64,000 bases of DNA, taken from NCBI GenBank assembly GCA_016742175.1, contig JACVCH010000008.1, forward strand, positions 160,742-224,741, written 5' to 3'. The notes beneath the pieces are model-generated. The model saw only the letters and a program-made list of their open reading frames with translations. It made no database searches and was not told the DNA's origin. Position 1 is the first letter of the stretch; every line of letters starts with the position of its first letter. The translations under genes and the position numbers were made by a program. The stretch is from Rhizobiaceae bacterium. GTDB taxonomy: Bacteria > Pseudomonadota > Alphaproteobacteria > Rhizobiales > Rhizobiaceae. Positions 1-64,000 of this stretch are shown here, piece after piece.

Positions 1-10
1 CGATTCTTCG

Positions 11-2224
11 ATGTCGATTCACAAAGCCCGTACGCACGGGCCGGCATACGGCTGCGCGCCTTTTCCTGCTCCGGCAAGCAGCCGCGGCCTCCCCAGCGCG
101 GTTCTGGCCGCCTTGCTTGCCTTCATGCTTTCCGGGGCGCCGGCCCATTCCGAAGAGGTACAGACATTGAATTACCCCGAGACGAAGCGCGTGGATGTCG
201 CCGAGGATCATTTCGGAGAAACCATCGCCGATCCCTATCGCTGGCTGGAAAACGACATTCGGCGTGATCCCGATGTGGCGCTTTGGGCTGATGCGCAGAA
301 CACGCTTGCGATGCGCTATCTGTCCGAACTGCCGGGCCGGCCCATCTTTCGCGAGCGACTGACGGCGCTCTTCGACCATGAGCGCCTGACGACGCCGCTG
401 AAGCGCGGCGACCGCAATTTCTTCACCCGCAATTCCGGGCTCGACAATCAGTCTGTGCTGGTCATGCGCGAGGGCGCAGACGGCAAGGATCGGATCGTTC
501 TCAATCCGAACGACTGGTCGGAAGATGGAACCACGGCGCTGGCCGAATGGGCGCCGTCATCGGATGGCACGCATATCGCATTCGCGATCCAGGAAGCGGG
601 TGCCGACTGGCGGACGATCCGCGTCCTCGACGTGGACAGCGGGGCGGTGCTGGACGACGCGATTTCCTGGGCGCGCTTCACCACCATCGCCTGGGCCCGC
701 GACGGGTCCGGCTTCTTCTATGCGCGCAATCCGGAGCCCGCCAAGGACGCGCCCTTCGAGACGCTCATCCTTGGGCACTCCATCTATTTCCACAAGCTCG
801 GGACGCCGCAGTCCGAAGACCGGCTGGTCCACGCTCCGGAGAGCGCAGTTCCCTTGATCCATACCGTCGATGTCACTCCGGACGGACGATACGCAGTCAT
901 CTATTCGACGGCCCTGACCGGCGGTAACGCCGTCTCGCTCATCGATCTCGACGACGCCGACTGGACTGTGCGCCCGGTCATCGAGGCATTCGACAACCCG
1001 GCGAGCATCGCCGGAAACATCGGCACGACGTTCTTCCTCGTGACCCAGGAAGGGGCAGAGCGGGGCAAGGTCGTCAGCTTCGATCTCGCACATCCCGAGC
1101 TGACCTTCAAGAACGTCATCATGGAGCGGCCGGACGAGATCCTGCGTTTGGCTTCGCTGGTGGGCGACAGGCTAATCGTATCCTGGATGGTGGATGCGAA
1201 AACGGAAGTGGAGCGCTATCGGCTGGACGGCACGCCAGACGGACGCGTCGAGCTTCCGGGGATCGGCAGCGCGGGCAGCTTCCACGGACGACCGGGCGAT
1301 GACGAAGCCTTTTTCGTCTTCACCAGCCACGACATCCCGACGAGCATTTATCGCTACGACGTCGCAACCAATCGAACGACGCCATGGGCCGAGCCCGAGG
1401 TTGCGCTCGACCTGGATCGCATTGTCGTGGAGCAGAAATTCTATGCTTCGAAAGACGGCACACGCATTCCGATGTTTGTCGTGCGGCGCGATGACGTTCA
1501 GGGTCCCGCGCCGACGATGCTCTATGCCTATGGCGGCTTCGGCATTCCGATGGTTCCGTTTTTTTCGCCGGCCGCCATGGCCTGGGTCGAGCAGGGCGGC
1601 GTCTATGTGACGGCTGCCATCCGCGGTGGTAGCGAGTACGGCAAGGCCTGGCACGATGGCGGCCGCCGGCAGAACAAGCAGAATGTTTTCGACGACTTCA
1701 TCGCCGCCGGCGAGTTCCTGAGCCGCGAAGGTATCGCGTCGCCGGACGGGATTGCGATCCACGGCGAATCGAATGGCGGACTTCTCGTAGCCGCCGTGGT
1801 CAACCAGAGGCCGGACCTTTTTGCCGCTGCACTTCCGGGCGTCGCCGTCACCGACATGTTGCGCTTCGATCGCTTCACAGGCGGCAAGTTGTGGACACAG
1901 GAATTCGGTGATCCGACCGTCGAGGCGGACTTTCACTATCTGCGGTCCTACTCGCCTCTGCACAATGTGACTGAGGGTATCGATTATCCGCCCATCCTCG
2001 TCACGACGGCCGATACCGACGACCGGGTCGTGCCGGGGCACTCGTTCAAATATGCCGCGACCCTGCAGGCGGCGGACATAGGATCGAAGCCGCATCTTTT
2101 GCGCGTCGAGATGCGTGCCGGCCACGGCTCCGGCAAGCCGACCGATATGGTGATCGCGGAAGTCGCCGACATGTGGGCCTTCGCAGCCTATTGGACGGGA
2201 ATGAAGGTCGAAATGGTCAAATGA
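11..2224 (+). CDS. Prolyl oligopeptidase family serine peptidase (S9A), exported
   Basis: 737 aa. Known role of the family: cleaves short proline-containing peptides. The N-terminus has a hydrophobic stretch at about residues 26-46 ending in APAHS, a likely signal peptide, so the enzyme is probably periplasmic. An N-terminal seven-bladed propeller domain (about 50-440) precedes an alpha/beta-hydrolase domain. The nucleophile is in GESNGG, the acid in DTDDRVV and the histidine in RAGHGSG, so the triad is complete. Length matches S9A enzymes. The start near the window edge is the first in frame, and an upstream start cannot be excluded. It is monocistronic, with a 113-nt gap to the next gene. 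Confidence 0.93.
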   Translation: MSIHKARTHGPAYGCAPFPAPASSRGLPSAVLAALLAFMLSGAPAHSEEVQTLNYPETKRVDVAEDHFGETIADPYRWLENDIRRDPDVALWADAQNTLAMRYLSELPGRPIFRERLTALFDHERLTTPLKRGDRNFFTRNSGLDNQSVLVMREGADGKDRIVLNPNDWSEDGTTALAEWAPSSDGTHIAFAIQEAGADWRTIRVLDVDSGAVLDDAISWARFTTIAWARDGSGFFYARNPEPAKDAPFETLILGHSIYFHKLGTPQSEDRLVHAPESAVPLIHTVDVTPDGRYAVIYSTALTGGNAVSLIDLDDADWTVRPVIEAFDNPASIAGNIGTTFFLVTQEGAERGKVVSFDLAHPELTFKNVIMERPDEILRLASLVGDRLIVSWMVDAKTEVERYRLDGTPDGRVELPGIGSAGSFHGRPGDDEAFFVFTSHDIPTSIYRYDVATNRTTPWAEPEVALDLDRIVVEQKFYASKDGTRIPMFVVRRDDVQGPAPTMLYAYGGFGIPMVPFFSPAAMAWVEQGGVYVTAAIRGGSEYGKAWHDGGRRQNKQNVFDDFIAAGEFLSREGIASPDGIAIHGESNGGLLVAAVVNQRPDLFAAALPGVAVTDMLRFDRFTGGKLWTQEFGDPTVEADFHYLRSYSPLHNVTEGIDYPPILVTTADTDDRVVPGHSFKYAATLQAADIGSKPHLLRVEMRAGHGSGKPTDMVIAEVADMWAFAAYWTGMKVEMVK

Positions 2225-2337
2225 TGTTTGCCTGCTGCTGACGAACCGGAAGGGTTCGCCGATCCTGGCAAATTCCTTGTCATGTCGACCACGTAAGCGT
2301 GCGAAGCAATTGAGACCCGGATTTTTGGAGACAGGAC

Positions 2338-3279
2338 ATGTTGTCTATATTCTTGGGAATGGCGCTGGGTGCAGCGGCTGCAATCTCTGCGGTCAGCGAA
2401 ATTGAAGCCGCAGGACCTGACGGCCCGCTGAAGGGGACGATGATCCTACCGGCGGCCAATGCACCCGTCGTCCTCATCATTCCTGGCTCCGGACCGACCG
2501 ACCGGGATGGCAATAGCCCGCTTGGGGTGAATGCCGGCTCCTATCGTCTGCTTGCCGAGGAGTTGGCCAGCAACGGCGTCGGTAGCGTGCGCATCGACAA
2601 GCGCGGCATGTTCGGAAGCGATGGCGCGGTCACCGACGCGAATGCGGTAACGATCGACGACTATGTTCGAGATGTCGATGCTTGGACGAAGGCCGTTCGG
2701 GCGACAACAGGACGAGACTGCATCTGGCTGCTGGGCCATAGCGAGGGTGGGTTGGTGGCGCTCGCTGCCTCGGCGAAGGTGGAGAACATTTGCGGTCTGA
2801 TCCTCGTCGCGACGGCCGGGCGGCCTTTGGGAGAAGTGCTCAAGGAGCAGTTGCGCGCCAATCCAGCAAACAAGCCAGTGTTGGAAGCGGCCGAGCAAGC
2901 GATCGACGAACTTTCGGCTGGACGTCGGGTGGATGTCACAGACATGCCGCCCGAACTTGGCGCCTTGTTCAATCCTTCGGCACAAGGCTATCTGATCAGT
3001 GTCCTTGCGTTCGATCCGGCCAATCTGGCCGACGCCAGCAACCATCCCATGCTCATACTCCAGGGGGATCGTGACCTTCAGGTACCGACAACAGACGCGG
3101 ACAGGCTGAAAGCGGCGGCGCCGGACGCCAAGCTCGTCCACCTGCCGGATACAAACCATGTTCTGAAACGGGTTACCTCCGACGACCGGAGCGAAAACTT
3201 GGCAACCTATGGCGCTGAGGATTTGCCGCTAGCAGACGGCGTCACGGATGCCATCGTTCGTTTCGTAAAATCGCGATGA
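2338..3279 (+). CDS. Alpha/beta hydrolase, probably exported
   Basis: 313 aa serine hydrolase. A short hydrophobic N-terminus (about residues 1-25) suggests a signal peptide. The oxyanion region IPGSGPTDRDG and the nucleophile elbow GHSEGG are clear; the acid is likely in the LQGDRDLQVP segment and the histidine in DTNHVLK. This arrangement resembles bacterial hydrolases of the BAAT/dienelactone-like type that act on small esters. The substrate cannot be read from sequence. Start ATG follows a GGAGACAGG ribosome-binding region. It stands alone and converges on the map gene. Confidence 0.85.
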   Translation: MLSIFLGMALGAAAAISAVSEIEAAGPDGPLKGTMILPAANAPVVLIIPGSGPTDRDGNSPLGVNAGSYRLLAEELASNGVGSVRIDKRGMFGSDGAVTDANAVTIDDYVRDVDAWTKAVRATTGRDCIWLLGHSEGGLVALAASAKVENICGLILVATAGRPLGEVLKEQLRANPANKPVLEAAEQAIDELSAGRRVDVTDMPPELGALFNPSAQGYLISVLAFDPANLADASNHPMLILQGDRDLQVPTTDADRLKAAAPDAKLVHLPDTNHVLKRVTSDDRSENLATYGAEDLPLADGVTDAIVRFVKSR

Positions 3280-3336
3280 GGGTTATCGGGTTCTTGTAAA
3301 CCCGCTACCCATAGCTTCTACAGCGACAGCCGCTTC

Positions 3337-4116
3337 TTAAGCCACAATCGATGAGCCGTGGCGTTCGTCTGCGCGGAGCGTCAGGACGTCCACGCCGCTT
3401 CTCGTCACGGCCACCGTGTGCTCGAACTGGGCGGAGAGCTTGCCGTCGGTCGTGATAACGGTCCAGCCATCGTCTGCGGTCGCGACTTTTCGGGTGCCTT
3501 GGTTCAGCATGGGCTCGACGGTAAAGACCATGCCCTCGCGCAGCTTCATGCCCGATCCCGGCCTGCCGAAATTCAGGATCTGCGGTTCCTCATGCATGTC
3601 GCGTCCGATGCCGTGCCCGCAATATTCGCGCACGATCGAATAGCCATGCTTCTTTGCGTGGCGCTCGATCGCATAACCGATATCGCCGATATGCGCGTCC
3701 GGCCGAATTTGGCGAATGCCTTGCCACATCGCTTCCTGGGCGACACGCACGAGCTTCCGAGCCGCTGGCGGCGCTTTACCAACGAGGTATGTCTTGCTCG
3801 AGTCGGCGATAAAGCCGTTCTTCTCCAGCGTGATGTCAAAATTGACGATATCGCCGTCGCGCAAGATGACGTCGGCGCCGGGTATGCCATGACAGACCAC
3901 ATGATTGACGGAGCAGTTCAACGCGTGCCGATAGCCGTACTGTCCCTTGCTGGCTGGCCGCGCGGCGAGATCGACGCTGATGAAGCGGTCAACGAGATCG
4001 TCGACGGCGAGGGTGGACATCCCGACGAGGTCCTGCCTGTCGAGCTTCTCGAACACAGAAGCCAACAACTTTCCCGACAGGCGCATTAGTGCCAGCTCGT
4101 CAGGCGTCTTCACCAT
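3337..4116 (-). CDS. map: Methionine aminopeptidase, type I
   Basis: 259 aa, typical of type I MetAP. It removes the initiator methionine from nascent proteins and is normally essential and cytosolic. The N-terminus MVKTPDELALMRLSGKLLA and the pita-bread-fold metal ligands are visible: NFDIT, DSS, HGIGRDMHEEP, VEPML and FEHT. The segment GIGRDMHEEPQI is the family signature. The start lies 1 nt from the stop of the ParD-like gene, so the two are likely translationally coupled. Such a coupled copy may be a second MetAP beside a housekeeping one elsewhere. Confidence 0.95.
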   Translation of the reverse strand: MVKTPDELALMRLSGKLLASVFEKLDRQDLVGMSTLAVDDLVDRFISVDLAARPASKGQYGYRHALNCSVNHVVCHGIPGADVILRDGDIVNFDITLEKNGFIADSSKTYLVGKAPPAARKLVRVAQEAMWQGIRQIRPDAHIGDIGYAIERHAKKHGYSIVREYCGHGIGRDMHEEPQILNFGRPGSGMKLREGMVFTVEPMLNQGTRKVATADDGWTVITTDGKLSAQFEHTVAVTRSGVDVLTLRADERHGSSIVA

Positions 4117-4117
4117 G

Positions 4118-4321
4118 TCAGGCAGCCCGCTCCGGCAAACGCAAGCCGGTGGCCTGATACTGTTTCCTGACGATGTCGTTGAAGGAGAGTTCCGGGTTCG
4201 ACTCGGCGAGCATTCCGATCTTCATCCAGAATTCGGCTTGGGCATTGATGGATCGGCACTGCACAGTGCTCGCCTTGCGCACCTCTGCATGCAGCTCGTC
4301 ATCAATCTTTACGATACCCAT
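4118..4321 (-). CDS. ParD-like antitoxin-family protein
   Basis: 67 aa. It starts MGIVKIDDELHAEVRKAS and matches the ParD_like family (PF11903): an N-terminal ribbon-helix-helix-like DNA-binding part (IVKIDDELHAEVR) and a conserved SINAQAEFWMKIG segment. A longer frame begins at 4342, but the ATG at 4321 has a GAGAGG Shine-Dalgarno and leaves the 17-bp palindrome outside the gene. No toxin of the ParE type is adjacent; the partner in the operon is map. I infer an autoregulating DNA-binding protein; antitoxin function is only a family name here. Confidence 0.85.
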   Translation of the reverse strand: MGIVKIDDELHAEVRKASTVQCRSINAQAEFWMKIGMLAESNPELSFNDIVRKQYQATGLRLPERAA

Positions 4322-4341
4322 CGTGCCTCTCCAGTTCACCA

Positions 4342-4358
4342 ATATGCGAAACGCATAT
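4342..4358. promoter_or_regulatory. Palindrome upstream of parD-like/map operon
   Basis: ATATGCG-aaa-CGCATAT, perfect 7-bp arms, sits 21 nt upstream of the ParD-like start. A ribbon-helix-helix protein encoded right next to it makes an autoregulatory operator likely (inference). Confidence 0.55.
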
Positions 4359-4591
4359 GCTACATATATTCAGACGGTCAACCCGCTGCCCTCTCCCTGT
4401 TTGCGAGGGACTGGGATTCGCTGTCCTGGCGATCACGTCAATCCGCAGGACCTCATGGATCGAATGCCGGAAAATCGTCATCATTGCAGGTGCTGGTGTC
4501 GAGCGAGCTTGCCGAACTGTCGCCATCAAGCATGCGACGCCGCCACCAACCGAGTGTCGTGACCACGAGACCGCCATGGCGCCGGTCGGCA

Positions 4592-5041
4592 TTATCGCGC
4601 GTCGACGGCCCTTCGCTGTACGCCAATATCGCCGACGTCCACCGGTTCCCGGCATTGAGAGCAGCGTGGTTCGAGCGTGACGAGGCCGCCGTCGTGACTG
4701 TGTCTGAACACGACCGGTCCGGGTCCCAGCCATTTGTCGCCCCACGCGGTCAGCGCCATGATGATCGGCTTCATCTCCAGACCCTTCTGCGTCAGGTGAT
4801 ATTCGCGATGATCAGCGCGCGGGCCGGTGACGCGCGCTTCCATCAGGCCGGACGCAACCAGCCCGTCCAGGCGCCTCGCCAGGACGTTGGTGGCGATTCC
4901 CAGGCTCTCCGAGAACTGTGAATAACGGACATAGTTGCGGAACATCGCGTCTCGAAGAAGGAGCAGCGTCCAGCGCTCGCCGACCAGCTCCAGCGCGCGC
5001 GCGGCGGAGCAGTCCTGTCCGGGGTAGGTTTTTCCAAGCAT
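4592..5041 (-). CDS. HxlR-family transcriptional regulator
   Basis: 149 aa winged-helix protein. The HxlR hallmark is seen: Cys near the N-terminus (GQDCSAARALELVGERWT), then LLLLRDAMF, RYSQFSESLGIATNVLARRLDGLV as recognition helix, and the wing with REYHLTQKG. A C-terminal CSQCREP pair of cysteines is extra to the usual domain and may bind metal or sense redox. A GTG/ATG 10 codons upstream is in frame, but the ATG at 5041 leaves the palindromic operators outside the gene. It is divergent from the SDR gene at 5133, which it probably controls. Confidence 0.88.
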   Translation of the reverse strand: MLGKTYPGQDCSAARALELVGERWTLLLLRDAMFRNYVRYSQFSESLGIATNVLARRLDGLVASGLMEARVTGPRADHREYHLTQKGLEMKPIIMALTAWGDKWLGPGPVVFRHSHDGGLVTLEPRCSQCREPVDVGDIGVQRRAVDAR

Positions 5042-5060
5042 TCCATGACCTAAACATATG

Positions 5061-5116
5061 GCTTGCATCACGCAAGCTTATCTGCCATCAACTTGCATCA
5101 TGCAAGTTGATGGCAG
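5061..5116. promoter_or_regulatory. Tandem HxlR operators in divergent promoter
   Basis: Two copies of a CTTGCAT-CA-rich palindrome: GCTTGC-N5-GCAAGC at 5061-5077 and ACTTGCATCATGCAAGT at 5091-5107. The second is nested in a perfect 16-bp inverted repeat with a 3-nt centre (5082-5097 and 5101-5116). Centres are 30 bp apart, about three helical turns. It lies between the HxlR gene and the SDR gene; binding by HxlR is inferred. Confidence 0.7.
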
Positions 5117-5132
5117 CGGGAGGAGATATCGA

Positions 5133-5930
5133 ATGCTCGCGCATGGCAAGACGGCGATCATATTCGGGGGCAGCGGCGCGATCGGCAGCGCCGTGGCGCG
5201 CGCTTTCTCACGGGGAGGCGCGCATGTTCATCTCGGCGGACGCAATCGAGACAGGCTGGACCGCGCGGTCAACGATATCCGTGCCGCAGGCGGCAGTGCC
5301 GAGGCGTTTGTCGTTGATGCGCTCGATGGCCAGAACACCGAGGAGCAGACGGAACGAATTGCGAAGCTGACGGGCGGCATCGACATCGTCGTCAACGCAA
5401 CGGGCTTCATGCATGACCAGGGAAAGGAGTTGGGCGAGCTATCGATCGCCGAATTCCGCGGCGGCTACGATCCCTTCCTGGTTGCGTTCTTCAACATATC
5501 GAAGGCAAGCGCATCGCATATGGGCGGAGACCGGGCGGGAGTGATCATCGGCGTCGTCGCGCCGGCCGGCCCGATGGCGATGCCGGGCCATCTCGGTCAC
5601 ATCGTCGGCTGCCCCGGTGCGGAGGTCTTCACGAGGGCGCTTGCCAGCGAGCTCGGCCCCAGAAACATCCGCGTGCTCGCGCTCCGCTCGCACGCGATCG
5701 TCGATGCCATTGCCGCGGGCTCATATACGACCGAGCTTTTCACACCGAAGGCACGCGCAATGGGTCTCGACGTCGACCAATGGCTGGGCGGTGCCGCGCA
5801 GGGCACGATGTTGAAACGCCTTCCCTCCCTGTCGCAGGTCGCGGAGACGATCGTGTTCTTGGCTTCCGAGAATGCCGGCGCCATGACCGCCACGGTGGTC
5901 AACATGACCGCAGGTGCAACAACCGACTGA
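5133..5930 (+). CDS. SDR-fold oxidoreductase lacking catalytic Tyr/Lys
   Basis: 265 aa Rossmann-fold protein of the short-chain dehydrogenase superfamily. The cofactor motif GGSGAIGSAVA and the NATG motif are intact. At the active site, however, the usual Y-x3-K is replaced: GHIVGCPGAEVFTRALASELGP aligns so that Tyr becomes His and Lys becomes Cys. Either catalysis differs or the protein is a NAD(P)-binding sensor or pseudo-enzyme. Start ATG at 5133 follows AGGAG; the frame is open 25 codons further up, through the operators. Divergent from the HxlR gene, so probably its target. Confidence 0.8.
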   Translation: MLAHGKTAIIFGGSGAIGSAVARAFSRGGAHVHLGGRNRDRLDRAVNDIRAAGGSAEAFVVDALDGQNTEEQTERIAKLTGGIDIVVNATGFMHDQGKELGELSIAEFRGGYDPFLVAFFNISKASASHMGGDRAGVIIGVVAPAGPMAMPGHLGHIVGCPGAEVFTRALASELGPRNIRVLALRSHAIVDAIAAGSYTTELFTPKARAMGLDVDQWLGGAAQGTMLKRLPSLSQVAETIVFLASENAGAMTATVVNMTAGATTD

Positions 5931-6006
5931 GCCGCCCGGTGGAAAGTCTGGCTGCTTGGTAGCAGTTTCCACCATGCGACCTGCAATGCCGCCCGCCAGA
6001 CCGGGG

Positions 6007-6585
6007 ATGACCATGGAGACAGGGCGACGGACGATATTCTGGCGGCGGACCGACACCGTGGGCCTGGAACGGTTGTCGCTTGTGCGGACGGCTGACGCCG
6101 TGATCGCGGAAGCGACCTTGATATGCGTCGAGAATGGAGGGTTTCGCCTGGACCACCGGTGGGCGCTGTCGTCCGATTGGAGCGCCAATTCCGTGGTGGT
6201 GGACAAATGGGGCGCCGGCGGGTCTTCCAGACTGGCCTTGGAAAGGGATGGCAATGGCTGGAAGCTCGATGGTCTGCGGCGTGAGGATCTCGACGGCGCC
6301 GACGAACCAGACCTGTCCGCAACGCCATTCTGCAACAGTTTTCCGATCCGGCGTTTGATCGGGGAGGGGCAAAAAAGCGTTACGCTCGACATCTGCTACA
6401 TCGACGCGGGATCGATGATTGTGACGCGCTCGCGGCAGCAATACGAGGCGATCAGGCCCGGCGTCTTCCGCTATGTCGATCTCGGTCTTTTCACGGGCTT
6501 CGAAGCGGAGATTCACGTCGACGAGGAAGGCCTGGTGGTCCGCTACGAATATTTGTTCGAAGCGGTGGCGGCCGGTGGGCGCTGA
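6007..6585 (+). CDS. Putative glycolipid-binding protein (DUF1089)
   Basis: 192 aa from the ATG at 6007 (ATG at 6013 also possible; the frame is open back to 5914, overlapping the SDR). It matches the PF06475 putative glycolipid-binding family: TIFWRRTD, RLDHRWAL, RLALERDGNGW, DLSATPFCNSFPIRRL, DICYIDAGSM and RYVDLGLFTGFEAEIHVDEEGLV are family landmarks. No signal peptide or transmembrane segment. The fold is a beta-barrel whose ligand is known only by family annotation. It probably shares a transcript with the upstream SDR gene. Confidence 0.82.
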   Translation: MTMETGRRTIFWRRTDTVGLERLSLVRTADAVIAEATLICVENGGFRLDHRWALSSDWSANSVVVDKWGAGGSSRLALERDGNGWKLDGLRREDLDGADEPDLSATPFCNSFPIRRLIGEGQKSVTLDICYIDAGSMIVTRSRQQYEAIRPGVFRYVDLGLFTGFEAEIHVDEEGLVVRYEYLFEAVAAGGR

Positions 6586-6631
6586 ACCGGAAGATGCATT
6601 GGTCCGAGCGCGGAGCGTCCCGCTGCAAGGG

Positions 6632-7465
6632 TCAATGCGACAGCAGCACCGGCACCTTCAGACCGGCCAATACACCGGCGGTCGCACCGCCCAGGACGAA
6701 GTCGCGGAGCCGCGAATGACCAAAACCGCCCATCACGAGCATTCCGGCACCGCACGTTTGGGTCGCCTCCTGAAGCACATCGGCGATCGGCCGGCCTTCG
6801 ACTTTCAGCTGGACATGCGTGGCGGTCCTGCCGGCTCGCATCAGAAGCTTCGTGAGATGATCCCCGATATCGGCTTGGGGCAATCGCTTTTCGTCGGCTA
6901 CCGTGAACACCCTGACCTCCGCGGCCGGGAACAATGACATGGCATCGGCCAGAGCACGAGACGCCACGCGGCTGCCATCCCAAGCGACTGCAAAGACGCG
7001 GATGGAGGACCGTTCAATCTCGCCTGGAATGATGAGCACGGGTCGGCCGGCACCAAAGATCAGGGCCTCGGCGAGCTGCCTCGAACCGGTATCGGACTGG
7101 CGAAGCAGGACGATCGACAGATCGCGATACCGCGCCGCCAGCGTCGCCATGGCGGGAAAGTCTCCGGGAAAGGCCCCGGTTCGGCCGAAACTGATCACCA
7201 GGTTTCTTGCCTCGGCAGACTGCTTGAGTTCGCTTTTGATCTCGGCCGCGTGACGTGCGCATCTCTCCTCCGTCTCGCCAATAAGACCAGGAACATCGAG
7301 AACGAGACCGCCCAGCGCAGACGAAACGGGCGGGATGCGTGCACTGTTGATGATCGCGTCCGCATCGCCTCCCACCATTGCGACGGCTCCGACGAGAGCC
7401 TGGAGTTCGCTGGCGAGCATTGTGTCGGGAAATGGATTCAGCGGCAGCAGCACCTGCTTCGGCAT
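6632..7465 (-). CDS. Universal stress protein, two-domain UspA family
   Basis: 277 aa with two tandem Usp domains. The C-terminal one carries the nucleotide-binding signature GGFGHSRLRDFVLGGAT. The N-terminal domain has degenerate motifs. Usp proteins respond to starvation, oxygen shifts and respiratory inhibition; tandem-domain forms are common in rhizobial low-oxygen regulons. It is divergent from the SDR-ATPase-acetate kinase operon, and one FNR/FixK-type half-perfect palindrome lies between them, so both arms may be co-controlled. Ends short of the convergent DUF1089 gene. Confidence 0.88.
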   Translation of the reverse strand: MPKQVLLPLNPFPDTMLASELQALVGAVAMVGGDADAIINSARIPPVSSALGGLVLDVPGLIGETEERCARHAAEIKSELKQSAEARNLVISFGRTGAFPGDFPAMATLAARYRDLSIVLLRQSDTGSRQLAEALIFGAGRPVLIIPGEIERSSIRVFAVAWDGSRVASRALADAMSLFPAAEVRVFTVADEKRLPQADIGDHLTKLLMRAGRTATHVQLKVEGRPIADVLQEATQTCGAGMLVMGGFGHSRLRDFVLGGATAGVLAGLKVPVLLSH

Positions 7466-7523
7466 GGGAGAGCTTCCTTGCGTCGGACGGACGCAGCCCT
7501 AGCGCGAACCGCCACGCGGAATT

Positions 7524-7537
7524 CTGATCTCGATCAA
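7524..7537. promoter_or_regulatory. FNR/FixK-type box between usp and SDR operon
   Basis: CTGAT-ctcg-ATCAA differs from the FNR/FixK consensus TTGAT-N4-ATCAA in one base. It sits 59 nt before the usp start and 60 nt before the SDR start, well placed to serve both directions. Confidence 0.6.
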
Positions 7538-7597
7538 GAATTGTCCTTTCCACGCGGGTAGGGTCGGCGACCGACCGAAACGCGAGAGACAGATGCC

Positions 7598-8353
7598 ATG
7601 ATTTTTGATTTCGGCGGCAAGACCGCCATCGTGACCGGGGCGGCTTCGGGGATAGGCGAGGCGATTGCCTTGCGTCTCGCGGCAAGCGGCGCATATGTGA
7701 TCGTCAGCGATATCGATGAGGCGGCTGCGGCGCGTACAAGCGAAACAATCGTTGCGAGCGGCGGCAGAGCTATGCCCTTCGCGGCCGATGTCGCCCGCCC
7801 CGAGGATCATGAAGCCCTGGTCGCATTCGCCGTCGCCGAGAGCGGATCGCTCGATCTGGCGGTCAACAATGCCGGGGTGGGCGGACCGGCCGCGGCGACT
7901 GGCGACTATCCGCTCGATGGCTGGCACCGAGTGATCGATATCAATCTCAACGGCGTCTTCTACGGACTTCGCCACCAGATTCCTGCGATGATCGCCGGCG
8001 GACGTGGTGCGATCGTCAATGTGGCCTCTATTCTCGGCAGCGTCGGCTTTGCCAACGCATCTGCCTATGTCGCCGCCAAGCACGGAGTGGTTGGTCTCAC
8101 CAAATGCGCGGCGATGGAGCACGCCGGACAGAAAATCCGCGTCAATTCGATTGGGCCGGCCTTCATTGACACACCTCTCCTGAAAAAGAACCTCGAGCCG
8201 GAGGCGCTCGAAGGGCTTGCCTCGCTGCATCCTATCGGGCGCATCGGGACGCCTGCCGAAGTGGCCGCACTGACATTGTTCCTGTTGTCCGACGAAGCCA
8301 GCTTCATCACCGGCAGCTACCATCTTGTCGATGGCGCCTACACGGCCCGCTAG
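7598..8353 (+). CDS. Short-chain dehydrogenase/reductase, classical
   Basis: 251 aa classical SDR. Motifs in order: TGAASGIG cofactor loop, D in VSDID (suggesting NAD preference), NNAG, catalytic Ser in VNVASILGS, Y-x3-K as YVAAK, and the C-terminal GSYHLVDGAYTAR. Fully intact active site, unlike the SDR at 5133. Substrate unknown. The stop is 16 nt upstream of the P-type ATPase start, so the genes form an operon. It follows the FNR/FixK-type box at 7524. Confidence 0.92.
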   Translation: MIFDFGGKTAIVTGAASGIGEAIALRLAASGAYVIVSDIDEAAAARTSETIVASGGRAMPFAADVARPEDHEALVAFAVAESGSLDLAVNNAGVGGPAAATGDYPLDGWHRVIDINLNGVFYGLRHQIPAMIAGGRGAIVNVASILGSVGFANASAYVAAKHGVVGLTKCAAMEHAGQKIRVNSIGPAFIDTPLLKKNLEPEALEGLASLHPIGRIGTPAEVAALTLFLLSDEASFITGSYHLVDGAYTAR

Positions 8354-8369
8354 GCAGGCGGTCCAGGCG

Positions 8370-11045
8370 ATGATTATCGAGAAGAGCTGGGCAAAGTCGG
8401 CCGACGACGTGTTGGCTGCCTTGGCAGCTTCGCCCGGCGGCCTCGATCGCAACGAAGTCGGGGCGCGCCTCGAGCGCCACGGGTATAATCGCCTGCCGGA
8501 GGCGCCCAGGCCCGGCTTTCTGGCGCGGCTGTTGCGCCAGTTCCGCAATCTGATGATTCTCATCCTTATCGCGGCGGCAGCGATCACCGGGGGGCTCGGC
8601 CACTACCTCGACATGGTGGTCATCCTTGCGGTCGTCGCGGTGAACACCGTCATCGGCTTCGTCCAGGAAGGGCGTGCCGAACGCGCCATCGATGCGCTCC
8701 ACCAGATGCTTGCGGCACGCGCTGCCGTTGTCCGCGATGGCTCTCGCCACAGTGTCAAGGCCGAGGAGATCGTACCGGGGGACGTCGTCCTGCTCGAGGC
8801 AGGAGACAAGGTGTCGGCCGATCTGCGGCTTTTCGAAGTGGCCGGACTGACGATCGATGAGTCGATCCTGACCGGCGAATCCGTGCCGGTGCGAAAGCAA
8901 ACCGTTGAGGTGGACGGGCTTTGTCCCGTTGGAGACCGTTTCAACATGGCTTTTTCCGGCACAATGGTTGCGCAAGGCACGGCGCGTGGCGTCGTCGTGG
9001 CAACCGGGCAGCACACCGAGATCGGACGCATCAGCGGCATGATGCAGACTGTCGAGCAACTCTCGACGCCGTTGGTGCGCGAGATGGACAGGATTGCACG
9101 CGTGCTCACGATCGTCGTGGTGGCCGTGGCAGCGCTCATGCTGCTCTTCACGCTGCATGTGCGCGCGATGCCGTTTGACGAAGCCTTCATGATCGTCGTC
9201 GGCCTCTTCGTCGCCGCCATCCCGGAAGGCCTCCCGGCAATCTTGACCGTCACGCTGGCGATCGGCGTCCAGACGATGGCGCGGCGCAATGCGATCGTGC
9301 GCCGCCTGCCTGCGATCGAGACGATCGGCTCGGTTTCCACCATATGCACCGACAAGACGGGGACCTTGACCCGCAACGAGATGGCCGCGACGTCGGTGGT
9401 AACGCCGGCCGGCACCTATGTCATCGAAGGCCGGGGCTATGCGCCCCAGGGCACGGTTCGTGTCGGCGAAAGGATCGTCGAGCCGGGTGCCGATCTTGCT
9501 GCTCTCGGACGCGCGGCGCTGGTCTGCAATGGGGCGGCACTCAAGAAAGCGCCGGACGGCTGGAGGGTCGAGGGCGACCCGATGGAAGGGGCGCTGCTGA
9601 CGCTTGCTGGACGCCTTGACGTCAGGCGCGACGAGGCCGGTCCGATCCTGGCTGCGATTCCATTCGATGCCGCCTATCGATACATGGCCGTGCTCTGTGA
9701 CACGCGCGAAGGCAGGTTGGCTGTCGTCAAGGGGGCGCCGGAGCAGATTCTCGAGCGCTGCGCCGGCGCCGTCGGCGCTCCCGAGGGTTTCGATCGGCAG
9801 GCCTGGCACGAGGTCGCGAACGAGATTGCCGAAGGGGGCCAGCGCGTGCTTGCCTTCGCGCAGAAACCGGTTTCGCAGGATGGCCTGGATCATGCGGATC
9901 TTGACGAGGGACTGGTCTTTCTGGGACTGGCCGGTCTCATCGATCCGCCCCGCGACGAGGCAAAGCATGCCGTCGCCGAATGCCGCACGGCCGGTATCGC
10001 CGTCAAGATGATAACCGGGGATCACCAGGGAACAGCGGTGGCGATCGGCCGGCAGATCGGGCTCGGCCAGGACATCGAGGTCCTGACGGGGATCGAGCTC
10101 GACAGGCTGGACGATAGGGCGTTCCGTCGAGCGGCTGCGCGGACCGCTGTCTTCGCGCGCGCAAGCCCCGAACACAAATTGCGCCTCGTCAAGGCGCTGC
10201 AGGCGGACGGTGCGGTGGTGGCCATGACGGGCGATGGCGTCAACGATGCGCCGGCGCTCAAGCGCGCGGATGCCGGGATCGCCATGGGACGTAATGGTTC
10301 GCAGGCGGCGCGTGAAGCCGCCGATATCGTCCTTGCCGATGACAACTTCGCGTCGATCGTCGAGGCGGTACGGCAGGGACGAACGGTCTACACGAATCTG
10401 AAAAAGGTCATCACTTTCATGCTGCCCGTCAATGGTGGCGAGAGTGCAAGCCTGATGATCGCGGTGCTCATGGGATTGGCACTGCCAATCACGCCTCTCC
10501 AGATCTTGTGGGTGAACATGATCAGCTCGGTGGTGCTGGCCATTGCTCTCGCCTTCGAGAAGCCGGAAGCCTCGATCATGCGCCAACCGCCGCGCCAGGC
10601 GGGCGCCGCGATCATCTCGCGCTTGATATTGTGGCGCATCGTTCTGGTGTCGGCACTCTTTGCCATCGGCATCTTCGGCCAGTTCGAACTGGCGCAATGG
10701 CAGGGGGCCGACCTCGATACCGCTCGCACCATGGCGCTCAACACCCTGGTCGCCATGGAGATCTTCTATCTGTTTTCCGTAAGGTACAGGCTGGGCAGTT
10801 CCGTCACCTGGCAAGGCGTGCGTGGCACAACGTCGGTGATGGTGGCAATGGCGCTGGTCCTCGTCCTTCAGTTCATTGTGACATATGTGCCGGTGATGAA
10901 TGCCTTGTTCGAAACGCGCCCGCTCGATCTCCTGCAACTTACGCAATGCGCGGCAGGTGGAGTGGCGCTGCTGATCGTCCTCGAGATCGACAAGGCGCTT
11001 GCGCGGAGCTGGCGGTCCACCGCGGCGCGCGAGGCAAGAGCGTGA
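8370..11045 (+). CDS. P2-type cation-transporting ATPase (Ca2+/Mg2+-like)
   Basis: 891 aa inner-membrane pump. Visible: actuator TGES (about residue 170), transmembrane 4 VAAIPEGLPA as in SERCA/PMR1 pumps, phosphorylation site DKTGTLT (Asp about 328), MITGDH, and TGDGVNDAPALKRAD. Transmembrane 5 keeps NGGE like SERCA Asn768/Glu771, but the Asp800 position in transmembrane 6 (NMISSVV) is not acidic, so ion choice and stoichiometry may differ from Ca2+ pumps. The frame opens at 8325, overlapping the SDR; ATG 8370 matches the family N-terminus MIIEKSWAKSADDVL. Overlaps the next gene by 1 nt. Confidence 0.9.
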   Translation: MIIEKSWAKSADDVLAALAASPGGLDRNEVGARLERHGYNRLPEAPRPGFLARLLRQFRNLMILILIAAAAITGGLGHYLDMVVILAVVAVNTVIGFVQEGRAERAIDALHQMLAARAAVVRDGSRHSVKAEEIVPGDVVLLEAGDKVSADLRLFEVAGLTIDESILTGESVPVRKQTVEVDGLCPVGDRFNMAFSGTMVAQGTARGVVVATGQHTEIGRISGMMQTVEQLSTPLVREMDRIARVLTIVVVAVAALMLLFTLHVRAMPFDEAFMIVVGLFVAAIPEGLPAILTVTLAIGVQTMARRNAIVRRLPAIETIGSVSTICTDKTGTLTRNEMAATSVVTPAGTYVIEGRGYAPQGTVRVGERIVEPGADLAALGRAALVCNGAALKKAPDGWRVEGDPMEGALLTLAGRLDVRRDEAGPILAAIPFDAAYRYMAVLCDTREGRLAVVKGAPEQILERCAGAVGAPEGFDRQAWHEVANEIAEGGQRVLAFAQKPVSQDGLDHADLDEGLVFLGLAGLIDPPRDEAKHAVAECRTAGIAVKMITGDHQGTAVAIGRQIGLGQDIEVLTGIELDRLDDRAFRRAAARTAVFARASPEHKLRLVKALQADGAVVAMTGDGVNDAPALKRADAGIAMGRNGSQAAREAADIVLADDNFASIVEAVRQGRTVYTNLKKVITFMLPVNGGESASLMIAVLMGLALPITPLQILWVNMISSVVLAIALAFEKPEASIMRQPPRQAGAAIISRLILWRIVLVSALFAIGIFGQFELAQWQGADLDTARTMALNTLVAMEIFYLFSVRYRLGSSVTWQGVRGTTSVMVAMALVLVLQFIVTYVPVMNALFETRPLDLLQLTQCAAGGVALLIVLEIDKALARSWRSTAAREARA

Positions 11046-12832
11046 TGCGCATTCTGGTGTTCAATGCTGGGAGTTCAAGCGTGAAGTTCGGCGTTTTCGA
11101 AGAACGCGAAGGCCCCAACCATCTGCTCAAGGCGACCTATGAGCGGTTCGACCGTGGTGGCTGCACCTATCGACTCGAGGTGCGAGGCAAGAGACTGGAG
11201 GGGCGCAGGCCGCTCGGCTCCGTCGCGGCAGCGGTCGCCGGTGTGCCTGCTATCCTCGACGAGCACGGTCTGTCGGACGTCGACGCGATCGGGCACCGTG
11301 TCGCTCACGGCGGGGAAAGGTTCACCGCTCCCGTCCGTATCGATGACGGCGTCGTCGGCGCCATCGAGGCGCTGGTTCCGCTGGCGCCTCTGCACAATCC
11401 TGTTGCGTTGGACGTCATGAGGGCCACCCGGGTTCTATGGCCGGCGCTTGCCCATGTCGCCGTTTTCGATACCGCCTTCCACCTCACCAATCCGCCACGC
11501 GCAACGACGTATGCCGTGCCCCGCGCGTGGCGCGATGCCGGGCTCAGACGGTTCGGATTTCATGGCACGTCTCACAAGTATGTCGCGGAGCGGGCAGCCG
11601 ATGCGCTTGGGGAGCCTTTGCGGGAGCTGAAGCTTGTCAGCCTCCACCTGGGAAATGGTGCGAGCGCCTGCGCCGTGCAGCTTGGCAGGAGCATCGACAG
11701 CTCCATGGGCATGACGCCCTTGGAGGGGCTCGTCATGGGCACCCGCTCAGGCGACGTCGATCCGGGCATGTTCGGCTTTCTGGATCGATCCATGGGTCTG
11801 ACGATCCAGGAGATCGAGAAGGTGCTTTACGAGGAGAGCGGCCTGAAGGCGCTGGCCGGCTCATCGGACATGCGCGATATCGAAGATCAAGCGGCAGCGG
11901 GCGACGACGCGGCCCGGCAGGCGATCGAGCTCTATGCCTATCGGGCGCGAAAATATGTCGGCGCCTATGCAGCCGCCATGGGCGGTCTGGATGTGCTGGT
12001 GTTCACGGGCGGAATCGGCGAGAACTCCTCGTCGATGCGGCGCCGGATCTGCGACGGGCTGGGCTTTCTCGGTCTTCAGATCGACGCGGATCGCAATGCG
12101 GCCGTGAGGCTCGAGCACTACGTCGCGCCGCAGATCCAGGCCTACGGATCGCGGGTGCGCGTTCTCGTGACGGAGACCGCCGAGCAGTTGATGATCGCTA
12201 AGGAGGTCGTACGCCTCTTGCGTCGACCCGAGCCCGTCGATGTCAGGATTCCAGTCGCGGTTTCCGCGCGCCATGTCCACCTCGATCGATCCGCCGTCGC
12301 TGCGCTTTTCGGCGAGGGTTACGAACTGACGCCGGCATCGGCCCTGCGACAACCCGGACATTGGCTCGCCGAAGAAAGGCTGACGCTGGAGGGGCCGAAG
12401 GGCCGGCTGGAAAGGGTCGCCATCCTCGGGCCGTTGAGGGACCGCGTACAAGTCGAGATATCGCGCACGGACGGCTTCGCACTTGGAATAGAGGCGCCGG
12501 TTCGAGACAGCGGCAAGCTGGACGGCACGCCGCGAATTGGCCTTGTCGGGCCCGCAGGGACGATCGACACGGATGGCGTGATCGTCGCCGCGCGCCACGT
12601 CCACACGAACCCGGCCGATGCCGTGCGATACGGCCTGTCCGACGGCGACGAAATCGAGATACGTCTCGGGAACGGGGATCGCGAAGCCTCTTTCGGCGCT
12701 ACGCTCGTTCGCGTTTCGGCCGGTGCCGTGACCGAAATGCATATCGATACCGACGAAGCGAATGCCGCAGGGCTCGACGGTGCGGCCGAGGGGCAAATCG
12801 TCGCCAGTGCCAAGGCTATCCTGCGCAGTTAG
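11045..12832 (+). CDS. Acetate/propionate kinase fused to PduL-type phosphotransacylase
   Basis: 595 aa bifunctional protein. Residues 1-395 are an acetate kinase (ASKHA fold): N-terminal ILVFNAGSSSVKF, HRVAHGG, FDTAFH, GFHGTSHKY, HLGNGASACAV, TPLEGLVMGTRSGDVDPG, FTGGIGENS. Residues about 405-595 are a PduL phosphate acyltransferase with both zinc-site motifs VSARHVHL and AARHVHT plus VEISRTD and EMHIDTDEANAAGL. One chain could thus convert acetyl-CoA to acetyl phosphate and then acetate with ATP yield. Starts at ATG 11045 (GTG 11042 alternative), coupled to the ATPase by TGATG. Confidence 0.93.
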   Translation: MRILVFNAGSSSVKFGVFEEREGPNHLLKATYERFDRGGCTYRLEVRGKRLEGRRPLGSVAAAVAGVPAILDEHGLSDVDAIGHRVAHGGERFTAPVRIDDGVVGAIEALVPLAPLHNPVALDVMRATRVLWPALAHVAVFDTAFHLTNPPRATTYAVPRAWRDAGLRRFGFHGTSHKYVAERAADALGEPLRELKLVSLHLGNGASACAVQLGRSIDSSMGMTPLEGLVMGTRSGDVDPGMFGFLDRSMGLTIQEIEKVLYEESGLKALAGSSDMRDIEDQAAAGDDAARQAIELYAYRARKYVGAYAAAMGGLDVLVFTGGIGENSSSMRRRICDGLGFLGLQIDADRNAAVRLEHYVAPQIQAYGSRVRVLVTETAEQLMIAKEVVRLLRRPEPVDVRIPVAVSARHVHLDRSAVAALFGEGYELTPASALRQPGHWLAEERLTLEGPKGRLERVAILGPLRDRVQVEISRTDGFALGIEAPVRDSGKLDGTPRIGLVGPAGTIDTDGVIVAARHVHTNPADAVRYGLSDGDEIEIRLGNGDREASFGATLVRVSAGAVTEMHIDTDEANAAGLDGAAEGQIVASAKAILRS

Positions 12833-12944
12833 ACCATGGAAGCGTGCCACCGATACAGCATCCGGTCGACATCGCGAATGCGCACACTCTCGCACATAGG
12901 CGGCAGGGTTGGGGTTTCGGCGCGGTTGCGATAGGTCGGTGCGC

Positions 12945-14774
12945 ATGAGTGACCTTGCAATCGTTCTTCTTCTGCTTGCCGCCGCCATCGTCATGTTCGC
13001 GACCGGCCGTCCGCGGATGGACGTCGTCGCGCTGATCATGATCGTGGCCTTGCCGCTCACCGGCGTGATCGGCGTCGAGGATGCGCTGGCCGGGTTTTCG
13101 GATCCCAACATCGTGCTCATCGGCGCCCTGTTCGTGGTCGGCGAAGCGCTCGTGCGGACCGGCATCGCGCAGCGACTGGGGGACTGGCTCGTCAAAAGGG
13201 CCGGGCGCAGCGAGGCGCGCCTGATCGTACTTCTGATGATCGTGGTCGCCGGCATCGGATCGTTCATGAGTTCGACCGGGGTGGTGGCGATTTTCGTGCC
13301 GATCGTGCTGCGAATCGCGCGCAACGCGGCCATTCCTGCCGGGCGGCTGATGATGCCTCTGTCGGTCGCCGCGCTCCTGAGCGGCATGATGACACTCGTC
13401 GCCACGGCCCCCAATCTTGTCGTGCATGGCGAACTCGTGCGCAACGGTTTTGCGGGCTTCGGTTTCTTCGCATTCACGCCTTTCGGCCTGCCGCTGCTGG
13501 CTCTCGCCATCCTCTATATGCTGGTCGCCCGGCGCTTCCTTGGCCGGAGCGACGCGCCAACCGAGATGGTGAGACGGCCGGCGTTGGGGGATTTCGTCAA
13601 GACCTATGGATTGGAGGGGCGGGAGCATCGCTTCCGGGTCGGGCCGGCTTCGCCGCTCGTCAGCGATCGCCTGAGTGCGTTCGACCTGCGCGGCAGCGAA
13701 GGCGTCAACATCATCGCGATCGAGCGCACCGGCCGGTTCGGCCGGCAGTTGATGCGGCCGCGTGCCGAAAGCCGCATCGAAGCCGGCGACGTGATGCTGA
13801 TCGACGCGCAGTCGCCGCAGATCGACATCGACGCGCTGGCCTCGCGCTACGGGCTGCAACGGCTCGCCCTCGGCAACGCCTATTTCAGCGATCGCGCGGA
13901 GGAGATCGGCATGGCCGAACTTCTGGTCGCGCCGGACTCGCGCGTCGTCGGAAAGACGGTCGTGGAGGCGCGCCTGCGCAGCGTGACCGACCTTGCCGTC
14001 ATCGGCATCCGGCGCGGACGCGAAGCGATCGACGCACCCGTCACCGAAGTCGCTCTCCAGGGGGGCGACACGCTGCTGGTGATCGGTCCGTGGCGGGCGA
14101 TCACGCGCCTGCCGGGTGGAGCCGAGCGGCTGATTGTGCTCAATGCGCCGATCGAGATGGACGATGTGGCACCCGCCGCCCATCGCGCTCCCCACGCCGC
14201 CATCATCCTTCTGGTCACGGTCCTGTTCATGGCGACCGGCATCGTTCCCAATGTCGTTGCCGCCCTGCTCGGCTGCCTGATGTTCGGGCTCTTCGGCTGC
14301 ATCGACATGAATGCCGCCTATCGCTCGGTCCACTGGCAGACGCTGATCCTGATCGTCGGCATGCTGCCCTTCTCGATTGCGCTCCAGCGTACGGGCGGCA
14401 TCGATATCGCCGCCGAATGGCTGCTCGCGACGGTGGGCGAGGCTTCGCCTCGCTTCGTCCTGGCGACGCTCTTCGCCTTGACGGCGGTCCTCGGTCTCTT
14501 CATCTCCAACACGGCCACTGCGGTGCTGATGGCACCAGTCGCGATCGCGCTGGCAGGTTCGCTCGGCGTATCGCCCTATTCGTTCGCCATGACGGTTGCG
14601 CTGGCAGCGTCCGCGGCCTTCATGACGCCGGTCTCATCGCCGGTTAACACGCTCGTCGTGGGTCCCGGAAACTATCGGTTCTTCGACTTCGTCAGGATTG
14701 GAGTGCCGTTTACACTGATCGCCATGGTGGTGACGATCTTGCTCGTGCCTCTCGTGCTGCCATTTACGAGGTAG
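12945..14774 (+). CDS. SLC13/DASS-family permease with two RCK_C (TrkA_C) domains
   Basis: 609 aa integral membrane transporter. N- and C-terminal halves are multi-spanning (ArsB/CitT-like, with MSSTGVVAIFVPI and SNTATAVLMAPVAIA hairpin motifs), separated by two soluble RCK_C domains at about 215-300 and 315-400 (for example VGKTVVEARLRSVTDLAVIGI). Such proteins carry dicarboxylates, sulfate or related anions with Na+; the substrate is not evident. The RCK_C pair probably gates transport on a ligand. ATG 12945 is preferred to an upstream in-frame start as it gives the first membrane segment directly. Confidence 0.88.
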   Translation: MSDLAIVLLLLAAAIVMFATGRPRMDVVALIMIVALPLTGVIGVEDALAGFSDPNIVLIGALFVVGEALVRTGIAQRLGDWLVKRAGRSEARLIVLLMIVVAGIGSFMSSTGVVAIFVPIVLRIARNAAIPAGRLMMPLSVAALLSGMMTLVATAPNLVVHGELVRNGFAGFGFFAFTPFGLPLLALAILYMLVARRFLGRSDAPTEMVRRPALGDFVKTYGLEGREHRFRVGPASPLVSDRLSAFDLRGSEGVNIIAIERTGRFGRQLMRPRAESRIEAGDVMLIDAQSPQIDIDALASRYGLQRLALGNAYFSDRAEEIGMAELLVAPDSRVVGKTVVEARLRSVTDLAVIGIRRGREAIDAPVTEVALQGGDTLLVIGPWRAITRLPGGAERLIVLNAPIEMDDVAPAAHRAPHAAIILLVTVLFMATGIVPNVVAALLGCLMFGLFGCIDMNAAYRSVHWQTLILIVGMLPFSIALQRTGGIDIAAEWLLATVGEASPRFVLATLFALTAVLGLFISNTATAVLMAPVAIALAGSLGVSPYSFAMTVALAASAAFMTPVSSPVNTLVVGPGNYRFFDFVRIGVPFTLIAMVVTILLVPLVLPFTR

Positions 14775-14827
14775 TTTCCGATAGGGTACTTCAGGGTCCA
14801 GGGGACAATGGTGGAGACGAACCGACA

Positions 14828-16012
14828 TTGACGGACCACGAGCAGACCGGCGGAAGAGGCGCAGCATCGGTACCAAACGCCCACGAGGGCTCTGTTTCCG
14901 AGGCGCGGCTCGCCAGCATGCTCGACACGGCCGTCGACGGCATCGTGGTCATTGACGAGCGCGGCACGATCCTGTCCTTCAACAAGGCCTGCGAGACGCT
15001 GTTCGGCTATCGTGCTGCGGAGCTGCTTGGCCGCAACGTCAAATGCATCATGCCGTCCCGTTATGCCGACGAGCATGACGGCTATCTTGCCCATTACCGG
15101 GACACAGGCGAGCGCCGGATCATCGGCATCGGCCGCGAGGTCGAGGGCATGCATCGCGACGGAACGGTCATGCCGGTCGAACTGTCGGTCGGCGAGGCGC
15201 GGACCCCGGAGGGCCGCCAGTTCATCGGCATCATCCGCGATCTGCGCGCACGCCGGGCAACGGAGGAACGGATGCGCGATCTCCAGGCCCAACTCGTCCA
15301 TATGGCGCGCGTGTCGGCCATCGACGAGATGGGCGCGGCGCTCGCTCACGAGCTCAACCAGCCGCTGACGGCGCTGATGCTCTATCTCGATGCCGTGCAG
15401 CGTGCGGCCGCGAGGGACTGGCAGGAGGGCGATCTGCGGGGTCAGGCGCTTTCAAACGCGGTGCGCGAGGCGCAGCCGGCGGCCGGCATCGTCCAGCGAA
15501 TGCGCGGCTTCCTCGACCGCGGTGACCAGCGGCGGCGGGCGGTCGACCTGCGGGTGCTGCTAGACGAGGCGGTCGAACTGACGAAGATGGGCCGGCGCTC
15601 GGCCGGCGTCATGATCACGCGCGACGACGATCCGCATTTGCCGCGGATCGAGGCCGATCCGATCCAGGTGCAGCAAGTCTTTGTCAATCTCCTGCGCAAT
15701 GCGTTCGATGCGGTGCAGGGGCTGGAGCGGCCCGAGATCGCGGTGGCGACGCGCCGCGAGGGTCGTTGGGTGACAGTCGCTGTCACCGACAACGGCCTCG
15801 GCATCGCATCCGAGGCGATCGGCGACCTTTTCAAGGCCTTCTCGTCGGGCAAGCGCAAGGGCATGGGACTCGGGCTCGCAATATCGCGCTCGATCGCCCA
15901 GAGCCATGGCGGCGATCTGACCGTCGACCCGGGAGGTGACGGACGCGGCGCCCGGTTCGAGCTGGCGCTCCCCCTGGGCGAGCCGACCGAAGAGGATCGC
16001 GCCGATGGCTGA
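14828..16012 (+). CDS. fixL: FixL-like haem-PAS oxygen sensor histidine kinase
   Basis: 394 aa soluble kinase. A PAS domain (about 25-145) carries the FixL haem signature: proximal-His context DEHDGYLAHYR and the FG-loop RIIGIGREVEG, equivalent to Bradyrhizobium FixL His200 and Ile215-Arg220. The position of FixL Arg206, which contacts a haem propionate, is His here. A dimerisation/phosphoacceptor helix (ALAHELNQPL) and a HATPase domain (NLLRNAFDA, DNGLGI, GMGLGLAISR) follow. There are no transmembrane segments. Start is TTG at 14828 with GGAG upstream; no ATG/GTG fits in frame before the PAS domain. Overlaps fixJ by 8 nt. Confidence 0.9.
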   Translation: MTDHEQTGGRGAASVPNAHEGSVSEARLASMLDTAVDGIVVIDERGTILSFNKACETLFGYRAAELLGRNVKCIMPSRYADEHDGYLAHYRDTGERRIIGIGREVEGMHRDGTVMPVELSVGEARTPEGRQFIGIIRDLRARRATEERMRDLQAQLVHMARVSAIDEMGAALAHELNQPLTALMLYLDAVQRAAARDWQEGDLRGQALSNAVREAQPAAGIVQRMRGFLDRGDQRRRAVDLRVLLDEAVELTKMGRRSAGVMITRDDDPHLPRIEADPIQVQQVFVNLLRNAFDAVQGLERPEIAVATRREGRWVTVAVTDNGLGIASEAIGDLFKAFSSGKRKGMGLGLAISRSIAQSHGGDLTVDPGGDGRGARFELALPLGEPTEEDRADG

Positions 16013-16601
16013 GGCGGCAAAGCTGATCCATATCGTCGACGATGATGCCGCGGTCCTTGACGCGCTCGGCGTGATCCTGCGCATGGAGGGCTACGAGGTC
16101 GAGGGCTTCGCCTCAGGCGACGCTTTTGTTCGAGGGGTCGCTCTGCGCGCGCCGGATTGCGTCATCCTCGACGTTCACATGCCGGGCCGCTCCGGCCTCG
16201 ACATCCTGCGGGTGCTGGACAAGAGCCGTTTTCCGGCGCCGGTCATCGTTATCACCGGACAGGGCGACATCCCGATGGCCGTCCAGGCAGTAAGGTCGGG
16301 CGCCGTCGATTTCCTTCAGAAGCCGTTCGATGTGGACAGGCTCTTGGAGCGCGTGCGTCAGGCGATCGCCGCTTCAGGAACGGACAAGCCTAACGCGGGC
16401 TTCGCTGGTCAGGACCGCCTGACCGATCGAGAGTCCGAAGTTTTGGCGCAAGTGGTTGCCGGTGCACGCGACAAAGAGGCGGCGCTTCAGCTCGGCATCA
16501 GTCCGCGCACCGTCGAGGCGCACCGCAAGGCCATCATGGCCAAGCTCGGCGCGCGCACGCTCGCCGACCTCCTGCGCATCGTCTATTCGGGGCGCGGTTA
16601 G
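16005..16601 (+). CDS. fixJ: FixJ-type response regulator
   Basis: 198 aa. Receiver domain with acid cluster in HIVDDDAAVLDAL, phospho-acceptor Asp in CVILDVHMPGRSG, Thr in VITGQGD and Lys in LQKPF. Output domain is a LuxR/NarL helix-turn-helix: LTDRESEVLAQVVAGARDK then SPRTVEAHRKAIMAKLGA. Partner of the FixL-like kinase, with which it overlaps by 8 nt. In rhizobia phospho-FixJ activates fixK-type genes at low oxygen. The frame opens earlier at 15936 but MAEAAKLIHIVDDD is the natural start. Confidence 0.93.
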   Translation: MAEAAKLIHIVDDDAAVLDALGVILRMEGYEVEGFASGDAFVRGVALRAPDCVILDVHMPGRSGLDILRVLDKSRFPAPVIVITGQGDIPMAVQAVRSGAVDFLQKPFDVDRLLERVRQAIAASGTDKPNAGFAGQDRLTDRESEVLAQVVAGARDKEAALQLGISPRTVEAHRKAIMAKLGARTLADLLRIVYSGRG

Positions 16602-16616
16602 GAAAATCGCCAGGGC

Positions 16617-16630
16617 TTGATCCACGTCAA
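16617..16630. promoter_or_regulatory. FNR/FixK box upstream of lone receiver
   Basis: TTGAT-ccac-GTCAA, matching TTGA-N6-TCAA exactly. It lies 15 nt after the fixJ stop and 63 nt before the receiver gene, in position to activate it. Confidence 0.75.
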
Positions 16631-16692
16631 GAAATCCGGACGCCAGCGGCGGAGACTGTGCGCCTGTCTCCAGTTCGAAGGCCGAGCCGTCC

Positions 16693-17028
16693 ATGTGTCT
16701 GCACATCGTCGTGAAAGACCTTGGCCTCAGGGACGCGCTGATGGTCCTGCTGCGCATGCACGGCTTCGCGGTTCTGCCTCATGCCGACGCGCGATCGTTC
16801 CGCCGCAGCGTGATTGCCGCCGACGATACGGTGATCGTCGATCTCGACCTGCCGCACGGACAGGCGACGGGGCTGATCGACTGGTGCAGGCGCAATTCGG
16901 TGGCCGCCCGGCTGATCGTACTCACGGGGCTGACGGGCCGGGCGATGGACGTGCGGCTGCGCGAGATGGGGTCGGCGGCGATCCTGACCAAGCCGTTCCA
17001 GGCTGCCGAGCTTCTGGCACTTCTATGA
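16693..17028 (+). CDS. Stand-alone response-regulator receiver domain
   Basis: 111 aa receiver with no output domain. Phospho-acceptor Asp in VIVDLDLPHG, Thr in VLTGLTGR and Lys in ILTKPF are present, but the usual paired acids near the N-terminus are reduced to VVKDLG (one acid), which may weaken Mg2+ binding. Position between fixLJ and fixK and its own FNR/FixK box suggest a feedback element that competes for FixL phosphate or binds FixK; both are inference. It resembles the FixJ receiver more than FixT, which is a different small protein. Confidence 0.82.
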   Translation: MCLHIVVKDLGLRDALMVLLRMHGFAVLPHADARSFRRSVIAADDTVIVDLDLPHGQATGLIDWCRRNSVAARLIVLTGLTGRAMDVRLREMGSAAILTKPFQAAELLALL

Positions 17029-17133
17029 CCTGCTCCGAGGCCAGTAGGGGATTTCCCTGAGCGATCGGCCGAATTTTTCGCAAGTCCTTCGCAGCGTAGG
17101 CTCCCGGCAGTTCATATCACGGGGAGACCAACG

Positions 17134-17799
17134 ATGTCGATTGCGGAGCGCGGGTTTGTCGTCGAAGGGACCGTCGGGGTACGTCCCGGCAACCGGCGGG
17201 GCTTCGCAAGCCGTGACGTCGTGTGCCGACAGGGCGATCCGATCGGCGAGGTCTACCGGATCGAGCGCGGCGCCATCATGCTCTACCAGATCCTGCGCGA
17301 CGGCCGTCGCCAGGTCGTCGACGTCATCTGCACCGGTGACTTTTTCGGGTTCGGCGACGGCAGCGTCCAGGACTGCTTTGCCGAGACGCTGACCAATTGC
17401 GAGGTCACGGCGTGGCGCTTCGATGACGCGCAAAAGTGTCCCATCTGGCGCGATGCGTTCTCGCGCGCGATGCAGCGCAAGCTCGGCGCCATGCACGACC
17501 ATGTCACGCTTCTTGGCAAGAAGACGGCGCTCGAACGCGTGGCCAGCATGCTAATGCGCTTCGTGCCCGCCTGCAGCGGCCGCCAATGCCCCGGTGCGCC
17601 GCCAGCGGGTTACCGCGAACTGATCCACGACATCCATATGTCGCGCCAGGAGATCGCCGACTATCTCGGCCTGACGCTGGAGACGGTCAGCCGCGCCATC
17701 TCGCAATTGAAGCGTGAGGGGGTGATTGCGGCGCCGAAGCCGAGCCAGATCGTCATCAAGGACCTCTGCCGCTTGTGCCGGCTCGCCGTCCTGCACTGA
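17134..17799 (+). CDS. fixK: Crp/Fnr-family regulator, FixK-like
   Basis: 221 aa. Cyclic-nucleotide-binding fold (GNRRGFASRDVVCRQGDPIGEVYRIERGAI, GDFFGFG) and a C-terminal winged helix with the FNR-type recognition helix ETVSRAISQLKREG (Glu, Ser and Arg that read TTGA). No N-terminal Fe-S cysteine cluster, so it is FixK-like rather than FnrN-like; Cys residues at CSGRQC and CRLCRL lie elsewhere. Probably transcribed under FixJ control and acting on the nearby TTGA-type boxes including the one before the oxidase operon. Confidence 0.88.
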   Translation: MSIAERGFVVEGTVGVRPGNRRGFASRDVVCRQGDPIGEVYRIERGAIMLYQILRDGRRQVVDVICTGDFFGFGDGSVQDCFAETLTNCEVTAWRFDDAQKCPIWRDAFSRAMQRKLGAMHDHVTLLGKKTALERVASMLMRFVPACSGRQCPGAPPAGYRELIHDIHMSRQEIADYLGLTLETVSRAISQLKREGVIAAPKPSQIVIKDLCRLCRLAVLH

Positions 17800-17817
17800 A
17801 TGCGCCCGGCGCTTTTT

Positions 17818-17831
17818 TTGATCCAGCGCAA
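17818..17831. promoter_or_regulatory. Hybrid FNR/NnrR-type box before oxidase operon
   Basis: TTGAT-ccag-CGCAA: a FixK/FNR left half and an NnrR/Dnr-like right half, 71 nt upstream of the first gene of the ccoNOQP transcription unit. Confidence 0.6.
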
Positions 17832-17901
17832 AAAACCACGCACCGAAGCAACTACGAAACACTACGACGGCCGCATCGGAGCGCCGTGCATGGAGAAGTG
17901 A

Positions 17902-18396
17902 ATGCCGACCGTTTCACGGCGAAGCTTGTATCTGGTCGTAACCACGCTCGCTGTGCTGTGGCTGGGACTTCTGTTGGGCGTCTCCTTCATCGCGACGCCG
18001 GTCAAATTCGCGGCGCCGACATTGACATTACCTGTGGCGCTGGACGTCGGCCGGGTGACCTTCGGCCTGTTCTCCAAAATCGAATGGGCAATGGCCCTTC
18101 TCCTGTTGGTCAATGTCGTTGCCGCAAGGCCTTCCAGGACTGTCGTGGGCGCAACCGTGATCACCGGTCTGATCGTTTTCTTCCAGGCGCTCTATCTGTT
18201 GCCCGTGCTCGATGAACGGATCGCGGCGGTCATCGCCGGGTCGCCGCAGCCGGCGAGCGCGCACCATGCGGTCTATGTCTGGCTCGAAGCCGCCAAGGCG
18301 CTGCTGCTGGCGACGATCGCCGTGCTGGCCATCCGTGCGGCGGTCAGACAGCCCGCAAATCCATCAGCTTCCTACCGCAGCCGGGTGACAGCATGA
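17902..18396 (+). CDS. Four-helix membrane protein heading the cbb3 operon
   Basis: 164 aa with about four transmembrane segments (near 9-31, 52-72, 80-100, 120-142) and a short cytoplasmic tail. Weak resemblance to DUF4149/TMEM205-like proteins; I do not recognise a function. Start ATG at 17902 follows GGAGAAG. The stop overlaps the ccoN start by 4 nt (ATGA), so it is translated with the oxidase. A role in oxidase biogenesis or membrane redox adaptation is inference from position only. Confidence 0.8.
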   Translation: MPTVSRRSLYLVVTTLAVLWLGLLLGVSFIATPVKFAAPTLTLPVALDVGRVTFGLFSKIEWAMALLLLVNVVAARPSRTVVGATVITGLIVFFQALYLLPVLDERIAAVIAGSPQPASAHHAVYVWLEAAKALLLATIAVLAIRAAVRQPANPSASYRSRVTA

Positions 18397-20048
18397 ACGC
18401 CACGGACCGCATGATCGGCCGGTTGACCTCGGGCGAGCGCCAGGCGGCGCTCATCCTGTGCGGGCTCACCGCACTTTCCGGCGCTGCCCTCGGCCTTGCC
18501 GGACGCAACGACGTGGTCGGCTGGCACGGCCTCCTGATGCTGCTCTTTGCCGGCGGTTTCGGCTTTCTCCTGATGACGCGCCTCGACATGGCCGAGCCGA
18601 CCGAGGATCGCGGAGCGTCCTATTATGACGATCCGATAAAGGCCGGCATCGTGCTGGCCATGGCCTGGGCCGTGTTCGGCATGTTCATGGGCGTTTGGGT
18701 GGCCGCACAACTCGCCTGGCCCGACCTTCATTTCGACAATGGCTGGTCGACCTTCGGCCGACTGCGCCCGACGCACACGACCGGCGTCATCTTCGGTTTC
18801 GGCGGCAATGCGCTGATCGCCACTTCCTTCCATGTCGTGCAGCGCACCTCTCGGGCGCGGCTCGCCGGCCAGGTCAGCCCCTGGTTCGTGCTTCTTGGCT
18901 ACAACCTGTTCTGCCTTCTCGCCGTCACCGGCTACCTGCTCGGCATCACCCAGTCGAAGGAATATGCCGAGGCCGAATGGTATGCGGACCTTTGGCTGGT
19001 CGTCGTCTGGGTCACCTATTTCGTGCTCTATCTGCGCACCATCGCGCGACGGCGCGAGCCGCACATCTATGTGGCCAACTGGTATTTCATGGCCTTCATC
19101 GTGGTCGTCGCCATCCTCCACATCGTCAACAATTTGGCGCTGCCGATCTCGTGGGGTCACGCCAAGAGCTACACGATCTGGCCAGGCGTGCAGGATGCGA
19201 TGGTGCAATGGTGGTACGGCCACAACGCGGTCGCCTTCTTTCTGACGGCCGGCTTCCTCGGCATGCTCTATTACTACCTGCCGGTGCGCGCGCAGCGGCC
19301 GATCTTCTCCTACCGGCTGTCGATCCTGAGCTTCTGGGGCATCACCTTCTTCTACATGTGGGCGGGGTCGCACCACCTGCATTACACCGCCCTGCCGCAC
19401 TGGGTGCAGACGCTCGGCATGACCTTCTCGGTGATGCTGCTGGTGCCATCCTGGGCGTCCGCCGGCAACGCGCTCCTCACGCTCAACGGCGCCTGGCACC
19501 GCGTCCGCGACGACGCCACGCTGCGCTTCATGATGGCGGCGGCGGTGTTTTACGGCCTGTCGACCTTCGAGGGCTCGTTCCTCGCCATACGGCCCGTCAA
19601 CGCGCTCAGCCATTACACCGACTGGACCGTCGGCCATGTCCATGCCGGCGCGCTCGGCTGGGTGGCGCTAATCACCTTCGGCTCGCTCTACACGCTCGTG
19701 CCGACGCTGTGGAAGCGCGAGCGCATGTATTCGGCCGCGCTGGTCGAGGTCCATTTCTGGCTGTCGATCGCCGGCACCCTGATCTACGTCTTTGCGATGT
19801 GGAATTCGGGCATCATCCAGGGACTGATGTGGCGGACCTACACGGAAGACGGCGCGCTCGCCTATTCCTTCGTCGATTCGCTCGTCGCCATGTATCCCTA
19901 CTACATCGCCCGGGCCTTCGGCGGGCTCCTCTTCCTGATCGGCGCGGTGGTCGGCTGCTACAACATGTGGATGACGGTGCGCGCCGTGCCGCAGGCGACG
20001 TCCCGCACGGGCGACCAGCCCGTTGCCGCCGCAGTTCCCGGAGAATGA
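18393..20048 (+). CDS. ccoN: cbb3-type cytochrome c oxidase subunit I
   Basis: 551 aa catalytic subunit with 12-14 membrane helices. It holds the low-spin haem b and the haem b3-CuB site that reduces O2 to water with high affinity. Histidine-containing motifs are present: RPTHTTGVIFGFGGNA, WWYGHNAVAFFLTAGF (CuB/haem region), AGSHHLHYTALP, and NYTDWT-like HYTDWTVGHVHAGALGWVAL. Overlaps the preceding membrane-protein gene by 4 nt and ccoO follows after 3 nt. Terminal oxidase for microaerobic growth. Confidence 0.96.
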   Translation: MNATDRMIGRLTSGERQAALILCGLTALSGAALGLAGRNDVVGWHGLLMLLFAGGFGFLLMTRLDMAEPTEDRGASYYDDPIKAGIVLAMAWAVFGMFMGVWVAAQLAWPDLHFDNGWSTFGRLRPTHTTGVIFGFGGNALIATSFHVVQRTSRARLAGQVSPWFVLLGYNLFCLLAVTGYLLGITQSKEYAEAEWYADLWLVVVWVTYFVLYLRTIARRREPHIYVANWYFMAFIVVVAILHIVNNLALPISWGHAKSYTIWPGVQDAMVQWWYGHNAVAFFLTAGFLGMLYYYLPVRAQRPIFSYRLSILSFWGITFFYMWAGSHHLHYTALPHWVQTLGMTFSVMLLVPSWASAGNALLTLNGAWHRVRDDATLRFMMAAAVFYGLSTFEGSFLAIRPVNALSHYTDWTVGHVHAGALGWVALITFGSLYTLVPTLWKRERMYSAALVEVHFWLSIAGTLIYVFAMWNSGIIQGLMWRTYTEDGALAYSFVDSLVAMYPYYIARAFGGLLFLIGAVVGCYNMWMTVRAVPQATSRTGDQPVAAAVPGE

Positions 20049-20051
20049 CGA

Positions 20052-20804
20052 ATGCCTGAGTTCTTCCACCGCAAGCTGGAGCGCTCCGCGATCGGCTTCG
20101 TCCTCGCCATCATCGCGGCGGCGAGCGTCGGCGGCATCGTCGAGATCGCGCCGCTCTTCACGATCGACGAGACGGTCGAGGAGGCGCCCGACATGCGGGT
20201 CTATACGCCGCTCGAACTTTCCGGCCGCAACATCTATGTCCGCGAGGGCTGCTATGCCTGCCACAGCCAGATGATCCGCACGCTGCGCGACGAGGTCGAG
20301 CGCTACGGGCCCTATTCTCTGGCCGTGGAGTCCCAATATGACCGCCCCATGCTGTGGGGCTCGAAGCGGACCGGGCCGGACCTGGCCCGCGTCGGCGGGA
20401 AATATTCCGACTTTTGGCACGTCGCCCATCTGATCAACCCGCGTGACGTCGTGCCCGAATCCAACATGCCTGCCTATGCGTTCCTGGCGCGCAACCGGCT
20501 GCGCACGGACGATCTTTCCGGCCATCTGCGCGCACAGCGGGCGCTGGGCGTTCCCTATACCGACGAGATGATCGAGAACGCAGGCCGCGACGCCTATGGC
20601 CAGGCCGCGCCCGACAGCGCGGCCGCGCCGGGCGTCACCGAGCGCTACGGCCCGGCAACGACGGTCAGCGCCTTCGACGGCGTGGCGACACAACTCACAG
20701 AGATGGATGCGCTGGTCGCCTATCTTCAGGTGCTCGGCCGCCTGACCGACGCCGCCTATCGCGACACGGCCGCGCCCGAAGAGGCGCCGGACCCGGCGGA
20801 GTAG
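20052..20804 (+). CDS. ccoO: cbb3-type cytochrome c oxidase monohaem subunit
   Basis: 250 aa. One N-terminal transmembrane anchor (about 12-35) then a periplasmic cytochrome c domain with the single CxxCH motif (EGCYACHSQM) and family landmarks SKRTGPDLARVGGKYSDFWH, INPRDVVPESNMPAY. Passes electrons from CcoP to CcoN. The C-terminus is longer than in some homologues, with an acidic, Ala/Pro-rich tail. Operon member. Confidence 0.95.
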   Translation: MPEFFHRKLERSAIGFVLAIIAAASVGGIVEIAPLFTIDETVEEAPDMRVYTPLELSGRNIYVREGCYACHSQMIRTLRDEVERYGPYSLAVESQYDRPMLWGSKRTGPDLARVGGKYSDFWHVAHLINPRDVVPESNMPAYAFLARNRLRTDDLSGHLRAQRALGVPYTDEMIENAGRDAYGQAAPDSAAAPGVTERYGPATTVSAFDGVATQLTEMDALVAYLQVLGRLTDAAYRDTAAPEEAPDPAE

Positions 20805-20810
20805 GCGGCC

Positions 20811-20984
20811 ATGTTCGATATCAGCCACGAGACGCTCGTCGCCTTTTCCAAGAGCTGGGGCCTGTTCTACCTGATGGGCTTCTTCCTCTGCGTCGTCGTC
20901 TACGCCTTCTGGCCGTCCAACCGAAAACGCTTTGACCGCGCCAAGACCAGCATCCTCGAGCGGGACGACAAGCCATGGCAGTGA
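20811..20984 (+). CDS. ccoQ: cbb3-type oxidase small subunit CcoQ
   Basis: 57 aa with one membrane helix (FYLMGFFLCVVVYAFWPSN) and a basic C-terminal tail (KRFDRAKTSILERDD), the CcoQ pattern. Stabilises the oxidase. Begins 6 nt after the ccoO stop and overlaps ccoP by 10 nt. Confidence 0.93.
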   Translation: MFDISHETLVAFSKSWGLFYLMGFFLCVVVYAFWPSNRKRFDRAKTSILERDDKPWQ

Positions 20985-21856
20985 ACGAACGCGACCCCGT
21001 CACAGGGCGGGAGACGACCGGCCACGAATGGAACGGCATCAAGGAGCTCGACACGCCCGTCCCGCGCGGCGTGCTGATGTTTCTGATCCTGACCCATATC
21101 TGGGCGATCGCCTGGTGGTTTTTCGTCCCTGCCTGGCCGATCGGCACGACCTACACTAAAGGCTTGCTCGGCGTCGACCAGCAGACGACCGTCGAGGCAC
21201 GCATCATCGAGGGCCAATCCGAGCGCGCGCCCTGGGCCGACCGCGTCGCCAGCGAACCCTATGACTCAATCCTCGCCGACGAAGGACTGATGCAGACGGT
21301 TCGCAGCGCCGGCGACCAGCTCTTCGGCGACAATTGCGCCGCCTGCCATGGACGCGATGCGCGTGGCAGGGCCGGCTATCCGGACCTGACCGATGACGAC
21401 TGGCTGTGGGGCGGCGAACCGGAGACGATCGAGCAGACGTTACGGCTCGGCATCAACGCCGCGCATCCGGAAAGTCGCATCGCGCAGATGCCTGCCTTCG
21501 GCCGTGATCAGATGCTCGAGCGCACCCAGGTCCGGGATGTCGCCGCCTATGTGTTTGCTCTCAGCAACCCGGACTATTCGACCGAGGAAACCATCGACCG
21601 GATCGAGGCCGGTCGCGAGGTCTTCGCCACGAGTTGCGCCGCCTGCCATGGCGACAATGCCGAGGGCATGGCCGAGATCGGTGCCCCCAACCTTGCCGAT
21701 GATCGCTGGGTCTATGGCGGCGACATGGAGACGATCATTGCGTCCGTCCACGGCGGTCGGCAGGGCCACATGCCGACCTGGGACGAGCGGATGACGGACG
21801 CCGAGATCCGCACACTGTCGCTCTACGTTCACGATCTGGCGGCGAGGCAGCCATGA
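20975..21856 (+). CDS. ccoP: cbb3-type cytochrome c oxidase dihaem subunit
   Basis: 293 aa. N-terminal cytoplasmic segment with HEWNGIKELDTPVPRG, one transmembrane helix (about 28-52), then two cytochrome c domains each with CAACH (about residues 121-125 and 220-224). Met axial-ligand candidates are in RIAQMPAFG and GHMPTW. It receives electrons from soluble cytochromes or cupredoxins. Overlaps ccoQ and, by 4 nt, the next small gene. Confidence 0.95.
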   Translation: MAVNERDPVTGRETTGHEWNGIKELDTPVPRGVLMFLILTHIWAIAWWFFVPAWPIGTTYTKGLLGVDQQTTVEARIIEGQSERAPWADRVASEPYDSILADEGLMQTVRSAGDQLFGDNCAACHGRDARGRAGYPDLTDDDWLWGGEPETIEQTLRLGINAAHPESRIAQMPAFGRDQMLERTQVRDVAAYVFALSNPDYSTEETIDRIEAGREVFATSCAACHGDNAEGMAEIGAPNLADDRWVYGGDMETIIASVHGGRQGHMPTWDERMTDAEIRTLSLYVHDLAARQP

Positions 21857-22041
21857 AGGCATCCTCGCCTATCCGAACGCGATGGCTCGTCTGGACGCTG
21901 ATCCCGGCCGCTTTCATCGTCTTTGCCGCCGCCAATATCCACCTCGTCTATGTCGCCGTGACCTCGCAGCCCGATTGCGTGCCGCATCTGAAGGAAGCGG
22001 GCGCGGGCGAGGCTTTTCGCGCCGCCAAGTCCGCCTGTTGA
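21853..22041 (+). CDS. Small single-helix membrane protein in cco operon
   Basis: 62 aa. One membrane helix (about 11-33) followed by a short, probably periplasmic tail containing ANIHLVYVAVTSQPDC and a C-terminal Cys. Overlaps ccoP by 4 nt (ATGA), which argues that it is real. It occupies the slot where ccoG/ccoH are usually found. The tail cysteines could bind copper or haem, but I do not recognise the family and assign no function. Confidence 0.7.
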   Translation: MKASSPIRTRWLVWTLIPAAFIVFAAANIHLVYVAVTSQPDCVPHLKEAGAGEAFRAAKSAC

Positions 22042-22052
22042 AGGATGTCGCA

Positions 22053-22871
22053 ATGACCGAAACCGACCGTTCCTACGGGCTCTTGAGCGAGACCTCCGGC
22101 ATCGGCGAGACGCGTGATCCGCGTCTGCAACGCAACCTGCCGGTCTTTGAGGGATTTCGCTGGCTGCGCGCCGGTTGGCGCGATCTTTGGACGTCACCGA
22201 TGCCGAGCCTTGCCTATGGCGTCGGCGTCTTCCTGCTCTCGGTCGCCTTCATCTGGACGCTCGTCGCCTTCGGCCGCGACTACATCCTGCTGCCTGCGCT
22301 CGGCGGCTTCCTGATCGTCGCGCCCTTCCTTGCGGTCGGGCTCTACGAGAAGAGCCGCGCCATCGAGGAGGGCCGGCGCGTCACGCTCGCGAACATGCTG
22401 CGCATCCGCCCGGCGGCAGGCGCGCACATCTTCTTCGCCGGCCTCCTCATCATGCTCCTGGTGCTCCTGTGGAACCGGGCGGCCGTCCTGATCTGGGCGC
22501 TGTTCTTCGGCGTGACCGCGTTTCCCGGCCTCGACAACATCCTCGGCCTCCTCTTCGGCACCGCCTATGGCTGGACGATGGTGCTGGTCGGCTCGGCCAT
22601 CGGTGGCCTCTTCGCCGCTTTCGCCTTCGCGATCAGCGTGTTTTCGGTGCCGATGATGCTCGATCGCAAGATCGACGCGCCGACGGCCATGGGCGTCAGC
22701 ATGAAGCTGGTCTGGAACAATCTTGTCCCCATGATCGCCTGGGGCGCGATGGTCATGGTGCTGTTCGCCCTTTGCGTGGCGACCGGCCTGCTCGGCATGA
22801 TCGTGATTTTTCCGCTGCTCGGCCATGCGACCTGGCACGCCTACCGCGCCATCGCTGTTACGGAGGCGTGA
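22053..22871 (+). CDS. DUF2189 multi-spanning membrane protein
   Basis: 272 aa with about six transmembrane helices. Family landmarks: [22 protein letters not shown] at the start of the membrane domain, [28 protein letters not shown] and [22 protein letters not shown]. This is the DUF2189 (PF09955) family, often found near cytochrome oxidase genes; function unknown. ATG 22053 is preferred over an in-frame upstream opening that overlaps the 62-aa gene. Followed after 4 nt by ccoI. Confidence 0.85.
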
Positions 22872-22875
22872 CGCG

Positions 22876-25110
22876 ATGAGTTGCTGCGCAACCGGCACGG
22901 AGGGCGCGTTGATGCTGGCGTCCGGCGCATCCGTCGCGCCGGAGGAGATCCGGCTTGCCAGCCGCGCGCTTGGTGACGGGCTTCTGCAGACCGACATCGC
23001 GGTGCCGGCAGCCCATTGCGGCGCCTGCATCCTTGCCGTCGAGAACGCGTTGTCGGGCCTGCCGGGCGTAGCGAGTGCGCGTCTCAACCTGACCGCACGC
23101 CGCGCCGCCGTGAAGTGGCGCGGAGACGGCGCCGTACCGTCGATGATCGAGGCGCTGCGCAGCGCCGGCTACGAGGCGAGCCTTGCCGATCCGTTCGACG
23201 ATGCCGGCGATGACGAGATGGGTCGGCTGCTCCGCGCGACGGCCGTCGCCGGCTTCGCCGCGATGAACATCATGCTGCTCTCGGTCTCTGTCTGGTCCGG
23301 CGCCGATGCCGGGACGCGCGATGCCTTCCACCTCGTCTCAGCCGCACTCGCGCTGCCGACCGTCGCCTATTCGGGCCGCATCTTCTTCGCTTCCGCCTGG
23401 GGTGCGCTCAAGGCGGGGCGCACGAACATGGACGTGCCGATCAGCGTCGGCATCCTGCTCGCCTTCGGTCTCAGCACCTATGACGCTTTGACCGGCGGGC
23501 ATCACGCCTATTTCGACGCGGTGACGTCGCTCCTCTTCTTCCTCCTTGCCGGGCGCACGCTCGACCACGCCATGCGCGGCCGCGCGCGCGAGGCGGTGCG
23601 CGCCCTCGCCCGCATGATGCCGCGCGGCGTCACCGTCATTGGCGCTGACGGGGGTCGCGACTATCGCGAAGCGCAGACCCTCGCGGAGGGAGAAACGGTG
23701 TTTGTCGCGCCGGGCGATCGCGTCCCGATAGACGGGACGGTGCTCGAAGGGCAGGGGTTACTCGACCTCTCCGTCGTGACCGGCGAGACAGCCCCCGAAC
23801 CCGTCGCGCCGGGGTCGGCGGTGCTGTCGGGCGCGCTCAATCTCGACGCGCCGCTTCTCCTGCGCGTCGACCGGCGACCGCAGGACTCGTTCCTCGCCGA
23901 CATGGTGCGCCTGATGGAGGCGGCCGAGGGCGGGCGCGCTCGCTACCGTCGCATCGCCGACCGCGCCGCCGCGCTCTATTCGCCGGTCGTCCATCTCGTC
24001 GCGCTGGCGACATTCGCCGGATGGCTGGCCGCCACGGGCGACGTCCACCGTTCGCTGACGATCGCCATCGCGGTGCTCATTATCACCTGCCCCTGCGCGC
24101 TGGGCCTCGCCGTTCCGATGGTGCAGGCGGTCGCCGCACGCCGCCTGTTCGCGATGGGCGTGACGCTGAAGGACGGCGCGGCGCTCGAACGGCTGGCCGA
24201 GATCGATCATGCGGCCTTCGACAAGACCGGCACGCTGACCACCGGCCGCATGCGCGTCGCGACACATACGCTGTCACCACGTGACCTCGATCTCGCGGCA
24301 GCTCTGGCGAACGCCTCGCGCCATCCTGTCGCGCAAGCCATCGCCGCGCTCCGGCCGGAGGCTGAGGCCGTGTTCACGGACATCCGCGAAATCCCCGGCT
24401 TCGGCATCGAAGGGCGGCTCGACGTTCGGCTCTGCCGGCTCGGCCGCGCGTCATGGGCCGCACCGAAGACGGCAGGCGGGGGGACAGTCCTTTCCGTCGA
24501 TGGCGAAGCGCGGGGATCCTTCGATGTGACGGACACGCTGCGCCCCCAGGCCCGCAACGCGGTCGACGCGCTTCGCGGCCTCGGTATCGACGCCGAGATC
24601 GTTTCCGGTGATGCGAGGGAGGAGGTCGCACGGGTCGCGGGACTCGCCGGGATCGACCGCCATGCGGGCTCAATGCTGCCGGCGCAAAAGGTCGCGCGGC
24701 TCGACGCATTGCGCGCTGCGGGCGCCCGCGTGCTGATGGTCGGCGACGGGCTCAATGACGCTCCCGCGTTGGGCGCCGCGCATGTCTCGATGGCGCCGTC
24801 CTCGGCAGCCGACATCGGCCGCAACGCCGCCGACCTCGTGTTCATGGGGTCCAGCCTTACCCCTGTTCCCGCCGCTGTCGGCGTTGCCCGCAAGGCCATG
24901 CGCCTGGTGCGCCAGAACATCGCGCTTTCCATCGCCTACAACGCGCTCGCTCTGCCGCTGGCGATCGCCGGCTATGTGACACCGCTGATCGCCGCGATCG
25001 CCATGTCGACCTCGTCGATCCTCGTCGTCGCCAACGCGCTGCGCCTGTCGGCGCCGGGACAGGAAATGGGCGGGGAGCGCGCGCGTCATCTGCGCCCGGT
25101 GGAGACATGA
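22876..25110 (+). CDS. ccoI: Copper-transporting P1B-ATPase CcoI/FixI
   Basis: 744 aa. Delivers copper across the membrane for cbb3 assembly. N-terminal cysteine pair MSCCATG, an HMA domain with [13 protein letters not shown] (about 48-110), transmembrane CPC motif in [19 protein letters not shown] phosphorylation site, the P1B HP dipeptide in [10 protein letters not shown], and [16 protein letters not shown]. Start MSCC at 22876 directly follows the DUF2189 stop; an earlier in-frame start would lie inside that gene. Overlaps ccoS by 4 nt. Confidence 0.94.
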
Positions 25111-25295
25111 TGAGCGGTCTCCTCGTCTGGCTGGTTCCCGTCGCGCTCGGCATGGGCCTTGCCGGCCTCTGCGCCTTCTTTTGGTCGATGAAGAACGGCC
25201 AGCTCGAGGACCTGGACGGCGCCGGTGAGCGCGTGCTTCATCAGCCGGTCGATGCGCCGTTGCCTTCGGAACGCCCGACCGGGCACCGGCATTGA
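25107..25295 (+). CDS. ccoS: cbb3 oxidase assembly protein CcoS/FixS
   Basis: 62 aa single-helix protein with the CcoS landmarks [36 protein letters not shown]. Required in related species for cofactor insertion into CcoN. Overlaps ccoI by 4 nt. Last recognised member of the oxidase operon. Confidence 0.93.
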
Positions 25296-25315
25296 TGCCG
25301 AGAGGAGACGACCCA

Positions 25316-25453
25316 ATGACCCGCACCGCCGACAGAGGTTTCGACTGGATCGCCGCTCTTGCCTATATCTCCGGCGTAGCAGTGATGGTACCGAGCCTTG
25401 CCGCCCTCGCCGTCACTCTTCTTGCCGTGGTCGGTTTCCCATTCTGGTCGTGA
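25316..25453 (+). CDS. Possible 45-aa single-helix membrane peptide
   Basis: ATG at 25316 with an AGAGGAGA ribosome-binding sequence 6-8 nt upstream, ending TGA at 25453. The product is a short basic N-terminus (MTRTADRGFDW) plus one long hydrophobic helix ending GFPFWS. It lies 20 nt after ccoS in the same direction. Small helical subunits are common in terminal oxidases, so it may be an accessory peptide; unrecognised otherwise. Confidence 0.5.
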   Translation: MTRTADRGFDWIAALAYISGVAVMVPSLAALAVTLLAVVGFPFWS

Positions 25454-25497
25454 ATTGGCGTCGGGCCAACGACGCGATCAATCTTGCGAAGTACAGG

Positions 25498-25519
25498 TTA
25501 TCTGACTAAAGTCAGATAA
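25498..25519. promoter_or_regulatory. Operator palindrome touching the MarR-GNAT start codon
   Basis: TTATCTGAC-taaa-GTCAGATAA, perfect 9-bp arms. Its last base is the A of the start codon at 25519, so a bound repressor would mask the translation start and any core promoter. Likely autoregulation by the MarR domain encoded next (inference). Confidence 0.65.
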
Positions 25520-26427
25520 TGTTGACCCAAGAGCAGCGATTCAGGCGCTTCGCCCGCGCCGTCACCACCGAATTGGGCGCGCTTGAGGAATCGTTTCTCG
25601 GGCGGGGCAGGAGCCTCGGCGCGGCGCGCGTCCTGAACGCGGTTGGACGCGGCATCACCGATGTGGCATCCATCCGGGCCTATCTCGATCTCGATTCGGG
25701 TCTCATGAGCCGGCTGCTGCGAAGCCTGGAGACCGAAGGCCTGATCCTTACCTCCGCCGATCCGGGCGATGCGCGACGTCGGCTTGTCGCGCTGAGCGAG
25801 GCGGGCGCGCGTGAGTTCCAAGCCTACGAAGACCTTTCGGATGCGCGTGCGCGCAATTTTCTTGTCCGGTCCGGCCGTATCGACAAATTGCTCGGCGCGA
25901 TCGACCTCGTCGCCACCGCACTGATCGGGGAGCGTATCGACATCCGCGAGGTTGATCCGCGCAACGCCGCCGCACGCGCCTGTCTCGAGCACTACTATCG
26001 CGAGCTCGACGACAGGTTTGAAGACGGCTTCGACGTCTCCTTGTCGCGCGATCCCGACGTCGCAAAGATGGCGCCGCCGCGTGGCGCCTTTCTTGTCGCC
26101 ATGTCGGACACACTGCCGATCGGCTGCGTGGCGCTGAGCGGAGATGGAACGGGCAGGGCAGAGGTGAAGAGGCTGTGGGTCGACCGGTCTGCGCGGGGCT
26201 TCGGTTTCGGACGCCTCCTCATGTCGGCGGTCGAGGCGACCGCGCGCCAGCGCGGCATCTTCCTCCTGCGGCTCGACACCAACCGCGCCTTGCCGGAAGC
26301 GGTGGCGTTCTACCGGCGGGCAGGCTGGCGGGAGATCGAACGCTTCAACGACGACCCCTATGCCCATTTCTTCTTCGAGAAGAAGGTCTCCGATCACCTC
26401 GGTTCCATGTCCACGACCACTGAATAG
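25519..26427 (+). CDS. MarR-GNAT fusion regulator/acetyltransferase
   Basis: 302 aa. N-terminal MarR winged helix (about 1-140: LGAARVLNAVGRGITDVASIRAYLDLDSGLMSRLLRSLETEGL, with the wing RRRLVALSEAG) fused to a C-terminal GNAT N-acetyltransferase (about 150-295: VKRLWVDRSARGFGFGRLLMSAVEATA holds the acetyl-CoA loop). Such fusions are found across proteobacteria; substrates are mostly unknown. It starts inside a perfect palindrome and is followed closely by GST and cupin genes in one operon. Confidence 0.88.
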   Translation: MLTQEQRFRRFARAVTTELGALEESFLGRGRSLGAARVLNAVGRGITDVASIRAYLDLDSGLMSRLLRSLETEGLILTSADPGDARRRLVALSEAGAREFQAYEDLSDARARNFLVRSGRIDKLLGAIDLVATALIGERIDIREVDPRNAAARACLEHYYRELDDRFEDGFDVSLSRDPDVAKMAPPRGAFLVAMSDTLPIGCVALSGDGTGRAEVKRLWVDRSARGFGFGRLLMSAVEATARQRGIFLLRLDTNRALPEAVAFYRRAGWREIERFNDDPYAHFFFEKKVSDHLGSMSTTTE

Positions 26428-26438
26428 GACTATCGAGC

Positions 26439-27113
26439 GTGATGCGCCCCGTCCTGACAGCTTTCGCAACTTCGCCCGATCGGGGACGGGGCCTTGCGCG
26501 CGACTTCCGTGTGCGCTGGGCGCTTGAGGAGATTGGACAACCTTATGAGGTTCGTCTTCTGACCTTTGCCGAACTGAAACAGCCTGCCCATCGCACGCTC
26601 AATCCTTTCGGGCAGATCCCGACATGGCAGGACGGCCGCTGCGCTCTGTTCGAGTCCGGTGCGATCGTCCTGCATATCGCCGAGCGTCATCCTGGATTGA
26701 TGCCTGACGACAAGGTAGGTCGGGCCCGAACCATGGCCTGGATGTTCGCCGCGGTCGATACGGTCGAGCCGCCGATCTGGGAGTGGGACCTTGCGCGTAT
26801 GGTGGAAGGCGGCAAGCCATGGCACGCGGAGCGCCTGCCGATGCTGGAGCATCGCATCCACACGCGCTTGGCTGAGCTTGCCGCGTGGCTGGATCAACGC
26901 GATTGGCTGGAGTCCGAGTTTTCGGCCGGCGATCTGATGATGGTCGCCGTGCTGCGCCGTCTTCACGCATCCGGCCTTTTGGACGAACATCCCTCCGTTG
27001 CGGCGTTTATTGCACGGGGTGAGGCGCGTCCCGCGTTCTGTCGCGCATTCGCCGCGCAGAAAGCGGTCTTCGATGGTAAGGCCGCAAACGATGATGAGAG
27101 AGCCGCGACATGA
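26439..27113 (+). CDS. Glutathione S-transferase family protein
   Basis: 224 aa (possible start 3 nt later). N-terminal thioredoxin-fold domain with NPFGQIPTW and the glutathione gamma-glutamyl contact FESGAIVLHIAERH; C-terminal helical domain with FSAGDLMMVAVLRRLH. The usual N-terminal catalytic Tyr/Ser/Cys is not obvious in ATSPDRGRG, with Ser12 the best candidate. Overlaps the cupin gene by 4 nt. Suggests detoxification of an electrophile with the neighbouring MarR-GNAT regulator. Confidence 0.87.
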   Translation: MMRPVLTAFATSPDRGRGLARDFRVRWALEEIGQPYEVRLLTFAELKQPAHRTLNPFGQIPTWQDGRCALFESGAIVLHIAERHPGLMPDDKVGRARTMAWMFAAVDTVEPPIWEWDLARMVEGGKPWHAERLPMLEHRIHTRLAELAAWLDQRDWLESEFSAGDLMMVAVLRRLHASGLLDEHPSVAAFIARGEARPAFCRAFAAQKAVFDGKAANDDERAAT

Positions 27114-27523
27114 ACGATGTTTCGCACAAGGGGATCATCTGTCTGCCGCCTGGCGGTGGGCGACGCTACGAGATGGGCAGGCTGACGGCATTGTTCAAGG
27201 CGGACGGATCGGAAACGGATGAAGCGTATTCCGCCTCGGAATGGCTTTTGGACCCGGGCCAGCCAGGCGTCGGTGCTCACAAGCACGAGAGAAGCGACGA
27301 GATTTTTCTGGTTCTCGAGGGCAATCCGGAGTTTCTTCTGGACGACGCCTGGAGATCCTGTCCGGCCGGCAGCTTCCTGCGGATTCCCGCTGGCGTCACG
27401 CACAATTTCCGCAACTTCGGGCCGCTTCCGGCGCGTCTGTTCAGCATGTTTGTCGGTGCCGGGTTCGAACACAACATGCCCGCCATCATCGACTGGTTTG
27501 CAGCGCGCGAAGAAGAGGGGTGA
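27110..27523 (+). CDS. Cupin-domain protein
   Basis: 137 aa single-domain cupin. Motif 1 with metal-ligand His/Glu pattern is HKHERSDEIFLVLEG; motif 2 is PAGVTHNFRN. Small cupins of this type may be metal-dependent enzymes or sugar/ligand-binding proteins; the substrate is unknown. Coupled to the GST by a 4-nt overlap and to a short downstream frame by another. Confidence 0.85.
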   Translation: MNDVSHKGIICLPPGGGRRYEMGRLTALFKADGSETDEAYSASEWLLDPGQPGVGAHKHERSDEIFLVLEGNPEFLLDDAWRSCPAGSFLRIPAGVTHNFRNFGPLPARLFSMFVGAGFEHNMPAIIDWFAAREEEG

Positions 27524-27651
27524 CTGTTTCAGCCTGGCTGGAATCGTTCACGGACGATGGCCAGAAGCATGGTCTATGGCTCCGATACCATCCGAACGGC
27601 AGGCTGATGTATGAAGGCAACTACCAGAACGGCAAGAAGGTCGGTCTCTGA
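27520..27651 (+). CDS. Short MORN/YwqK-like repeat protein (possibly a fragment)
   Basis: 43 codons from a GTG overlapping the cupin stop. The product contains one repeat of the MORN/YwqK type (KHGLWLRYHPNGRLMYEGNYQNGKKVG) and little else. Families with this repeat are normally much longer, so it is either a tiny independent gene or the remnant of one. Coupling to the cupin gene supports expression. Confidence 0.45.
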   Translation: MTVSAWLESFTDDGQKHGLWLRYHPNGRLMYEGNYQNGKKVGL

Positions 27652-27744
27652 GGACTTTCGATGAGGGAGGCGCGCTGACCGGCAGGCACAAGCCCGGCAG
27701 GCGCAAGGAATAGTTCAAGTCTGATTTCGAAGACCTCGCAAGGT

Positions 27745-28134
27745 TCAGTAAGGCCGTTCCCCGACCCATTCCACGAGCTGGATTACCACACCATTAGGGT
27801 CCGTGATCTGAACGTGCCGCTCGCCCCACGCGTCCTGCCCAATCTCCGTTGTCGGTATGATGCCTTCACTGCCCAGTCGGCCCACTTCCTTCTCGAGGTC
27901 CTCGACGGTCAGGGCGAGCGTCAAACCCTGTGTCAGTTGGTGGCGCTGTGCTGCCGGGAGCGTCGGCAGACCCTCGCGCAGGAAAAACAGCGTCGGACCG
28001 CCGTTCGGATGATCGACGGCAGCTCCGCCGTCGAAGGAAAGAACCGTGCGATAGGAAAAGTGGTCGGCAAGGAAACCGGCCGATGCGGCGGGATCGATGA
28101 CTGTGAGCGTCACGGTGGTGGCAAGGACGTTCAT
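27745..28134 (-). CDS. VOC/glyoxalase-fold protein
   Basis: 129 aa from MNVLATTVTLTVIDP (an upstream in-frame start is less likely). Paired beta-alpha-beta-beta-beta modules typical of the vicinal-oxygen-chelate superfamily: FLADHFSYRTVLSFDGGAAV, then ERHVQITDPNGVVIQLVEWV, which carries the conserved DPNG..IQL-W ending. Could be a dioxygenase, glyoxalase or resistance protein; not resolvable. Downstream of the alpha/beta hydrolase in one probable TetR-controlled unit. Confidence 0.85.
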   Translation of the reverse strand: MNVLATTVTLTVIDPAASAGFLADHFSYRTVLSFDGGAAVDHPNGGPTLFFLREGLPTLPAAQRHQLTQGLTLALTVEDLEKEVGRLGSEGIIPTTEIGQDAWGERHVQITDPNGVVIQLVEWVGERPY

Positions 28135-28172
28135 GGAAAGGCACCTGCGGAAGCTGGATGCTTTGACGCGGA

Positions 28173-28967
28173 TCATGCGGGCTTGGCTGCGCTGCCGAAA
28201 AATTGACGGATCTCGGCGGCGATGAGCTCGGGTTCCACGACATGCCACTCGCCCATCAAGCTCTTGTGGCGCGCATTGGGGATGAGATGCGCCGCGCTTG
28301 CCGCCGATCCGGTCAGGTCATCGCTGCTGCCCTGGCTGTCCAGGACGAGCGTCGGCACCTCGACCGCGCGGCAGATTGCAGGCGTCATGCCGTCCGAGAG
28401 CATGCAATCATGGACGAGGCTGGGTGCGACGGCGACCATCATGGCCCATCGTTCCGTTGTCCGCATTCCGTCGATCAACTCTTGCGGCACACCGATTGCC
28501 GCGTGAAAAAGCGCCACAGCCTCTTCGTTGCGCCCGACCGTCACCAGCTTGTTCAACTCGCCTGTCAGCGGATCGGGACCGAAGTGCTTTTCGTCGCGCA
28601 GTGGCGGTTCGAGCAGGACCATGGCCGCGAGCGGAACGCCGCTTGCCGCAGCATGAAGGGCCAGCAGCGCGCCGGAGGAATAGCCGTAGGCGAAAACAGG
28701 TCCGCCGGCTGCCTCGACGAGCGCTGCCAGATCCTCAATTTCCCGCGCCGTCTGGTAGGGGCGGGTATCGCCGCTCTTGCCACGGCCGCGTCGGTCGAAG
28801 CGGATGACGGTGAAGTCGGAGGTCAGCAGCGGAACCAACCCGTCAAAGGCACTGAGGTTACGATAATGACCCGCCGGCTCGATCAGGATGAGGAAAGGGC
28901 CGCTGCCGCTGCAATCAAAGGCGATGCTCGTGCCGTCTTTTGACTGGGTGCTTAAGGAACTGGACAT
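28173..28967 (-). CDS. Alpha/beta hydrolase
   Basis: 264 aa, no signal peptide. Motifs: oxyanion region IEPAGHYR, FDRRGRGKSGDT, nucleophile elbow GYSSGA, acid probably in LVLDSQGSSDD and catalytic His in GEWHVVEPE. The GYSSGA elbow is typical of a large family of small-molecule esterases/hydrolases. Divergent from a TetR gene across two operator-like palindromes, so probably its target. Confidence 0.85.
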   Translation of the reverse strand: MSSSLSTQSKDGTSIAFDCSGSGPFLILIEPAGHYRNLSAFDGLVPLLTSDFTVIRFDRRGRGKSGDTRPYQTAREIEDLAALVEAAGGPVFAYGYSSGALLALHAAASGVPLAAMVLLEPPLRDEKHFGPDPLTGELNKLVTVGRNEEAVALFHAAIGVPQELIDGMRTTERWAMMVAVAPSLVHDCMLSDGMTPAICRAVEVPTLVLDSQGSSDDLTGSAASAAHLIPNARHKSLMGEWHVVEPELIAAEIRQFFGSAAKPA

Positions 28968-28982
28968 CGTTGCCTCTTTTGC

Positions 28983-29033
28983 GGTACTCGTGAGTACCCA
29001 AACTGCTGCAGCCTTTGGGTACTGTCAAGTACC
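28983..29033. promoter_or_regulatory. Two TetR-type operators in divergent promoter
   Basis: GGTACTC-gt-GAGTACC at 28983-28998 and GGTACT-gtca-AGTACC at 29018-29033. Same GGTACT half-site in both, centres 35 bp apart, between the hydrolase gene and the TetR gene. Binding by the TetR protein is inferred. Confidence 0.7.
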
Positions 29034-29047
29034 AAAACCAATAAGAG

Positions 29048-29710
29048 GTGATCGTGTCTGCACGGCAGAGCCGACGAGCCCGTCCCGAACATGACGATGT
29101 ACGACGCGTCATTCTGTCGACGACTGCCAGGCTCTATCGCGAAAGGGGCTATGACGGAACGAACACCGACGAGATCGCGGCTCTGTCGTCAGTGTCCAAA
29201 CGAACCCTCTATCGCCATTTCGCCGACAAGGACGAGCTTGTCCGTGCGGCGATCAAGAGCATGATCGATGCAGCCGAGGCGCAAGGCGCCGACGCGTTCG
29301 ACAGTCTTTCCGACTCGAACAATCTGGGTTCCGATCTTCGCCTGTTCGCGCGCCAGCATATCCGTGATGTGATTCAACCGGACATCATGCAGATGCGACG
29401 CCGCATCATCGCGGAGGTCGACCGGTTTCCCGAGGTCGCTGCGGCCTGGTACGCAGCCGGCCCGCGTCGCGGGCACGAAAAGCTCGCCACATGTTTCAAG
29501 CGCCTGCGTGAGCGTGGGCTGTTGCATATCGATGATCCCGAGCTTGCCGCAGAGCAGTTCAACTGGCTCATTCTGTCGACCCCGATGAACCGGGCAATGT
29601 TCGAAGCGGATTCGGTCTTGGACACCCGGATGCACGAGCGCTATGCGGATGAAGCGGTGCGGGTCTTCCTGGCCGCCTATGGTGTTGAGGAGACACGACG
29701 GGACGGCTGA
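29048..29710 (+). CDS. TetR-family transcriptional regulator
   Basis: 220 aa. N-terminal helix-turn-helix RRVILSTTARLYRERGYDGTNTDEIAALSSVSKRTLYRHFADKDEL is the TetR signature; the C-terminal ligand domain resembles the AefR-like type. GTG start at 29048 with AAGAGG upstream (a second GTG lies 6 nt on). Probably represses the divergent hydrolase/VOC pair and itself. Confidence 0.9.
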   Translation: MIVSARQSRRARPEHDDVRRVILSTTARLYRERGYDGTNTDEIAALSSVSKRTLYRHFADKDELVRAAIKSMIDAAEAQGADAFDSLSDSNNLGSDLRLFARQHIRDVIQPDIMQMRRRIIAEVDRFPEVAAAWYAAGPRRGHEKLATCFKRLRERGLLHIDDPELAAEQFNWLILSTPMNRAMFEADSVLDTRMHERYADEAVRVFLAAYGVEETRRDG

Positions 29711-29784
29711 TCGAACATTCCGCAGCTGCCGACGTCGGATGGCCCAGACATCATCGGATGGGCAGCGATTTCGTTTCGTATGAT

Positions 29785-29798
29785 TTGCGCAGGCGCAA
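29785..29798. promoter_or_regulatory. NnrR/Dnr-type box
   Basis: TTGCG-cagg-CGCAA, a perfect match to the NO-responsive NnrR-type consensus TTGCG-N4-CGCAA, 55 nt upstream of the DUF6522-like gene and nnrS. Confidence 0.75.
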
Positions 29799-29852
29799 AA
29801 ATGCGACCCGTGACCGGCGATAGGATCATGCTCGAATTCGTGGAGGCGACCC

Positions 29853-30479
29853 ATGTGCGCGGACGAGCGAGTGGAAACCACGGCCGCTCAGGCGAGGGAT
29901 GTCGAGATCGATGCCGAGTTTGCGGCCCGGGCCTTCGGCATTCCCGTCGCGCAGTTCATCGTCGAACTGCGGAGGGGCAACATCCATGGTCTCGTCGAAG
30001 ACGGCGCGGGGGAGGACGCCGGCCGCAGGCGCCTGAGACTGCGCTATCGCGGCCGGGAACTGCGCCTCATCCTTGAAGCTGGACGCATCGTCCAGTCGCC
30101 GCTCGACGAGAATGCACCCCCTCCGGAGCGCGACATCCTGGCGGAACGCGTCAGGCTGGCGCTGTCGCGTCGCGCCCGCCATGGCGTCCCGGTTGCGATC
30201 GATCGCCTGACCGACGAGGTGGATCCGCGCCGGCGGAAGGCCTCCGCCATTCGCGAGGCGCTCGATGCGATGACGGCTGCCGATGCCGCAGCCGGCCGGC
30301 CGCTCCTGACCGCTCTGGTGATCGAGAATGCGCAGGGCGAGCTTCCACCGGAGAGCTTCTTCGCGGCGTTGCGCGCAAAGGGGCTCTTCGCAGGCGAAGC
30401 GCGCGGGCTCGAAGCCTACGCCTTCCATGCTCGGCAGTTGCGCCGCGCCGTGCGCGCCTATGCCTGTCCGGAATCCTGA
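29853..30479 (+). CDS. DUF6522-like protein fused to a small domain shared with the 36.2-kb gene
   Basis: 208 aa. Residues 15-85 (VEIDAEFAARAFGIPVAQFIVELRRGNIHGLVE, GRRRLRLRYRGRELRLILE) resemble the DUF6522 family found near denitrification and haem-copper oxidase genes. Residues about 120-205 resemble the separate protein at 36169-36573 (compare AAGRPLLTALVIENAQGELPP with EGRPFIAALVVSKAGRGLPA). Both families lack assigned function. Directly behind an NnrR box and 9 nt before nnrS, which points to a role in nitrite/NO metabolism. Confidence 0.75.
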   Translation: MCADERVETTAAQARDVEIDAEFAARAFGIPVAQFIVELRRGNIHGLVEDGAGEDAGRRRLRLRYRGRELRLILEAGRIVQSPLDENAPPPERDILAERVRLALSRRARHGVPVAIDRLTDEVDPRRRKASAIREALDAMTAADAAAGRPLLTALVIENAQGELPPESFFAALRAKGLFAGEARGLEAYAFHARQLRRAVRAYACPES

Positions 30480-30488
30480 GCGCAGGCG

Positions 30489-31634
30489 ATGAGACATGTC
30501 CTCGATCAGGGCTTCCGGCCCTTCTTCCTTCTGGCCGGCCTTTGGGGTGGCCTGACCGTGCCGCTGTGGCTCGCTTCGCATGCCGGTCATATCGCCATCG
30601 CGCCGATCTATGGCGACCGCAACTGGCACGCACATGAACTCCTCTTCGGATATGCCGCGACGGCGGTCGCGGGCTTCCTGCTTACGGCGATCCCGAACTG
30701 GACCGGACGGCTCCCGGTGCGTGGATGGCCGCTTGCGGCGCTCGTCGGGATCTGGGTTGCGGGCAGGGCAGCGATGCTGTCGACGGCGGTGATCGGCCTT
30801 CTCGCCGCGGCTGTCGTCGATCTGGCGTTTCTCGCCACGCTGATCGTGATCGCCCTTCGCGAGATCATCCGCGGCCGCAACTGGCGCAATCTCATCGTGA
30901 TCGCTTTCGTCATATTGCTGTTCATCGCCAATGCGCTGTTCCACGCCTCCGTCATATCAGGGGCAAGCGCCGACCTGGCGCTGCGCCTGGCGATCGCGAC
31001 CCTGGTCATGCTGATCGTCCTGATCGGCGGCCGGATCGTGCCGAGCTTTACGCGCAACTGGCTCGTCAAGCGCGGTGCGAAGCTGCCGGCCGTGTTCGGG
31101 ACGGTCGATCGGATCGCAATGGCGGTATCCGTGCCGGCGCTCATCGTCTGGGTCGTGCAGCCTTTCGGCGTGCCGGCCTCGATCCTTTCCGGCGTGGCTT
31201 CGATGGCGCTCACGGTCCGCCTTGCGCGCTGGCGCGGCTGGGCAACGGCCCAGGAGCCGCTGCTTCTCGTCCTCCATCTCGGCTATCTGTTCGTGCCGCT
31301 CGGCTTCTTTGCGATCGCCGCAGCGCCCTGGCTTGGGTCGCCGCACGGCACTGTCGTCCACCTGTGGACGGTCGGCGCGATCGGCACGATGACGCTCGCC
31401 GTGATGACGCGAGCCTCGCTTGGTCACACCGGGCGCGTGTTGACGGCATCGCCTGTCACGACTGGGCTCTACGCCGCGATGATCGGTGCGGCCCTCGTGA
31501 GGGCCGTGGCGCCGTTGACGCCGTTCTACACCGAACTGCTTCTTCTTTCCGCCACGGCCTGGTCGGCTGCGCTCATCGGTTTCGTATTTGCCTTCTGGCG
31601 GGTGCTGACCGGTCCGCGCGCCGTGACGGCCTGA
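30489..31634 (+). CDS. nnrS: NnrS family haem-copper membrane protein
   Basis: 381 aa, about 12 transmembrane segments. NnrS landmarks: QGFRPFFLLAGLWG, NWHAHELLFGYAATAVAGFLLTAIPNWTGR, GRIVPSFTRNWL, HLWTVGAIGTMTLAVMTRASLGHTGR. It protects against NO and dinitrosyl-iron stress in denitrifiers. Follows the DUF6522-like gene after 9 nt under one NnrR-type box. Confidence 0.94.
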   Translation: MRHVLDQGFRPFFLLAGLWGGLTVPLWLASHAGHIAIAPIYGDRNWHAHELLFGYAATAVAGFLLTAIPNWTGRLPVRGWPLAALVGIWVAGRAAMLSTAVIGLLAAAVVDLAFLATLIVIALREIIRGRNWRNLIVIAFVILLFIANALFHASVISGASADLALRLAIATLVMLIVLIGGRIVPSFTRNWLVKRGAKLPAVFGTVDRIAMAVSVPALIVWVVQPFGVPASILSGVASMALTVRLARWRGWATAQEPLLLVLHLGYLFVPLGFFAIAAAPWLGSPHGTVVHLWTVGAIGTMTLAVMTRASLGHTGRVLTASPVTTGLYAAMIGAALVRAVAPLTPFYTELLLLSATAWSAALIGFVFAFWRVLTGPRAVTA

Positions 31635-31637
31635 TCT

Positions 31638-31651
31638 TTGCGCTGGCGCAA
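31638..31651. promoter_or_regulatory. NnrR/Dnr-type box
   Basis: TTGCG-ctgg-CGCAA, perfect palindrome, just after the nnrS stop and 57 nt before the DUF1858 gene. Confidence 0.75.
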
Positions 31652-31708
31652 TTGCACCTTTGCGATCGCGATCATCATGGCCGGCCAAAAAGAGGTGGAG
31701 TTCCTCCC

Positions 31709-31915
31709 ATGCCACTCGATCCGAACCAGTCCGTCGATGCGGCCATCAGGGCGCATCCGGCGCTGATGCAGGTCTTGATCCGCGAGCACATGGCCTGCGT
31801 CGGTTGCCCGCTGGTGACTTTCTGCTCGCTCGATTATGCCGCGGCCATGTACGGCAAGCGGCTCGTCGATCTCCAGCGGCGGCTGGACGGTGAGGAGCGG
31901 CGGGCATCAACATGA
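31709..31915 (+). CDS. DUF1858 small cysteine protein
   Basis: 68 aa. DUF1858 (PF08984) landmarks: SVDAAIRAHPALMQVLIREHMACVGCPLVTFCSLDYAAAMYG, with a CVGCP motif. Members accompany hybrid-cluster or denitrification genes and some are fused to Fe-S or NO-handling proteins. Preceded by an NnrR-type box and overlapping the next gene by 4 nt. Confidence 0.82.
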   Translation: MPLDPNQSVDAAIRAHPALMQVLIREHMACVGCPLVTFCSLDYAAAMYGKRLVDLQRRLDGEERRAST

Positions 31916-32133
31916 GCCCGGATGAAGAGCTCGGCGAAACCTCGATCGACGCGCTGGCCCGCCGACTCTATGACCGCTGCCATCCCGACGACAGCTTCGA
32001 CGAGATGAGACAGCGCGCGCGCTTTTCGAAAGAAGACCGCGGCCTCTTGCGCGACTGGCGCGCGGCGGCCCGTTCTCTGGCTGCGTCGGGAAATGAAGAT
32101 CGCAGGGTGCGTTTTGCGGCAGCGCAAAAATGA
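31912..32133 (+). CDS. Small hypothetical protein, NirK-proximal
   Basis: 73 aa, soluble, charged, helical (SIDALARRLYDRCHPDDSFDEMRQRARFSKEDRGLLRDW). No family recognised. Overlaps the DUF1858 gene by 4 nt (ATGA). Its last codons contain the NnrR-type box that serves the downstream pseudoazurin/nirK unit. Confidence 0.68.
   Translation: MSPDEELGETSIDALARRLYDRCHPDDSFDEMRQRARFSKEDRGLLRDWRAAARSLAASGNEDRRVRFAAAQK
32114..32127. promoter_or_regulatory. NnrR/Dnr-type box for pseudoazurin-nirK
   Basis: TTGCG-gcag-CGCAA, perfect match, located within the last codons of the preceding gene and 85 nt before the pseudoazurin start. Confidence 0.78.
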
Positions 32134-32211
32134 GCGCATGCCGACCGCTATCAATGGTTCGCAAGGGCCGCGGATGAGAGCCGGCCCCGGATGGCACGAA
32201 AGGAAAGACCG

Positions 32212-32673
32212 ATGAAACTGCGCCCTGCAACGCTTGCCGCCGCGACCCTGATGGCCGGGATTATGGCCGCTCTGCCGGCGATCGCGGCCGATCACGAGGT
32301 CAGGATGCTCAACATGGGCGAGGACGGCCAGCGCATGGTGTTCGAGCCGGCCTATCTGGAGATCGAACCCGGCGACACGGTGACCTTCCTCGCCACCGAC
32401 CCCTCGCACAATTCGGAGATCATCGCCGGCATGCTGCCCGAGGGCGCAGAAGGCTGGAAGGGCAGGATCAACGAGGAACTGACGGTCACCTTCGATCAGG
32501 AAGGCATCTACGGCTACAAATGCCTGCCGCATTACGGGATGGGCATGGTCGGCATCGTCAAGGTCGGCGAGGCCGCGCCCAATCTCGACGACGCGAAGGC
32601 TGTCCGCCATCCCGGCCAGGCTGCCAAGCGCATGGCAGAACTCCTCGACGACGTCGACGTCGCCAGCAACTGA
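32212..32673 (+). CDS. Pseudoazurin
   Basis: 153 aa periplasmic blue-copper protein. Signal peptide residues 1-24 (LAAATLMAGIMAALPAIAA). Type I copper ligands: His in PSHNSE, then Cys, His and Met in YKCLPHYGMGM. Pseudoazurins are electron donors to NirK, whose gene follows 23 nt on. Start ATG 32212 is preferred over an upstream ATG giving seven extra residues, since it has the cleaner signal peptide. Confidence 0.94.
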   Translation: MKLRPATLAAATLMAGIMAALPAIAADHEVRMLNMGEDGQRMVFEPAYLEIEPGDTVTFLATDPSHNSEIIAGMLPEGAEGWKGRINEELTVTFDQEGIYGYKCLPHYGMGMVGIVKVGEAAPNLDDAKAVRHPGQAAKRMAELLDDVDVASN

Positions 32674-32696
32674 TCGCAACCTGAAAGGCAACGATC

Positions 32697-33833
32697 ATGA
32701 CCATCAATCATCAACGCGATGACGCCGCCCGGACGACCGGCAACGCAATGACGCGCCGCTCGGTGCTGGCGGGCACGGCCGGTCTCACGCTCGGCACGCT
32801 GACCATGGCCGGCAATGCGCAGGCCGATCATCCGCGCGGCAGCCCTGCGGGCCATTCCGGCGCGCACGGCAATCCGGCCCGCAGCCTAAGCGAGCGGATC
32901 TATCCCGTGCCGCAGGATGCGGTCGCCGACATTGCCCACGATCCGACCGCGATCCCCGGCCCCATCGCGCGGCGCGAGCCGGAGACGGTGCGGGTCGATC
33001 TGGAAACGGTCGAACTGGAAGCCAAGCTCGACCGACAGGCGACCTTCCGATACTGGACCTTCAACGGCACGGTGCCCGGGCCCTTCGTGCGGGTGCGTGT
33101 GGGCGACTTGGTGGAGGTTCATCTGAAGAACCATCCCGAAAGCTGGCATATGCACAATATCGACTTCCACGCAGCGACCGGCCCCGGCGGTGGCGCGGAG
33201 GCGACGAACGCGGCTCCCGGCGAGGAAAAGGCGTTCCGGTTCAAGGCGCTCAATCCGGGCCTCTACGTCTACCACTGTGCTGTGCCGCCGGTGGCCATGC
33301 ACATCGCCAACGGCATGTATGGCATGATCCTCGTTGAGCCCGAGGAAGGATTGCCGCCGGTCGACCGGGAGTTCTACGTCATGCAGGGCGAGATCTACAC
33401 GACCGAGGCTTTCGGGACGGCCGGTCTCCTGACCGAGGACTACGCCAAGCTGCTCGACGAGCGGCCCGAATTCTTCGTCCTCAATGGGCATGTCGGCGCG
33501 CTGACGGAGCATTTCCCGCTGAAGGCCAATGTGGGCGAGACGATCCGCATCTTCTTTGGCGTCGGCGGGCCGAACTTCACCTCGTCCTTCCATGTCATCG
33601 GCGAGATATTCGACCGCGTATACGTCAACGGCTCGGTGACGAGCGCGCCGCAGACCGATGTCCAGACGGTGGTCGTGCCGGCCGGTGGCGCGGTGGTCAC
33701 GGAGATGAAGCTCGAAGTACCCGGCCGCTACGTGCTGGTCGACCATTCGTTGTCACGCGTGGAGCGGGGCCTTGCTGGCTGGCTGGACGTCGAGGGCGAG
33801 GAAAACCCCGACATCTTCTCCCCGATCGTGTGA
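32697..33833 (+). CDS. nirK: Copper-containing nitrite reductase, AniA-like class
   Basis: 378 aa. Twin-arginine signal (TRRSVLAGTAGLTLG) for export of the folded enzyme. Reduces nitrite to NO. Type 1 and 2 copper ligands are intact: WHMHNIDFHAATG, YHCAVPPVAMHIANGMYG, SSFHVIGEIFDRVYV. The HCAVPPVAMHIANGMYG segment and the later NGHVGALTEHFPL align better with AniA-type NirK than with the Alcaligenes type. Transcribed with pseudoazurin behind an NnrR box; a terminator follows. Confidence 0.96.
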   Translation: MTINHQRDDAARTTGNAMTRRSVLAGTAGLTLGTLTMAGNAQADHPRGSPAGHSGAHGNPARSLSERIYPVPQDAVADIAHDPTAIPGPIARREPETVRVDLETVELEAKLDRQATFRYWTFNGTVPGPFVRVRVGDLVEVHLKNHPESWHMHNIDFHAATGPGGGAEATNAAPGEEKAFRFKALNPGLYVYHCAVPPVAMHIANGMYGMILVEPEEGLPPVDREFYVMQGEIYTTEAFGTAGLLTEDYAKLLDERPEFFVLNGHVGALTEHFPLKANVGETIRIFFGVGGPNFTSSFHVIGEIFDRVYVNGSVTSAPQTDVQTVVVPAGGAVVTEMKLEVPGRYVLVDHSLSRVERGLAGWLDVEGEENPDIFSPIV

Positions 33834-33860
33834 CTGGAACATCAGGAATGACCAGTCTCG

Positions 33861-33889
33861 ACGGCCCCCTATCAAGGGGGGCCGTTTGT
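33861..33889 (+). terminator. Rho-independent terminator after nirK
   Basis: ACGGCCCCC-loop-GGGGGCCGT (33861-33869 and 33877-33885) followed by a short T-containing tail, 28 nt downstream of the nirK stop. Confidence 0.72.
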
Positions 33890-33932
33890 CATGCGCGGCT
33901 CTGCCCTTATAGTGGAGGAACCCGACAGGTGG

Positions 33933-34643
33933 ATGAAAAAGGTGACGATGCAAGAGGCCAGGAGGGCAAACCCGGCGCGGATTGCGGAAACGGAGCTTTT
34001 CAGGGATCTCGACGCGGGCGCCCTGAAAAGCGTCATGGCGTGCGCGGTGGAAACGTCGGCCCGGGCGGGTGAGACGCTCTTCCATCAGGGCGACGACCCG
34101 GATCGGCTGTATCTGGTGACGAGCGGTGTCGTGAAACTGAGCCAGATCGCGCCGAACGGCGCGCAGCACGTTCTGCGTCTTATGTCCGCCGGCGACGTCA
34201 TTGGATGCGTCGCCGTCTTCAATCGGTTTCCCTATCCCGTGACCGCGAGCGTGGCCGAGGATGCCGTTGTCGTCTCATGGGCGGAACCGCAGTTCCGGCA
34301 TCTGATGGAAGACCATCCGGCATTGATGACCAACGCGCTGCGGACGGTTGGCACGCGCACGCAGGAATTCGTGGCGCGTTTGGGTGAGGTCAACGGCGCC
34401 AGCGCCGAGCAGAAGGTTGCTCGCGCCGTTCTGCGGCTGGCACGCCAGGCCGGGATCAAGGAAACGGCCGGCGTTCGGGTCGGAATGACGCGGCAGGATC
34501 TAGCCGACATGACCGGCATCACCTACTTCACGATCAGCCGGGTCCTGAGCGACTGGAAACGGCAAGAGCTGATCGAAGCCGGCAGGCACGACATCATGAT
34601 CCGTAATCCACATGCGCTGTTGCGCCTGTCGGATGGCGACTAG
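33933..34643 (+). CDS. nnrR: Crp/Fnr-family regulator, NnrR-like
   Basis: 236 aa from ATG 33933 (ATG 33948 or the opening at 33891 are alternatives). Cyclic-nucleotide-binding-like barrel (TLFHQGDDPDRLYLVTSGVVKLSQIAPNGAQHVLRLMSAGDVIG) and C-terminal winged helix MTRQDLADMTGITYFTISRVLSDWKRQELIEAG. No Fe-S cysteine cluster. The recognition helix lacks the FNR Glu-Ser-Arg pattern, as in NnrR/Dnr proteins reading TTGCG. Neighbour of nirK and likely reader of the four TTGCG boxes; assignment by context and family. Confidence 0.85.
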   Translation: MKKVTMQEARRANPARIAETELFRDLDAGALKSVMACAVETSARAGETLFHQGDDPDRLYLVTSGVVKLSQIAPNGAQHVLRLMSAGDVIGCVAVFNRFPYPVTASVAEDAVVVSWAEPQFRHLMEDHPALMTNALRTVGTRTQEFVARLGEVNGASAEQKVARAVLRLARQAGIKETAGVRVGMTRQDLADMTGITYFTISRVLSDWKRQELIEAGRHDIMIRNPHALLRLSDGD

Positions 34644-34849
34644 CGCGCGACAAGAAGGACAGCTTTCGCTGCATCTCGCAACCTCCAGCATCGGGCCACG
34701 AGCAGCGGAGGAACGGGCGCCGGAGGGCAGAACAAGAACCAATCAGTCTGATTATGGATGAGGTGCTGGGAGGCAGCGAAACCTCTCAGATGTGCCGGAC
34801 TCTGGGAGCCCTCCCTGCATAGAGGTTGGAAAGCCCAGGTTCCGCTGAA

Positions 34850-36172
34850 CTACTTTGTCGGTCTGCTGGCGGATGAGGCCGGACCGGTGATGAGCCGCGC
34901 GCCGCGATCGAAGGTGACGTAGGACCACAGCCACTGGGTAGCCACGATGAGCCGATTGCGCAGGCTGATCAGAAAGTAGATGTGGGCAATTCCCCACAGC
35001 CACCAGGCAAGGCGGCCTTTCAGCCGCAGCCGCCCATACTCGATGACCGCAGCGCGCCGGCCGATAGTGGCCAAGAGACCGCGGTCGCGATAGCGGAATG
35101 GTGGCGGAGGAGGACGCCCGCCCAAACGGGCCGCAATGACTTTTGCGATATGAGAGCCCTGTTGCTTTGCAACTGGCGCGATGCCGGGCAGCGTTCGACC
35201 GTCAGCATCTTCTACCAGCGCGACATCGCCAATAATGAACACGTCGCTGTCCTCGGACAAGGCCAGCTCCGAACCGACCGGCACCCGGCCGGCGCGGTCT
35301 GATGAAACACCGAGCCAGTCCGCCACAGGTGAAGCGGCGACCCCAGCCGCCCAGATGACGGTCGCGGCCGCCAATCGATCCTCTCCGATCATGACGCCCT
35401 CGGAATCGCATCGCGTGATGGGTCGGCCCGTCGCGACCTCGACCCCGAGTTTGCTGAGCGCTCGCCGAGCATGGTCGGACAGGCCTTCCGAGAAGCCGGG
35501 AAGCACGCGCGAGCCGGCCTCGACCAGCACGACGCGTGCCTGACGGGGATCGATGGCCCGAAAATCGGCCGCGAGTGCCTTGCGGGCCAGCTCGGCCAGC
35601 GTGCCGGCCATCTCGACGCCGGTCGGGCCGCCACCGACAACCACAAAGGTGAGCAGCCAGCGCCTCAAGTCCGGGTCTGTCGCCATTTCGGCTCTCTCGA
35701 AGGCGGTCAGTATGCGGCGGCGAATCTCGGTCGCGTCTTCGATGCTCTTCAGGCCTGGAGCATGAGGCGCCCATTCGTCATGCCCGAAATACGCGTGGCT
35801 CGCCCCCGTGGCGATCACCAGCAGATCGTAAGGGATCGCGCGCCCGTCCATCCAAACCCGCTTGTTGACGCGGTCCACTGCGGAAACCTGACCAAGCAGA
35901 ACGCGGACATTTCGCTGCCAGCGCACAAGACGGCGGATTGGCCAAGCGATGTCAGCCGGCGAAAGGCCGGCGGTGGCGACCTGGTAGAGAAGCGGTTGGA
36001 ACAGATGATGGTTGCGCCGGTCAATCAGCGTTATGTTCACCGGCGCTGGCGCCAGCTCAAGGGCAGCGGTCAGGCCGCCGAAGCCCGCGCCGACGATAAC
36101 AACTTGCGGACGTCCAGATGCCGCACTGGCTGTGCCGGCGACCGAAAGTTCGTGTGCGGTGTGCCTGTTCAT
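34850..36172 (-). CDS. ndh: Type II NADH:quinone oxidoreductase-like flavoprotein
   Basis: 440 aa. Two dinucleotide-binding folds: FAD at VVIVGAGFGGLTAALELA and NADH at FVVVGGGPTGVEMAGTLAE. NDH-2 landmarks: HHLFQPLLYQVATAGLSPADIAWPIR, the DVFIIGDVA FAD motif, PGIAPVAKQQGSHIA and a C-terminal amphipathic, Trp-rich membrane-association segment. Non-proton-pumping NADH entry to the quinone pool, useful when complex I is impaired, for example under NO. Downstream of a small gene it overlaps by 4 nt. Confidence 0.9.
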   Translation of the reverse strand: MNRHTAHELSVAGTASAASGRPQVVIVGAGFGGLTAALELAPAPVNITLIDRRNHHLFQPLLYQVATAGLSPADIAWPIRRLVRWQRNVRVLLGQVSAVDRVNKRVWMDGRAIPYDLLVIATGASHAYFGHDEWAPHAPGLKSIEDATEIRRRILTAFERAEMATDPDLRRWLLTFVVVGGGPTGVEMAGTLAELARKALAADFRAIDPRQARVVLVEAGSRVLPGFSEGLSDHARRALSKLGVEVATGRPITRCDSEGVMIGEDRLAAATVIWAAGVAASPVADWLGVSSDRAGRVPVGSELALSEDSDVFIIGDVALVEDADGRTLPGIAPVAKQQGSHIAKVIAARLGGRPPPPPFRYRDRGLLATIGRRAAVIEYGRLRLKGRLAWWLWGIAHIYFLISLRNRLIVATQWLWSYVTFDRGARLITGPASSASRPTK

Positions 36173-36573
36173 TGACCGCCCTCATGTTCGGCATCCAGCG
36201 TCGCGCCTCGCCAGAAGGCTATGGCGGCCGCGAACTCGCGTGCGTGGTAGGCCGCCGCATCCAAAACGTCCTCCCCTTCATCGAGCCGGCCAAGCCGGCG
36301 GGCGCAGTCGAAAAAGCCGGGCGCAGGGAGACCGCGCCCGGCCTTGCTGACGACGAGAGCGGCGATGAAAGGACGACCCTCATTCGCATCCTCCACCATG
36401 AGCGCCTCGAGCATCTCGGTGAGCTGATGAATGGTGTTTGGTGGCGACAAGCCCAGCGTTTGGGCGAGGTCACGATAGGTGATCGGCATCCCGCCTGTCG
36501 CGGTTCCGCAAAGCTTGGCTCGAACCTGTCGTTGCGGGTCGTTGAGCCGATTGTCGGTGCCGCTCACCGACAT
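36169..36573 (-). CDS. Small protein sharing a domain with the DUF6522-like protein
   Basis: 134 aa, soluble. ITYRDLAQTLGLSPPNTIHQLTEMLEALMVEDANEGRPFIAALVVSKAGRGLPAPGFFD resembles the C-terminal part of the protein at 29853 and has the look of a small helix-turn-helix followed by a compact alpha/beta unit. Overlaps the NDH-2-like gene by 4 nt, so the two are co-expressed. The start could lie further in. Function unknown. Confidence 0.7.
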   Translation of the reverse strand: MSVSGTDNRLNDPQRQVRAKLCGTATGGMPITYRDLAQTLGLSPPNTIHQLTEMLEALMVEDANEGRPFIAALVVSKAGRGLPAPGFFDCARRLGRLDEGEDVLDAAAYHAREFAAAIAFWRGATLDAEHEGGQ

Positions 36574-37218
36574 GTCAGCCGTCCCACGGGATCGAGGAGT
36601 TTCGAAGCGCGGCGCTGTCGAGGCGGTGTCTCGGCGAACCGGTTGTCGGCTCGATTACCGCGATCCACACAACAGCCGAGTGGCACGGTAATCGGGTGTT
36701 GGGCGGGAACATCTTTCTGACACTCCTCGCCGATGCCGACCACGGCGCCGCGGCGCCTCGCAGCGCCGGGGATTTCAATGTCGAGCCCAATAGGCCCCTG
36801 ATCGTCTGCGATGAGGTTCCCCAAGTTGCACCACAGACGTCCGAGAAGGCGAAAGGAGTGCGTGCGAAGCGATTGGTCCGGCCGCAGTAACGCCTCAGAG
36901 GCCAAAACGCTCGGGCCAGTCGGTCGGGCAAACCAACTACCGAGATTATCTGGCGGACCCGGAGTATCACGTCTGCCACTTTCCGGTTGAGGGGCGACGG
37001 GCGCTGCATGCAGGAGAAATAGTAATGTTCCGTCATCAACTTCAAGCGCCGTTTGTTCGGCTGCAATTTGTGACTCACCTCTGTTGCCAGCGGCGCACAC
37101 CACCCGTCTCGATGAATGCTCGATGATTTCGCCTCGGGCGTCCGGTTAAGGCAGGCACCAGCGCTGTCTGCGCAGCCGAAGACGAGCAGCGACTGGATCG
37201 AGACGATCGCGCTACCGC
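36574..37218. other. Intergenic stretch without a convincing gene
   Basis: About 645 nt between two leftward operons. Frames on both strands stay open for 180-215 codons, but none has family motifs or a plausible ribosome-binding site. It holds an 8-bp inverted repeat GATTACCG/CGGTAATC (36653 and 36686). It may be decayed insertion or phage sequence; I cannot support a call. Confidence 0.4.
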
Positions 37219-37995
37219 TCACGGCCCGCTGCCCGGCCAGTAATGGCTGTCGGGCAGCGGGCGCGGACCGAAGATCGCCTGACCGACCCGCACGATGGTC
37301 GCGCCTTTCTCGATTGCGATTTCGTAGTCACCGGACATGCCCATCGATAGGTCGTCGAGCGCAACGCCGTCCGGCGCATCACCGCGCAGCCGGTCACGCA
37401 GATCGCGCATCAGCCGGAAGCAGGCCCCCACGCGCGCCGCATCGGCGGAGAAAACCGCGAGCGTCATCAGCCCGCGGATTTTCAGCGCGGTGAAGGCGGG
37501 AAGTTCGCGCAGGAAGGCGGGGGCGTCCTCTGGCGAGAGGCCGTATTTGGAGGCCTCACCCGAGCTGTTGATCTGCACGAAGACGTCGAGCGCTCGGCCT
37601 TCGATCTGCAGGCGCCGGTCGAGCGCTTCGGCCACCTTCAGGCTGTCGAGCGCCTGGAACTCGGCGGCGAAGCGGGCGACGTATTTCGCCTTGTTGGTCT
37701 GCAGATGGCCGACTACGGACCAGGCGATGGGAAGATCGGCCATCGCCTCGGCCTTTTCGCGCGCCTCCTGCACCTTGTTTTCGCCGAACTCGGAGAGTCC
37801 CGCCGCATGCGCCATGCGGATGCGGGTCTCTTCCACCGTCTTTGAGACCGGCAGCAGACGCACCTCCGCCGGGTCGCGTCCGGCGCGCGCGCACGCAGCC
37901 GCGATCCGCGTTCGCACGGTGGCTACGTTGCGCGCGATGTCCTCGGCGCTGTGCGCCGTGGGGAAGTCGCCATAGCGGATCGCCGTCCCACTCAT
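37219..37995 (-). CDS. YggS-family PLP-binding protein
   Basis: 258 aa single-domain TIM-barrel, PLP homeostasis protein family. PLP-lysine context [77 protein letters not shown]. Binds PLP and buffers it in the cytosol. A 45-codon upstream extension is rejected since [11 protein letters not shown] gives the family length. Begins 4 nt downstream of the glutamine-amidotransferase gene. Confidence 0.94.
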
Positions 37996-37999
37996 CGCC

Positions 38000-38701
38000 T
38001 CACGCCTCGAGCTTGCCGAGCCAGGCGGAGAGTACCGCCTGCGCCTTGCGCTCGAGTTCCGGGCCGTATGTCTGGGCCTCGCTGCGCAGGCGCGGGACGT
38101 CGATCCGCGCGGCGGCGAGTTCTGCCGCATGGCCGACGAGCCATTTCTCGAAGCCCTTCGCGGACGCCTCGGGGTGGAACTGGAAGCCGATCACGTTGTG
38201 CCCCATCGCGAAGGCCTGGTTCTCGCACAGATCGGTGGAAGCGAGCCGTTCGGCGCCGGCTGGAAGGTCAAACGTGTCGCCATGCCAGTGCAGCGTGACA
38301 GGCGCTTCCGCGAAGGGCGCGAGACAGGAGGAGCGTCCCGCCTCCGTCAGCGTGATGGGGGCGAAACCGATCTCCTTCGCGCCGCTCGGGCACACGCGCG
38401 CGCCGGCCGCGCGGGCGATGAGCTGCGCGCCGAGGCAGACGCCGAGCGTCGGCCGGTTGGCGGCTAGGCGCTGTCCGAGGATGCCGATCTCCTCGGCGAG
38501 GAAGGGATAGGCCTCGTCCTCATAGGCGCCGATCGGACCGCCGAGCACGATCAGGAGGTCTGTCTTGACCGGCTCCAGCGTCCAGAGCTCCTGCTCGCCG
38601 ATATCCCAGTAATGGACCTGATAACCGGCCGCGCGGAGCGCGGGCGCGAAAGCGCCGAGATCCTCGAAGCCGACATGACGGATGGCGACGGCGGATTTCA
38701 T
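38000..38701 (-). CDS. Class I glutamine amidotransferase-like protein
   Basis: 233 aa from MKSAVAIRHVGFEDLG. Catalytic triad of the class I GATase fold: Cys in LGVCLGAQLIA, His and Glu in FQFHPEAS. The glycine-rich VLGGPIGAYEDEAYPFL is typical of GMP-synthase-like stand-alone amidotransferases, some acting in gamma-glutamyl metabolism. The partner acceptor is unknown. Overlaps the redoxin gene by 4 nt. Confidence 0.88.
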   Translation of the reverse strand: MKSAVAIRHVGFEDLGAFAPALRAAGYQVHYWDIGEQELWTLEPVKTDLLIVLGGPIGAYEDEAYPFLAEEIGILGQRLAANRPTLGVCLGAQLIARAAGARVCPSGAKEIGFAPITLTEAGRSSCLAPFAEAPVTLHWHGDTFDLPAGAERLASTDLCENQAFAMGHNVIGFQFHPEASAKGFEKWLVGHAAELAAARIDVPRLRSEAQTYGPELERKAQAVLSAWLGKLEA

Positions 38702-39267
38702 GCGGGACGGTCTCCTTGCGGTGTCGCAATTGTGCAGCCGGCATCGTCGCAGGCCGGAGCACATGCATCGGCAGCGGGTTCGGCTGAGACGGTTCTGTCT
38801 TCGCGCTCAGCGATCAGCGCCATGATCTCCGCGCCCAGGCGCAGATCGGGCACATGTCCGAAATGCTGCGCGCGGCGCCGGCCCTGCCGGTCGATCAGCA
38901 CGAGGGTGGGCGTGCCCTGCAGGCCATAGGCGGCCATGGTGCGAGGCAGGCCGCGATCTTCGTCCGGTTCATCGACCGCGACGGGAAAGCCGATGCGGTA
39001 TTCGTGCAGGAAGGCTGCGAGCGGGACCGGGGTCTGGGCGTCGTGATGCTCGAACACGCTGTGCAGGCCGATCACCGCGACATCCTCTTCGCGAAAGGTC
39101 TCGCGCACGCGCTGCGCCTGCGGCAGGCCGTGGCTGACGCAGCCGGGGCAGAGCATCTGGAAGGCCTCGATCATTACGACGCGGCCGCGCAGCCGGTCGA
39201 GGCTGAGCGGCTCGGCGGCGTTCAGCCACCGAGCCGCCTGGATAGCCGGGGCGGGCTTGGGAACCAT
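38698..39267 (-). CDS. Redoxin/TlpA-like thioredoxin-fold protein
   Basis: 189 aa. Thioredoxin fold with active-site CPGC (EAFQMLCPGCVSHGLPQ), the cis-Pro region GLQGTPTLVLID, and a C-terminal tail with an extra cysteine pattern (CAPACDDAGC). No signal peptide, so it acts in the cytosol. It belongs to the AhpC/TSA-redoxin superfamily and probably reduces or oxidises a partner in the same operon. Overlaps the GATase gene by 4 nt. Confidence 0.87.
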   Translation of the reverse strand: MVPKPAPAIQAARWLNAAEPLSLDRLRGRVVMIEAFQMLCPGCVSHGLPQAQRVRETFREEDVAVIGLHSVFEHHDAQTPVPLAAFLHEYRIGFPVAVDEPDEDRGLPRTMAAYGLQGTPTLVLIDRQGRRRAQHFGHVPDLRLGAEIMALIAEREDRTVSAEPAADACAPACDDAGCTIATPQGDRPA

Positions 39268-39278
39268 GCGCCTGCTCG

Positions 39279-39515
39279 TTAGCGCAGCGCCGAGAGGTCG
39301 GCGCCGTGATTAATGTGCAGCGCTGCGCCGTCGATGACGAGGGCGGGAACGGATTTGACGCCGACGGCTTCAGCTTCATCGATCCGGCCCGGCATATCGC
39401 CGAGATGAACGATCTCCAGATCGACGCGGCCGCGGTCGATGATCTCGGTGATCCTGTTCTCGGCGGCGACGCAGACCGGGCAGCCGGCATGGTAGAAGAT
39501 GGCTTTCTGTGTCAT
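39279..39515 (-). CDS. Small thioredoxin/glutaredoxin-like protein
   Basis: 78 aa from MTQKAIFYHAGCPVC. Active-site CPVC near the N-terminus, VPALVIDGAALHINHG as the cis-Pro region. Compact thioredoxin fold of the small-redoxin type. A long N-terminal extension in the open frame lacks support. Between the MarR gene and the redoxin gene in one operon. Confidence 0.85.
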   Translation of the reverse strand: MTQKAIFYHAGCPVCVAAENRITEIIDRGRVDLEIVHLGDMPGRIDEAEAVGVKSVPALVIDGAALHINHGADLSALR

Positions 39516-39555
39516 GATCTTTAAGTCTCCTGTCTTTGTGGAGAGGCGGTTGACA

Positions 39556-40251
39556 TCAGGACGCCTCGCCCGTTGCCGCGGGCGGGGCGTCCGGTTGTCC
39601 GGCCGGCGCGTCGAGAAACCTCCCCCATAGGGCGTCGGCGTCGGCCTCGGTCTTGCCGACCGGTTCATGCTCGCCGCAATCGAGGCGCAGGCTGGCGTCC
39701 CCGAAAGCGGCGTTCACGAAGGCGCAATGATGGGGAGTGGCCGGATCGTCATGGACGTTCGGCTGGAAAAATCGGCAGGTCGCGCACATCCGCTGGACGG
39801 GAATCGCGCCCCGGACCTGCAGTTCGCGGATCATCTTGACGAGGGCCTTGAGGAACACGGCCCGCTCGTCCGCACCGAGCGTGTCGATGGCGCCGAGCAG
39901 CGCGTCGGGCCAGACCGCCGTCTCGGCGGCGGCGCGCTCGCCTTCCACGGTGGGGTAAAGGAGCGATGCGCGCGCGTCCTGCGGATCAGGATGTTTCGTC
40001 ACATGGCCTTTGCGGATTAGGGCCGCCGCGGCGTCGCTGGCCGTGGGCTGTGTGACGCCGAGTGCTTCAGCGAGCCCGGTGATGCGTGCTGGGCCGCGCT
40101 GTGTCAGATGCGCGAGAATCTGTGCCTGTGTCGGGGATAGTGCGGCGGCGTCGGCCTGCCGCCAGGTATGGGCGCGCAAGAACAGCCCGATCTTTGCAAG
40201 CCCGGTTGCGATGTGCATCTGCGCCATGGCCTCAACCCTATCCTCATACAT
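39556..40251 (-). CDS. MarR-family regulator with C-terminal cysteine module
   Basis: 231 aa. MarR winged helix (LSPTQAQILAHLTQRGPARITGLAEALGVTQPTASDAAAALIRKGHVTKHPDPQDARASLLYPTVEG) followed by an unusual tail with Cys/His residues: MCATCRFFQP, HHCAFVN, RLDCGEHE. Four cysteines in that spacing may bind Fe-S or zinc, giving a redox switch. First gene of the thiol-redox operon; a palindrome covers its start region. Confidence 0.87.
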   Translation of the reverse strand: MYEDRVEAMAQMHIATGLAKIGLFLRAHTWRQADAAALSPTQAQILAHLTQRGPARITGLAEALGVTQPTASDAAAALIRKGHVTKHPDPQDARASLLYPTVEGERAAAETAVWPDALLGAIDTLGADERAVFLKALVKMIRELQVRGAIPVQRMCATCRFFQPNVHDDPATPHHCAFVNAAFGDASLRLDCGEHEPVGKTEADADALWGRFLDAPAGQPDAPPAATGEAS

Positions 40252-40261
40252 AGGACTCCTA
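40251..40261. promoter_or_regulatory. MarR operator over the start region
   Basis: TAGGA-c-TCCTA, a perfect 11-bp palindrome, which overlaps the start codon and Shine-Dalgarno (AGGAG, reading the minus strand) of the MarR gene. Likely autoregulatory operator. Confidence 0.5.
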
Positions 40262-40789
40262 ATTATTCAACCCAGTCGGTAGCGCTTGCACGCGGAAGCA
40301 CTCATCGTCGCACAGAGAGCGCGAAGCAGCCGTTGCGGGTCGAAGAACGTAAACCAAGTTTGCCTAACGAAGATCGATGCGCTGGCGAACATCGGCATCG
40401 AACATGGCTCTCGCCCTCCAACTGCAGAAGACGACGATTAACCAATTTTGATATAGTAACGCCGCGGCCAGCGCCGGCGGTCATGGACCATGAATCGCAG
40501 TTCAAAAACTACGGGCTGCCCACGACTCTTGGCCCGGTTGAAGTCGAAAGCGGCGGTCTTTTCAGAAAGGACGGATGAGACAACCAGACCATAGCCGAAG
40601 GCGTCGACGACGACCGTCCTGCCTAGCGATAGCCCGCCTTGGGACGCCCACCCAAATGAGTCAGATGGATCGCCGCTGCGGCAGAGGCTAGCTACCATGT
40701 CGAAGTTCGAGGTGCTTGGAGCAGCTGAGCAAATTTTGACGTAGCGCAAAAAGCGCCGCGACCGCTGATGGTATCCGGGAAGAGCATCG
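40262..40789. other. Intergenic region upstream of nqr; contains an FNR/NnrR-type box
   Basis: 528 nt between the MarR gene and nqrA. A hybrid box TTGAC-gtag-CGCAA lies at 40736-40749, 41 nt before the nqrA start. The rest shows no gene with supported motifs; a long leftward open frame exists but looks like a shadow. Confidence 0.55.
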
Positions 40790-41911
40790 GTGGCGGACCG
40801 TTGTGATCGCTTGCCGCCGCCAGGTTCATACTCGAGGAGACCAGAGGCGGCCACGATAGGAACACATGTAGAAACACTGTCCGATGCGAGGCCGGTGGCG
40901 ACACGCGAAGTCGAAGTCACCGGCCGAAGCTTTGGGGGTATCAGGCCCAAACTCCAGGTCGTGCCGGGCGACACGGTCAGGCGGGGTGATGTACTCTTCG
41001 TTGATGCCAAGCGGCCCCGCATCGCATTCGTGTCGCCCTTTTCCGGAGTGGTCCGGTCGGTCGAGATCGGACGCCGTCGCCTGCTCGACCGCATCGTGAT
41101 CGATGCAGACGGCAATGCGGTCCGCAGTTTCGGACCATTGGCCTCCGATGCGCGATGTCGGGATCTCCGCGAGCTTATGCTTCAAAGCGGGCTGTGGACC
41201 CGCCTGCGCGTGCGTCCGTACGGCCGCATTCCCGATCCCGACGACGAGGTGTCGGCGATCTTCGTCACCGCTACGCGTGCCGATCCGCTCATGCCTGATC
41301 CGGCTTTAGCGATCGATCGGCAGCACCTCGCTTTCGCGAAGGGTCTCGCACTTCTGGCGATGCTGACGGACGGACCCGTTCACCTTTGCCACGAGACCGG
41401 CGTCGACGTGACGGCCTTCCGTTCCGATCGGGTTCGCACCAGCGCCTTCACCCTAGGCCGTCCAGGCGGCCTGCCCGGTTTTCACATTGCACGGTTTGCT
41501 GCTGTCAGCGAAGACCGGCCGGTGCTGCAGGTCGGTTATGCGGACGTCATCGATCTCGCCAAGCTCGCGCAGACCGGGCGACTGCCGGAAGTCACCGGGA
41601 GCGACGTCTTTTCGGGTCATGAGAAGGGTTCGGCCAGCGCATCCGCTCGCTTTGCGCGCTGGCTCAATGCGTCGACAGGCGGGGCGATCGTGCCGCGCGA
41701 GGCTTTGGATCGCGCCGTTCCGCCCGGCATTCTTGCCGTTCCGCTGATGCGCGCGCTCAGCATCGGCGACGTCGAAACGGTGCGCGCGCTGGGCGGGCTC
41801 GGCCTTGTCGAGGAGGACATGGCGGCGCTTACCCGCCTGTGCGCCAGTGGCGCCGATTACGGCATGCTCCTGCGTGCTGCGCTGGACACGCTTGAACGGG
41901 AGGCTCGCTGA
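40790..41911 (+). CDS. nqrA: Na+-translocating NADH:quinone reductase subunit A (shortened)
   Basis: 373 aa against about 447 in Vibrio. N-terminal barrel-like segment FGGIRPKLQVVPGDTVRRGDVLFVDAKRPRIAFVSPFSGVVRSV and LMLQSGLWTRLRVRPYGRIP, AIFVTATRADPL, and the C-terminal ADYGMLLRAALDTLEREAR match NqrA. About 60-70 residues of the central-to-C-terminal region are missing, apparently as an internal deletion. NqrA binds ubiquinone on the cytosolic face. GTG start at 40790 gives the family-like N-terminus. TGATG coupling to nqrB. Confidence 0.85.
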   Translation: MADRCDRLPPPGSYSRRPEAATIGTHVETLSDARPVATREVEVTGRSFGGIRPKLQVVPGDTVRRGDVLFVDAKRPRIAFVSPFSGVVRSVEIGRRRLLDRIVIDADGNAVRSFGPLASDARCRDLRELMLQSGLWTRLRVRPYGRIPDPDDEVSAIFVTATRADPLMPDPALAIDRQHLAFAKGLALLAMLTDGPVHLCHETGVDVTAFRSDRVRTSAFTLGRPGGLPGFHIARFAAVSEDRPVLQVGYADVIDLAKLAQTGRLPEVTGSDVFSGHEKGSASASARFARWLNASTGGAIVPREALDRAVPPGILAVPLMRALSIGDVETVRALGGLGLVEEDMAALTRLCASGADYGMLLRAALDTLEREAR

Positions 41912-42741
41912 TGGCGACGCTCACCGCCAGCGCAGCGATATCACGGGCCGCATCGTTGCCCGGCCTTGTCCAGACCCGTCCGGCGCTCCTGCTGCTCGTC
42001 GCGCTTGCGGCGCCCATGGTCGTCCTTTTCTTCGAGCGTGGAGGCCGGCTGGCCCTTGTCCTGGCAGTCGGCATCCTTGTCGCGGCGTTCTGGAGCGTGA
42101 TCTTCGCGTTCGCGCGCAAACGTGTCCTCGACGCGCATTTCCTCGTTGCGGGGGCCGTTTCCGCGGCGCTCCTGCCGGTCGATGTGCCACTCTGGCAACT
42201 GGCGATGTCGCTGAGTTTCGGAATGGTCGTCGGCGAACAGATTTTCGGGGGGCGCGGCTTTTCGTTCCTCAGCCCGGCTGTCGCCGCGCTCGCTTTCCAG
42301 TTCTTCTCCTTTCCTGCAACCTATGCACCGGCCGGGCCCGAGACCCTTGCTGCTCTCGTTCTTGTGCCAGGCATGCTCTTGCTTGTGGTGGCCGACCTCG
42401 TCTCGTGGCGCGTCCTTGTTGGATTCGCGGTCGGGTTCGGACTGTGGATGCTGCTGCATCAGTCTGGCTTGCCCGACGGCTCGATCTTCTCGGCAAGCCT
42501 CGCGCTTGGCCTGGTCTTCCTCGTCGCCGACCCGGCTCCGGGTCCGGCGACGAATTCCGGCCGCTACGTGCATGGCTTCTTGGCCGGGATGCTCGTCGTC
42601 GTCCTTGGTGCGGCGGCGGACGGGGCAGCGGCGGCGCGCACCGTCGTCTTTGCCGCCCTTCTCGCATCGATCTTCACCCCGCTTGCCGATCGCATCGCCG
42701 TTCTCGTCAACGTCAACCGAAGGAGACGCCGTCATGGCTGA
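41911..42741 (+). CDS. nqrB: Na+-translocating NADH:quinone reductase subunit B, short, without SGAT motif
   Basis: 276 aa against about 410 in Vibrio; about eight membrane helices. MVVGEQIFGGRGFSFLSPAVAALAFQFFSFPA and ATNSGRYVHGFLAGML, FAALLASIFTPLADRIAV match NqrB. Where Vibrio has VDGYSGATAL (the FMN-phosphothreonine site), this protein goes directly from FFSFPATYAPAGP to the next helix; no [S/T]GAT motif is present anywhere in it. It therefore probably lacks the covalent FMN that is central to Na+ coupling. Overlaps nqrC by 8 nt. Confidence 0.82.
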   Translation: MATLTASAAISRAASLPGLVQTRPALLLLVALAAPMVVLFFERGGRLALVLAVGILVAAFWSVIFAFARKRVLDAHFLVAGAVSAALLPVDVPLWQLAMSLSFGMVVGEQIFGGRGFSFLSPAVAALAFQFFSFPATYAPAGPETLAALVLVPGMLLLVVADLVSWRVLVGFAVGFGLWMLLHQSGLPDGSIFSASLALGLVFLVADPAPGPATNSGRYVHGFLAGMLVVVLGAAADGAAAARTVVFAALLASIFTPLADRIAVLVNVNRRRRRHG

Positions 42742-43537
42742 CTTCAATCCGGTGCGCCTGTGGCGCCGCTTCCTGGCCATGCCCAACGACACCAGCACCA
42801 AGACCTTTGCCGTGGCGTTCATGGTGGCGTCGGTCTCGGCGGTCGCCGTTGCGGTCACGGCGGTGACGCTGCGCCCGCTTCAGGCGGAGAACGTCGCTGC
42901 CGGCCAGGCCGAACGCATGCAGGAGATGCTGGCATCGGTACCGGGCCTTGCCGACCTCCTGGCCGATGCCGACGCTGATGCGATCGAGACGCGGCTGGTC
43001 GACCTCGACACCGGCGAATATGTCACAGGGGTGGACGCCGGCGCTCACGATGTCGACGCTGCAGCCAGCGACCAACAGGCCAGCACCGCCCTCCAGCCTG
43101 CCGACGATGTTGCGGGCATCGGCAATCGCCCAGACCGGATGCCGGTGCATCTCGTGATCGAGAACGGTGCCCCAGTGCTCGTCATAGTGCAGGGCTACGC
43201 GTCCGGCTACCAGTCGACCATTCGCGCCTATATCGCACTTGAGAGCGATCTGGAGACGATCGCCGCAATCTCGATCTACGACCAGGCGGAGACGCCCGGT
43301 CTGGGTACACGCATCGCCGAGCCGGACTGGCAGGAGCGCTGGGCCGGCAAGCGGGTCATCGATGAGGATGGCACGGTTCGCGTTTCGTTGGGCGAGGCCC
43401 CAACAGGCGATTTCGAGATCGACGGCGTCACCGGTGCCACCCGCTCGTCCATGGGCGTCGTGAATCTCGTCAACTTCTGGTTAGGAGACCACGGCTACGG
43501 ACCCTATCTGGCGCGATTGCGCGTCCAGATGCCATGA
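42734..43537 (+). CDS. nqrC: Na+-translocating NADH:quinone reductase subunit C
   Basis: 267 aa. One N-terminal transmembrane helix (about 24-46) and a periplasmic FMN-binding domain. The FMN-attachment motif is present as [15 protein letters not shown] followed by [12 protein letters not shown], as in the family. Other landmarks: [18 protein letters not shown]. Start ATG at 42734 overlaps nqrB by 8 nt; the stop overlaps nqrD by 4 nt. ApbE in the same operon would attach the FMN. Confidence 0.9.
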
Positions 43538-44199
43538 CGGCACAAGCCAATCTGCGCCATCTGGTTGCGCCGATCCTGGACGCCAATCCGATCACGCTCC
43601 AGATCCTCGGCATCTGCTCTGCGCTCGCCGTCACGACTTCACTTGCGACGTCTCTAACGATGAGCGTGGCGCTGACGGTCGTTCTGGCGTCTTCGAGCAC
43701 ACTGATCAGCCTGATCCGTAACCACGTCGCGTCCTCGATCCGGCTCATCGTGCAGATCACCATCATCGCCTCGCTGGTGATCGTCACCGACCAGATATTG
43801 AAGGCCTATGCCTATGAGATGAGCCAGCGGCTCTCGATATTCGTCGGACTGATCATCACCAATTGCGTCGTGCTCGGACGGGCGGAAGGCTTTGCCATGC
43901 GCAACCCGCCGTTGCCGAGCTTCTTGGATGGCCTGGGTAACGGCCTTGGTTACAGCCTGATCCTCATGATCGTCGGCTTCATCCGCGAACTGTTCGGCAC
44001 CGGCGCGCTTTTCGGCTGGCCGCTTCTAGCCACGGTGGCACAGGGCGGCTGGTTCCAGCCGCTCGGCCTCATGCTTCTGGCGCCAAGCGCCTTCTTCATC
44101 ATCGGCTTCCTGATCTGGACGATCCGAACCCTGAAGCCTGAGCAGGTCGAAGAACCCGAATTCCGGGTGCCGTCATCGGGCGCGAGGGCCGCGCCATGA
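43534..44199 (+). CDS. nqrD: Na+-translocating NADH:quinone reductase subunit D
   Basis: 221 aa, six membrane helices. Conserved cysteines that in Nqr ligate a membrane [2Fe-2S] cluster are kept: [11 protein letters not shown] (near 28) and [15 protein letters not shown] (near 110). Other landmarks: [39 protein letters not shown]. Overlaps nqrC and nqrE by 4 nt. Confidence 0.93.
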
Positions 44200-44798
44200 T
44201 CGATCTCTTTCAGCGTTCCATTTTCGAGCAGAACCTCGCGCTGGTCTATTTTCTCGGCATGTGCACCTTCCTCGCCATCTCGCGCAAGCTGGAGACCGCG
44301 ATCGGTCTCGGTCTGGCGCTGATCGTCGTCCAGGCGATCACTGTCCCAGCAAATCATCTGATCCAGGTCTGGCTTCTGAACGAGGGTGCCTGGGCTTGGG
44401 CAGGGTTGCCGGAGGTCGAACTGACCTTCCTGCGCTTCATCGTCTTCATCGGACTGATCGCGGCGGTGGTGCAAATCATCGAGATGGTGCTGGACCGACA
44501 TTTCCCGGCACTCCATGGCGCGCTGGGCATCTTTTTGCCTCTGCTGGCTGTCCAGTGCGTCATCCTCGGCGGCAGCCTCTTCATGGTGGAGCGCAGGTAC
44601 GACTTCGCCGAGAGCGTCGTCTACGGTCTGTCGGGCGGCATCGGCTGGGCGCTGGCGTTGGTCGCCTTCGCGGCAATCCGCGAGCGGCTCGCCTACGCCG
44701 ACATGCCCGCCGGGCTGCAAGGGCTGGGGTCCGCCTTCATCGTCACCGGATTGATGTCGATGGGCTTTTCGGCCTTTGTGGGGGTGCGGCTGCCATGA
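44196..44798 (+). CDS. nqrE: Na+-translocating NADH:quinone reductase subunit E
   Basis: 200 aa, six membrane helices, partner of NqrD. The two conserved cysteines are present: [18 protein letters not shown] and [60 protein letters not shown] is the family ending. Overlaps nqrD and nqrF by 4 nt. Confidence 0.94.
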
Positions 44799-46015
44799 AT
44801 GAGATCGTGCTCGGCAGCGTGCTGTTCACCGGCTTCGTGATGGTGCTGGCCTCGTTCGTCGTGGCGGCGCGCGCCGCGCTGCTGCCCGCAACCACAATCC
44901 GGATCACCGTCAACAGCAGCCGTGAGATCGCCGCGCGATCCGGGCGCAAGCTCCTGGAAATCCTCACCGACAATGCCATCCCCGTGCCGGCACCCTGTGG
45001 CGGCAAGGGCACGTGCGGCCAGTGCCGTGTCACCGTGACGGACGGCGCCGGTGCACCGCTGCCAACCGAAATCAACAAGCTGTCGCGGCGCGACCTGAAT
45101 GAAGGTACCCGGCTTTCATGCCAGATCACGGTCCGTAACGATCTTGCGGTCGGCGTCGCGGACGACGTGCTGGGTGCGCGGCGCCTGACCTGCCGCGTCG
45201 CATCGAGCCGGACGCTCTCGCCGCTCATCCGCGAACTCGTTCTGGAACTGCCTGAGGGAGAGACTTTCGAATACACGCCGGGCGCCTATGTCCAGGCAAC
45301 GGCGCCGGCTCATTCGATACACTTTGCCGATTGCAACGTCGAACCCGAGCACGAGGCGGTGTGGGAACGCCTCGGCCTGCGCGCCTTGACCTCGCAAAGC
45401 GCGATCCCCGTCGCGCGCGCCTATTCGATCGCCAACCGTCCGGCCGATGCTGGAACGATCGTCCTTCTGATCCGGTTGGCGCTGCCGCCCCCGGCGGTCC
45501 CCAATGCGCCGCCGGGAATCGTGTCGTCATATCTGTTTGGGCTGAAAGCGGGGGACGATCTGGACATCGCCGGCCCGTATGGCGATTTCCGCGCGCAGGC
45601 AACCGATCGCGAGATGGTCTTCATCGGCGGCGGCGTTGGAATGGCGCCTTTACGCGCCATCGTCTTCGATCAACTCGAACGAGCCAAGACGGACCGCGAG
45701 ATCAGCTTCTGGTATGGTGCGCGTAGCCTGGGCGACCTCTTCTATCGCGAAGAGTTCGAAGCGCTGGCCGCCGCCCACGGCAATTTCAGCTTTGTGCCGG
45801 CGCTTTCCGATCCGGGCAAGGGCGAGCGGTGGGACGGTGCCACCGGCTTCATCCACGACGTCGTCCTCGAGCACCATCTGCGCGATCATCGCGCGCCCGA
45901 AGCCTGCGAATTCTACCTGTGCGGTCCCCCGCTGATGATCGACGCCGTGATTGCCATGCTCGATGAGGCGGGAGTCGAGCCCGAATCCATCTTCTTCGAC
46001 GACTTTGGAGTGTGA
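44795..46015 (+). CDS. nqrF: Na+-translocating NADH:quinone reductase subunit F
   Basis: 406 aa. N-terminal membrane helix, a plant-type ferredoxin domain with four cysteines ([14 protein letters not shown] and LSCQI), an FAD domain with RAYSIANRP and an NADH domain with [13 protein letters not shown] and [16 protein letters not shown] oxidation site of the complex; faces the cytosol. Starts at ATG 44795 overlapping the nqrE stop; all redox motifs are intact. Confidence 0.95.
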
Positions 46016-46018
46016 CCC

Positions 46019-46981
46019 ATGATGATCGACAGACGCCGTTTCCTCCTCGCAACCGCGTCGCTGGCGGCCTTGCCCGTGCTTCCGGCATGGGCCGGCCGCA
46101 ACGTCCTGACACTCGAAGGTCCGGCCTTCGGAGCGTCTTGGCGGCTGGCGGCAGCGGGCATCCACGATGCGCGAGGGCTGCGCCGGCAGATCGGGACTGT
46201 GATCGCCGAAGTCGATGCGGCGATGTCGCCGTTCCGGCCCGACAGCGAACTGTCCCGATTCAACGGTGCCGCGACGACCGATTGGCTGCCAGTTTCGCCG
46301 GCGACGCAGGCCGTGGTCGCCGAGGCCTTGCGCGCCGCGCGCCTGACGGGCGATGCGTTCAACCCGACCGTGGGCCCGCTCGTCGGGCGCTACGGATTCG
46401 GCCCAATCCGCGAGGGTTACGCCGGACGATCCGACGAACTGGAATTGACAGAGGCCGGCATCCGAAAGGCGCGTGCCGAACTATCGCTCGATCTGTGCGG
46501 CATCGCCAAGGGCTACGCGCTCGACAGGCTGGCGGACACCTGCGCGGCATGGAACCTGACCGATTTCATGATCGAGCTGGGCGGCGAGGTTCTCGCCCGT
46601 GGCCAGCACCCGGGGGGCCGCGCCTGGCAAATCGGCGTCGAAGCGCCGACGGGCGAGGGCGGCTCGATCCGACATGTCGTCGCCGTCCAGGGGGCGGCGC
46701 TCGCGACGTCCGGCGACGCCGTCAATGGCTACATCCATCGCGGCCTGCGCTACAGCCACATCATAGAGCCCGGCGGCCGGCCGGCCGGCTCGGTGCTTGC
46801 CTCGGTGACGGTGGCCGCAGCGACAGCGATGACGGCGGATGCGCTGGCCACCGCGCTCTACGCAATGGGACCGCATGCCGGGCCCCGTTTTGCGGCCGAA
46901 AGCGGGATCGAGGCGCTGTTCTTGATGCATGACGGGGGCGAAGACGTGGTTGGCGGTTTCGAGGCCCGCCTGCTCGCATGA
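46019..46981 (+). CDS. apbE: FAD:protein FMN transferase ApbE
   Basis: 320 aa with a twin-arginine-like signal (DRRRFLLATASLAALPVLPAWA). Attaches FMN to Thr in [S/T]GAT motifs of NqrB/NqrC-type proteins in the periplasm. Landmarks: MSPFRPDSELSRFNGA, DLCGIAKGYALDRLAD, IELGGEVLARGQHPGGRAWQIGVEAP, TADALATALYAMG. Only NqrC carries a target motif here. Between nqrF and nqrM, overlapping the latter by 4 nt. Confidence 0.94.
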   Translation: MMIDRRRFLLATASLAALPVLPAWAGRNVLTLEGPAFGASWRLAAAGIHDARGLRRQIGTVIAEVDAAMSPFRPDSELSRFNGAATTDWLPVSPATQAVVAEALRAARLTGDAFNPTVGPLVGRYGFGPIREGYAGRSDELELTEAGIRKARAELSLDLCGIAKGYALDRLADTCAAWNLTDFMIELGGEVLARGQHPGGRAWQIGVEAPTGEGGSIRHVVAVQGAALATSGDAVNGYIHRGLRYSHIIEPGGRPAGSVLASVTVAAATAMTADALATALYAMGPHAGPRFAAESGIEALFLMHDGGEDVVGGFEARLLA

Positions 46982-47151
46982 GTGGCTGGGTGGCGACGAT
47001 CCTCCTGACGCTCGGCTTGTTTCTGTTGGGGATGTCGGGCCTTGCTGCTGGCGTCGCCTTTGGGCGTCGCCCCATTGCCGGATCGTGCGGCGGACTTGCC
47101 TGCGGGAAGCGCGAAGGTTGTGGGGTATGCGGCCGGGAAACGCCGCCATGA
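46978..47151 (+). CDS. nqrM: Nqr maturation protein NqrM (DUF539)
   Basis: 57 aa. One membrane helix then a cysteine-rich tail GSCGGLACGKREGCGVCG with four cysteines as in NqrM, which in Vibrio is needed to insert Fe into the NqrD-NqrE centre. The ATG overlaps apbE by 4 nt and the stop overlaps the CBS gene. Usual annotators would miss it because of its length. Confidence 0.88.
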   Translation: MSGWVATILLTLGLFLLGMSGLAAGVAFGRRPIAGSCGGLACGKREGCGVCGRETPP

Positions 47152-47543
47152 GGGGTCGGGTGACAATTGCCGACTACATGGCCAGAGGCCTGATCACACT
47201 GCCGCCGCAGATGGAGATCAACCGGGCGATGGTGGTTCTCGTCGACAGCCGTATTTCAGGCGCGCCGGTTCTCGGGCCATCCGGCGAACTTGTCGGCGTC
47301 CTGTCGAAGAAGGATTGCCTGCGCGCCGCACTCAACTCCAGTTACCATCGCGAATGGGGCGGCCTCGTAGCCGACTATATGACGCGCGAGGTCGAGACGC
47401 TCGATTCCGACCTGGAGCTCGTCCAGGCGGCCGAACGCTTCCTCGCGAGCCCTCATCGCCGCTTCCCCGTGATGAGCGACGGTCGTCTCGTCGGCCAGAT
47501 CAGCCGCGCGGACGTCCTGCGCGGACTGCTGGAAAACTGGTGA
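47148..47543 (+). CDS. CBS-domain protein
   Basis: 131 aa made of two CBS motifs (MRGRVTIADYMARGLITLPPQMEINRAMVVLVDSRISGAPVL and VADYMTREVETLDSDLELVQAAERFLASPHRRFPVM). CBS pairs bind adenosine nucleotides and could gate the Nqr complex by energy charge; inference. ATG 47148 overlaps the nqrM stop; an upstream in-frame opening lies in apbE/nqrM and is rejected. Confidence 0.87.
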   Translation: MRGRVTIADYMARGLITLPPQMEINRAMVVLVDSRISGAPVLGPSGELVGVLSKKDCLRAALNSSYHREWGGLVADYMTREVETLDSDLELVQAAERFLASPHRRFPVMSDGRLVGQISRADVLRGLLENW

Positions 47544-47565
47544 CGCACTCCTCAGAGGAGACCCA

Positions 47566-47625
47566 ATGTGGATGCTTGGCGTCTGCCTATTAACACTGGC
47601 CTTGGCTCAGCGTGATCAGCGATGA
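47566..47625 (+). CDS. Possible 19-aa leader peptide
   Basis: ATG 47566 with a strong AGAGGAG Shine-Dalgarno 6 nt upstream; a 19-residue hydrophobic peptide ending LAQRDQR. Its stop overlaps the start of the zinc-finger gene (ATGA at 47622), so it could act as a coupling leader. No conservation can be judged here. Confidence 0.3.
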   Translation: MWMLGVCLLTLALAQRDQR

Positions 47626-47873
47626 AACGGACTGGTGCTCGCAAGTTCAAGAACGACCACGGGGTGAGGGAAATCCGCATCGGCTTGAAGGAGTTCATGT
47701 GCGCCGGTGCTTCGCCTCCGCAGGATCACCCCCACATCTTTCTCGACATGGGTGATCTCGACCGCATCATCTGTCCTTACTGCGGCACCGCTTTTCGATT
47801 CGATCCTGACCTCGGGCCGCTGGAGTCGGATCCTGCGGATTCGTTCTTCGTCGATGAAACTGAGTTCGACTGA
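47622..47873 (+). CDS. Zinc-finger protein (zf-CHCC, NDUFS6-like)
   Basis: 83 aa. Zinc ligands Cys in FMCAGAS, His in DHPHIFLD and two Cys in IICPYCGTAF give the CHCC pattern of PF10276, the family of complex I subunit NDUFS6. Usually a free-standing small protein in alphaproteobacteria. Its place behind Nqr/CBS genes hints at respiratory-complex assembly; inference. Acidic C-terminus. Confidence 0.9.
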   Translation: MKRTGARKFKNDHGVREIRIGLKEFMCAGASPPQDHPHIFLDMGDLDRIICPYCGTAFRFDPDLGPLESDPADSFFVDETEFD

Positions 47874-47898
47874 CTCAGACAAAGGAAGGCTGCGGCTT

Positions 47899-48723
47899 CT
47901 ATTGTCGAGGAGGACGGCCGCCGATCGCATCCGTCAAGTGCTCGGCGGCCAGTTGCACGGCGCGACCCAGTTCCGCGTCTCGCGCTTTCTTGATGCGCGC
48001 AGCCGGACCGGATATGGACAGTCCGCCGATCGGCTCGCCGTGCTCGTTGAAGACCGCAGCGGCGATGCAGCGCATGCCGGCGGTATGTTCTCCGTCGTCG
48101 ACGGCCCACCCTCGCTCGCGTATGGCTCGAAGCTCGACGGCAAGCGCGCCAACGTCAGTCAAGGTTTGCGCTGTGAAGGCGGGCAGGCCGCGCTCTTGCA
48201 CCAGCGCCGCAAGACGATCATCCGACCAGTGGGCCATGATGGCCTTTCCGATGCCCGAAGCATGGATGGCGCTGCGGGTCCCGGCCTTGAAGAAGGCACG
48301 GATCGGCTGAGGTGTTTCAACCTGACTGACAAAGACGACCTCCCCATCATCGGCGATGGCGAGGTTTGCGGTTTCGCCCGTCGCGAGCATCAGTTCGCGA
48401 AGAGCCGGCCGCCCTCGCTCGATAAGGCTCGTCCGTCCAAGAAACGCCGAACCGATGCGGAACGCCTCTGCACCAATGAACCAAAGCTGTCTCACCGGAT
48501 CGACCTCGACGACACCGTGGGCTTCGAAGGTCGAGAGCACCCGGTAGACAGTGGCAGGCGCCTGCCCCGTTGAGTCCGACAGTTCGGTCAACGACAGTCC
48601 TTCCTGATCGGCCAGCGCCTTGAGGATGAGCATCGCTCGGTCGAGAGACTGGATCATCGTCTGCTCGGGATTGGGCGTGAAGGCACGCGGTCGTCCGCGA
48701 AGACGCTTATGCGATTCAGACAT
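47899..48723 (-). CDS. bhcR: IclR-family regulator, BhcR-like
   Basis: 274 aa. N-terminal IclR winged helix (LDRAMLILKALADQEGLSLTELSDSTGQAPATVYRVLSTFEAHGVVEV) and effector domain with GKAIMAHWSDD and GMRCIAAAVFNEHGEPIGGLSISGP. Divergent from bhcA across an AT-rich 141-bp promoter. In Paracoccus the homologue BhcR controls the beta-hydroxyaspartate cycle in response to glyoxylate. Confidence 0.9.
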   Translation of the reverse strand: MSESHKRLRGRPRAFTPNPEQTMIQSLDRAMLILKALADQEGLSLTELSDSTGQAPATVYRVLSTFEAHGVVEVDPVRQLWFIGAEAFRIGSAFLGRTSLIERGRPALRELMLATGETANLAIADDGEVVFVSQVETPQPIRAFFKAGTRSAIHASGIGKAIMAHWSDDRLAALVQERGLPAFTAQTLTDVGALAVELRAIRERGWAVDDGEHTAGMRCIAAAVFNEHGEPIGGLSISGPAARIKKARDAELGRAVQLAAEHLTDAIGGRPPRQ

Positions 48724-48798
48724 CTATCTCTCCCACCAAAAAAGGCCAATATCATGATTTTCAATCATAATTTCTTTACGGATAGAATTATGAAAAAC

Positions 48799-48810
48799 TT
48801 TTTCGAAAAA
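48799..48810. promoter_or_regulatory. Palindrome in bhcR/bhcA divergent promoter
   Basis: TTTTTCGAAAAA, 12-bp perfect palindrome, in the AT-rich intergenic region 48724-48864. Candidate BhcR operator (inference). Confidence 0.45.
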
Positions 48811-48864
48811 ATTGTGGCTACGGAATGTCTTTGCTAGAAAGGGCGGAAGGAGCGGAGGAGCGCC

Positions 48865-50055
48865 ATGTCCAGCCAGAACCCCGTTTTCATTCCAGGTCCA
48901 AGCAACATCCCGGAGCGGTTGCGGCGTGCGATCGATGTGCCGACCATCGATCACCGTTCCGATTCCTTCGCTGAACTCTTTCGCCCGCTTTTCGCGGGAG
49001 TGCGCAAAGTGATGAAGAGCAGCGACGCCGAGGTGATCTTCTTTCCCGCCACTGGCACCGCCGGTTGGGAGGCGGCGATCACGAACACGCTGTCACCCGG
49101 CGACCGGGTGCTCGCCGCGCGCCACGGCATGTTTTCGCAGCGCTGGATCGCCCTTTGCCGTCGCCATGGGCTCGATGTTCAGACGATCGAGGCACCTTGG
49201 GGTGCCGGTTGCCCGGTTGATGCCATGGGGGAGGCCCTGACGCGCGATGTCGGTCACAGGATAAAGGCGGTGCTGGTGACGCACAACGAGACCGCGACTG
49301 GCGTTCGTTCCGATGTCGCCGAGGTCCGCCACGCACTCGATGCGGCTCGCCATCCCGCACTCCTCTTTGTCGACGGCGTCTCCTCGATTGCCTCGATGGA
49401 CTTCCGTATGAACGAATGGGGGGTCGATCTGGCCGTGACCGGCAGCCAGAAGGGTTTCATGCTACCCGCCGGCCTCGCTATCCTCGGGGTCAGTCAAAAA
49501 GCGGTCGCGGCGATGGATACGGCGACGTGCCCGCGCTGCTATCTCGATCTGCGCGACATGCTGATGGCGAACGCCAAAGGCGGCTATCCCTACACGCCGC
49601 CGGTCAACCTTCTATACGGGCTCGGCACCTCGCTGGAGATGCTGGATGAGGAGGGTCTGGAGAACGTCTTTGCCCGCCATCAGCGTATTGCTGAGGGCGT
49701 ACGCCGCGCCGTTGCCGCCTGGGGGCTCGAACTCTGCGCTCGATCACCGGACCTCTATTCCGACACGGTCAGCGCCATCGTCGTGCCAGACGGTTTCGAT
49801 GGCACCAAGATCGTGACCCACGCCGCCGAAAAATACGGCACCGCTTTTGGGGTCGGCCTCGGCGAGGTGGCGGGCAAGGTTTTCCGCATTGGTCATCTCG
49901 GCTCGCTCACCGACGTCATGGCTCTTGCGGGATTGGCCTGCGCCGAAATGGCAATGGCGGATCTCGGCCTGCCCGTGCGTCTTGGAAGCGGCGTCGCTGC
50001 CGCGCAGGAGCACTTCAGCCGGACCGGGCCCAAAGCCCTATCGCAAGCTGCGTGA
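48865..50055 (+). CDS. bhcA: Aspartate-glyoxylate aminotransferase of the beta-hydroxyaspartate cycle
   Basis: 396 aa fold-type I PLP enzyme of the AGXT/serine-glyoxylate aminotransferase family. PLP lysine in AVTGSQKGFMLPAGLA; IPGPSNIPERLR at the N-terminus, FFPATGTAGWEAAI, FVDGVSSIASMDFRMNEWGVD. In the cycle it converts glyoxylate and aspartate to glycine and oxaloacetate. Assigned BhcA because it is followed by the dehydratase and aldolase and faces an IclR gene, the known cluster order. Confidence 0.9.
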   Translation: MSSQNPVFIPGPSNIPERLRRAIDVPTIDHRSDSFAELFRPLFAGVRKVMKSSDAEVIFFPATGTAGWEAAITNTLSPGDRVLAARHGMFSQRWIALCRRHGLDVQTIEAPWGAGCPVDAMGEALTRDVGHRIKAVLVTHNETATGVRSDVAEVRHALDAARHPALLFVDGVSSIASMDFRMNEWGVDLAVTGSQKGFMLPAGLAILGVSQKAVAAMDTATCPRCYLDLRDMLMANAKGGYPYTPPVNLLYGLGTSLEMLDEEGLENVFARHQRIAEGVRRAVAAWGLELCARSPDLYSDTVSAIVVPDGFDGTKIVTHAAEKYGTAFGVGLGEVAGKVFRIGHLGSLTDVMALAGLACAEMAMADLGLPVRLGSGVAAAQEHFSRTGPKALSQAA

Positions 50056-50062
50056 GGAGATC

Positions 50063-51037
50063 ATGGACACGCCGACCGACACTGGCTTCGACCTTCCAAG
50101 CTGGGACGATGTCAAGGCCGCACACGAACGGATTGGACAGCACATCCGACGTACTCCGGTTCTGACGTCGAAGTATCTGAACGGAATTGCCGGAGCCGAA
50201 CTCTTTTTCAAATGCGAGAACTTCCAGAAGGCTGGCGCCTTCAAGGTGCGCGGCGCCTGCAACGCCGTCTTCGGCCTGTCCGACGCGGTGGCCGCGAAAG
50301 GCGTTGCAACCCATTCCTCCGGCAACCATGCGCTTTCGCTAAGCTATGCTGCGGGTCGCCGTGGCATAACCTGTCATGTCGTCATGCCGCACACCGCACC
50401 GCAGGCGAAAAAGGATGCGGTCATCGGCTACGGAGGCACGATCACCGAATGTGAGCCGTCCACTGCCAGCCGCGAGCACGTCTTCGCCCGCGTACAGGCC
50501 GAAACCGGCGCTGAATTCGTGCACCCCTATAACGATGCGCGGGTAATTGCCGGGCAGGGGACCTGCGCCAAGGAACTGCTTGAGGAGCTGCCCGATCTCG
50601 ACGTCATCGTCGCCCCAATCGGCGGGGGCGGAATGATTTCGGGCACCTGTGTCACTTGCGGAACCTTGGCGCCAGAGCTGCAAATCTACGCTGCCGAACC
50701 CGAGACCGCTGACGATGCGTACCAATCGTTCCGGAAGGGAGAGATCGTCGCTTACGACGCGCCCGTGACCATCGCGGATGGCCTAAAGGTTCCGCTCAAG
50801 GAGCTTACCTGGCATTTCGTCCGGACCGGCGTCACCGAAGTGTTGCTGGCCTCGGAGAGGGAGATCGTCGATGCCATGCGCCTGATCTGGGCGCGCATGA
50901 AGATTGTGATCGAGCCTTCCTGCGCCGTGCCGCTCGCCACCATCCTGAAAAACCGTGAGCTGTTCGAGGGCAAACGCGTCGGCGTGATCATCACAGGCGG
51001 CAATGTCGATCTCGACCAGCTCCCCTGGCTCAAGTGA
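50063..51037 (+). CDS. bhcB: beta-Hydroxyaspartate dehydratase (threonine dehydratase-like)
   Basis: 324 aa fold-type II PLP enzyme. PLP lysine in FFKCENFQKAGAFKVRGACN; HSSGNHALSLSYAA; glycine-rich phosphate loop IGGGGMISG; ITGGNVDLDQLPWLK at the end. In the cycle it turns erythro-beta-hydroxyaspartate into iminosuccinate. Start at 50063 follows GAGGAGATC; the frame opens further up within bhcA. Confidence 0.9.
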   Translation: MDTPTDTGFDLPSWDDVKAAHERIGQHIRRTPVLTSKYLNGIAGAELFFKCENFQKAGAFKVRGACNAVFGLSDAVAAKGVATHSSGNHALSLSYAAGRRGITCHVVMPHTAPQAKKDAVIGYGGTITECEPSTASREHVFARVQAETGAEFVHPYNDARVIAGQGTCAKELLEELPDLDVIVAPIGGGGMISGTCVTCGTLAPELQIYAAEPETADDAYQSFRKGEIVAYDAPVTIADGLKVPLKELTWHFVRTGVTEVLLASEREIVDAMRLIWARMKIVIEPSCAVPLATILKNRELFEGKRVGVIITGGNVDLDQLPWLK

Positions 51038-51048
51038 GGGAAAACACC

Positions 51049-52212
51049 ATGAATCGCCCGATGCAAAGTGTCGATCTGGAAGTCGGCTATGATGTTCCCG
51101 CTGCAATCGGCATGAGCGAGAGCGAGATCCAGACGCCCTGCCTGATCCTCGATCTCGACGCGCTTGAACGCAACATAGAGAAGATGGGACGCCGTGCCAG
51201 AGAGATGGGCGTGAGGCATCGCGTACACGGCAAGATGCACAAATCCGTCGACGTGGCGAAGCTCCAGGAGCGGCTCGGTGGTTCGGTTGGCATCTGCTGC
51301 CAGAAAGTTTCCGAGGCCGAGGTATTTGTGCGCGGCGGCATCAAGGATGTGCTCGTTTCAAACCAAGTGCGCGACCCCGCAAAAATCGAACGGCTGGCCC
51401 GCCTTCCCAAGCTCGGTGCGCGCACGATCGTGTGCGTCGATGATGTGGCGAATGTCGCCGAGCTATCCGCCGCAGCCCAGCGGCAGGGCACGACTATCGA
51501 GTGTCTTGTGGAAATCGACTGCGGCGCGGGTCGCTGCGGTGTGACCTCAACGGCTGCCGTGCTTGAAATCGCCAAGGCCGTCGACGCCGCGCCGAGCCTG
51601 ACATTCGGCGGTATCCAGGCGTATCAAGGCGCGATGCAGCACCTTGAGTGCTACGAGGACCGCAAGGCCAAGATCGACATTGCCGTCGCGATGGTTGGCG
51701 AGGCGGTCGACGCGCTGAAGGCCGAGGGACTTTCTTGCGCCATCGTCGGCGGCGGCGGCACCGGGTCCTACTGTTTCGAGGGCAGATCCGGCGTCTACAA
51801 CGAACTGCAATGCGGCTCCTACGCCTTCATGGACGCCGACTACGGCCGCATTCTCGATGAGCACGGGGCCCGCATCGATCAGAGCGAATGGGAGAACGCG
51901 CTCTACATTCTGACCTCCGTGATGAGCCACGCCAAACCCGACAAGGCGATCTGCGACGCCGGGCTCAAGGCGCAGTCGGTGGATTCCGGCCTTCCGGTCG
52001 TCTACGGCCGGACGGACGTGAAATACGTGAAATGCTCCGACGAGCATGGCGTCATCGACGATCCGGCGGGCGTGCTCAGGGTCAACGACAAGCTGCGTCT
52101 CGTGCCCGGCCATTGCGACCCGACGTGCAATGTCCATGACTGGTATGTCGGCGTCAGAGCCGGCAAGGTTGAAGCGCTCTGGCCGATCTCGGCCCGCGGA
52201 AAGGCTTATTGA
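51049..52212 (+). CDS. bhcC: beta-Hydroxyaspartate aldolase (D-threonine aldolase-like)
   Basis: 387 aa from MNRPMQSVDLEVGYDVP (an opening at 51034 overlaps bhcB). Fold-type III PLP enzyme: CLILDLDALERNI, lysine region RHRVHGKMHKSVDVAK, SNQVRD, DCGAGRCGV, GIQAYQGAMQH and metal-site GHCDPTCN. Condenses glyoxylate with glycine to beta-hydroxyaspartate. Its stop overlaps an ATG at 52212 that should begin bhcD, but the gene is cut there. Confidence 0.9.
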   Translation: MNRPMQSVDLEVGYDVPAAIGMSESEIQTPCLILDLDALERNIEKMGRRAREMGVRHRVHGKMHKSVDVAKLQERLGGSVGICCQKVSEAEVFVRGGIKDVLVSNQVRDPAKIERLARLPKLGARTIVCVDDVANVAELSAAAQRQGTTIECLVEIDCGAGRCGVTSTAAVLEIAKAVDAAPSLTFGGIQAYQGAMQHLECYEDRKAKIDIAVAMVGEAVDALKAEGLSCAIVGGGGTGSYCFEGRSGVYNELQCGSYAFMDADYGRILDEHGARIDQSEWENALYILTSVMSHAKPDKAICDAGLKAQSVDSGLPVVYGRTDVKYVKCSDEHGVIDDPAGVLRVNDKLRLVPGHCDPTCNVHDWYVGVRAGKVEALWPISARGKAY

Positions 52213-55200
52213 TGGCGAACGTCACGATCGTCCCGGAGGCGCTTTGCCACATGTGGATCGGCGAGATGGCCGAGCGCGTCTTCAAGTCCGACCGGGCGGT
52301 TGCGTTGACGTTGGGCGATGGTCAGCAGCGTCGTCACCGCGCCCGTCGGGGCATGGGTATGGATGACCTCGCGCTGGAGAACAGAGAAGCGTTCGGCGCG
52401 CAACGTCTCCAATCCGACATCGTAGGTGCCGCTGGCGATTGCGCCTTCGATCCGCGCCGCGAGCAGCCGCTCGAAGCCCGCGAACAGGATATTCTGCAGA
52501 TCGATGGTGAGCGCCAGGAGCCGGTTAAGAAAAGTGGTGATCGGCGGCAGCTCGTCCTTGATGCCATTGGCGTCGGTCAGCTTGAGGCCGGTCGACTCCT
52601 CGAATGCCTGAAGCGAACAGCCCTCGACCTTGCCGGCGACGATCAGCAGATAGAGCCGGCGCAGCGCATCGCGCGCATAGGCGCTTTCAAGATTGTCCTC
52701 GGCACGGAACAGCCCCTGGCCGCCGGTCTGGCGCTGGCCGCGCGTGATGGCACCCAGGGTATCGAGGCGGCGGGCAATCGTGGAGAGGAAGCGCTTCTCC
52801 GCCTTCACATCGGTGGCGACCGGTCGAAACAGCGGCGGCTGCGCCTGGTTGGTGCGGTTGGTGCGCCCCAGACCCTGGATCGCGGCGTCTGCTTTCCAGC
52901 CCGGCTCCAGCAGATAGTGGACGCGCAGCCGCCGGTTCTTCGCTGCGAGGTCGGCATGATAGGAGCGTCCGGTGCCGCCTGCGTCCGAGAAGACGAGGAT
53001 GCGTTTGACGTCGTCCATGAATGCTTGGGTTTCGGCGAGATTGGCGGCGACGGCGCGGCTTTCGACGACGAGGCGGTCGGCCGTTGCGCCGGCACCCGGC
53101 TTACGGACGATTCGGCGCGAGCGGCCGGTCACCTCGGCGACCGTTTCAGTGCCGAAGCGCTGGACGATCTGGTCGAGCGCTCCGGGAACGGGCGGCAGTG
53201 AGGCGAGCTTTTCGATCAGCCGGTCACGCCGGGCGACGGCCTCACGGCTTTCGACGGGCTGGCCGTTGCGGAACACCGGGCGGGAGCAGAGATTGCCCTC
53301 CGAGTCGGTGAAGGGCTCGTAGAGCTGCACCGGGAAGGAATGGGCGAGATAGTCGAGCACATATTCGCGCGGCGTGATGTCGACCTGGACGTCGTTCCAG
53401 TCCTCGGTCGGGATGTCGGCCAGGCGTCGTTCCATCAGCGCTTCGCCGGTCGAGACGATCTGGATGACGGCGGCATGGCCGACTTCGAGATCGGCGTTGA
53501 TGGATTTGATCAGCGACGGCGTCTTCATCGCGGTGATGAGGTGATTGAAGAAGCGTTGCTTCGCGCTCTCGAAGGCCGACCGGGCGGCAGATTTCGCCTG
53601 TGCGTTGAGCGTGCCTTCGCTGCCGGTGACATTGGTCGCCCGCATGGCGGCGCCGAGATTGTTGTGAATGATCGCGAAGGCGCCGGCATAGGCGTCATAG
53701 ATGCGGCGCTGCTCTTCGGTGAGCCGGTGCTCGACCAGCTCATATTCCACGCCGTCATAGGAGAGCGATCGGGCCTGATAGAGACCAAACGCCTTCAAAT
53801 CGCGCGCCAGCACCTCCATCGCCGCGACCCCGCCATCCTCGATCGCTTCGACGAACTCGGCCCGTGTCTCAAACGGAAAGTCCGCGCCGCCCCACAGGCC
53901 AAGCCGCTGGGCATAGGCAAGATTGTGTACCGTGGTGGCACCGGTGGCCGAGACATAGACCACGCGCGCATCCGGCAATGCGTGCTGCAGGCGCAGCCCG
54001 GCGCGGCCCTGCTGCGAGGCGGCCTGGTCGCCCCGTTCGCCTTTCGATCCGGCGGCATTCTGCATCGCGTGGCTCTCGTCGAAAATAATCACTCCATCGA
54101 AGTCCTCCCCCAACCAATCGACGATCTGCCGGACGCGCGAAACCTTCGAACCGCGCTCGTCGGAGCGCAGCGTGGCGTAGGTTGTAAAAAGGATGCCCTG
54201 CGGCAGGCGGATGGGCGTGCCCTGGCGAAAACGCGATAACGGTGAGACCAGGAGCCGTTCCTGGCCGAGGGCAGACCAGTCGCGCTGCGCGTCCTCCAGC
54301 AGCTTGTCCGATTTGGACACCCAGACCGCGCGGCGGCGGCCCTTCAGCCAATTGTCGAGCATGATGCCGGCGACTTGGCGGCCCTTGCCCGCGCCGGTGC
54401 CGTCGCCGAGGAACCAACCACGCCGGAAGCGAACGGCGCCGTCGTGATCCTCGGCGGCCGCGGTGACCACATCACAGGTCTCGTCGACGGCCCACGCGCC
54501 GGGGAGATGCAGGGCATGGGCCTCACCGGCATAGATCACGCTTTCGAGCTGAGCGTCGGACAGAATGCCATCGGCAATGAGGTTCGGCGGCAGAAGTGGA
54601 CGATAGCTCGGCCTGGGCGGGGCGACCGAGGCCATAGCGGCGGATTGCACGAGCCGGGTCGGATGCGCCTGAGACCCGGGAATACGGATCGACTGAAGCG
54701 CGTATCCTTCATAAAGCGCCTCGGTGAGCCGCGCGCCCTCCGGCGGCTTCCAGTCGACGGTCTCGTAATCGAGCGGCTCGCCTTCTGGCGCGGACAGGAT
54801 CGGCGCGGGCGTGGCATCGACGCGTCTGGAGATCGCCCTGTTGGGGGGAGCCGGGCGGCGCGCATACGCGGAGCCTGTCGGCAGCGTCACGGGCGGACGC
54901 GGCGGTACGAACGCCTGAACCCAGGCAAGCAGCGTGGCCGCATCTGCGGCGATGCCTGGCGATGCCGTGAACACGGCCGGATCGTGGGGCGGGATCTTGT
55001 CGATAACGGTCAGCCGTGTGTCGACCGTCGTCCCGTGGCGCGCATAAGCCGCGCCGTCGATGCCGGCCGTGAAGACGATGCGGCCGTGTTCCTGCAGACC
55101 CACGAACGCATCCCGCCACTTGGGCGCGTCCGGAGCGAAGCTTGCGCCGGTGATGGCGACGAGCCGCCCGCCAGGCGCCAGGCGCGCCAGCGCCGAGGCG

Positions 55201-55907
55201 ACATGGCGATTGGCGGCATCGGCCATGCGGCCCGACACGTTTGCCATTGCCGAGAATGGCGGGTTCATCAGCACGACGCTGGGCACGACATCGGTGTCCA
55301 GATGATCATCGATCTGGGCCGCGTCGAAGCGCGTGACGGATAGAGCCGGAAAGAGAGAAGACAGGAGTTCGGCGCGCGCGGCGGCCAATTCATTGAGGCG
55401 GAGGGCGCCGCCGGCGATCTCGGCGAGAATGGCGAGGAGGCCCGTGCCGGCGGACGGTTCCAGCACAATGTCGTCCGCGGTGATCGCAGCGGCCGTCGCC
55501 GCGGCGAAGCCCAGGGCGAGCGGCGTCGAGAATTGCTGGAAGGCCTCGCTCTCCTCGGAGCGGCGCGTGTGCGATGGCAGAAGATCGGCGATCTTCACAA
55601 GCAGCGGCAGCGCGGCGACCGGAGATCCGGCTTTCCGCAAAAGCGCTTTGCCGTATTTGCGCAGGAGCAGGACCGCCGCGCCCTCGCAGGCATCGTAAGC
55701 AGTTTTCCAGTTCCAGGCACCATCGACGTCGGAGCCACCGAAGGCGGCGTCCATCGCGGCGCGCAGGGCCGGCGCATCTATGCGTCGGCCTTGTTCGAGA
55801 TGTAGCAAGAGAAGGCGGGCGGCTACGGCCAGGGAGGGCGTTGAATTGGCCGGGACGAGCGGCTGGGCGGCGCGGGCGAACGCCGCCGTCGAAGCGAGCT
55901 GTGTCAT
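52206..55907 (-). CDS. Strawberry-notch-like helicase with N6-methylase domain, 3'-truncated
   Basis: 1233 aa. N-terminal DNA methylase-like domain with EPSAGTGLLAILAE (SAM site) and MNPPFSAM (NPPF catalytic motif), then an SNF2/Sbno-type helicase with Walker A GDGTGAGKGRQV, DESHAMQNAAGS and RTNRTNQ. Homologues on alphaproteobacterial plasmids and ICEs are usually about 1,400 aa or more. Here the sequence after RQRNRPVGLEDALGHLADP departs into host DNA and stops, so the C-terminal part is lost. A hairpin leader precedes it. Confidence 0.82.
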   Translation of the reverse strand: MTQLASTAAFARAAQPLVPANSTPSLAVAARLLLLHLEQGRRIDAPALRAAMDAAFGGSDVDGAWNWKTAYDACEGAAVLLLRKYGKALLRKAGSPVAALPLLVKIADLLPSHTRRSEESEAFQQFSTPLALGFAAATAAAITADDIVLEPSAGTGLLAILAEIAGGALRLNELAAARAELLSSLFPALSVTRFDAAQIDDHLDTDVVPSVVLMNPPFSAMANVSGRMADAANRHVASALARLAPGGRLVAITGASFAPDAPKWRDAFVGLQEHGRIVFTAGIDGAAYARHGTTVDTRLTVIDKIPPHDPAVFTASPGIAADAATLLAWVQAFVPPRPPVTLPTGSAYARRPAPPNRAISRRVDATPAPILSAPEGEPLDYETVDWKPPEGARLTEALYEGYALQSIRIPGSQAHPTRLVQSAAMASVAPPRPSYRPLLPPNLIADGILSDAQLESVIYAGEAHALHLPGAWAVDETCDVVTAAAEDHDGAVRFRRGWFLGDGTGAGKGRQVAGIMLDNWLKGRRRAVWVSKSDKLLEDAQRDWSALGQERLLVSPLSRFRQGTPIRLPQGILFTTYATLRSDERGSKVSRVRQIVDWLGEDFDGVIIFDESHAMQNAAGSKGERGDQAASQQGRAGLRLQHALPDARVVYVSATGATTVHNLAYAQRLGLWGGADFPFETRAEFVEAIEDGGVAAMEVLARDLKAFGLYQARSLSYDGVEYELVEHRLTEEQRRIYDAYAGAFAIIHNNLGAAMRATNVTGSEGTLNAQAKSAARSAFESAKQRFFNHLITAMKTPSLIKSINADLEVGHAAVIQIVSTGEALMERRLADIPTEDWNDVQVDITPREYVLDYLAHSFPVQLYEPFTDSEGNLCSRPVFRNGQPVESREAVARRDRLIEKLASLPPVPGALDQIVQRFGTETVAEVTGRSRRIVRKPGAGATADRLVVESRAVAANLAETQAFMDDVKRILVFSDAGGTGRSYHADLAAKNRRLRVHYLLEPGWKADAAIQGLGRTNRTNQAQPPLFRPVATDVKAEKRFLSTIARRLDTLGAITRGQRQTGGQGLFRAEDNLESAYARDALRRLYLLIVAGKVEGCSLQAFEESTGLKLTDANGIKDELPPITTFLNRLLALTIDLQNILFAGFERLLAARIEGAIASGTYDVGLETLRAERFSVLQREVIHTHAPTGAVTTLLTIAQRQRNRPVGLEDALGHLADPHVAKRLRDDRDVRHQ
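52212..52253 (+). pseudogene. Possible 5' remnant of bhcD (iminosuccinate reductase)
   Basis: ATG overlapping the bhcC stop (TGATG) begins MANVTIVPEALCHM, which is the sort of N-terminus seen in ornithine-cyclodeaminase-type BhcD proteins (memory-based, not aligned). The coding sense is lost after roughly this point, where the opposite strand encodes the C-terminus of the helicase. The boundary is uncertain by about 40 nt. The rest of bhcD is missing from the window. Confidence 0.4.
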
Positions 55908-55925
55908 GGAGGGAACCTCAGGAGA

Positions 55926-55987
55926 GCGGGAACGGGATGAGCCGCCCGGCGCTCTCTCTCGGACCGAACCGGCTCAAACCCGTCCCG
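55926..55987 (-). promoter_or_regulatory. Hairpin leader of the helicase gene
   Basis: Reading the minus strand, GGGACGGG-TT-TGAGCCG pairs with CGGCTCA-TCCCGTTCCC around a C/G-rich loop. It sits in the leader, ending about 18 nt before the start codon. Same general design as the leaders at 58827 and 60297. Confidence 0.5.
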
Positions 55988-56002
55988 GACTGCCTCTCCC
56001 TC

Positions 56003-56221
56003 TCACGGGTCGGGCGGCAGATAGGCGTCGTAGGGATTGTCCTCGGCGAAATGCCCGAACGGCGTGAAGAGAAACTCCGCGCCGTTCCGACCGATGGCGC
56101 AGATCACGTAGCGTGGAGCGCCCGTCGCGGCGTCGGTGCATTCGAGCAACGCGAGCTTGCCATCGGCGGCAGCGCGCATAAGCGTCTGGAAATTGACCCG
56201 GACATGATCGGGAATGCTCAT
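56003..56221 (-). CDS. DUF6117-like protein
   Basis: 72 aa, starting MSIPDHVRVNFQTLMRAA; DGKLALLECTDAATGAPRYVICAIGR and FLFTPFGHFAEDNPYDAY are family landmarks. Small soluble protein found in alphaproteobacterial mobile elements; function unknown. Overlaps the following (upstream) gene by 4 nt. Confidence 0.82.
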   Translation of the reverse strand: MSIPDHVRVNFQTLMRAAADGKLALLECTDAATGAPRYVICAIGRNGAEFLFTPFGHFAEDNPYDAYLPPDP

Positions 56222-56619
56222 GGCCGGCCTCCCCTGATCGTATCGTCGAACCAGGCATGCTTGCCGATCCGCTCGACCATGTCGCATCGTCCGAGATGGA
56301 GCACATGCGCACCGACCCCGAAGGTGTTCACCCGCGGACGCGAGCAAGTGCTCATCCATTGAACTCCCCACCGACCGGCGAGTGCGAAAGCGTCCACGCA
56401 ACGCGGGACGAAGTCGATGACGCGTTGCGGATCGCCTCTACCGTCATCCCGCATGCAGGGGTCCGAGTCTCCAGGGGCGGGATCGATCCACAGGACGAAG
56501 GCATCGGAATGTGGGTCTGTCCCAGCAGCTTCCGCGCAGAGAGCATCCGGCGCGCGGGCGCCGTCGACGGGCGTACCTACATCGAGCACGAACCAGAACT
56601 GCGTGAAATAATCAGCCAT
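56218..56619 (-). CDS. Hypothetical island protein
   Basis: 133 aa, soluble, starts MADYFTQFWFVLDVG. No motif recognised. GGAGG Shine-Dalgarno 6 nt upstream and a 4-nt overlap with the DUF6117 gene support a real gene. A GC-rich hairpin lies in its leader (about 56673-56699). Confidence 0.65.
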   Translation of the reverse strand: MADYFTQFWFVLDVGTPVDGARAPDALCAEAAGTDPHSDAFVLWIDPAPGDSDPCMRDDGRGDPQRVIDFVPRCVDAFALAGRWGVQWMSTCSRPRVNTFGVGAHVLHLGRCDMVERIGKHAWFDDTIRGGRP

Positions 56620-56703
56620 AGCGGCCTCCGAAAACGAGAAAGCCTGGTACGAGGGAAGGGCGAAGGAGAGCGGCGGGACGGCCGGAGCCGCCCCGCCCTC
56701 TGA

Positions 56704-58815
56704 TCATTCGGCCGCGACGGCCTGCGGACCATCGGCGCAGTCGGCTTCGGCGTCCTCGTCTTCGGCGAGGAACGCCGGAAGCGCATCGGACTCGGCCCCG
56801 TCATCACTGACATTGGCGTCATCGGCCGTGGAGAGGCGGAGCGGCGCCGGAAGCCAGCCTCTATCGGCGAGCAGACGTTCGGCTTCCTTGGCCATGTCCG
56901 GCTTCTTCAGATGGTCGATGAGCTGCGCGGTCTCCTCGCCCTTGGCCTCGCGCACCGCTTCGAGAATGCGGGGCTTGGTCACCCGGCCGAAGTAATTGTC
57001 GACCGTCGGCCGCCAGCCGGCCTCGACCATGTCGAGACCCACCGCGCGCGCGAGCCGATCCGCCTCGTGGATACGCTGCTGCACGCCATGGGATGTCGGC
57101 CCAGCACCGTAGGGATTGGCCTTCTCGTAGAGCGCATTCACGCCGAACGAGACGCAATGGGCGAGCAGCGCCAGGCGACTTGCCTCGTCGAGCCCATCGA
57201 TCCTCTTCCAGAGCGCCTCGTCGTCGGCCGGCAGGTCCGCCTGCCAGGCCTTCTGCCGTTCCTCGACGGACTTGGCGGACGGGCTGTCCTTCAGATCGCC
57301 GGCCTGGGCGGGGAAGAAGACATGGCGAACGGACGCTTCAAGGCATCCGGCCGAGGAGACGTGGCGGAAGGTGTCGCGCACCAGCTTGTACAGGAGTGCG
57401 GTCATCGCGACATGCGGATTGTTCGCCAGCGCGTCCCGCAAGGCGAGCGTGCGATGCGCTGTGAGTTCGACCATGAGCCGTTCGGGCAGCGGCTTGACCG
57501 TGTCTTCCTCCTCATCCGGGCTCTCGGCCTCACCGCCCCCGGTGATCACCGTGCGCTGGATGGGGCCGCCTGGATCAGCCTCCTTGTTTCCATCGAAACC
57601 CGCGCGGGTGTCGTCGTCGCCGTCGGGGGCCTCGTCCTCGGGACGGACATAGCCGCGATCGACCGAAAGCCTCCCGTCGTGGCGGATGCTGACGAAAGCG
57701 CCGGCCCGGCCGATCTCGGTAGGATTGTAGCGCATCGGCCGATCCTCGAAGTCTTCGAGCGCCGCCTCGATCTCGCCAAGCCGTTCGTCCACCTCTTGGG
57801 GCAGTTCGTCGGCCTCGGCATATTCGGCTTCGAGCCGGTCGAACTCCTTACGAAGGGTCTCACGGCTGGCGCGCTCCTCGTCGGTGAGATCGACCGGCGT
57901 GCCGGCGAGCTGCCGCAGCCCATGCGTATGGCCGTAGGGAAAATCGGCCGCGACCTCGATCCACTTCCAGCCTTCCTCGGCGAGGGTCTCCGCCTCTACC
58001 TTGAGCTTGTCGGCGACCAGCCGTTCCAGCAGCGGCACGTCCTCGATCCAGCCACCGTCATCTTCCTGGAAGAGGTCACGCATGACAGTGCCGCCAGCCT
58101 CTTCATAGGCTTCTACTGTGACGAAGCGCACACGCCGGTCCGACGCGCGAACGGTGTTCTCCGTCAGCATGCGGCGGATCTGGTAGGGCTCCTTCGACCA
58201 GCTGTGCTCGATCGCCTTCCAGACCTGCTCCTGCCGCGCATGGTCGACCGAGACGGTGAAGGCCATGAGCTGCTCCAGCGTCATGCCGTCTTCGGCATAG
58301 AGGTCGAGGAGCTTTTCGGAGACAGTGACGAGCTTCAGTCGCTGCTTGACAATGTTGACCGAGACGAAGAAGCGCGCGGCGATCTCCTCCTCGCTCTGGC
58401 CCTGCTCGCGCAGGGTCCGGAAGGCCCGGAACTGATCGAGCGGATGCAGCGGAGCACGCTGGACGTTCTCGACCAATGAATCCTCCTCGGCCGAGATGTC
58501 GCTGCCCGCCTCGCGTACGATGCAGGGCACGGGCGTGGTCCGGGCGAGCCGCTTCTTTTTGGCGAGGAGTTCGAGCGCCCGGTAGCGGCGGCCGCCGGCG
58601 GGAATCTCGAACGTGCCCGTTTCTTTTCCATCGCCGTCCAGCACTGGCCGGACATTGAGGCTTTGCAGGAGGCCACGGCGGGCGATGTCCTCGGCGAGTT
58701 CGTCGATGGAGACGCCGGCCTTGACCCGCCGCACGTTGGACTGGCTGAGAACCAGCTTGTTGAAGGGAATATCTCGTGAGGCGCTGAGGGTGATCTTCTG
58801 GTTTACGGTTGCCAT
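56704..58815 (-). CDS. ParB/RepB/Spo0J-family nuclease/partition-like protein
   Basis: 703 aa from MATVNQKITLSASRDIPFNKLVLSQSNVRR (longer openings exist). N-terminal ParB domain with SIDELAEDIARRGLLQSLNVRPVL, GGRRYRALELL, ENVQRAPLHPLDQFRAFR, then helix-turn-helix FVSVNIVKQRLKLVTVS. A long C-terminal region with acidic linkers (EDEAPDGDDDTRAG, PDEEEDTVK). Such large ParB proteins on ICEs and plasmids help maintain the element. A leader hairpin precedes the gene. Confidence 0.88.
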   Translation of the reverse strand: MATVNQKITLSASRDIPFNKLVLSQSNVRRVKAGVSIDELAEDIARRGLLQSLNVRPVLDGDGKETGTFEIPAGGRRYRALELLAKKKRLARTTPVPCIVREAGSDISAEEDSLVENVQRAPLHPLDQFRAFRTLREQGQSEEEIAARFFVSVNIVKQRLKLVTVSEKLLDLYAEDGMTLEQLMAFTVSVDHARQEQVWKAIEHSWSKEPYQIRRMLTENTVRASDRRVRFVTVEAYEEAGGTVMRDLFQEDDGGWIEDVPLLERLVADKLKVEAETLAEEGWKWIEVAADFPYGHTHGLRQLAGTPVDLTDEERASRETLRKEFDRLEAEYAEADELPQEVDERLGEIEAALEDFEDRPMRYNPTEIGRAGAFVSIRHDGRLSVDRGYVRPEDEAPDGDDDTRAGFDGNKEADPGGPIQRTVITGGGEAESPDEEEDTVKPLPERLMVELTAHRTLALRDALANNPHVAMTALLYKLVRDTFRHVSSAGCLEASVRHVFFPAQAGDLKDSPSAKSVEERQKAWQADLPADDEALWKRIDGLDEASRLALLAHCVSFGVNALYEKANPYGAGPTSHGVQQRIHEADRLARAVGLDMVEAGWRPTVDNYFGRVTKPRILEAVREAKGEETAQLIDHLKKPDMAKEAERLLADRGWLPAPLRLSTADDANVSDDGAESDALPAFLAEDEDAEADCADGPQAVAAE

Positions 58816-58826
58816 GGTGAGTTGCT

Positions 58827-58874
58827 CCGCGACGGGCGCAGAGAGCCTTTCTCTCGGCTTGGGACCCGTCACGG
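58827..58874 (-). promoter_or_regulatory. Hairpin leader of the parB gene
   Basis: Minus-strand arms CCGTGACGGG (58865-58874) and CCCGTCGCGG (58827-58836) flank a second small GAGAG/CTCTC hairpin. The outer 3' arm runs directly into the GGAG Shine-Dalgarno before ATG 58815. Confidence 0.6.
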
Positions 58875-58950
58875 AACCAGGGCGCAGCCCTCTTACTCTC
58901 TCTTCTGGACGCTGCGGCGGGGAGGCCTGACCGGTGGAGCGGAATAGGCG

Positions 58951-59328
58951 TCAATCTCCGCTGCGCAGAGACGCGGCAGCGATCGTCAGCAGCCGGTCGC
59001 TCTCCAAGATCCTCCCCGCCTGACGGGCTGCCTCGGCATAAACCGATAGAGGGAATGCGGCTTCGAACAGAATTTCCCGTTCGATGCCCATGCCGGAGGG
59101 CAGGCGCATGGAGGTTACCTCGGACAGGCTGAAACTGCCTATCTCGGGGCTCGCGAAGCCAAGATCCGCGAGACCGAACAGCGTGTCGCCGTCGGGTTCC
59201 ATCTCGGTGATGAGCCATGTGGCGGCACCGACAGGGTTGAAGAACTTGACCAACGGCACGTGGTCGACATCGCGCTGCCGACCATTGGCGAGCAGGAGAT
59301 CGCGCAGGTCATCGGTCAGGAGGATCAT
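58951..59328 (-). CDS. DUF2958 protein
   Basis: 125 aa. Landmarks VPLVKFFNPVGAATWLITEMEPDGDTLFGLADLGFASPEIGSFSLSEV match DUF2958 (PF11171), a soluble family tied to mobile elements. No catalytic residues evident. Overlaps the ArdC-like gene by 4 nt, so the two are coexpressed. Confidence 0.88.
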   Translation of the reverse strand: MILLTDDLRDLLLANGRQRDVDHVPLVKFFNPVGAATWLITEMEPDGDTLFGLADLGFASPEIGSFSLSEVTSMRLPSGMGIEREILFEAAFPLSVYAEAARQAGRILESDRLLTIAAASLRSGD

Positions 59329-60287
59329 GCCACCCTCCTGTCGCGAGAGAGCTCTTCCCCATCGCGCCGTTCCTCGTCTTCAGACAGGAAGGCCAGAAGC
59401 CAGTCGGCGGCCTTGCTCGCCTGGCTGGCGGCGCGGAAGATGGCGCGGTTGTCTTCCCGCAGAACGTCCAGCCAGGATCCGATGTAATCGGCGTGACGAA
59501 CGGTCGGCTCAATGCCGAGCGAGGCACAGCAGAATGCGGCATTGATCTCGGCGACAAGTTCCTCAAAGGCGTATTTCTTCGAGCCGAAAGACCCGGAGAG
59601 ATCACGGTTGAGCCGTTGGGGCGCGCCGCTGGCGTGGCCGAGCTCGTGCAGTGCCGTACGGTGCCAGTTGATCGGCTCGAAATAGGCTTGCGGCGGCGGC
59701 ACCTGTACGTAATCGTGCGCCGGCGCGTAGAAGGCTTGGTTGCCTCCGATCCGGAAATCGATACCGGTAGCCTCGATCAGCGCCTCGACGCGCGGTTCAA
59801 TCAGGCTTGCCGGCATCGGCGGCGCGGCCGTGACGGCACCCTTGGGCAGGTTCTCGCACTGATCTGTGTTGAAGACGGTGAAGCGCTTCAGGAATGGGAT
59901 TGCGCGGGCTTCTTCGTCGGTCTCCCGTGCACGACGCTTCTCGTCCTCCGGCACGAAACGGTCTGCATAGACGACTGTGGTTCCGCGTTCGCCCTTGCGG
60001 ACATTGCCGCCAAGCGACAACGCCTGTCGGAAAGTCAGCCAGCTCTGGCCGGAAAAGCCACGCTCGACCACGGCGCCCCAGAGCAGCAGCACATTGATTC
60101 CGGAATAGGTCCGGCCGGTTGAGGCGTTCTTCGGAAGGCCGAGCGGCGCCTTCGCCGCCGCCGTGCCCCATGGCTGGACCCACGGCACGCGTCCGGCCTC
60201 CAACTCGGCAATAATTTTGACGGTGATCTCGGAATAGAGATCGGTCCGGTCACTCCTGGCACCAGACCTACGGTTCATTCTGGACAT
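59325..60287 (-). CDS. ArdC-like antirestriction/zincin-fold protein
   Basis: 320 aa. N-terminal ssDNA-binding DUF1738-type region (DLYSEITVKIIAELEAGRVPWVQPW, TGRTYSGINVLLL, LSLGGNVRKGERGTTVVYADRF) and a C-terminal zincin with the HExxH motif ALHELGHASG. Known relatives protect incoming plasmid DNA in conjugation. ATG 60287 has GGAGAA 8 nt upstream; a GTG at 60290 is alternative. Leader hairpin present. Confidence 0.92.
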   Translation of the reverse strand: MSRMNRRSGARSDRTDLYSEITVKIIAELEAGRVPWVQPWGTAAAKAPLGLPKNASTGRTYSGINVLLLWGAVVERGFSGQSWLTFRQALSLGGNVRKGERGTTVVYADRFVPEDEKRRARETDEEARAIPFLKRFTVFNTDQCENLPKGAVTAAPPMPASLIEPRVEALIEATGIDFRIGGNQAFYAPAHDYVQVPPPQAYFEPINWHRTALHELGHASGAPQRLNRDLSGSFGSKKYAFEELVAEINAAFCCASLGIEPTVRHADYIGSWLDVLREDNRAIFRAASQASKAADWLLAFLSEDEERRDGEELSRDRRVA

Positions 60288-60296
60288 CACGGTTCT

Positions 60297-60343
60297 CCGC
60301 GACGGGCACCAGGGCCTCTCCCTTGGCTTTCAACCCGTCACGG
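60297..60343 (-). promoter_or_regulatory. Hairpin leader of the ardC-like gene
   Basis: Minus-strand arms CCGTGACGGG (60334-60343) and CCCGTCGCGG (60297-60306), identical 10-mers to those before the parB gene although the loop differs. The 3' arm abuts the GGAG Shine-Dalgarno. The rest of the 60344-60634 gap shows no gene. Confidence 0.6.
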
Positions 60344-60634
60344 CAAGCCGGTCCGCACTCTCACTCTAGGAAGGGGCAATGCGGGGGATCCTCGCTCCAA
60401 GGGTCGGTCGAGACGACATCCGCGGGCGCCGGAAAGGCCTCCCTTTCCCAAGAACTTCCGAGCCGATGACAGCGGTGCAGGTGCGGTCGAAGACCTTTCC
60501 ATGTCGGGGTTGGAACATGCCCGGCCTCGTTTCTGGAGTTCGATGACTTGGGGTGATCAAGGGAACTCAAATCAGGCCAGCGCCCATTTCGACCATCCGG
60601 GGACATCGTCGTTTCCCACGTGCCGATTGAAGAA

Positions 60635-60662
60635 TGTCAGAAAATTACATATATTTCTGACA
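60635..60662. promoter_or_regulatory. Operator-like palindrome of the AbiE-type TA operon
   Basis: TGTCAGAAA (60635-60643) and TTTCTGACA (60654-60662), perfect 9-bp arms separated by 10 nt, ends 10 nt before ATG 60673. AbiE-type antitoxins commonly repress their own promoters through inverted repeats. Confidence 0.65.
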
Positions 60663-60672
60663 GGAGTTCGTG

Positions 60673-61266
60673 ATGCAGCGACTGACGCAAAAGATTCTCG
60701 CCTATGCCGCAGGCTTGCCCGAAGGGGCGCCGCTGGCTGCAAAAAGCTTGCTTCACCTCGGAAACCGACCTGCGGTGGATCAGGCTTTGTCGCGTATGGC
60801 AGAGCGTGGCCAACTCGTCCGTGCGGGGCGCGGCGTCTATCTGCGTCCCGTCGTCAGCCGCTTCGGTGTCCGGCCGCCCTCGGTCGAGCAGGCGGTCGCG
60901 GCGCTCGCAGGACAGCGCGGCGAGGTGATCGTGCCGAGTGGCGCAGCCGCAGCGAACGCGCTTGGCCTGACGACGCAGAATCCCGTGCGTTCGGTCTATC
61001 TCACATCGGGCAGGAGCAGGACGATCAATTTGGGCAAACAGGCGGTCGAGTTGCGCCACGCCCCGCGTTGGCAGTTGACGCTGGCTGATCGACCTGCCGG
61101 GCAAGCCGTGCGCGCGCTTGCCTGGCTCGGGCCGGAGAAGGCCGAAGGGGCTTTGAGGATGATCAAGCGCAAGCTTCCGCCACCGGCGTTTGGAGAGCTT
61201 GTCGCGGCGGCACCACAATTCCCAACCTGGCTTGCCCGAAGCGTCGGCAAAATCGCTCATGATTGA
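60673..61266 (+). CDS. AbiEi/DUF6088-type antitoxin
   Basis: 197 aa (GTG 60670 also possible). N-terminal winged helix (LTQKILAYAAGLPEGAPLAAKSLLHLGNRPAVDQALSRMAERGQLVRAGRGVYLRPV) and a C-terminal AbiEi-like domain. Antitoxins of this family neutralise the neighbouring nucleotidyltransferase toxin and repress the operon. Overlaps the toxin gene by 8 nt. Confidence 0.85.
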   Translation: MQRLTQKILAYAAGLPEGAPLAAKSLLHLGNRPAVDQALSRMAERGQLVRAGRGVYLRPVVSRFGVRPPSVEQAVAALAGQRGEVIVPSGAAAANALGLTTQNPVRSVYLTSGRSRTINLGKQAVELRHAPRWQLTLADRPAGQAVRALAWLGPEKAEGALRMIKRKLPPPAFGELVAAAPQFPTWLARSVGKIAHD

Positions 61267-62272
61267 GCGGTTTCTCGACCTGTCGACCGACGACCGGCGC
61301 AACGTCCTGGGTGTTGCTGCCGACCGATCCGGGCGACCCGCACATATCCTGGAAAAGGACGTGTGGGTCGTGTGGACGCTTGCCACGCTCTTTGGGTCGC
61401 CCTTGGGCGAGCATCTCGTCTTCAAGGGCGGCACATCGCTGTCGAAAGCCTATGGTGTCATCCGCCGTTTTTCCGAGGACCTGGATCTGACCTACGATAT
61501 CCGGGCGATCGCGCCGGACCTCGTGGGCGATCAGAGCGAACCATTGCCGAAGACGCGGAGCGAGGAGAAGCGCTGGTCGAAGGCGGTGCGCCAGCGTCTG
61601 CCGGAATGGGTGGACGGAAGCGTGCGGCCACTGATTGCGGAGGCACTCGCCCGCGAGAGCCTTCCCGCGGCGATCCGCACGGACGGCGAAACACTGTTTA
61701 TCGACTATGACGCAACGGCCACTGGTTCGGGTTATGTGGCGCCCAGCATCATGCTGGAATTCGGCGCTCGCTCGACGGGGGAGCCTGCGAGGCTGCTCGA
61801 TGTTGTCTGCGATGCTACTGGTCACATAGACGGTGTTGAGTTCCCGACGGCTCGACCACGTGTGATGCACGCCGAGCGAACCTTTTGGGAAAAGGCGACG
61901 GCGATCCACGTCTTTTGCCTTCAGGAGCGGCTCCGCGGTGACCGTTTCGCCCGTCACTGGCACGATGTGGTGAGGCTTGACGAGGCAGGGATTGCGGCGT
62001 CGGCGTTTGCAGACCGGACGCTGGCGCAGGTCGTTGCAGCCCACAAGGGCATGTTCTTCGCCGAAAAAGCCGCCGACGGGACGGTGATCGACTATGTGGC
62101 CGCCGTCAGGGGCAGGCTGCAACTCGTGCCGGCCGGCGGTGCCTTGCAGGCGCTGAACGAGGATTATCGCCGCATGGTCGAAGATGGATTGCTGTTCGAA
62201 GCTGCGGAGCCTTTCGACACTCTCATGGATCGTTGCGAGGAAATTGGCATGCGTGCAAATCGCATGACCTGA
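61259..62272 (+). CDS. AbiEii/AbiGii-type nucleotidyltransferase toxin
   Basis: 337 aa. KGGTSLSKAYGVIRRFSEDLDL carries the GS-like motif plus two Asp of the DNA polymerase-beta-type nucleotidyltransferase fold, with EKATAIHVFCLQERL later. Type IV-like TA toxins of this kind can abort phage infection or stabilise an element; that is family knowledge. Start 61259 overlaps the antitoxin stop by 8 nt. Ends about 160 nt before the integrase stop. Confidence 0.88.
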   Translation: MIERFLDLSTDDRRNVLGVAADRSGRPAHILEKDVWVVWTLATLFGSPLGEHLVFKGGTSLSKAYGVIRRFSEDLDLTYDIRAIAPDLVGDQSEPLPKTRSEEKRWSKAVRQRLPEWVDGSVRPLIAEALARESLPAAIRTDGETLFIDYDATATGSGYVAPSIMLEFGARSTGEPARLLDVVCDATGHIDGVEFPTARPRVMHAERTFWEKATAIHVFCLQERLRGDRFARHWHDVVRLDEAGIAASAFADRTLAQVVAAHKGMFFAEKAADGTVIDYVAAVRGRLQLVPAGGALQALNEDYRRMVEDGLLFEAAEPFDTLMDRCEEIGMRANRMT

Positions 62273-62436
62273 TGGCAACTGACACAGTGCCGCGCAAAGC
62301 AAAGATCCGTTCCACGATGAACGGGAACGGTGGAGAGGTTCGCCATCGCAAAAAATCGACGAGTGAGCCTATTCCCGTCGTTCGGGATTGAGCGAAGCGT
62401 CTCTCGGCGCCTGCACCTCGCGCATTGCTAGCCGAT

Positions 62437-63630
62437 TCATCCTAAAGCCGCAGTCTGAGCGTCCCCAGATTTTGACGCTACAACTGGCCGAGCAAGGGCC
62501 AGCGCAATCGCATCCGACACGGTATCAGCGGCCGACCTTATCGGATCGGTCTTGAGATGTGCGTAGCGGGCTGTCGTCTGCACCTGCGTGTGGCCGAGAA
62601 GCTTTCCGATCATCGTCAGATCCTGTCCAAGCTGTAGGGCGTCCGATGCGAAGGAATGGCGCAGGTCGTGGATCCGTAGACCCTCCAGCCCCGCGCGCTT
62701 GCGCAGCCGCCGCCAAGGCTTCTGCATATCGGTCAGGTGCTGCCCCTCGACTTTTCCGGTGATTACATAGGGGTTGTTCGTCACCTTGGAAATCGACTTC
62801 AACGCATCGATGGCGGCCTTGCCGATCGGCACCAGCTTGGCGCCGGTTTTGGAATCGGGCAGGCGAAGCGCGCCGGCTCCCAAGTCGACATAGTCCCATT
62901 TGAGGGTCTGGATTTCCCCAAGACGGCATCCAGTCAGCAACAGAAGGCGGATGCAGTTGGCGGCTTCTGGCTCCTCGTGCGCCTCACGCAGAACCTTGCC
63001 GAGGCGGGCGAGTTCATCCTGGGTCAGATAGCGCTCGCGCTTGACTTCCTTGTACCGCTTCACCTTCCAGCAAGGGTTCACGCCATCGGTTCGCACGCCC
63101 CAGGTATGAGCCACGTTGAACATGACGGAGAGCACACCGAGCGTCCGATTCGCCTGATAAGGGATATTCTTCATGGACTGGTGGAGCTCGACCACATCGG
63201 CGCGCGTGATATCGATGATGCGATGCGACCCCAGCTTTGGATTGATGAACATCTCGACGGACCGCCTGTATTCGCGATAGGTCGAGGGCTTGCAATGAAG
63301 GGCGACATAGTCTGCAAGGAATCGTTTGCCGAAGTCCTTCATCACGGGCGACGACTTACGTTGGTCCCGATCGTTCGCTGGGTTGCCGCCAAGTCGCACT
63401 TGCGAAAGATGCTTCATCGCCTCGGTTCGCGCGAGGTCGGGGGTGAGGGCGCCATGAAGACCGATATTGATGCGGCGGAGCCGTCCGCCGGCTCTGAACT
63501 GCGCCAGGTACATCTTGCGACCAGACGGATAGACCCGAAGCCCGAAGCCTTTCAGCTCGTCGTCCCAAATGAAGAATTCCTTTTCTCCGACACCTGCAGC
63601 GTCGACGGAACGTTTCGTGATCTTGGTCAT
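62437..63630 (-). CDS. Tyrosine site-specific recombinase (integrase)
   Basis: 397 aa from MTKITKRSVDAAG (a further start exists 41 codons up). N-terminal arm-binding domain (DDELKGFGLRVYPSGRKMYLAQFRAGG), core-binding domain and catalytic domain with Arg in TGCRLGEI, H-x-x-R in HDLRHSFASDA, His/Trp position in LLGHTQVQTTARYAHL ending in the Tyr. Reads away from the tRNA fragment at 63819. Class of integrases that use tRNA 3' ends. Confidence 0.94.
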   Translation of the reverse strand: MTKITKRSVDAAGVGEKEFFIWDDELKGFGLRVYPSGRKMYLAQFRAGGRLRRINIGLHGALTPDLARTEAMKHLSQVRLGGNPANDRDQRKSSPVMKDFGKRFLADYVALHCKPSTYREYRRSVEMFINPKLGSHRIIDITRADVVELHQSMKNIPYQANRTLGVLSVMFNVAHTWGVRTDGVNPCWKVKRYKEVKRERYLTQDELARLGKVLREAHEEPEAANCIRLLLLTGCRLGEIQTLKWDYVDLGAGALRLPDSKTGAKLVPIGKAAIDALKSISKVTNNPYVITGKVEGQHLTDMQKPWRRLRKRAGLEGLRIHDLRHSFASDALQLGQDLTMIGKLLGHTQVQTTARYAHLKTDPIRSAADTVSDAIALALARPVVASKSGDAQTAALG

Positions 63631-63818
63631 GGAACACCTCGCGAACGTCGGAAATTCCGGAATCAAATCGGAATCACTTGGGAGAAAACTGTAGAGTTTT
63701 CGATCGTGCGACAGCGTAAACACACTGCCTAAATATATCAATGAAAACATCATACTATAGGGAAAAAGGCGGCGTTGGCGAAATGTCGGATAAGGTGGCG
63801 AAAAGGGCTTTGAGCAAA

Positions 63819-63864
<46 letters not shown>

Positions 63865-63873
63865 ATCATCAAA

Positions 63874-63895
63874 TGTACGACCCGGAGACATGGGT
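63874..63895. repeat. Terminal inverted-repeat end of an IS481-family element
   Basis: TGTACGACCCGGAGACATGGG begins the insertion sequence 10 nt after the tRNA fragment; ACATGGGT recurs close by (about 63913), a typical IS481 end structure. The opposite end lies beyond the window. Confidence 0.6.
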
Positions 63896-63907
63896 AACAG
63901 TTTGTAC

Positions 63908-64000
63908 CTAAGACATGGGTGACAACCTCGTGCCGAACGGGTTGTCGATGGTCTGCAAGGTCCTCTGTTCCAGGTCGATGTATCCGAGATCATAGTGCAT
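63908..64000 (-). CDS. IS481-family transposase, C-terminal fragment in the window
   Basis: 30 codons at the edge, in frame on the minus strand to TAG at 63908. GYIDLEQRTLQTIDNPFG and the terminal RLSPMS are family-typical for IS481-type transposases. The rest of the gene lies beyond the window. Confidence 0.8.
   Translation of the reverse strand: MHYDLGYIDLEQRTLQTIDNPFGTRLSPMS

Follow-up and report, generated by a model that had tools for sequence, protein, structure and literature searches.

The 64,000-nucleotide stretch of DNA from a Rhizobiaceae bacterium analysed here, which we call the window, contains an nqr operon whose NqrB lacks the loop that carries the covalently bound FMN, and by sequence comparison this operon is a member of a distinct clade of Nqr with a short NqrB. 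What is new here is the association of short-type Nqr with multi-haem cytochromes, which is visible in the relatives and not in the window. By analogy with the Rnf-MmcA system of Methanosarcina, we propose that this Nqr variant lets electrons exit at the periplasmic FMN of NqrC, a reading to which we give a slightly better than even chance (roughly 50%).

The nqr operon of the window

A single plus-strand operon, nqrABCDEF-apbE-nqrM, occupies positions 40790-47151, and all eight genes that a sequence-only reading of this DNA had named are found in it. The first, nqrA (40790-41911), encodes 373 residues when read from the first GTG, with an alternative start at 40895 according to codon usage. 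NqrA too is reduced: its N-terminal and second domains are present; the NQRA_SLBB domain was not found by a Pfam scan of the window protein and is present in nine of nine short-type relatives scanned, and the NCBIfam nqrA score is 195.8 bits against a cut-off of 321. The nqrB gene (41911-42741, 276 residues) encodes a protein that lacks both the FMN-attachment loop and some 80 residues found at the N terminus of Vibrio NqrB. NqrC (42734-43537, 267 residues) has an FMN_bind domain with a TGAT motif and exceeds the cut-off of NCBIfam TIGR01938. The NCBIfam cut-offs are likewise exceeded by NqrD (43534-44199, 221 residues) and NqrE (44196-44798, 200 residues), each with both cluster cysteines, and by NqrF (44795-46015, 406 residues), which combines Fer2, FAD_binding_6 and NAD_binding_1 domains and has its 2Fe-2S cysteines. 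The cofactor motifs that had been read from the letters in NqrC, NqrD/E and NqrF are thus all in place. Two maturation-type genes follow, the apbE flavin transferase (46019-46981, 320 residues) and an nqrM-like gene (46978-47151) for 57 residues with a cysteine-rich C terminus, which lies slightly below the Pfam NqrM cut-off (21.2 versus 22 bits). A two-CBS-domain protein of 131 residues (47148-47543, plus strand) overlaps the nqrM stop.

Several other features of the surroundings may be recorded. Downstream of the operon, at 47622-47873, lies a gene for a small zf-CHCC zinc-finger protein (PF10276), which we take to be of the type of a complex I accessory subunit. At 47899-52212 an IclR-type regulator diverges from genes for a class V aminotransferase, a PALP-family enzyme and an Ala_racemase_N/D-ser_dehydrat protein, presumably most of a beta-hydroxyaspartate cycle cluster. 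Finally, a FixO-type cbb3 oxidase subunit at 20052-21853 is followed by an open reading frame with two CXXCH motifs, as part of an oxidase cluster.

NqrB lacks the FMN-attachment loop

A phmmer alignment of the window NqrB with the solved V. cholerae NqrB places query residues 51-138 on residues 133-220 without a gap and query residues 140-276 on residues 269-413. This break, from 220 to 269, shows that Vibrio residues 221-268 are missing, a stretch of 48 residues that carries the FMN-bearing threonine (T236). Pfam PF03116 matches the protein in two stretches and is its sole Pfam match, with no PF00175 fusion, and the NCBIfam nqrB model (TIGR01937) gives 110.7 bits, far under its cut-off of 349.9. 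An NqrB of about 276 residues without the SGAT loop, as the sequence-only reading described it, is therefore what the window encodes. Alignment with Vibrio NqrB and with the relatives extends the result, as the loop is missing in 81 of 81 short NqrB (the window and the best 80 of 180 relatives).

Could the FMN be attached elsewhere, or the loop be hidden? No GA[TS] word and no substitute FMN site was found anywhere in the window NqrB. A looser word, x-GAT or x-GST, occurs in the NqrB of 10 of the best 80 of 180 relatives (L054, L063, L070, L085, L090-L093, L095 and L096); seven of these were located, with L090 standing for L091-L093, and they fall at scattered places, none of them in the loop. 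Only L095 (SGAT) and L096 (TGAT) fit the pattern [ST]GA[TS], at different places. A frameshift or sequencing error was rejected in view of the open frame and the recurrence of the deletion in 80 other loci. In the genome of the window, which is 96.1% complete, no second nqrB and no other NqrB or RnfD was found; its two PF03116 matches are the two halves of the window nqrB.

A confident AlphaFold2 model built from 53 sequences (mean pLDDT 90.5, pTM 0.88) shows a complete NqrB fold minus the loop. Its best PDB matches are the NqrB chains of Nqr, among them the V. cholerae NqrB-T236Y entry, with RnfD chains next and transporters of the Rh, urea and ammonium types after these. Two of four short NqrB scanned, L031 and L033, are matched in one stretch by the NCBIfam model rnfD_Methano (285 positions), which we regard as a lead only.

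A clade of short-NqrB operons

We call a gene "short" if the short NqrB is covered by one contiguous match. A genome scan found 180 relatives, of which the best 80 were kept and examined. Short-type matches occur in 6 of 101 related genomes, the window's included (12 with any match), in 17 of 397 genomes of the order (59 with a match), and in 5 of 398 genomes of the phylum (215 with a match), all five from the same class; the three samples overlap. Among the candidates scored, each of 24 different short-type genomes has a single NqrB/RnfD match at E 0.001. The best 80 of the 180 come mostly from Rhodobacteraceae (or Paracoccaceae) and from genera of Hyphomicrobiales, with single records labelled Rubrivivax, Burkholderiaceae, Alloalcanivorax and Deltaproteobacteria. 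In all 80 of these loci the short NqrB adjoins at least one other nqr gene, and in 73 of them nqrA to nqrF are all recognised, some contigs ending inside the operon; 67 of these 73 also have apbE, and 53 of the 67 have both apbE and nqrM. The record L077, from a metagenome-assembled genome (MAG) labelled Deltaproteobacteria, has NqrA and a short NqrB fused in a single frame of 778 residues (L077:8369-10702).

In the long-type control loci an [SA]GAT motif is present in 24 of 24, 19 of which were found by the first pattern and five subsequently. The tree of NqrD, NqrE and NqrF leaves out NqrB; all three subunits were available for 99 of 105 candidate rows, and 86 rows were left after dropping those at least 92% identical. 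On this tree 64 short rows and 22 long rows are split on one branch with an SH-aLRT support of 100. There the window is placed together with Nitratireductor alexandrii (L031) and L032, a Rhizobiaceae MAG, its NqrDEF being up to 72% identical to that of L032. The earlier suggestion of an Nqr subtype is supported: an NqrB without the loop is the mark of an entire clade among Nqr operons.

Multi-haem cytochrome genes often adjoin short-type operons

An open reading frame with at least four CXXCH motifs is found in 58 of the 80 short-type loci (the best 80 of 180) and in none of the 24 long-type loci, for which the stretches searched were 20 of 20 kb, three of 14 kb and one of 9.5 kb. When all frames of the 80 short loci are counted, a five-haem protein is encoded in 50, a four-haem protein in six, a six-haem protein in two and a three-haem protein in one. 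The sequence upstream of nqrA reaches 2.5 kb or more in 69 short loci, of which 52 have a frame with at least four motifs and 17 have none with that many; one of the 17, L060, retains a fragment of the pentahaem family with one motif. A further 23 short loci include 20 with at least four haem motifs, but 14 of the 23 repeat one of the 80, and among the nine that do not, seven have a five-haem frame.

Clustering of the neighbours puts one protein family in 45 of the 80 short loci, with five CXXCH motifs in 44 and the L060 fragment as the remaining one, and in 43 of the 45 the gene is upstream of the nqr operon and points away from it. In 37 aligned members the five CXXCH motifs are invariant. 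The family has no good solved relative by sequence in the PDB (one match, E 0.78), and a fold search gives a weak resemblance to OcwA (E 0.036, TM 0.42). The four- or six-haem type occurs at eight loci; five of these cytochromes were scanned and all are PF14537 proteins, that of L032 being a sequence relative of solved flavocytochrome c fumarate reductases and small tetrahaem cytochromes. A state was assigned to 60 of the 64 short rows of the NqrDEF tree; on it there are at least six switches between the five-haem and the four/six-haem kinds and at least nine between presence and absence, which speaks for a repeated recruitment of cytochromes. The short and long types are separated by a single split on the tree, so that the cytochrome contrast between them statistically amounts to one event. 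The link itself is clear by counts of genes; the mechanism behind it is putative.

In one locus the link is a gene fusion. L081, a Bauldia MAG, has a frame of 477 residues in which NqrC is joined to a tetrahaem domain (L081:10510-11940; FMN_bind 239-332, Cytochrom_c3_2 390-471), with nqrDEF-apbE-nqrM on the opposite strand. Such a fusion was found in this one MAG only among the 28 genomes of its family, the other 27 having none, and it can be taken as indirect support for a transfer from NqrC to cytochrome.

The window itself has no open reading frame with three or more CXXCH motifs in its 64 kb. Its genome has complex I type genes, with PF01512 matched at two places. At 96.1% completeness, under which absence is no proof, neither a PF14537 protein nor a credible homologue of the pentahaem protein was found in this genome. 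Two weak matches to the latter (E 0.003 and 0.006) were set aside: L142 appears by eye to be a sulfate-binding transporter protein, and the frame of L141 has stops.

Other neighbours of the short-type operons were also compared. Of the best 80 of 180 short loci, 72 have a homologue of the CBS protein, which is not specific to the short type because 9 of the 24 long loci have one too. In 7 of the same 80 loci there is a protein with a weak likeness to nitroreductases, the start of which looks twin-arginine-like by eye. The subgroup L071, L090-L093, L104 and L109 has a nitroreductase-like gene nearby and an NqrC with SGAS instead of SGAT; the gene order in L071, L090 and L109 is CBS, nitroreductase-like, exchanger-like.

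Residues kept and lost along the electron and ion paths

The cysteines that hold the clusters are kept throughout, in NqrD and NqrE in 78 of 78 each, window included, and in NqrF in 77 of 77, and the attachment residue of NqrC is Thr in 68 of 79 and Ser in 11. The available text of PMC11889175 describes RnfE R67 and E115 and RnfA E88 as gate residues in the Rnf of Acetobacterium. By our alignment these correspond to NqrD R70, NqrD E118 and NqrE E96, kept in 78 of 78, 78 of 78 and 77 of 77.

For NqrB we used the quinone and Na+ sites of the Vibrio protein as given in the accessible parts of PMC10643135 and PMC4014512. The quinone-site glycines are present in 1 of 81 short NqrB at G140 and in 5 of 81 at G141, and the ubiquinone site (GG140-141 and the N-terminal region) is missing in the window. 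None of the 81 has Glu at E157. The alignment is uncertain at D52, where 7 of the 81 sequences have Asp and 2 have Glu. Behind the loop, at the site of a conserved Glu (position 273 or 274), Glu is retained by 3 of 81, and the window has a Glu one column before this site. As judged from the alignment, few of the residues proposed for quinone and for the Na+ path in the Vibrio protein survive in the short type. The riboflavin contacts are partly conserved: G198 is kept in 81 of 81, D346 in 80 (the position is Glu in the four long sequences of the alignment) and F342 in 74, with partial conservation at T162 (60), N203 (36) and N200 (31); at F338, which has been proposed as a gate residue, 62 of 81 have Phe. 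The window keeps D346, G198 and F342, and its T162, N200, N203 and F338 positions are occupied by Ala, Ser, Ser and Leu, replacements that make it a more eroded member of the clade. A link between erosion of the riboflavin site and the presence of a cytochrome was rejected: Gly at N200 is commoner in pentahaem loci, but this is a weak trend in counts not corrected for kinship.

A different coupling mode, as suggested from the sequence, may exist: the loss of acidic residues from NqrB together with an intact NqrD/E gate fits such a mode and does not show it.

Discussion

How might electrons travel through an Nqr of this kind? Going by the conserved motifs, they would pass from NADH to the FAD and 2Fe-2S cluster of NqrF, then to the 2Fe-2S cluster of NqrD/E and on to the FMN bound covalently to NqrC on the periplasmic side. 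The canonical next carrier after NqrC is the covalent FMN of NqrB. With the loop deleted, as the sequence shows, FMN cannot be attached to NqrB covalently in the usual way; the reduced electron path proposed from the sequence is borne out to this extent, the motifs for the way from NADH to the periplasm being kept and the NqrB loop gone. In most members of the clade electrons would then go from NqrC to the periplasmic multi-haem cytochrome c that adjoins the operon, an acceptor suggested by the gene linkage and by the one NqrC-tetrahaem fusion, and the cytochrome would in turn feed a periplasmic reductase or the quinone pool. NqrB would be kept as a scaffold, perhaps with a non-covalent flavin, and if ions are pumped, NqrD/E would be the likelier site. 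A stronger version of this proposal, which we advance tentatively and consider to have clearly less than an even chance, would make the short clade a bacterial NADH:cytochrome c oxidoreductase in which NqrD/E pumps, NqrC feeds cytochromes and NqrB is on neither the redox nor the ion path.

Because the riboflavin-site residues survive widely, NqrB may nevertheless still carry electrons. The FMN of NqrC could dock in the space of the loop and reduce the riboflavin of NqrB, which would pass electrons to quinone with the cytochrome as a side branch, and the complex would then stay an NADH:quinone oxidoreductase with one flavin fewer. We think this conceivable though rather unlikely. The kept D346 favours it, as do the conserved G198, F342 and T162 and the predicted fold, with its high pLDDT and its PDB matches to NqrB and then RnfD chains, and the available text of PMC11334425 proposes that an extracytosolic flavin samples a membrane flavin site in a two-subunit complex without the threonine. 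However, N200 and N203 are kept in less than half of the short NqrB, the window has lost both as well as T162, and the quinone-site glycines and N-terminal region of Vibrio are missing, while the cytochrome linkage and the fusion are left without explanation. The erosion of these other riboflavin residues and the linkage favour export through NqrC, and the two routes may both hold at once.

The association with cytochromes is silent on direction, and the complex might also be used in reverse, the cytochrome feeding periplasmic electrons into NqrC and an ion gradient driving them to NAD+. A homologue of PF00999 antiporters, found in 19 of the best 80 of 180 short loci and in 0 of 24 long loci and lying on the same strand within 100 bases of the pentahaem gene in 12 loci, would suit such a use. 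Yet the neighbour families listed hold no consistently linked donor enzyme; near L105 there is instead a FAD_binding_2 flavoprotein, whose nearest NCBIfam models, TcuA and flavocytochrome c, both stay under their cut-offs, and we consider reverse use improbable. Scarcely credible, in our estimate, is that the window merely shows an operon decaying in one genome, without general meaning. Its NqrA without a recognised SLBB domain, its eroded riboflavin residues, the lack of a linked cytochrome, a longer end branch (0.37 versus a median of 0.22) and the absence of a match in four of four same-genus genomes searched would agree with decay, but all frames are open, NqrDEF shares up to 72% identity with L032, and the loop is absent from 80 other loci.

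Export through NqrC can be set against three known systems. With the Na+-NQR of the V. cholerae type the short-type complex shares six homologous subunits and their order, together with apbE and nqrM, the NqrB fold, the FMN motif of NqrC and the cluster cysteines of NqrD/E and NqrF. It differs from Na+-NQR in having no FMN loop or attachment residue in an NqrB that is ~80 residues shorter at the N terminus, in the mostly unconserved quinone-site glycines and Na+-path acids, in its separate NqrDEF branch, in the cytochrome linkage and in the placement of apbE and nqrM. In a first comparison these two genes came downstream of nqrF and in its orientation in five other short-type loci, and upstream in the opposite orientation in four long-type loci. 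The likeness to Rnf with MmcA of Methanosarcina acetivorans lies in an outer-face FMN subunit linked to a multi-haem cytochrome c, the link here being drawn from genes. According to the available text of PMC4023990 and PMC11024163, the M. acetivorans cytochrome is cotranscribed with rnf, RnfG is proposed as its donor, and it reduces a methanophenazine analogue and outside acceptors; PMC4023990 also describes a potential flavin motif, SGTF, in RnfD, and PMC11024163 presents MmcA as a heptahaem relative of the OTR family that is absent from bacteria using Rnf between ferredoxin and NAD. In contrast to the operon studied here, with its NqrA and NqrF types and without an RnfB polyferredoxin or an RnfC with Fe-S, the archaeal complex is an Rnf with RnfB and RnfC, a ferredoxin donor and methanophenazine, and the pentahaem protein, whose best fold match is the weak one to OcwA, may be unrelated to MmcA. 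Two-subunit Nqr/Rnf-like complexes, as described in the accessible parts of PMC8238504 and PMC11334425, which propose an outward electron route for them, similarly combine an extracytosolic FMN protein with an NqrB/RnfD-type membrane part from which the flavinylation threonine is missing. Theirs, however, is an NAD-binding domain fused to the NqrB-like part, whereas here there are six subunits, with NqrD/E and a separate NqrF. In a literature search of titles and the beginnings of abstracts, with most subscription papers outside its scope, we found no report of a six-subunit Nqr with an FMN-less NqrB, nor any of an Nqr linked to pentahaem cytochromes.

The route of Na+ in Nqr and Rnf is disputed, the available text of PMC10643135 placing it in NqrB/RnfD and that of PMC11889175 in RnfA-E, the counterpart of NqrD-E. 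A natural complex with an intact NqrD/E and an NqrB minus its FMN and most of the path acids can help decide between these models. If the reading as an NADH:cytochrome c oxidoreductase is true, the short clade would be a bacterial, Nqr-derived counterpart of the archaeal Rnf-MmcA system and a natural experiment on which subunit pumps. And if the cytochrome link is right, many alphaproteobacteria would have an unrecognised route from NADH to periplasmic haem.
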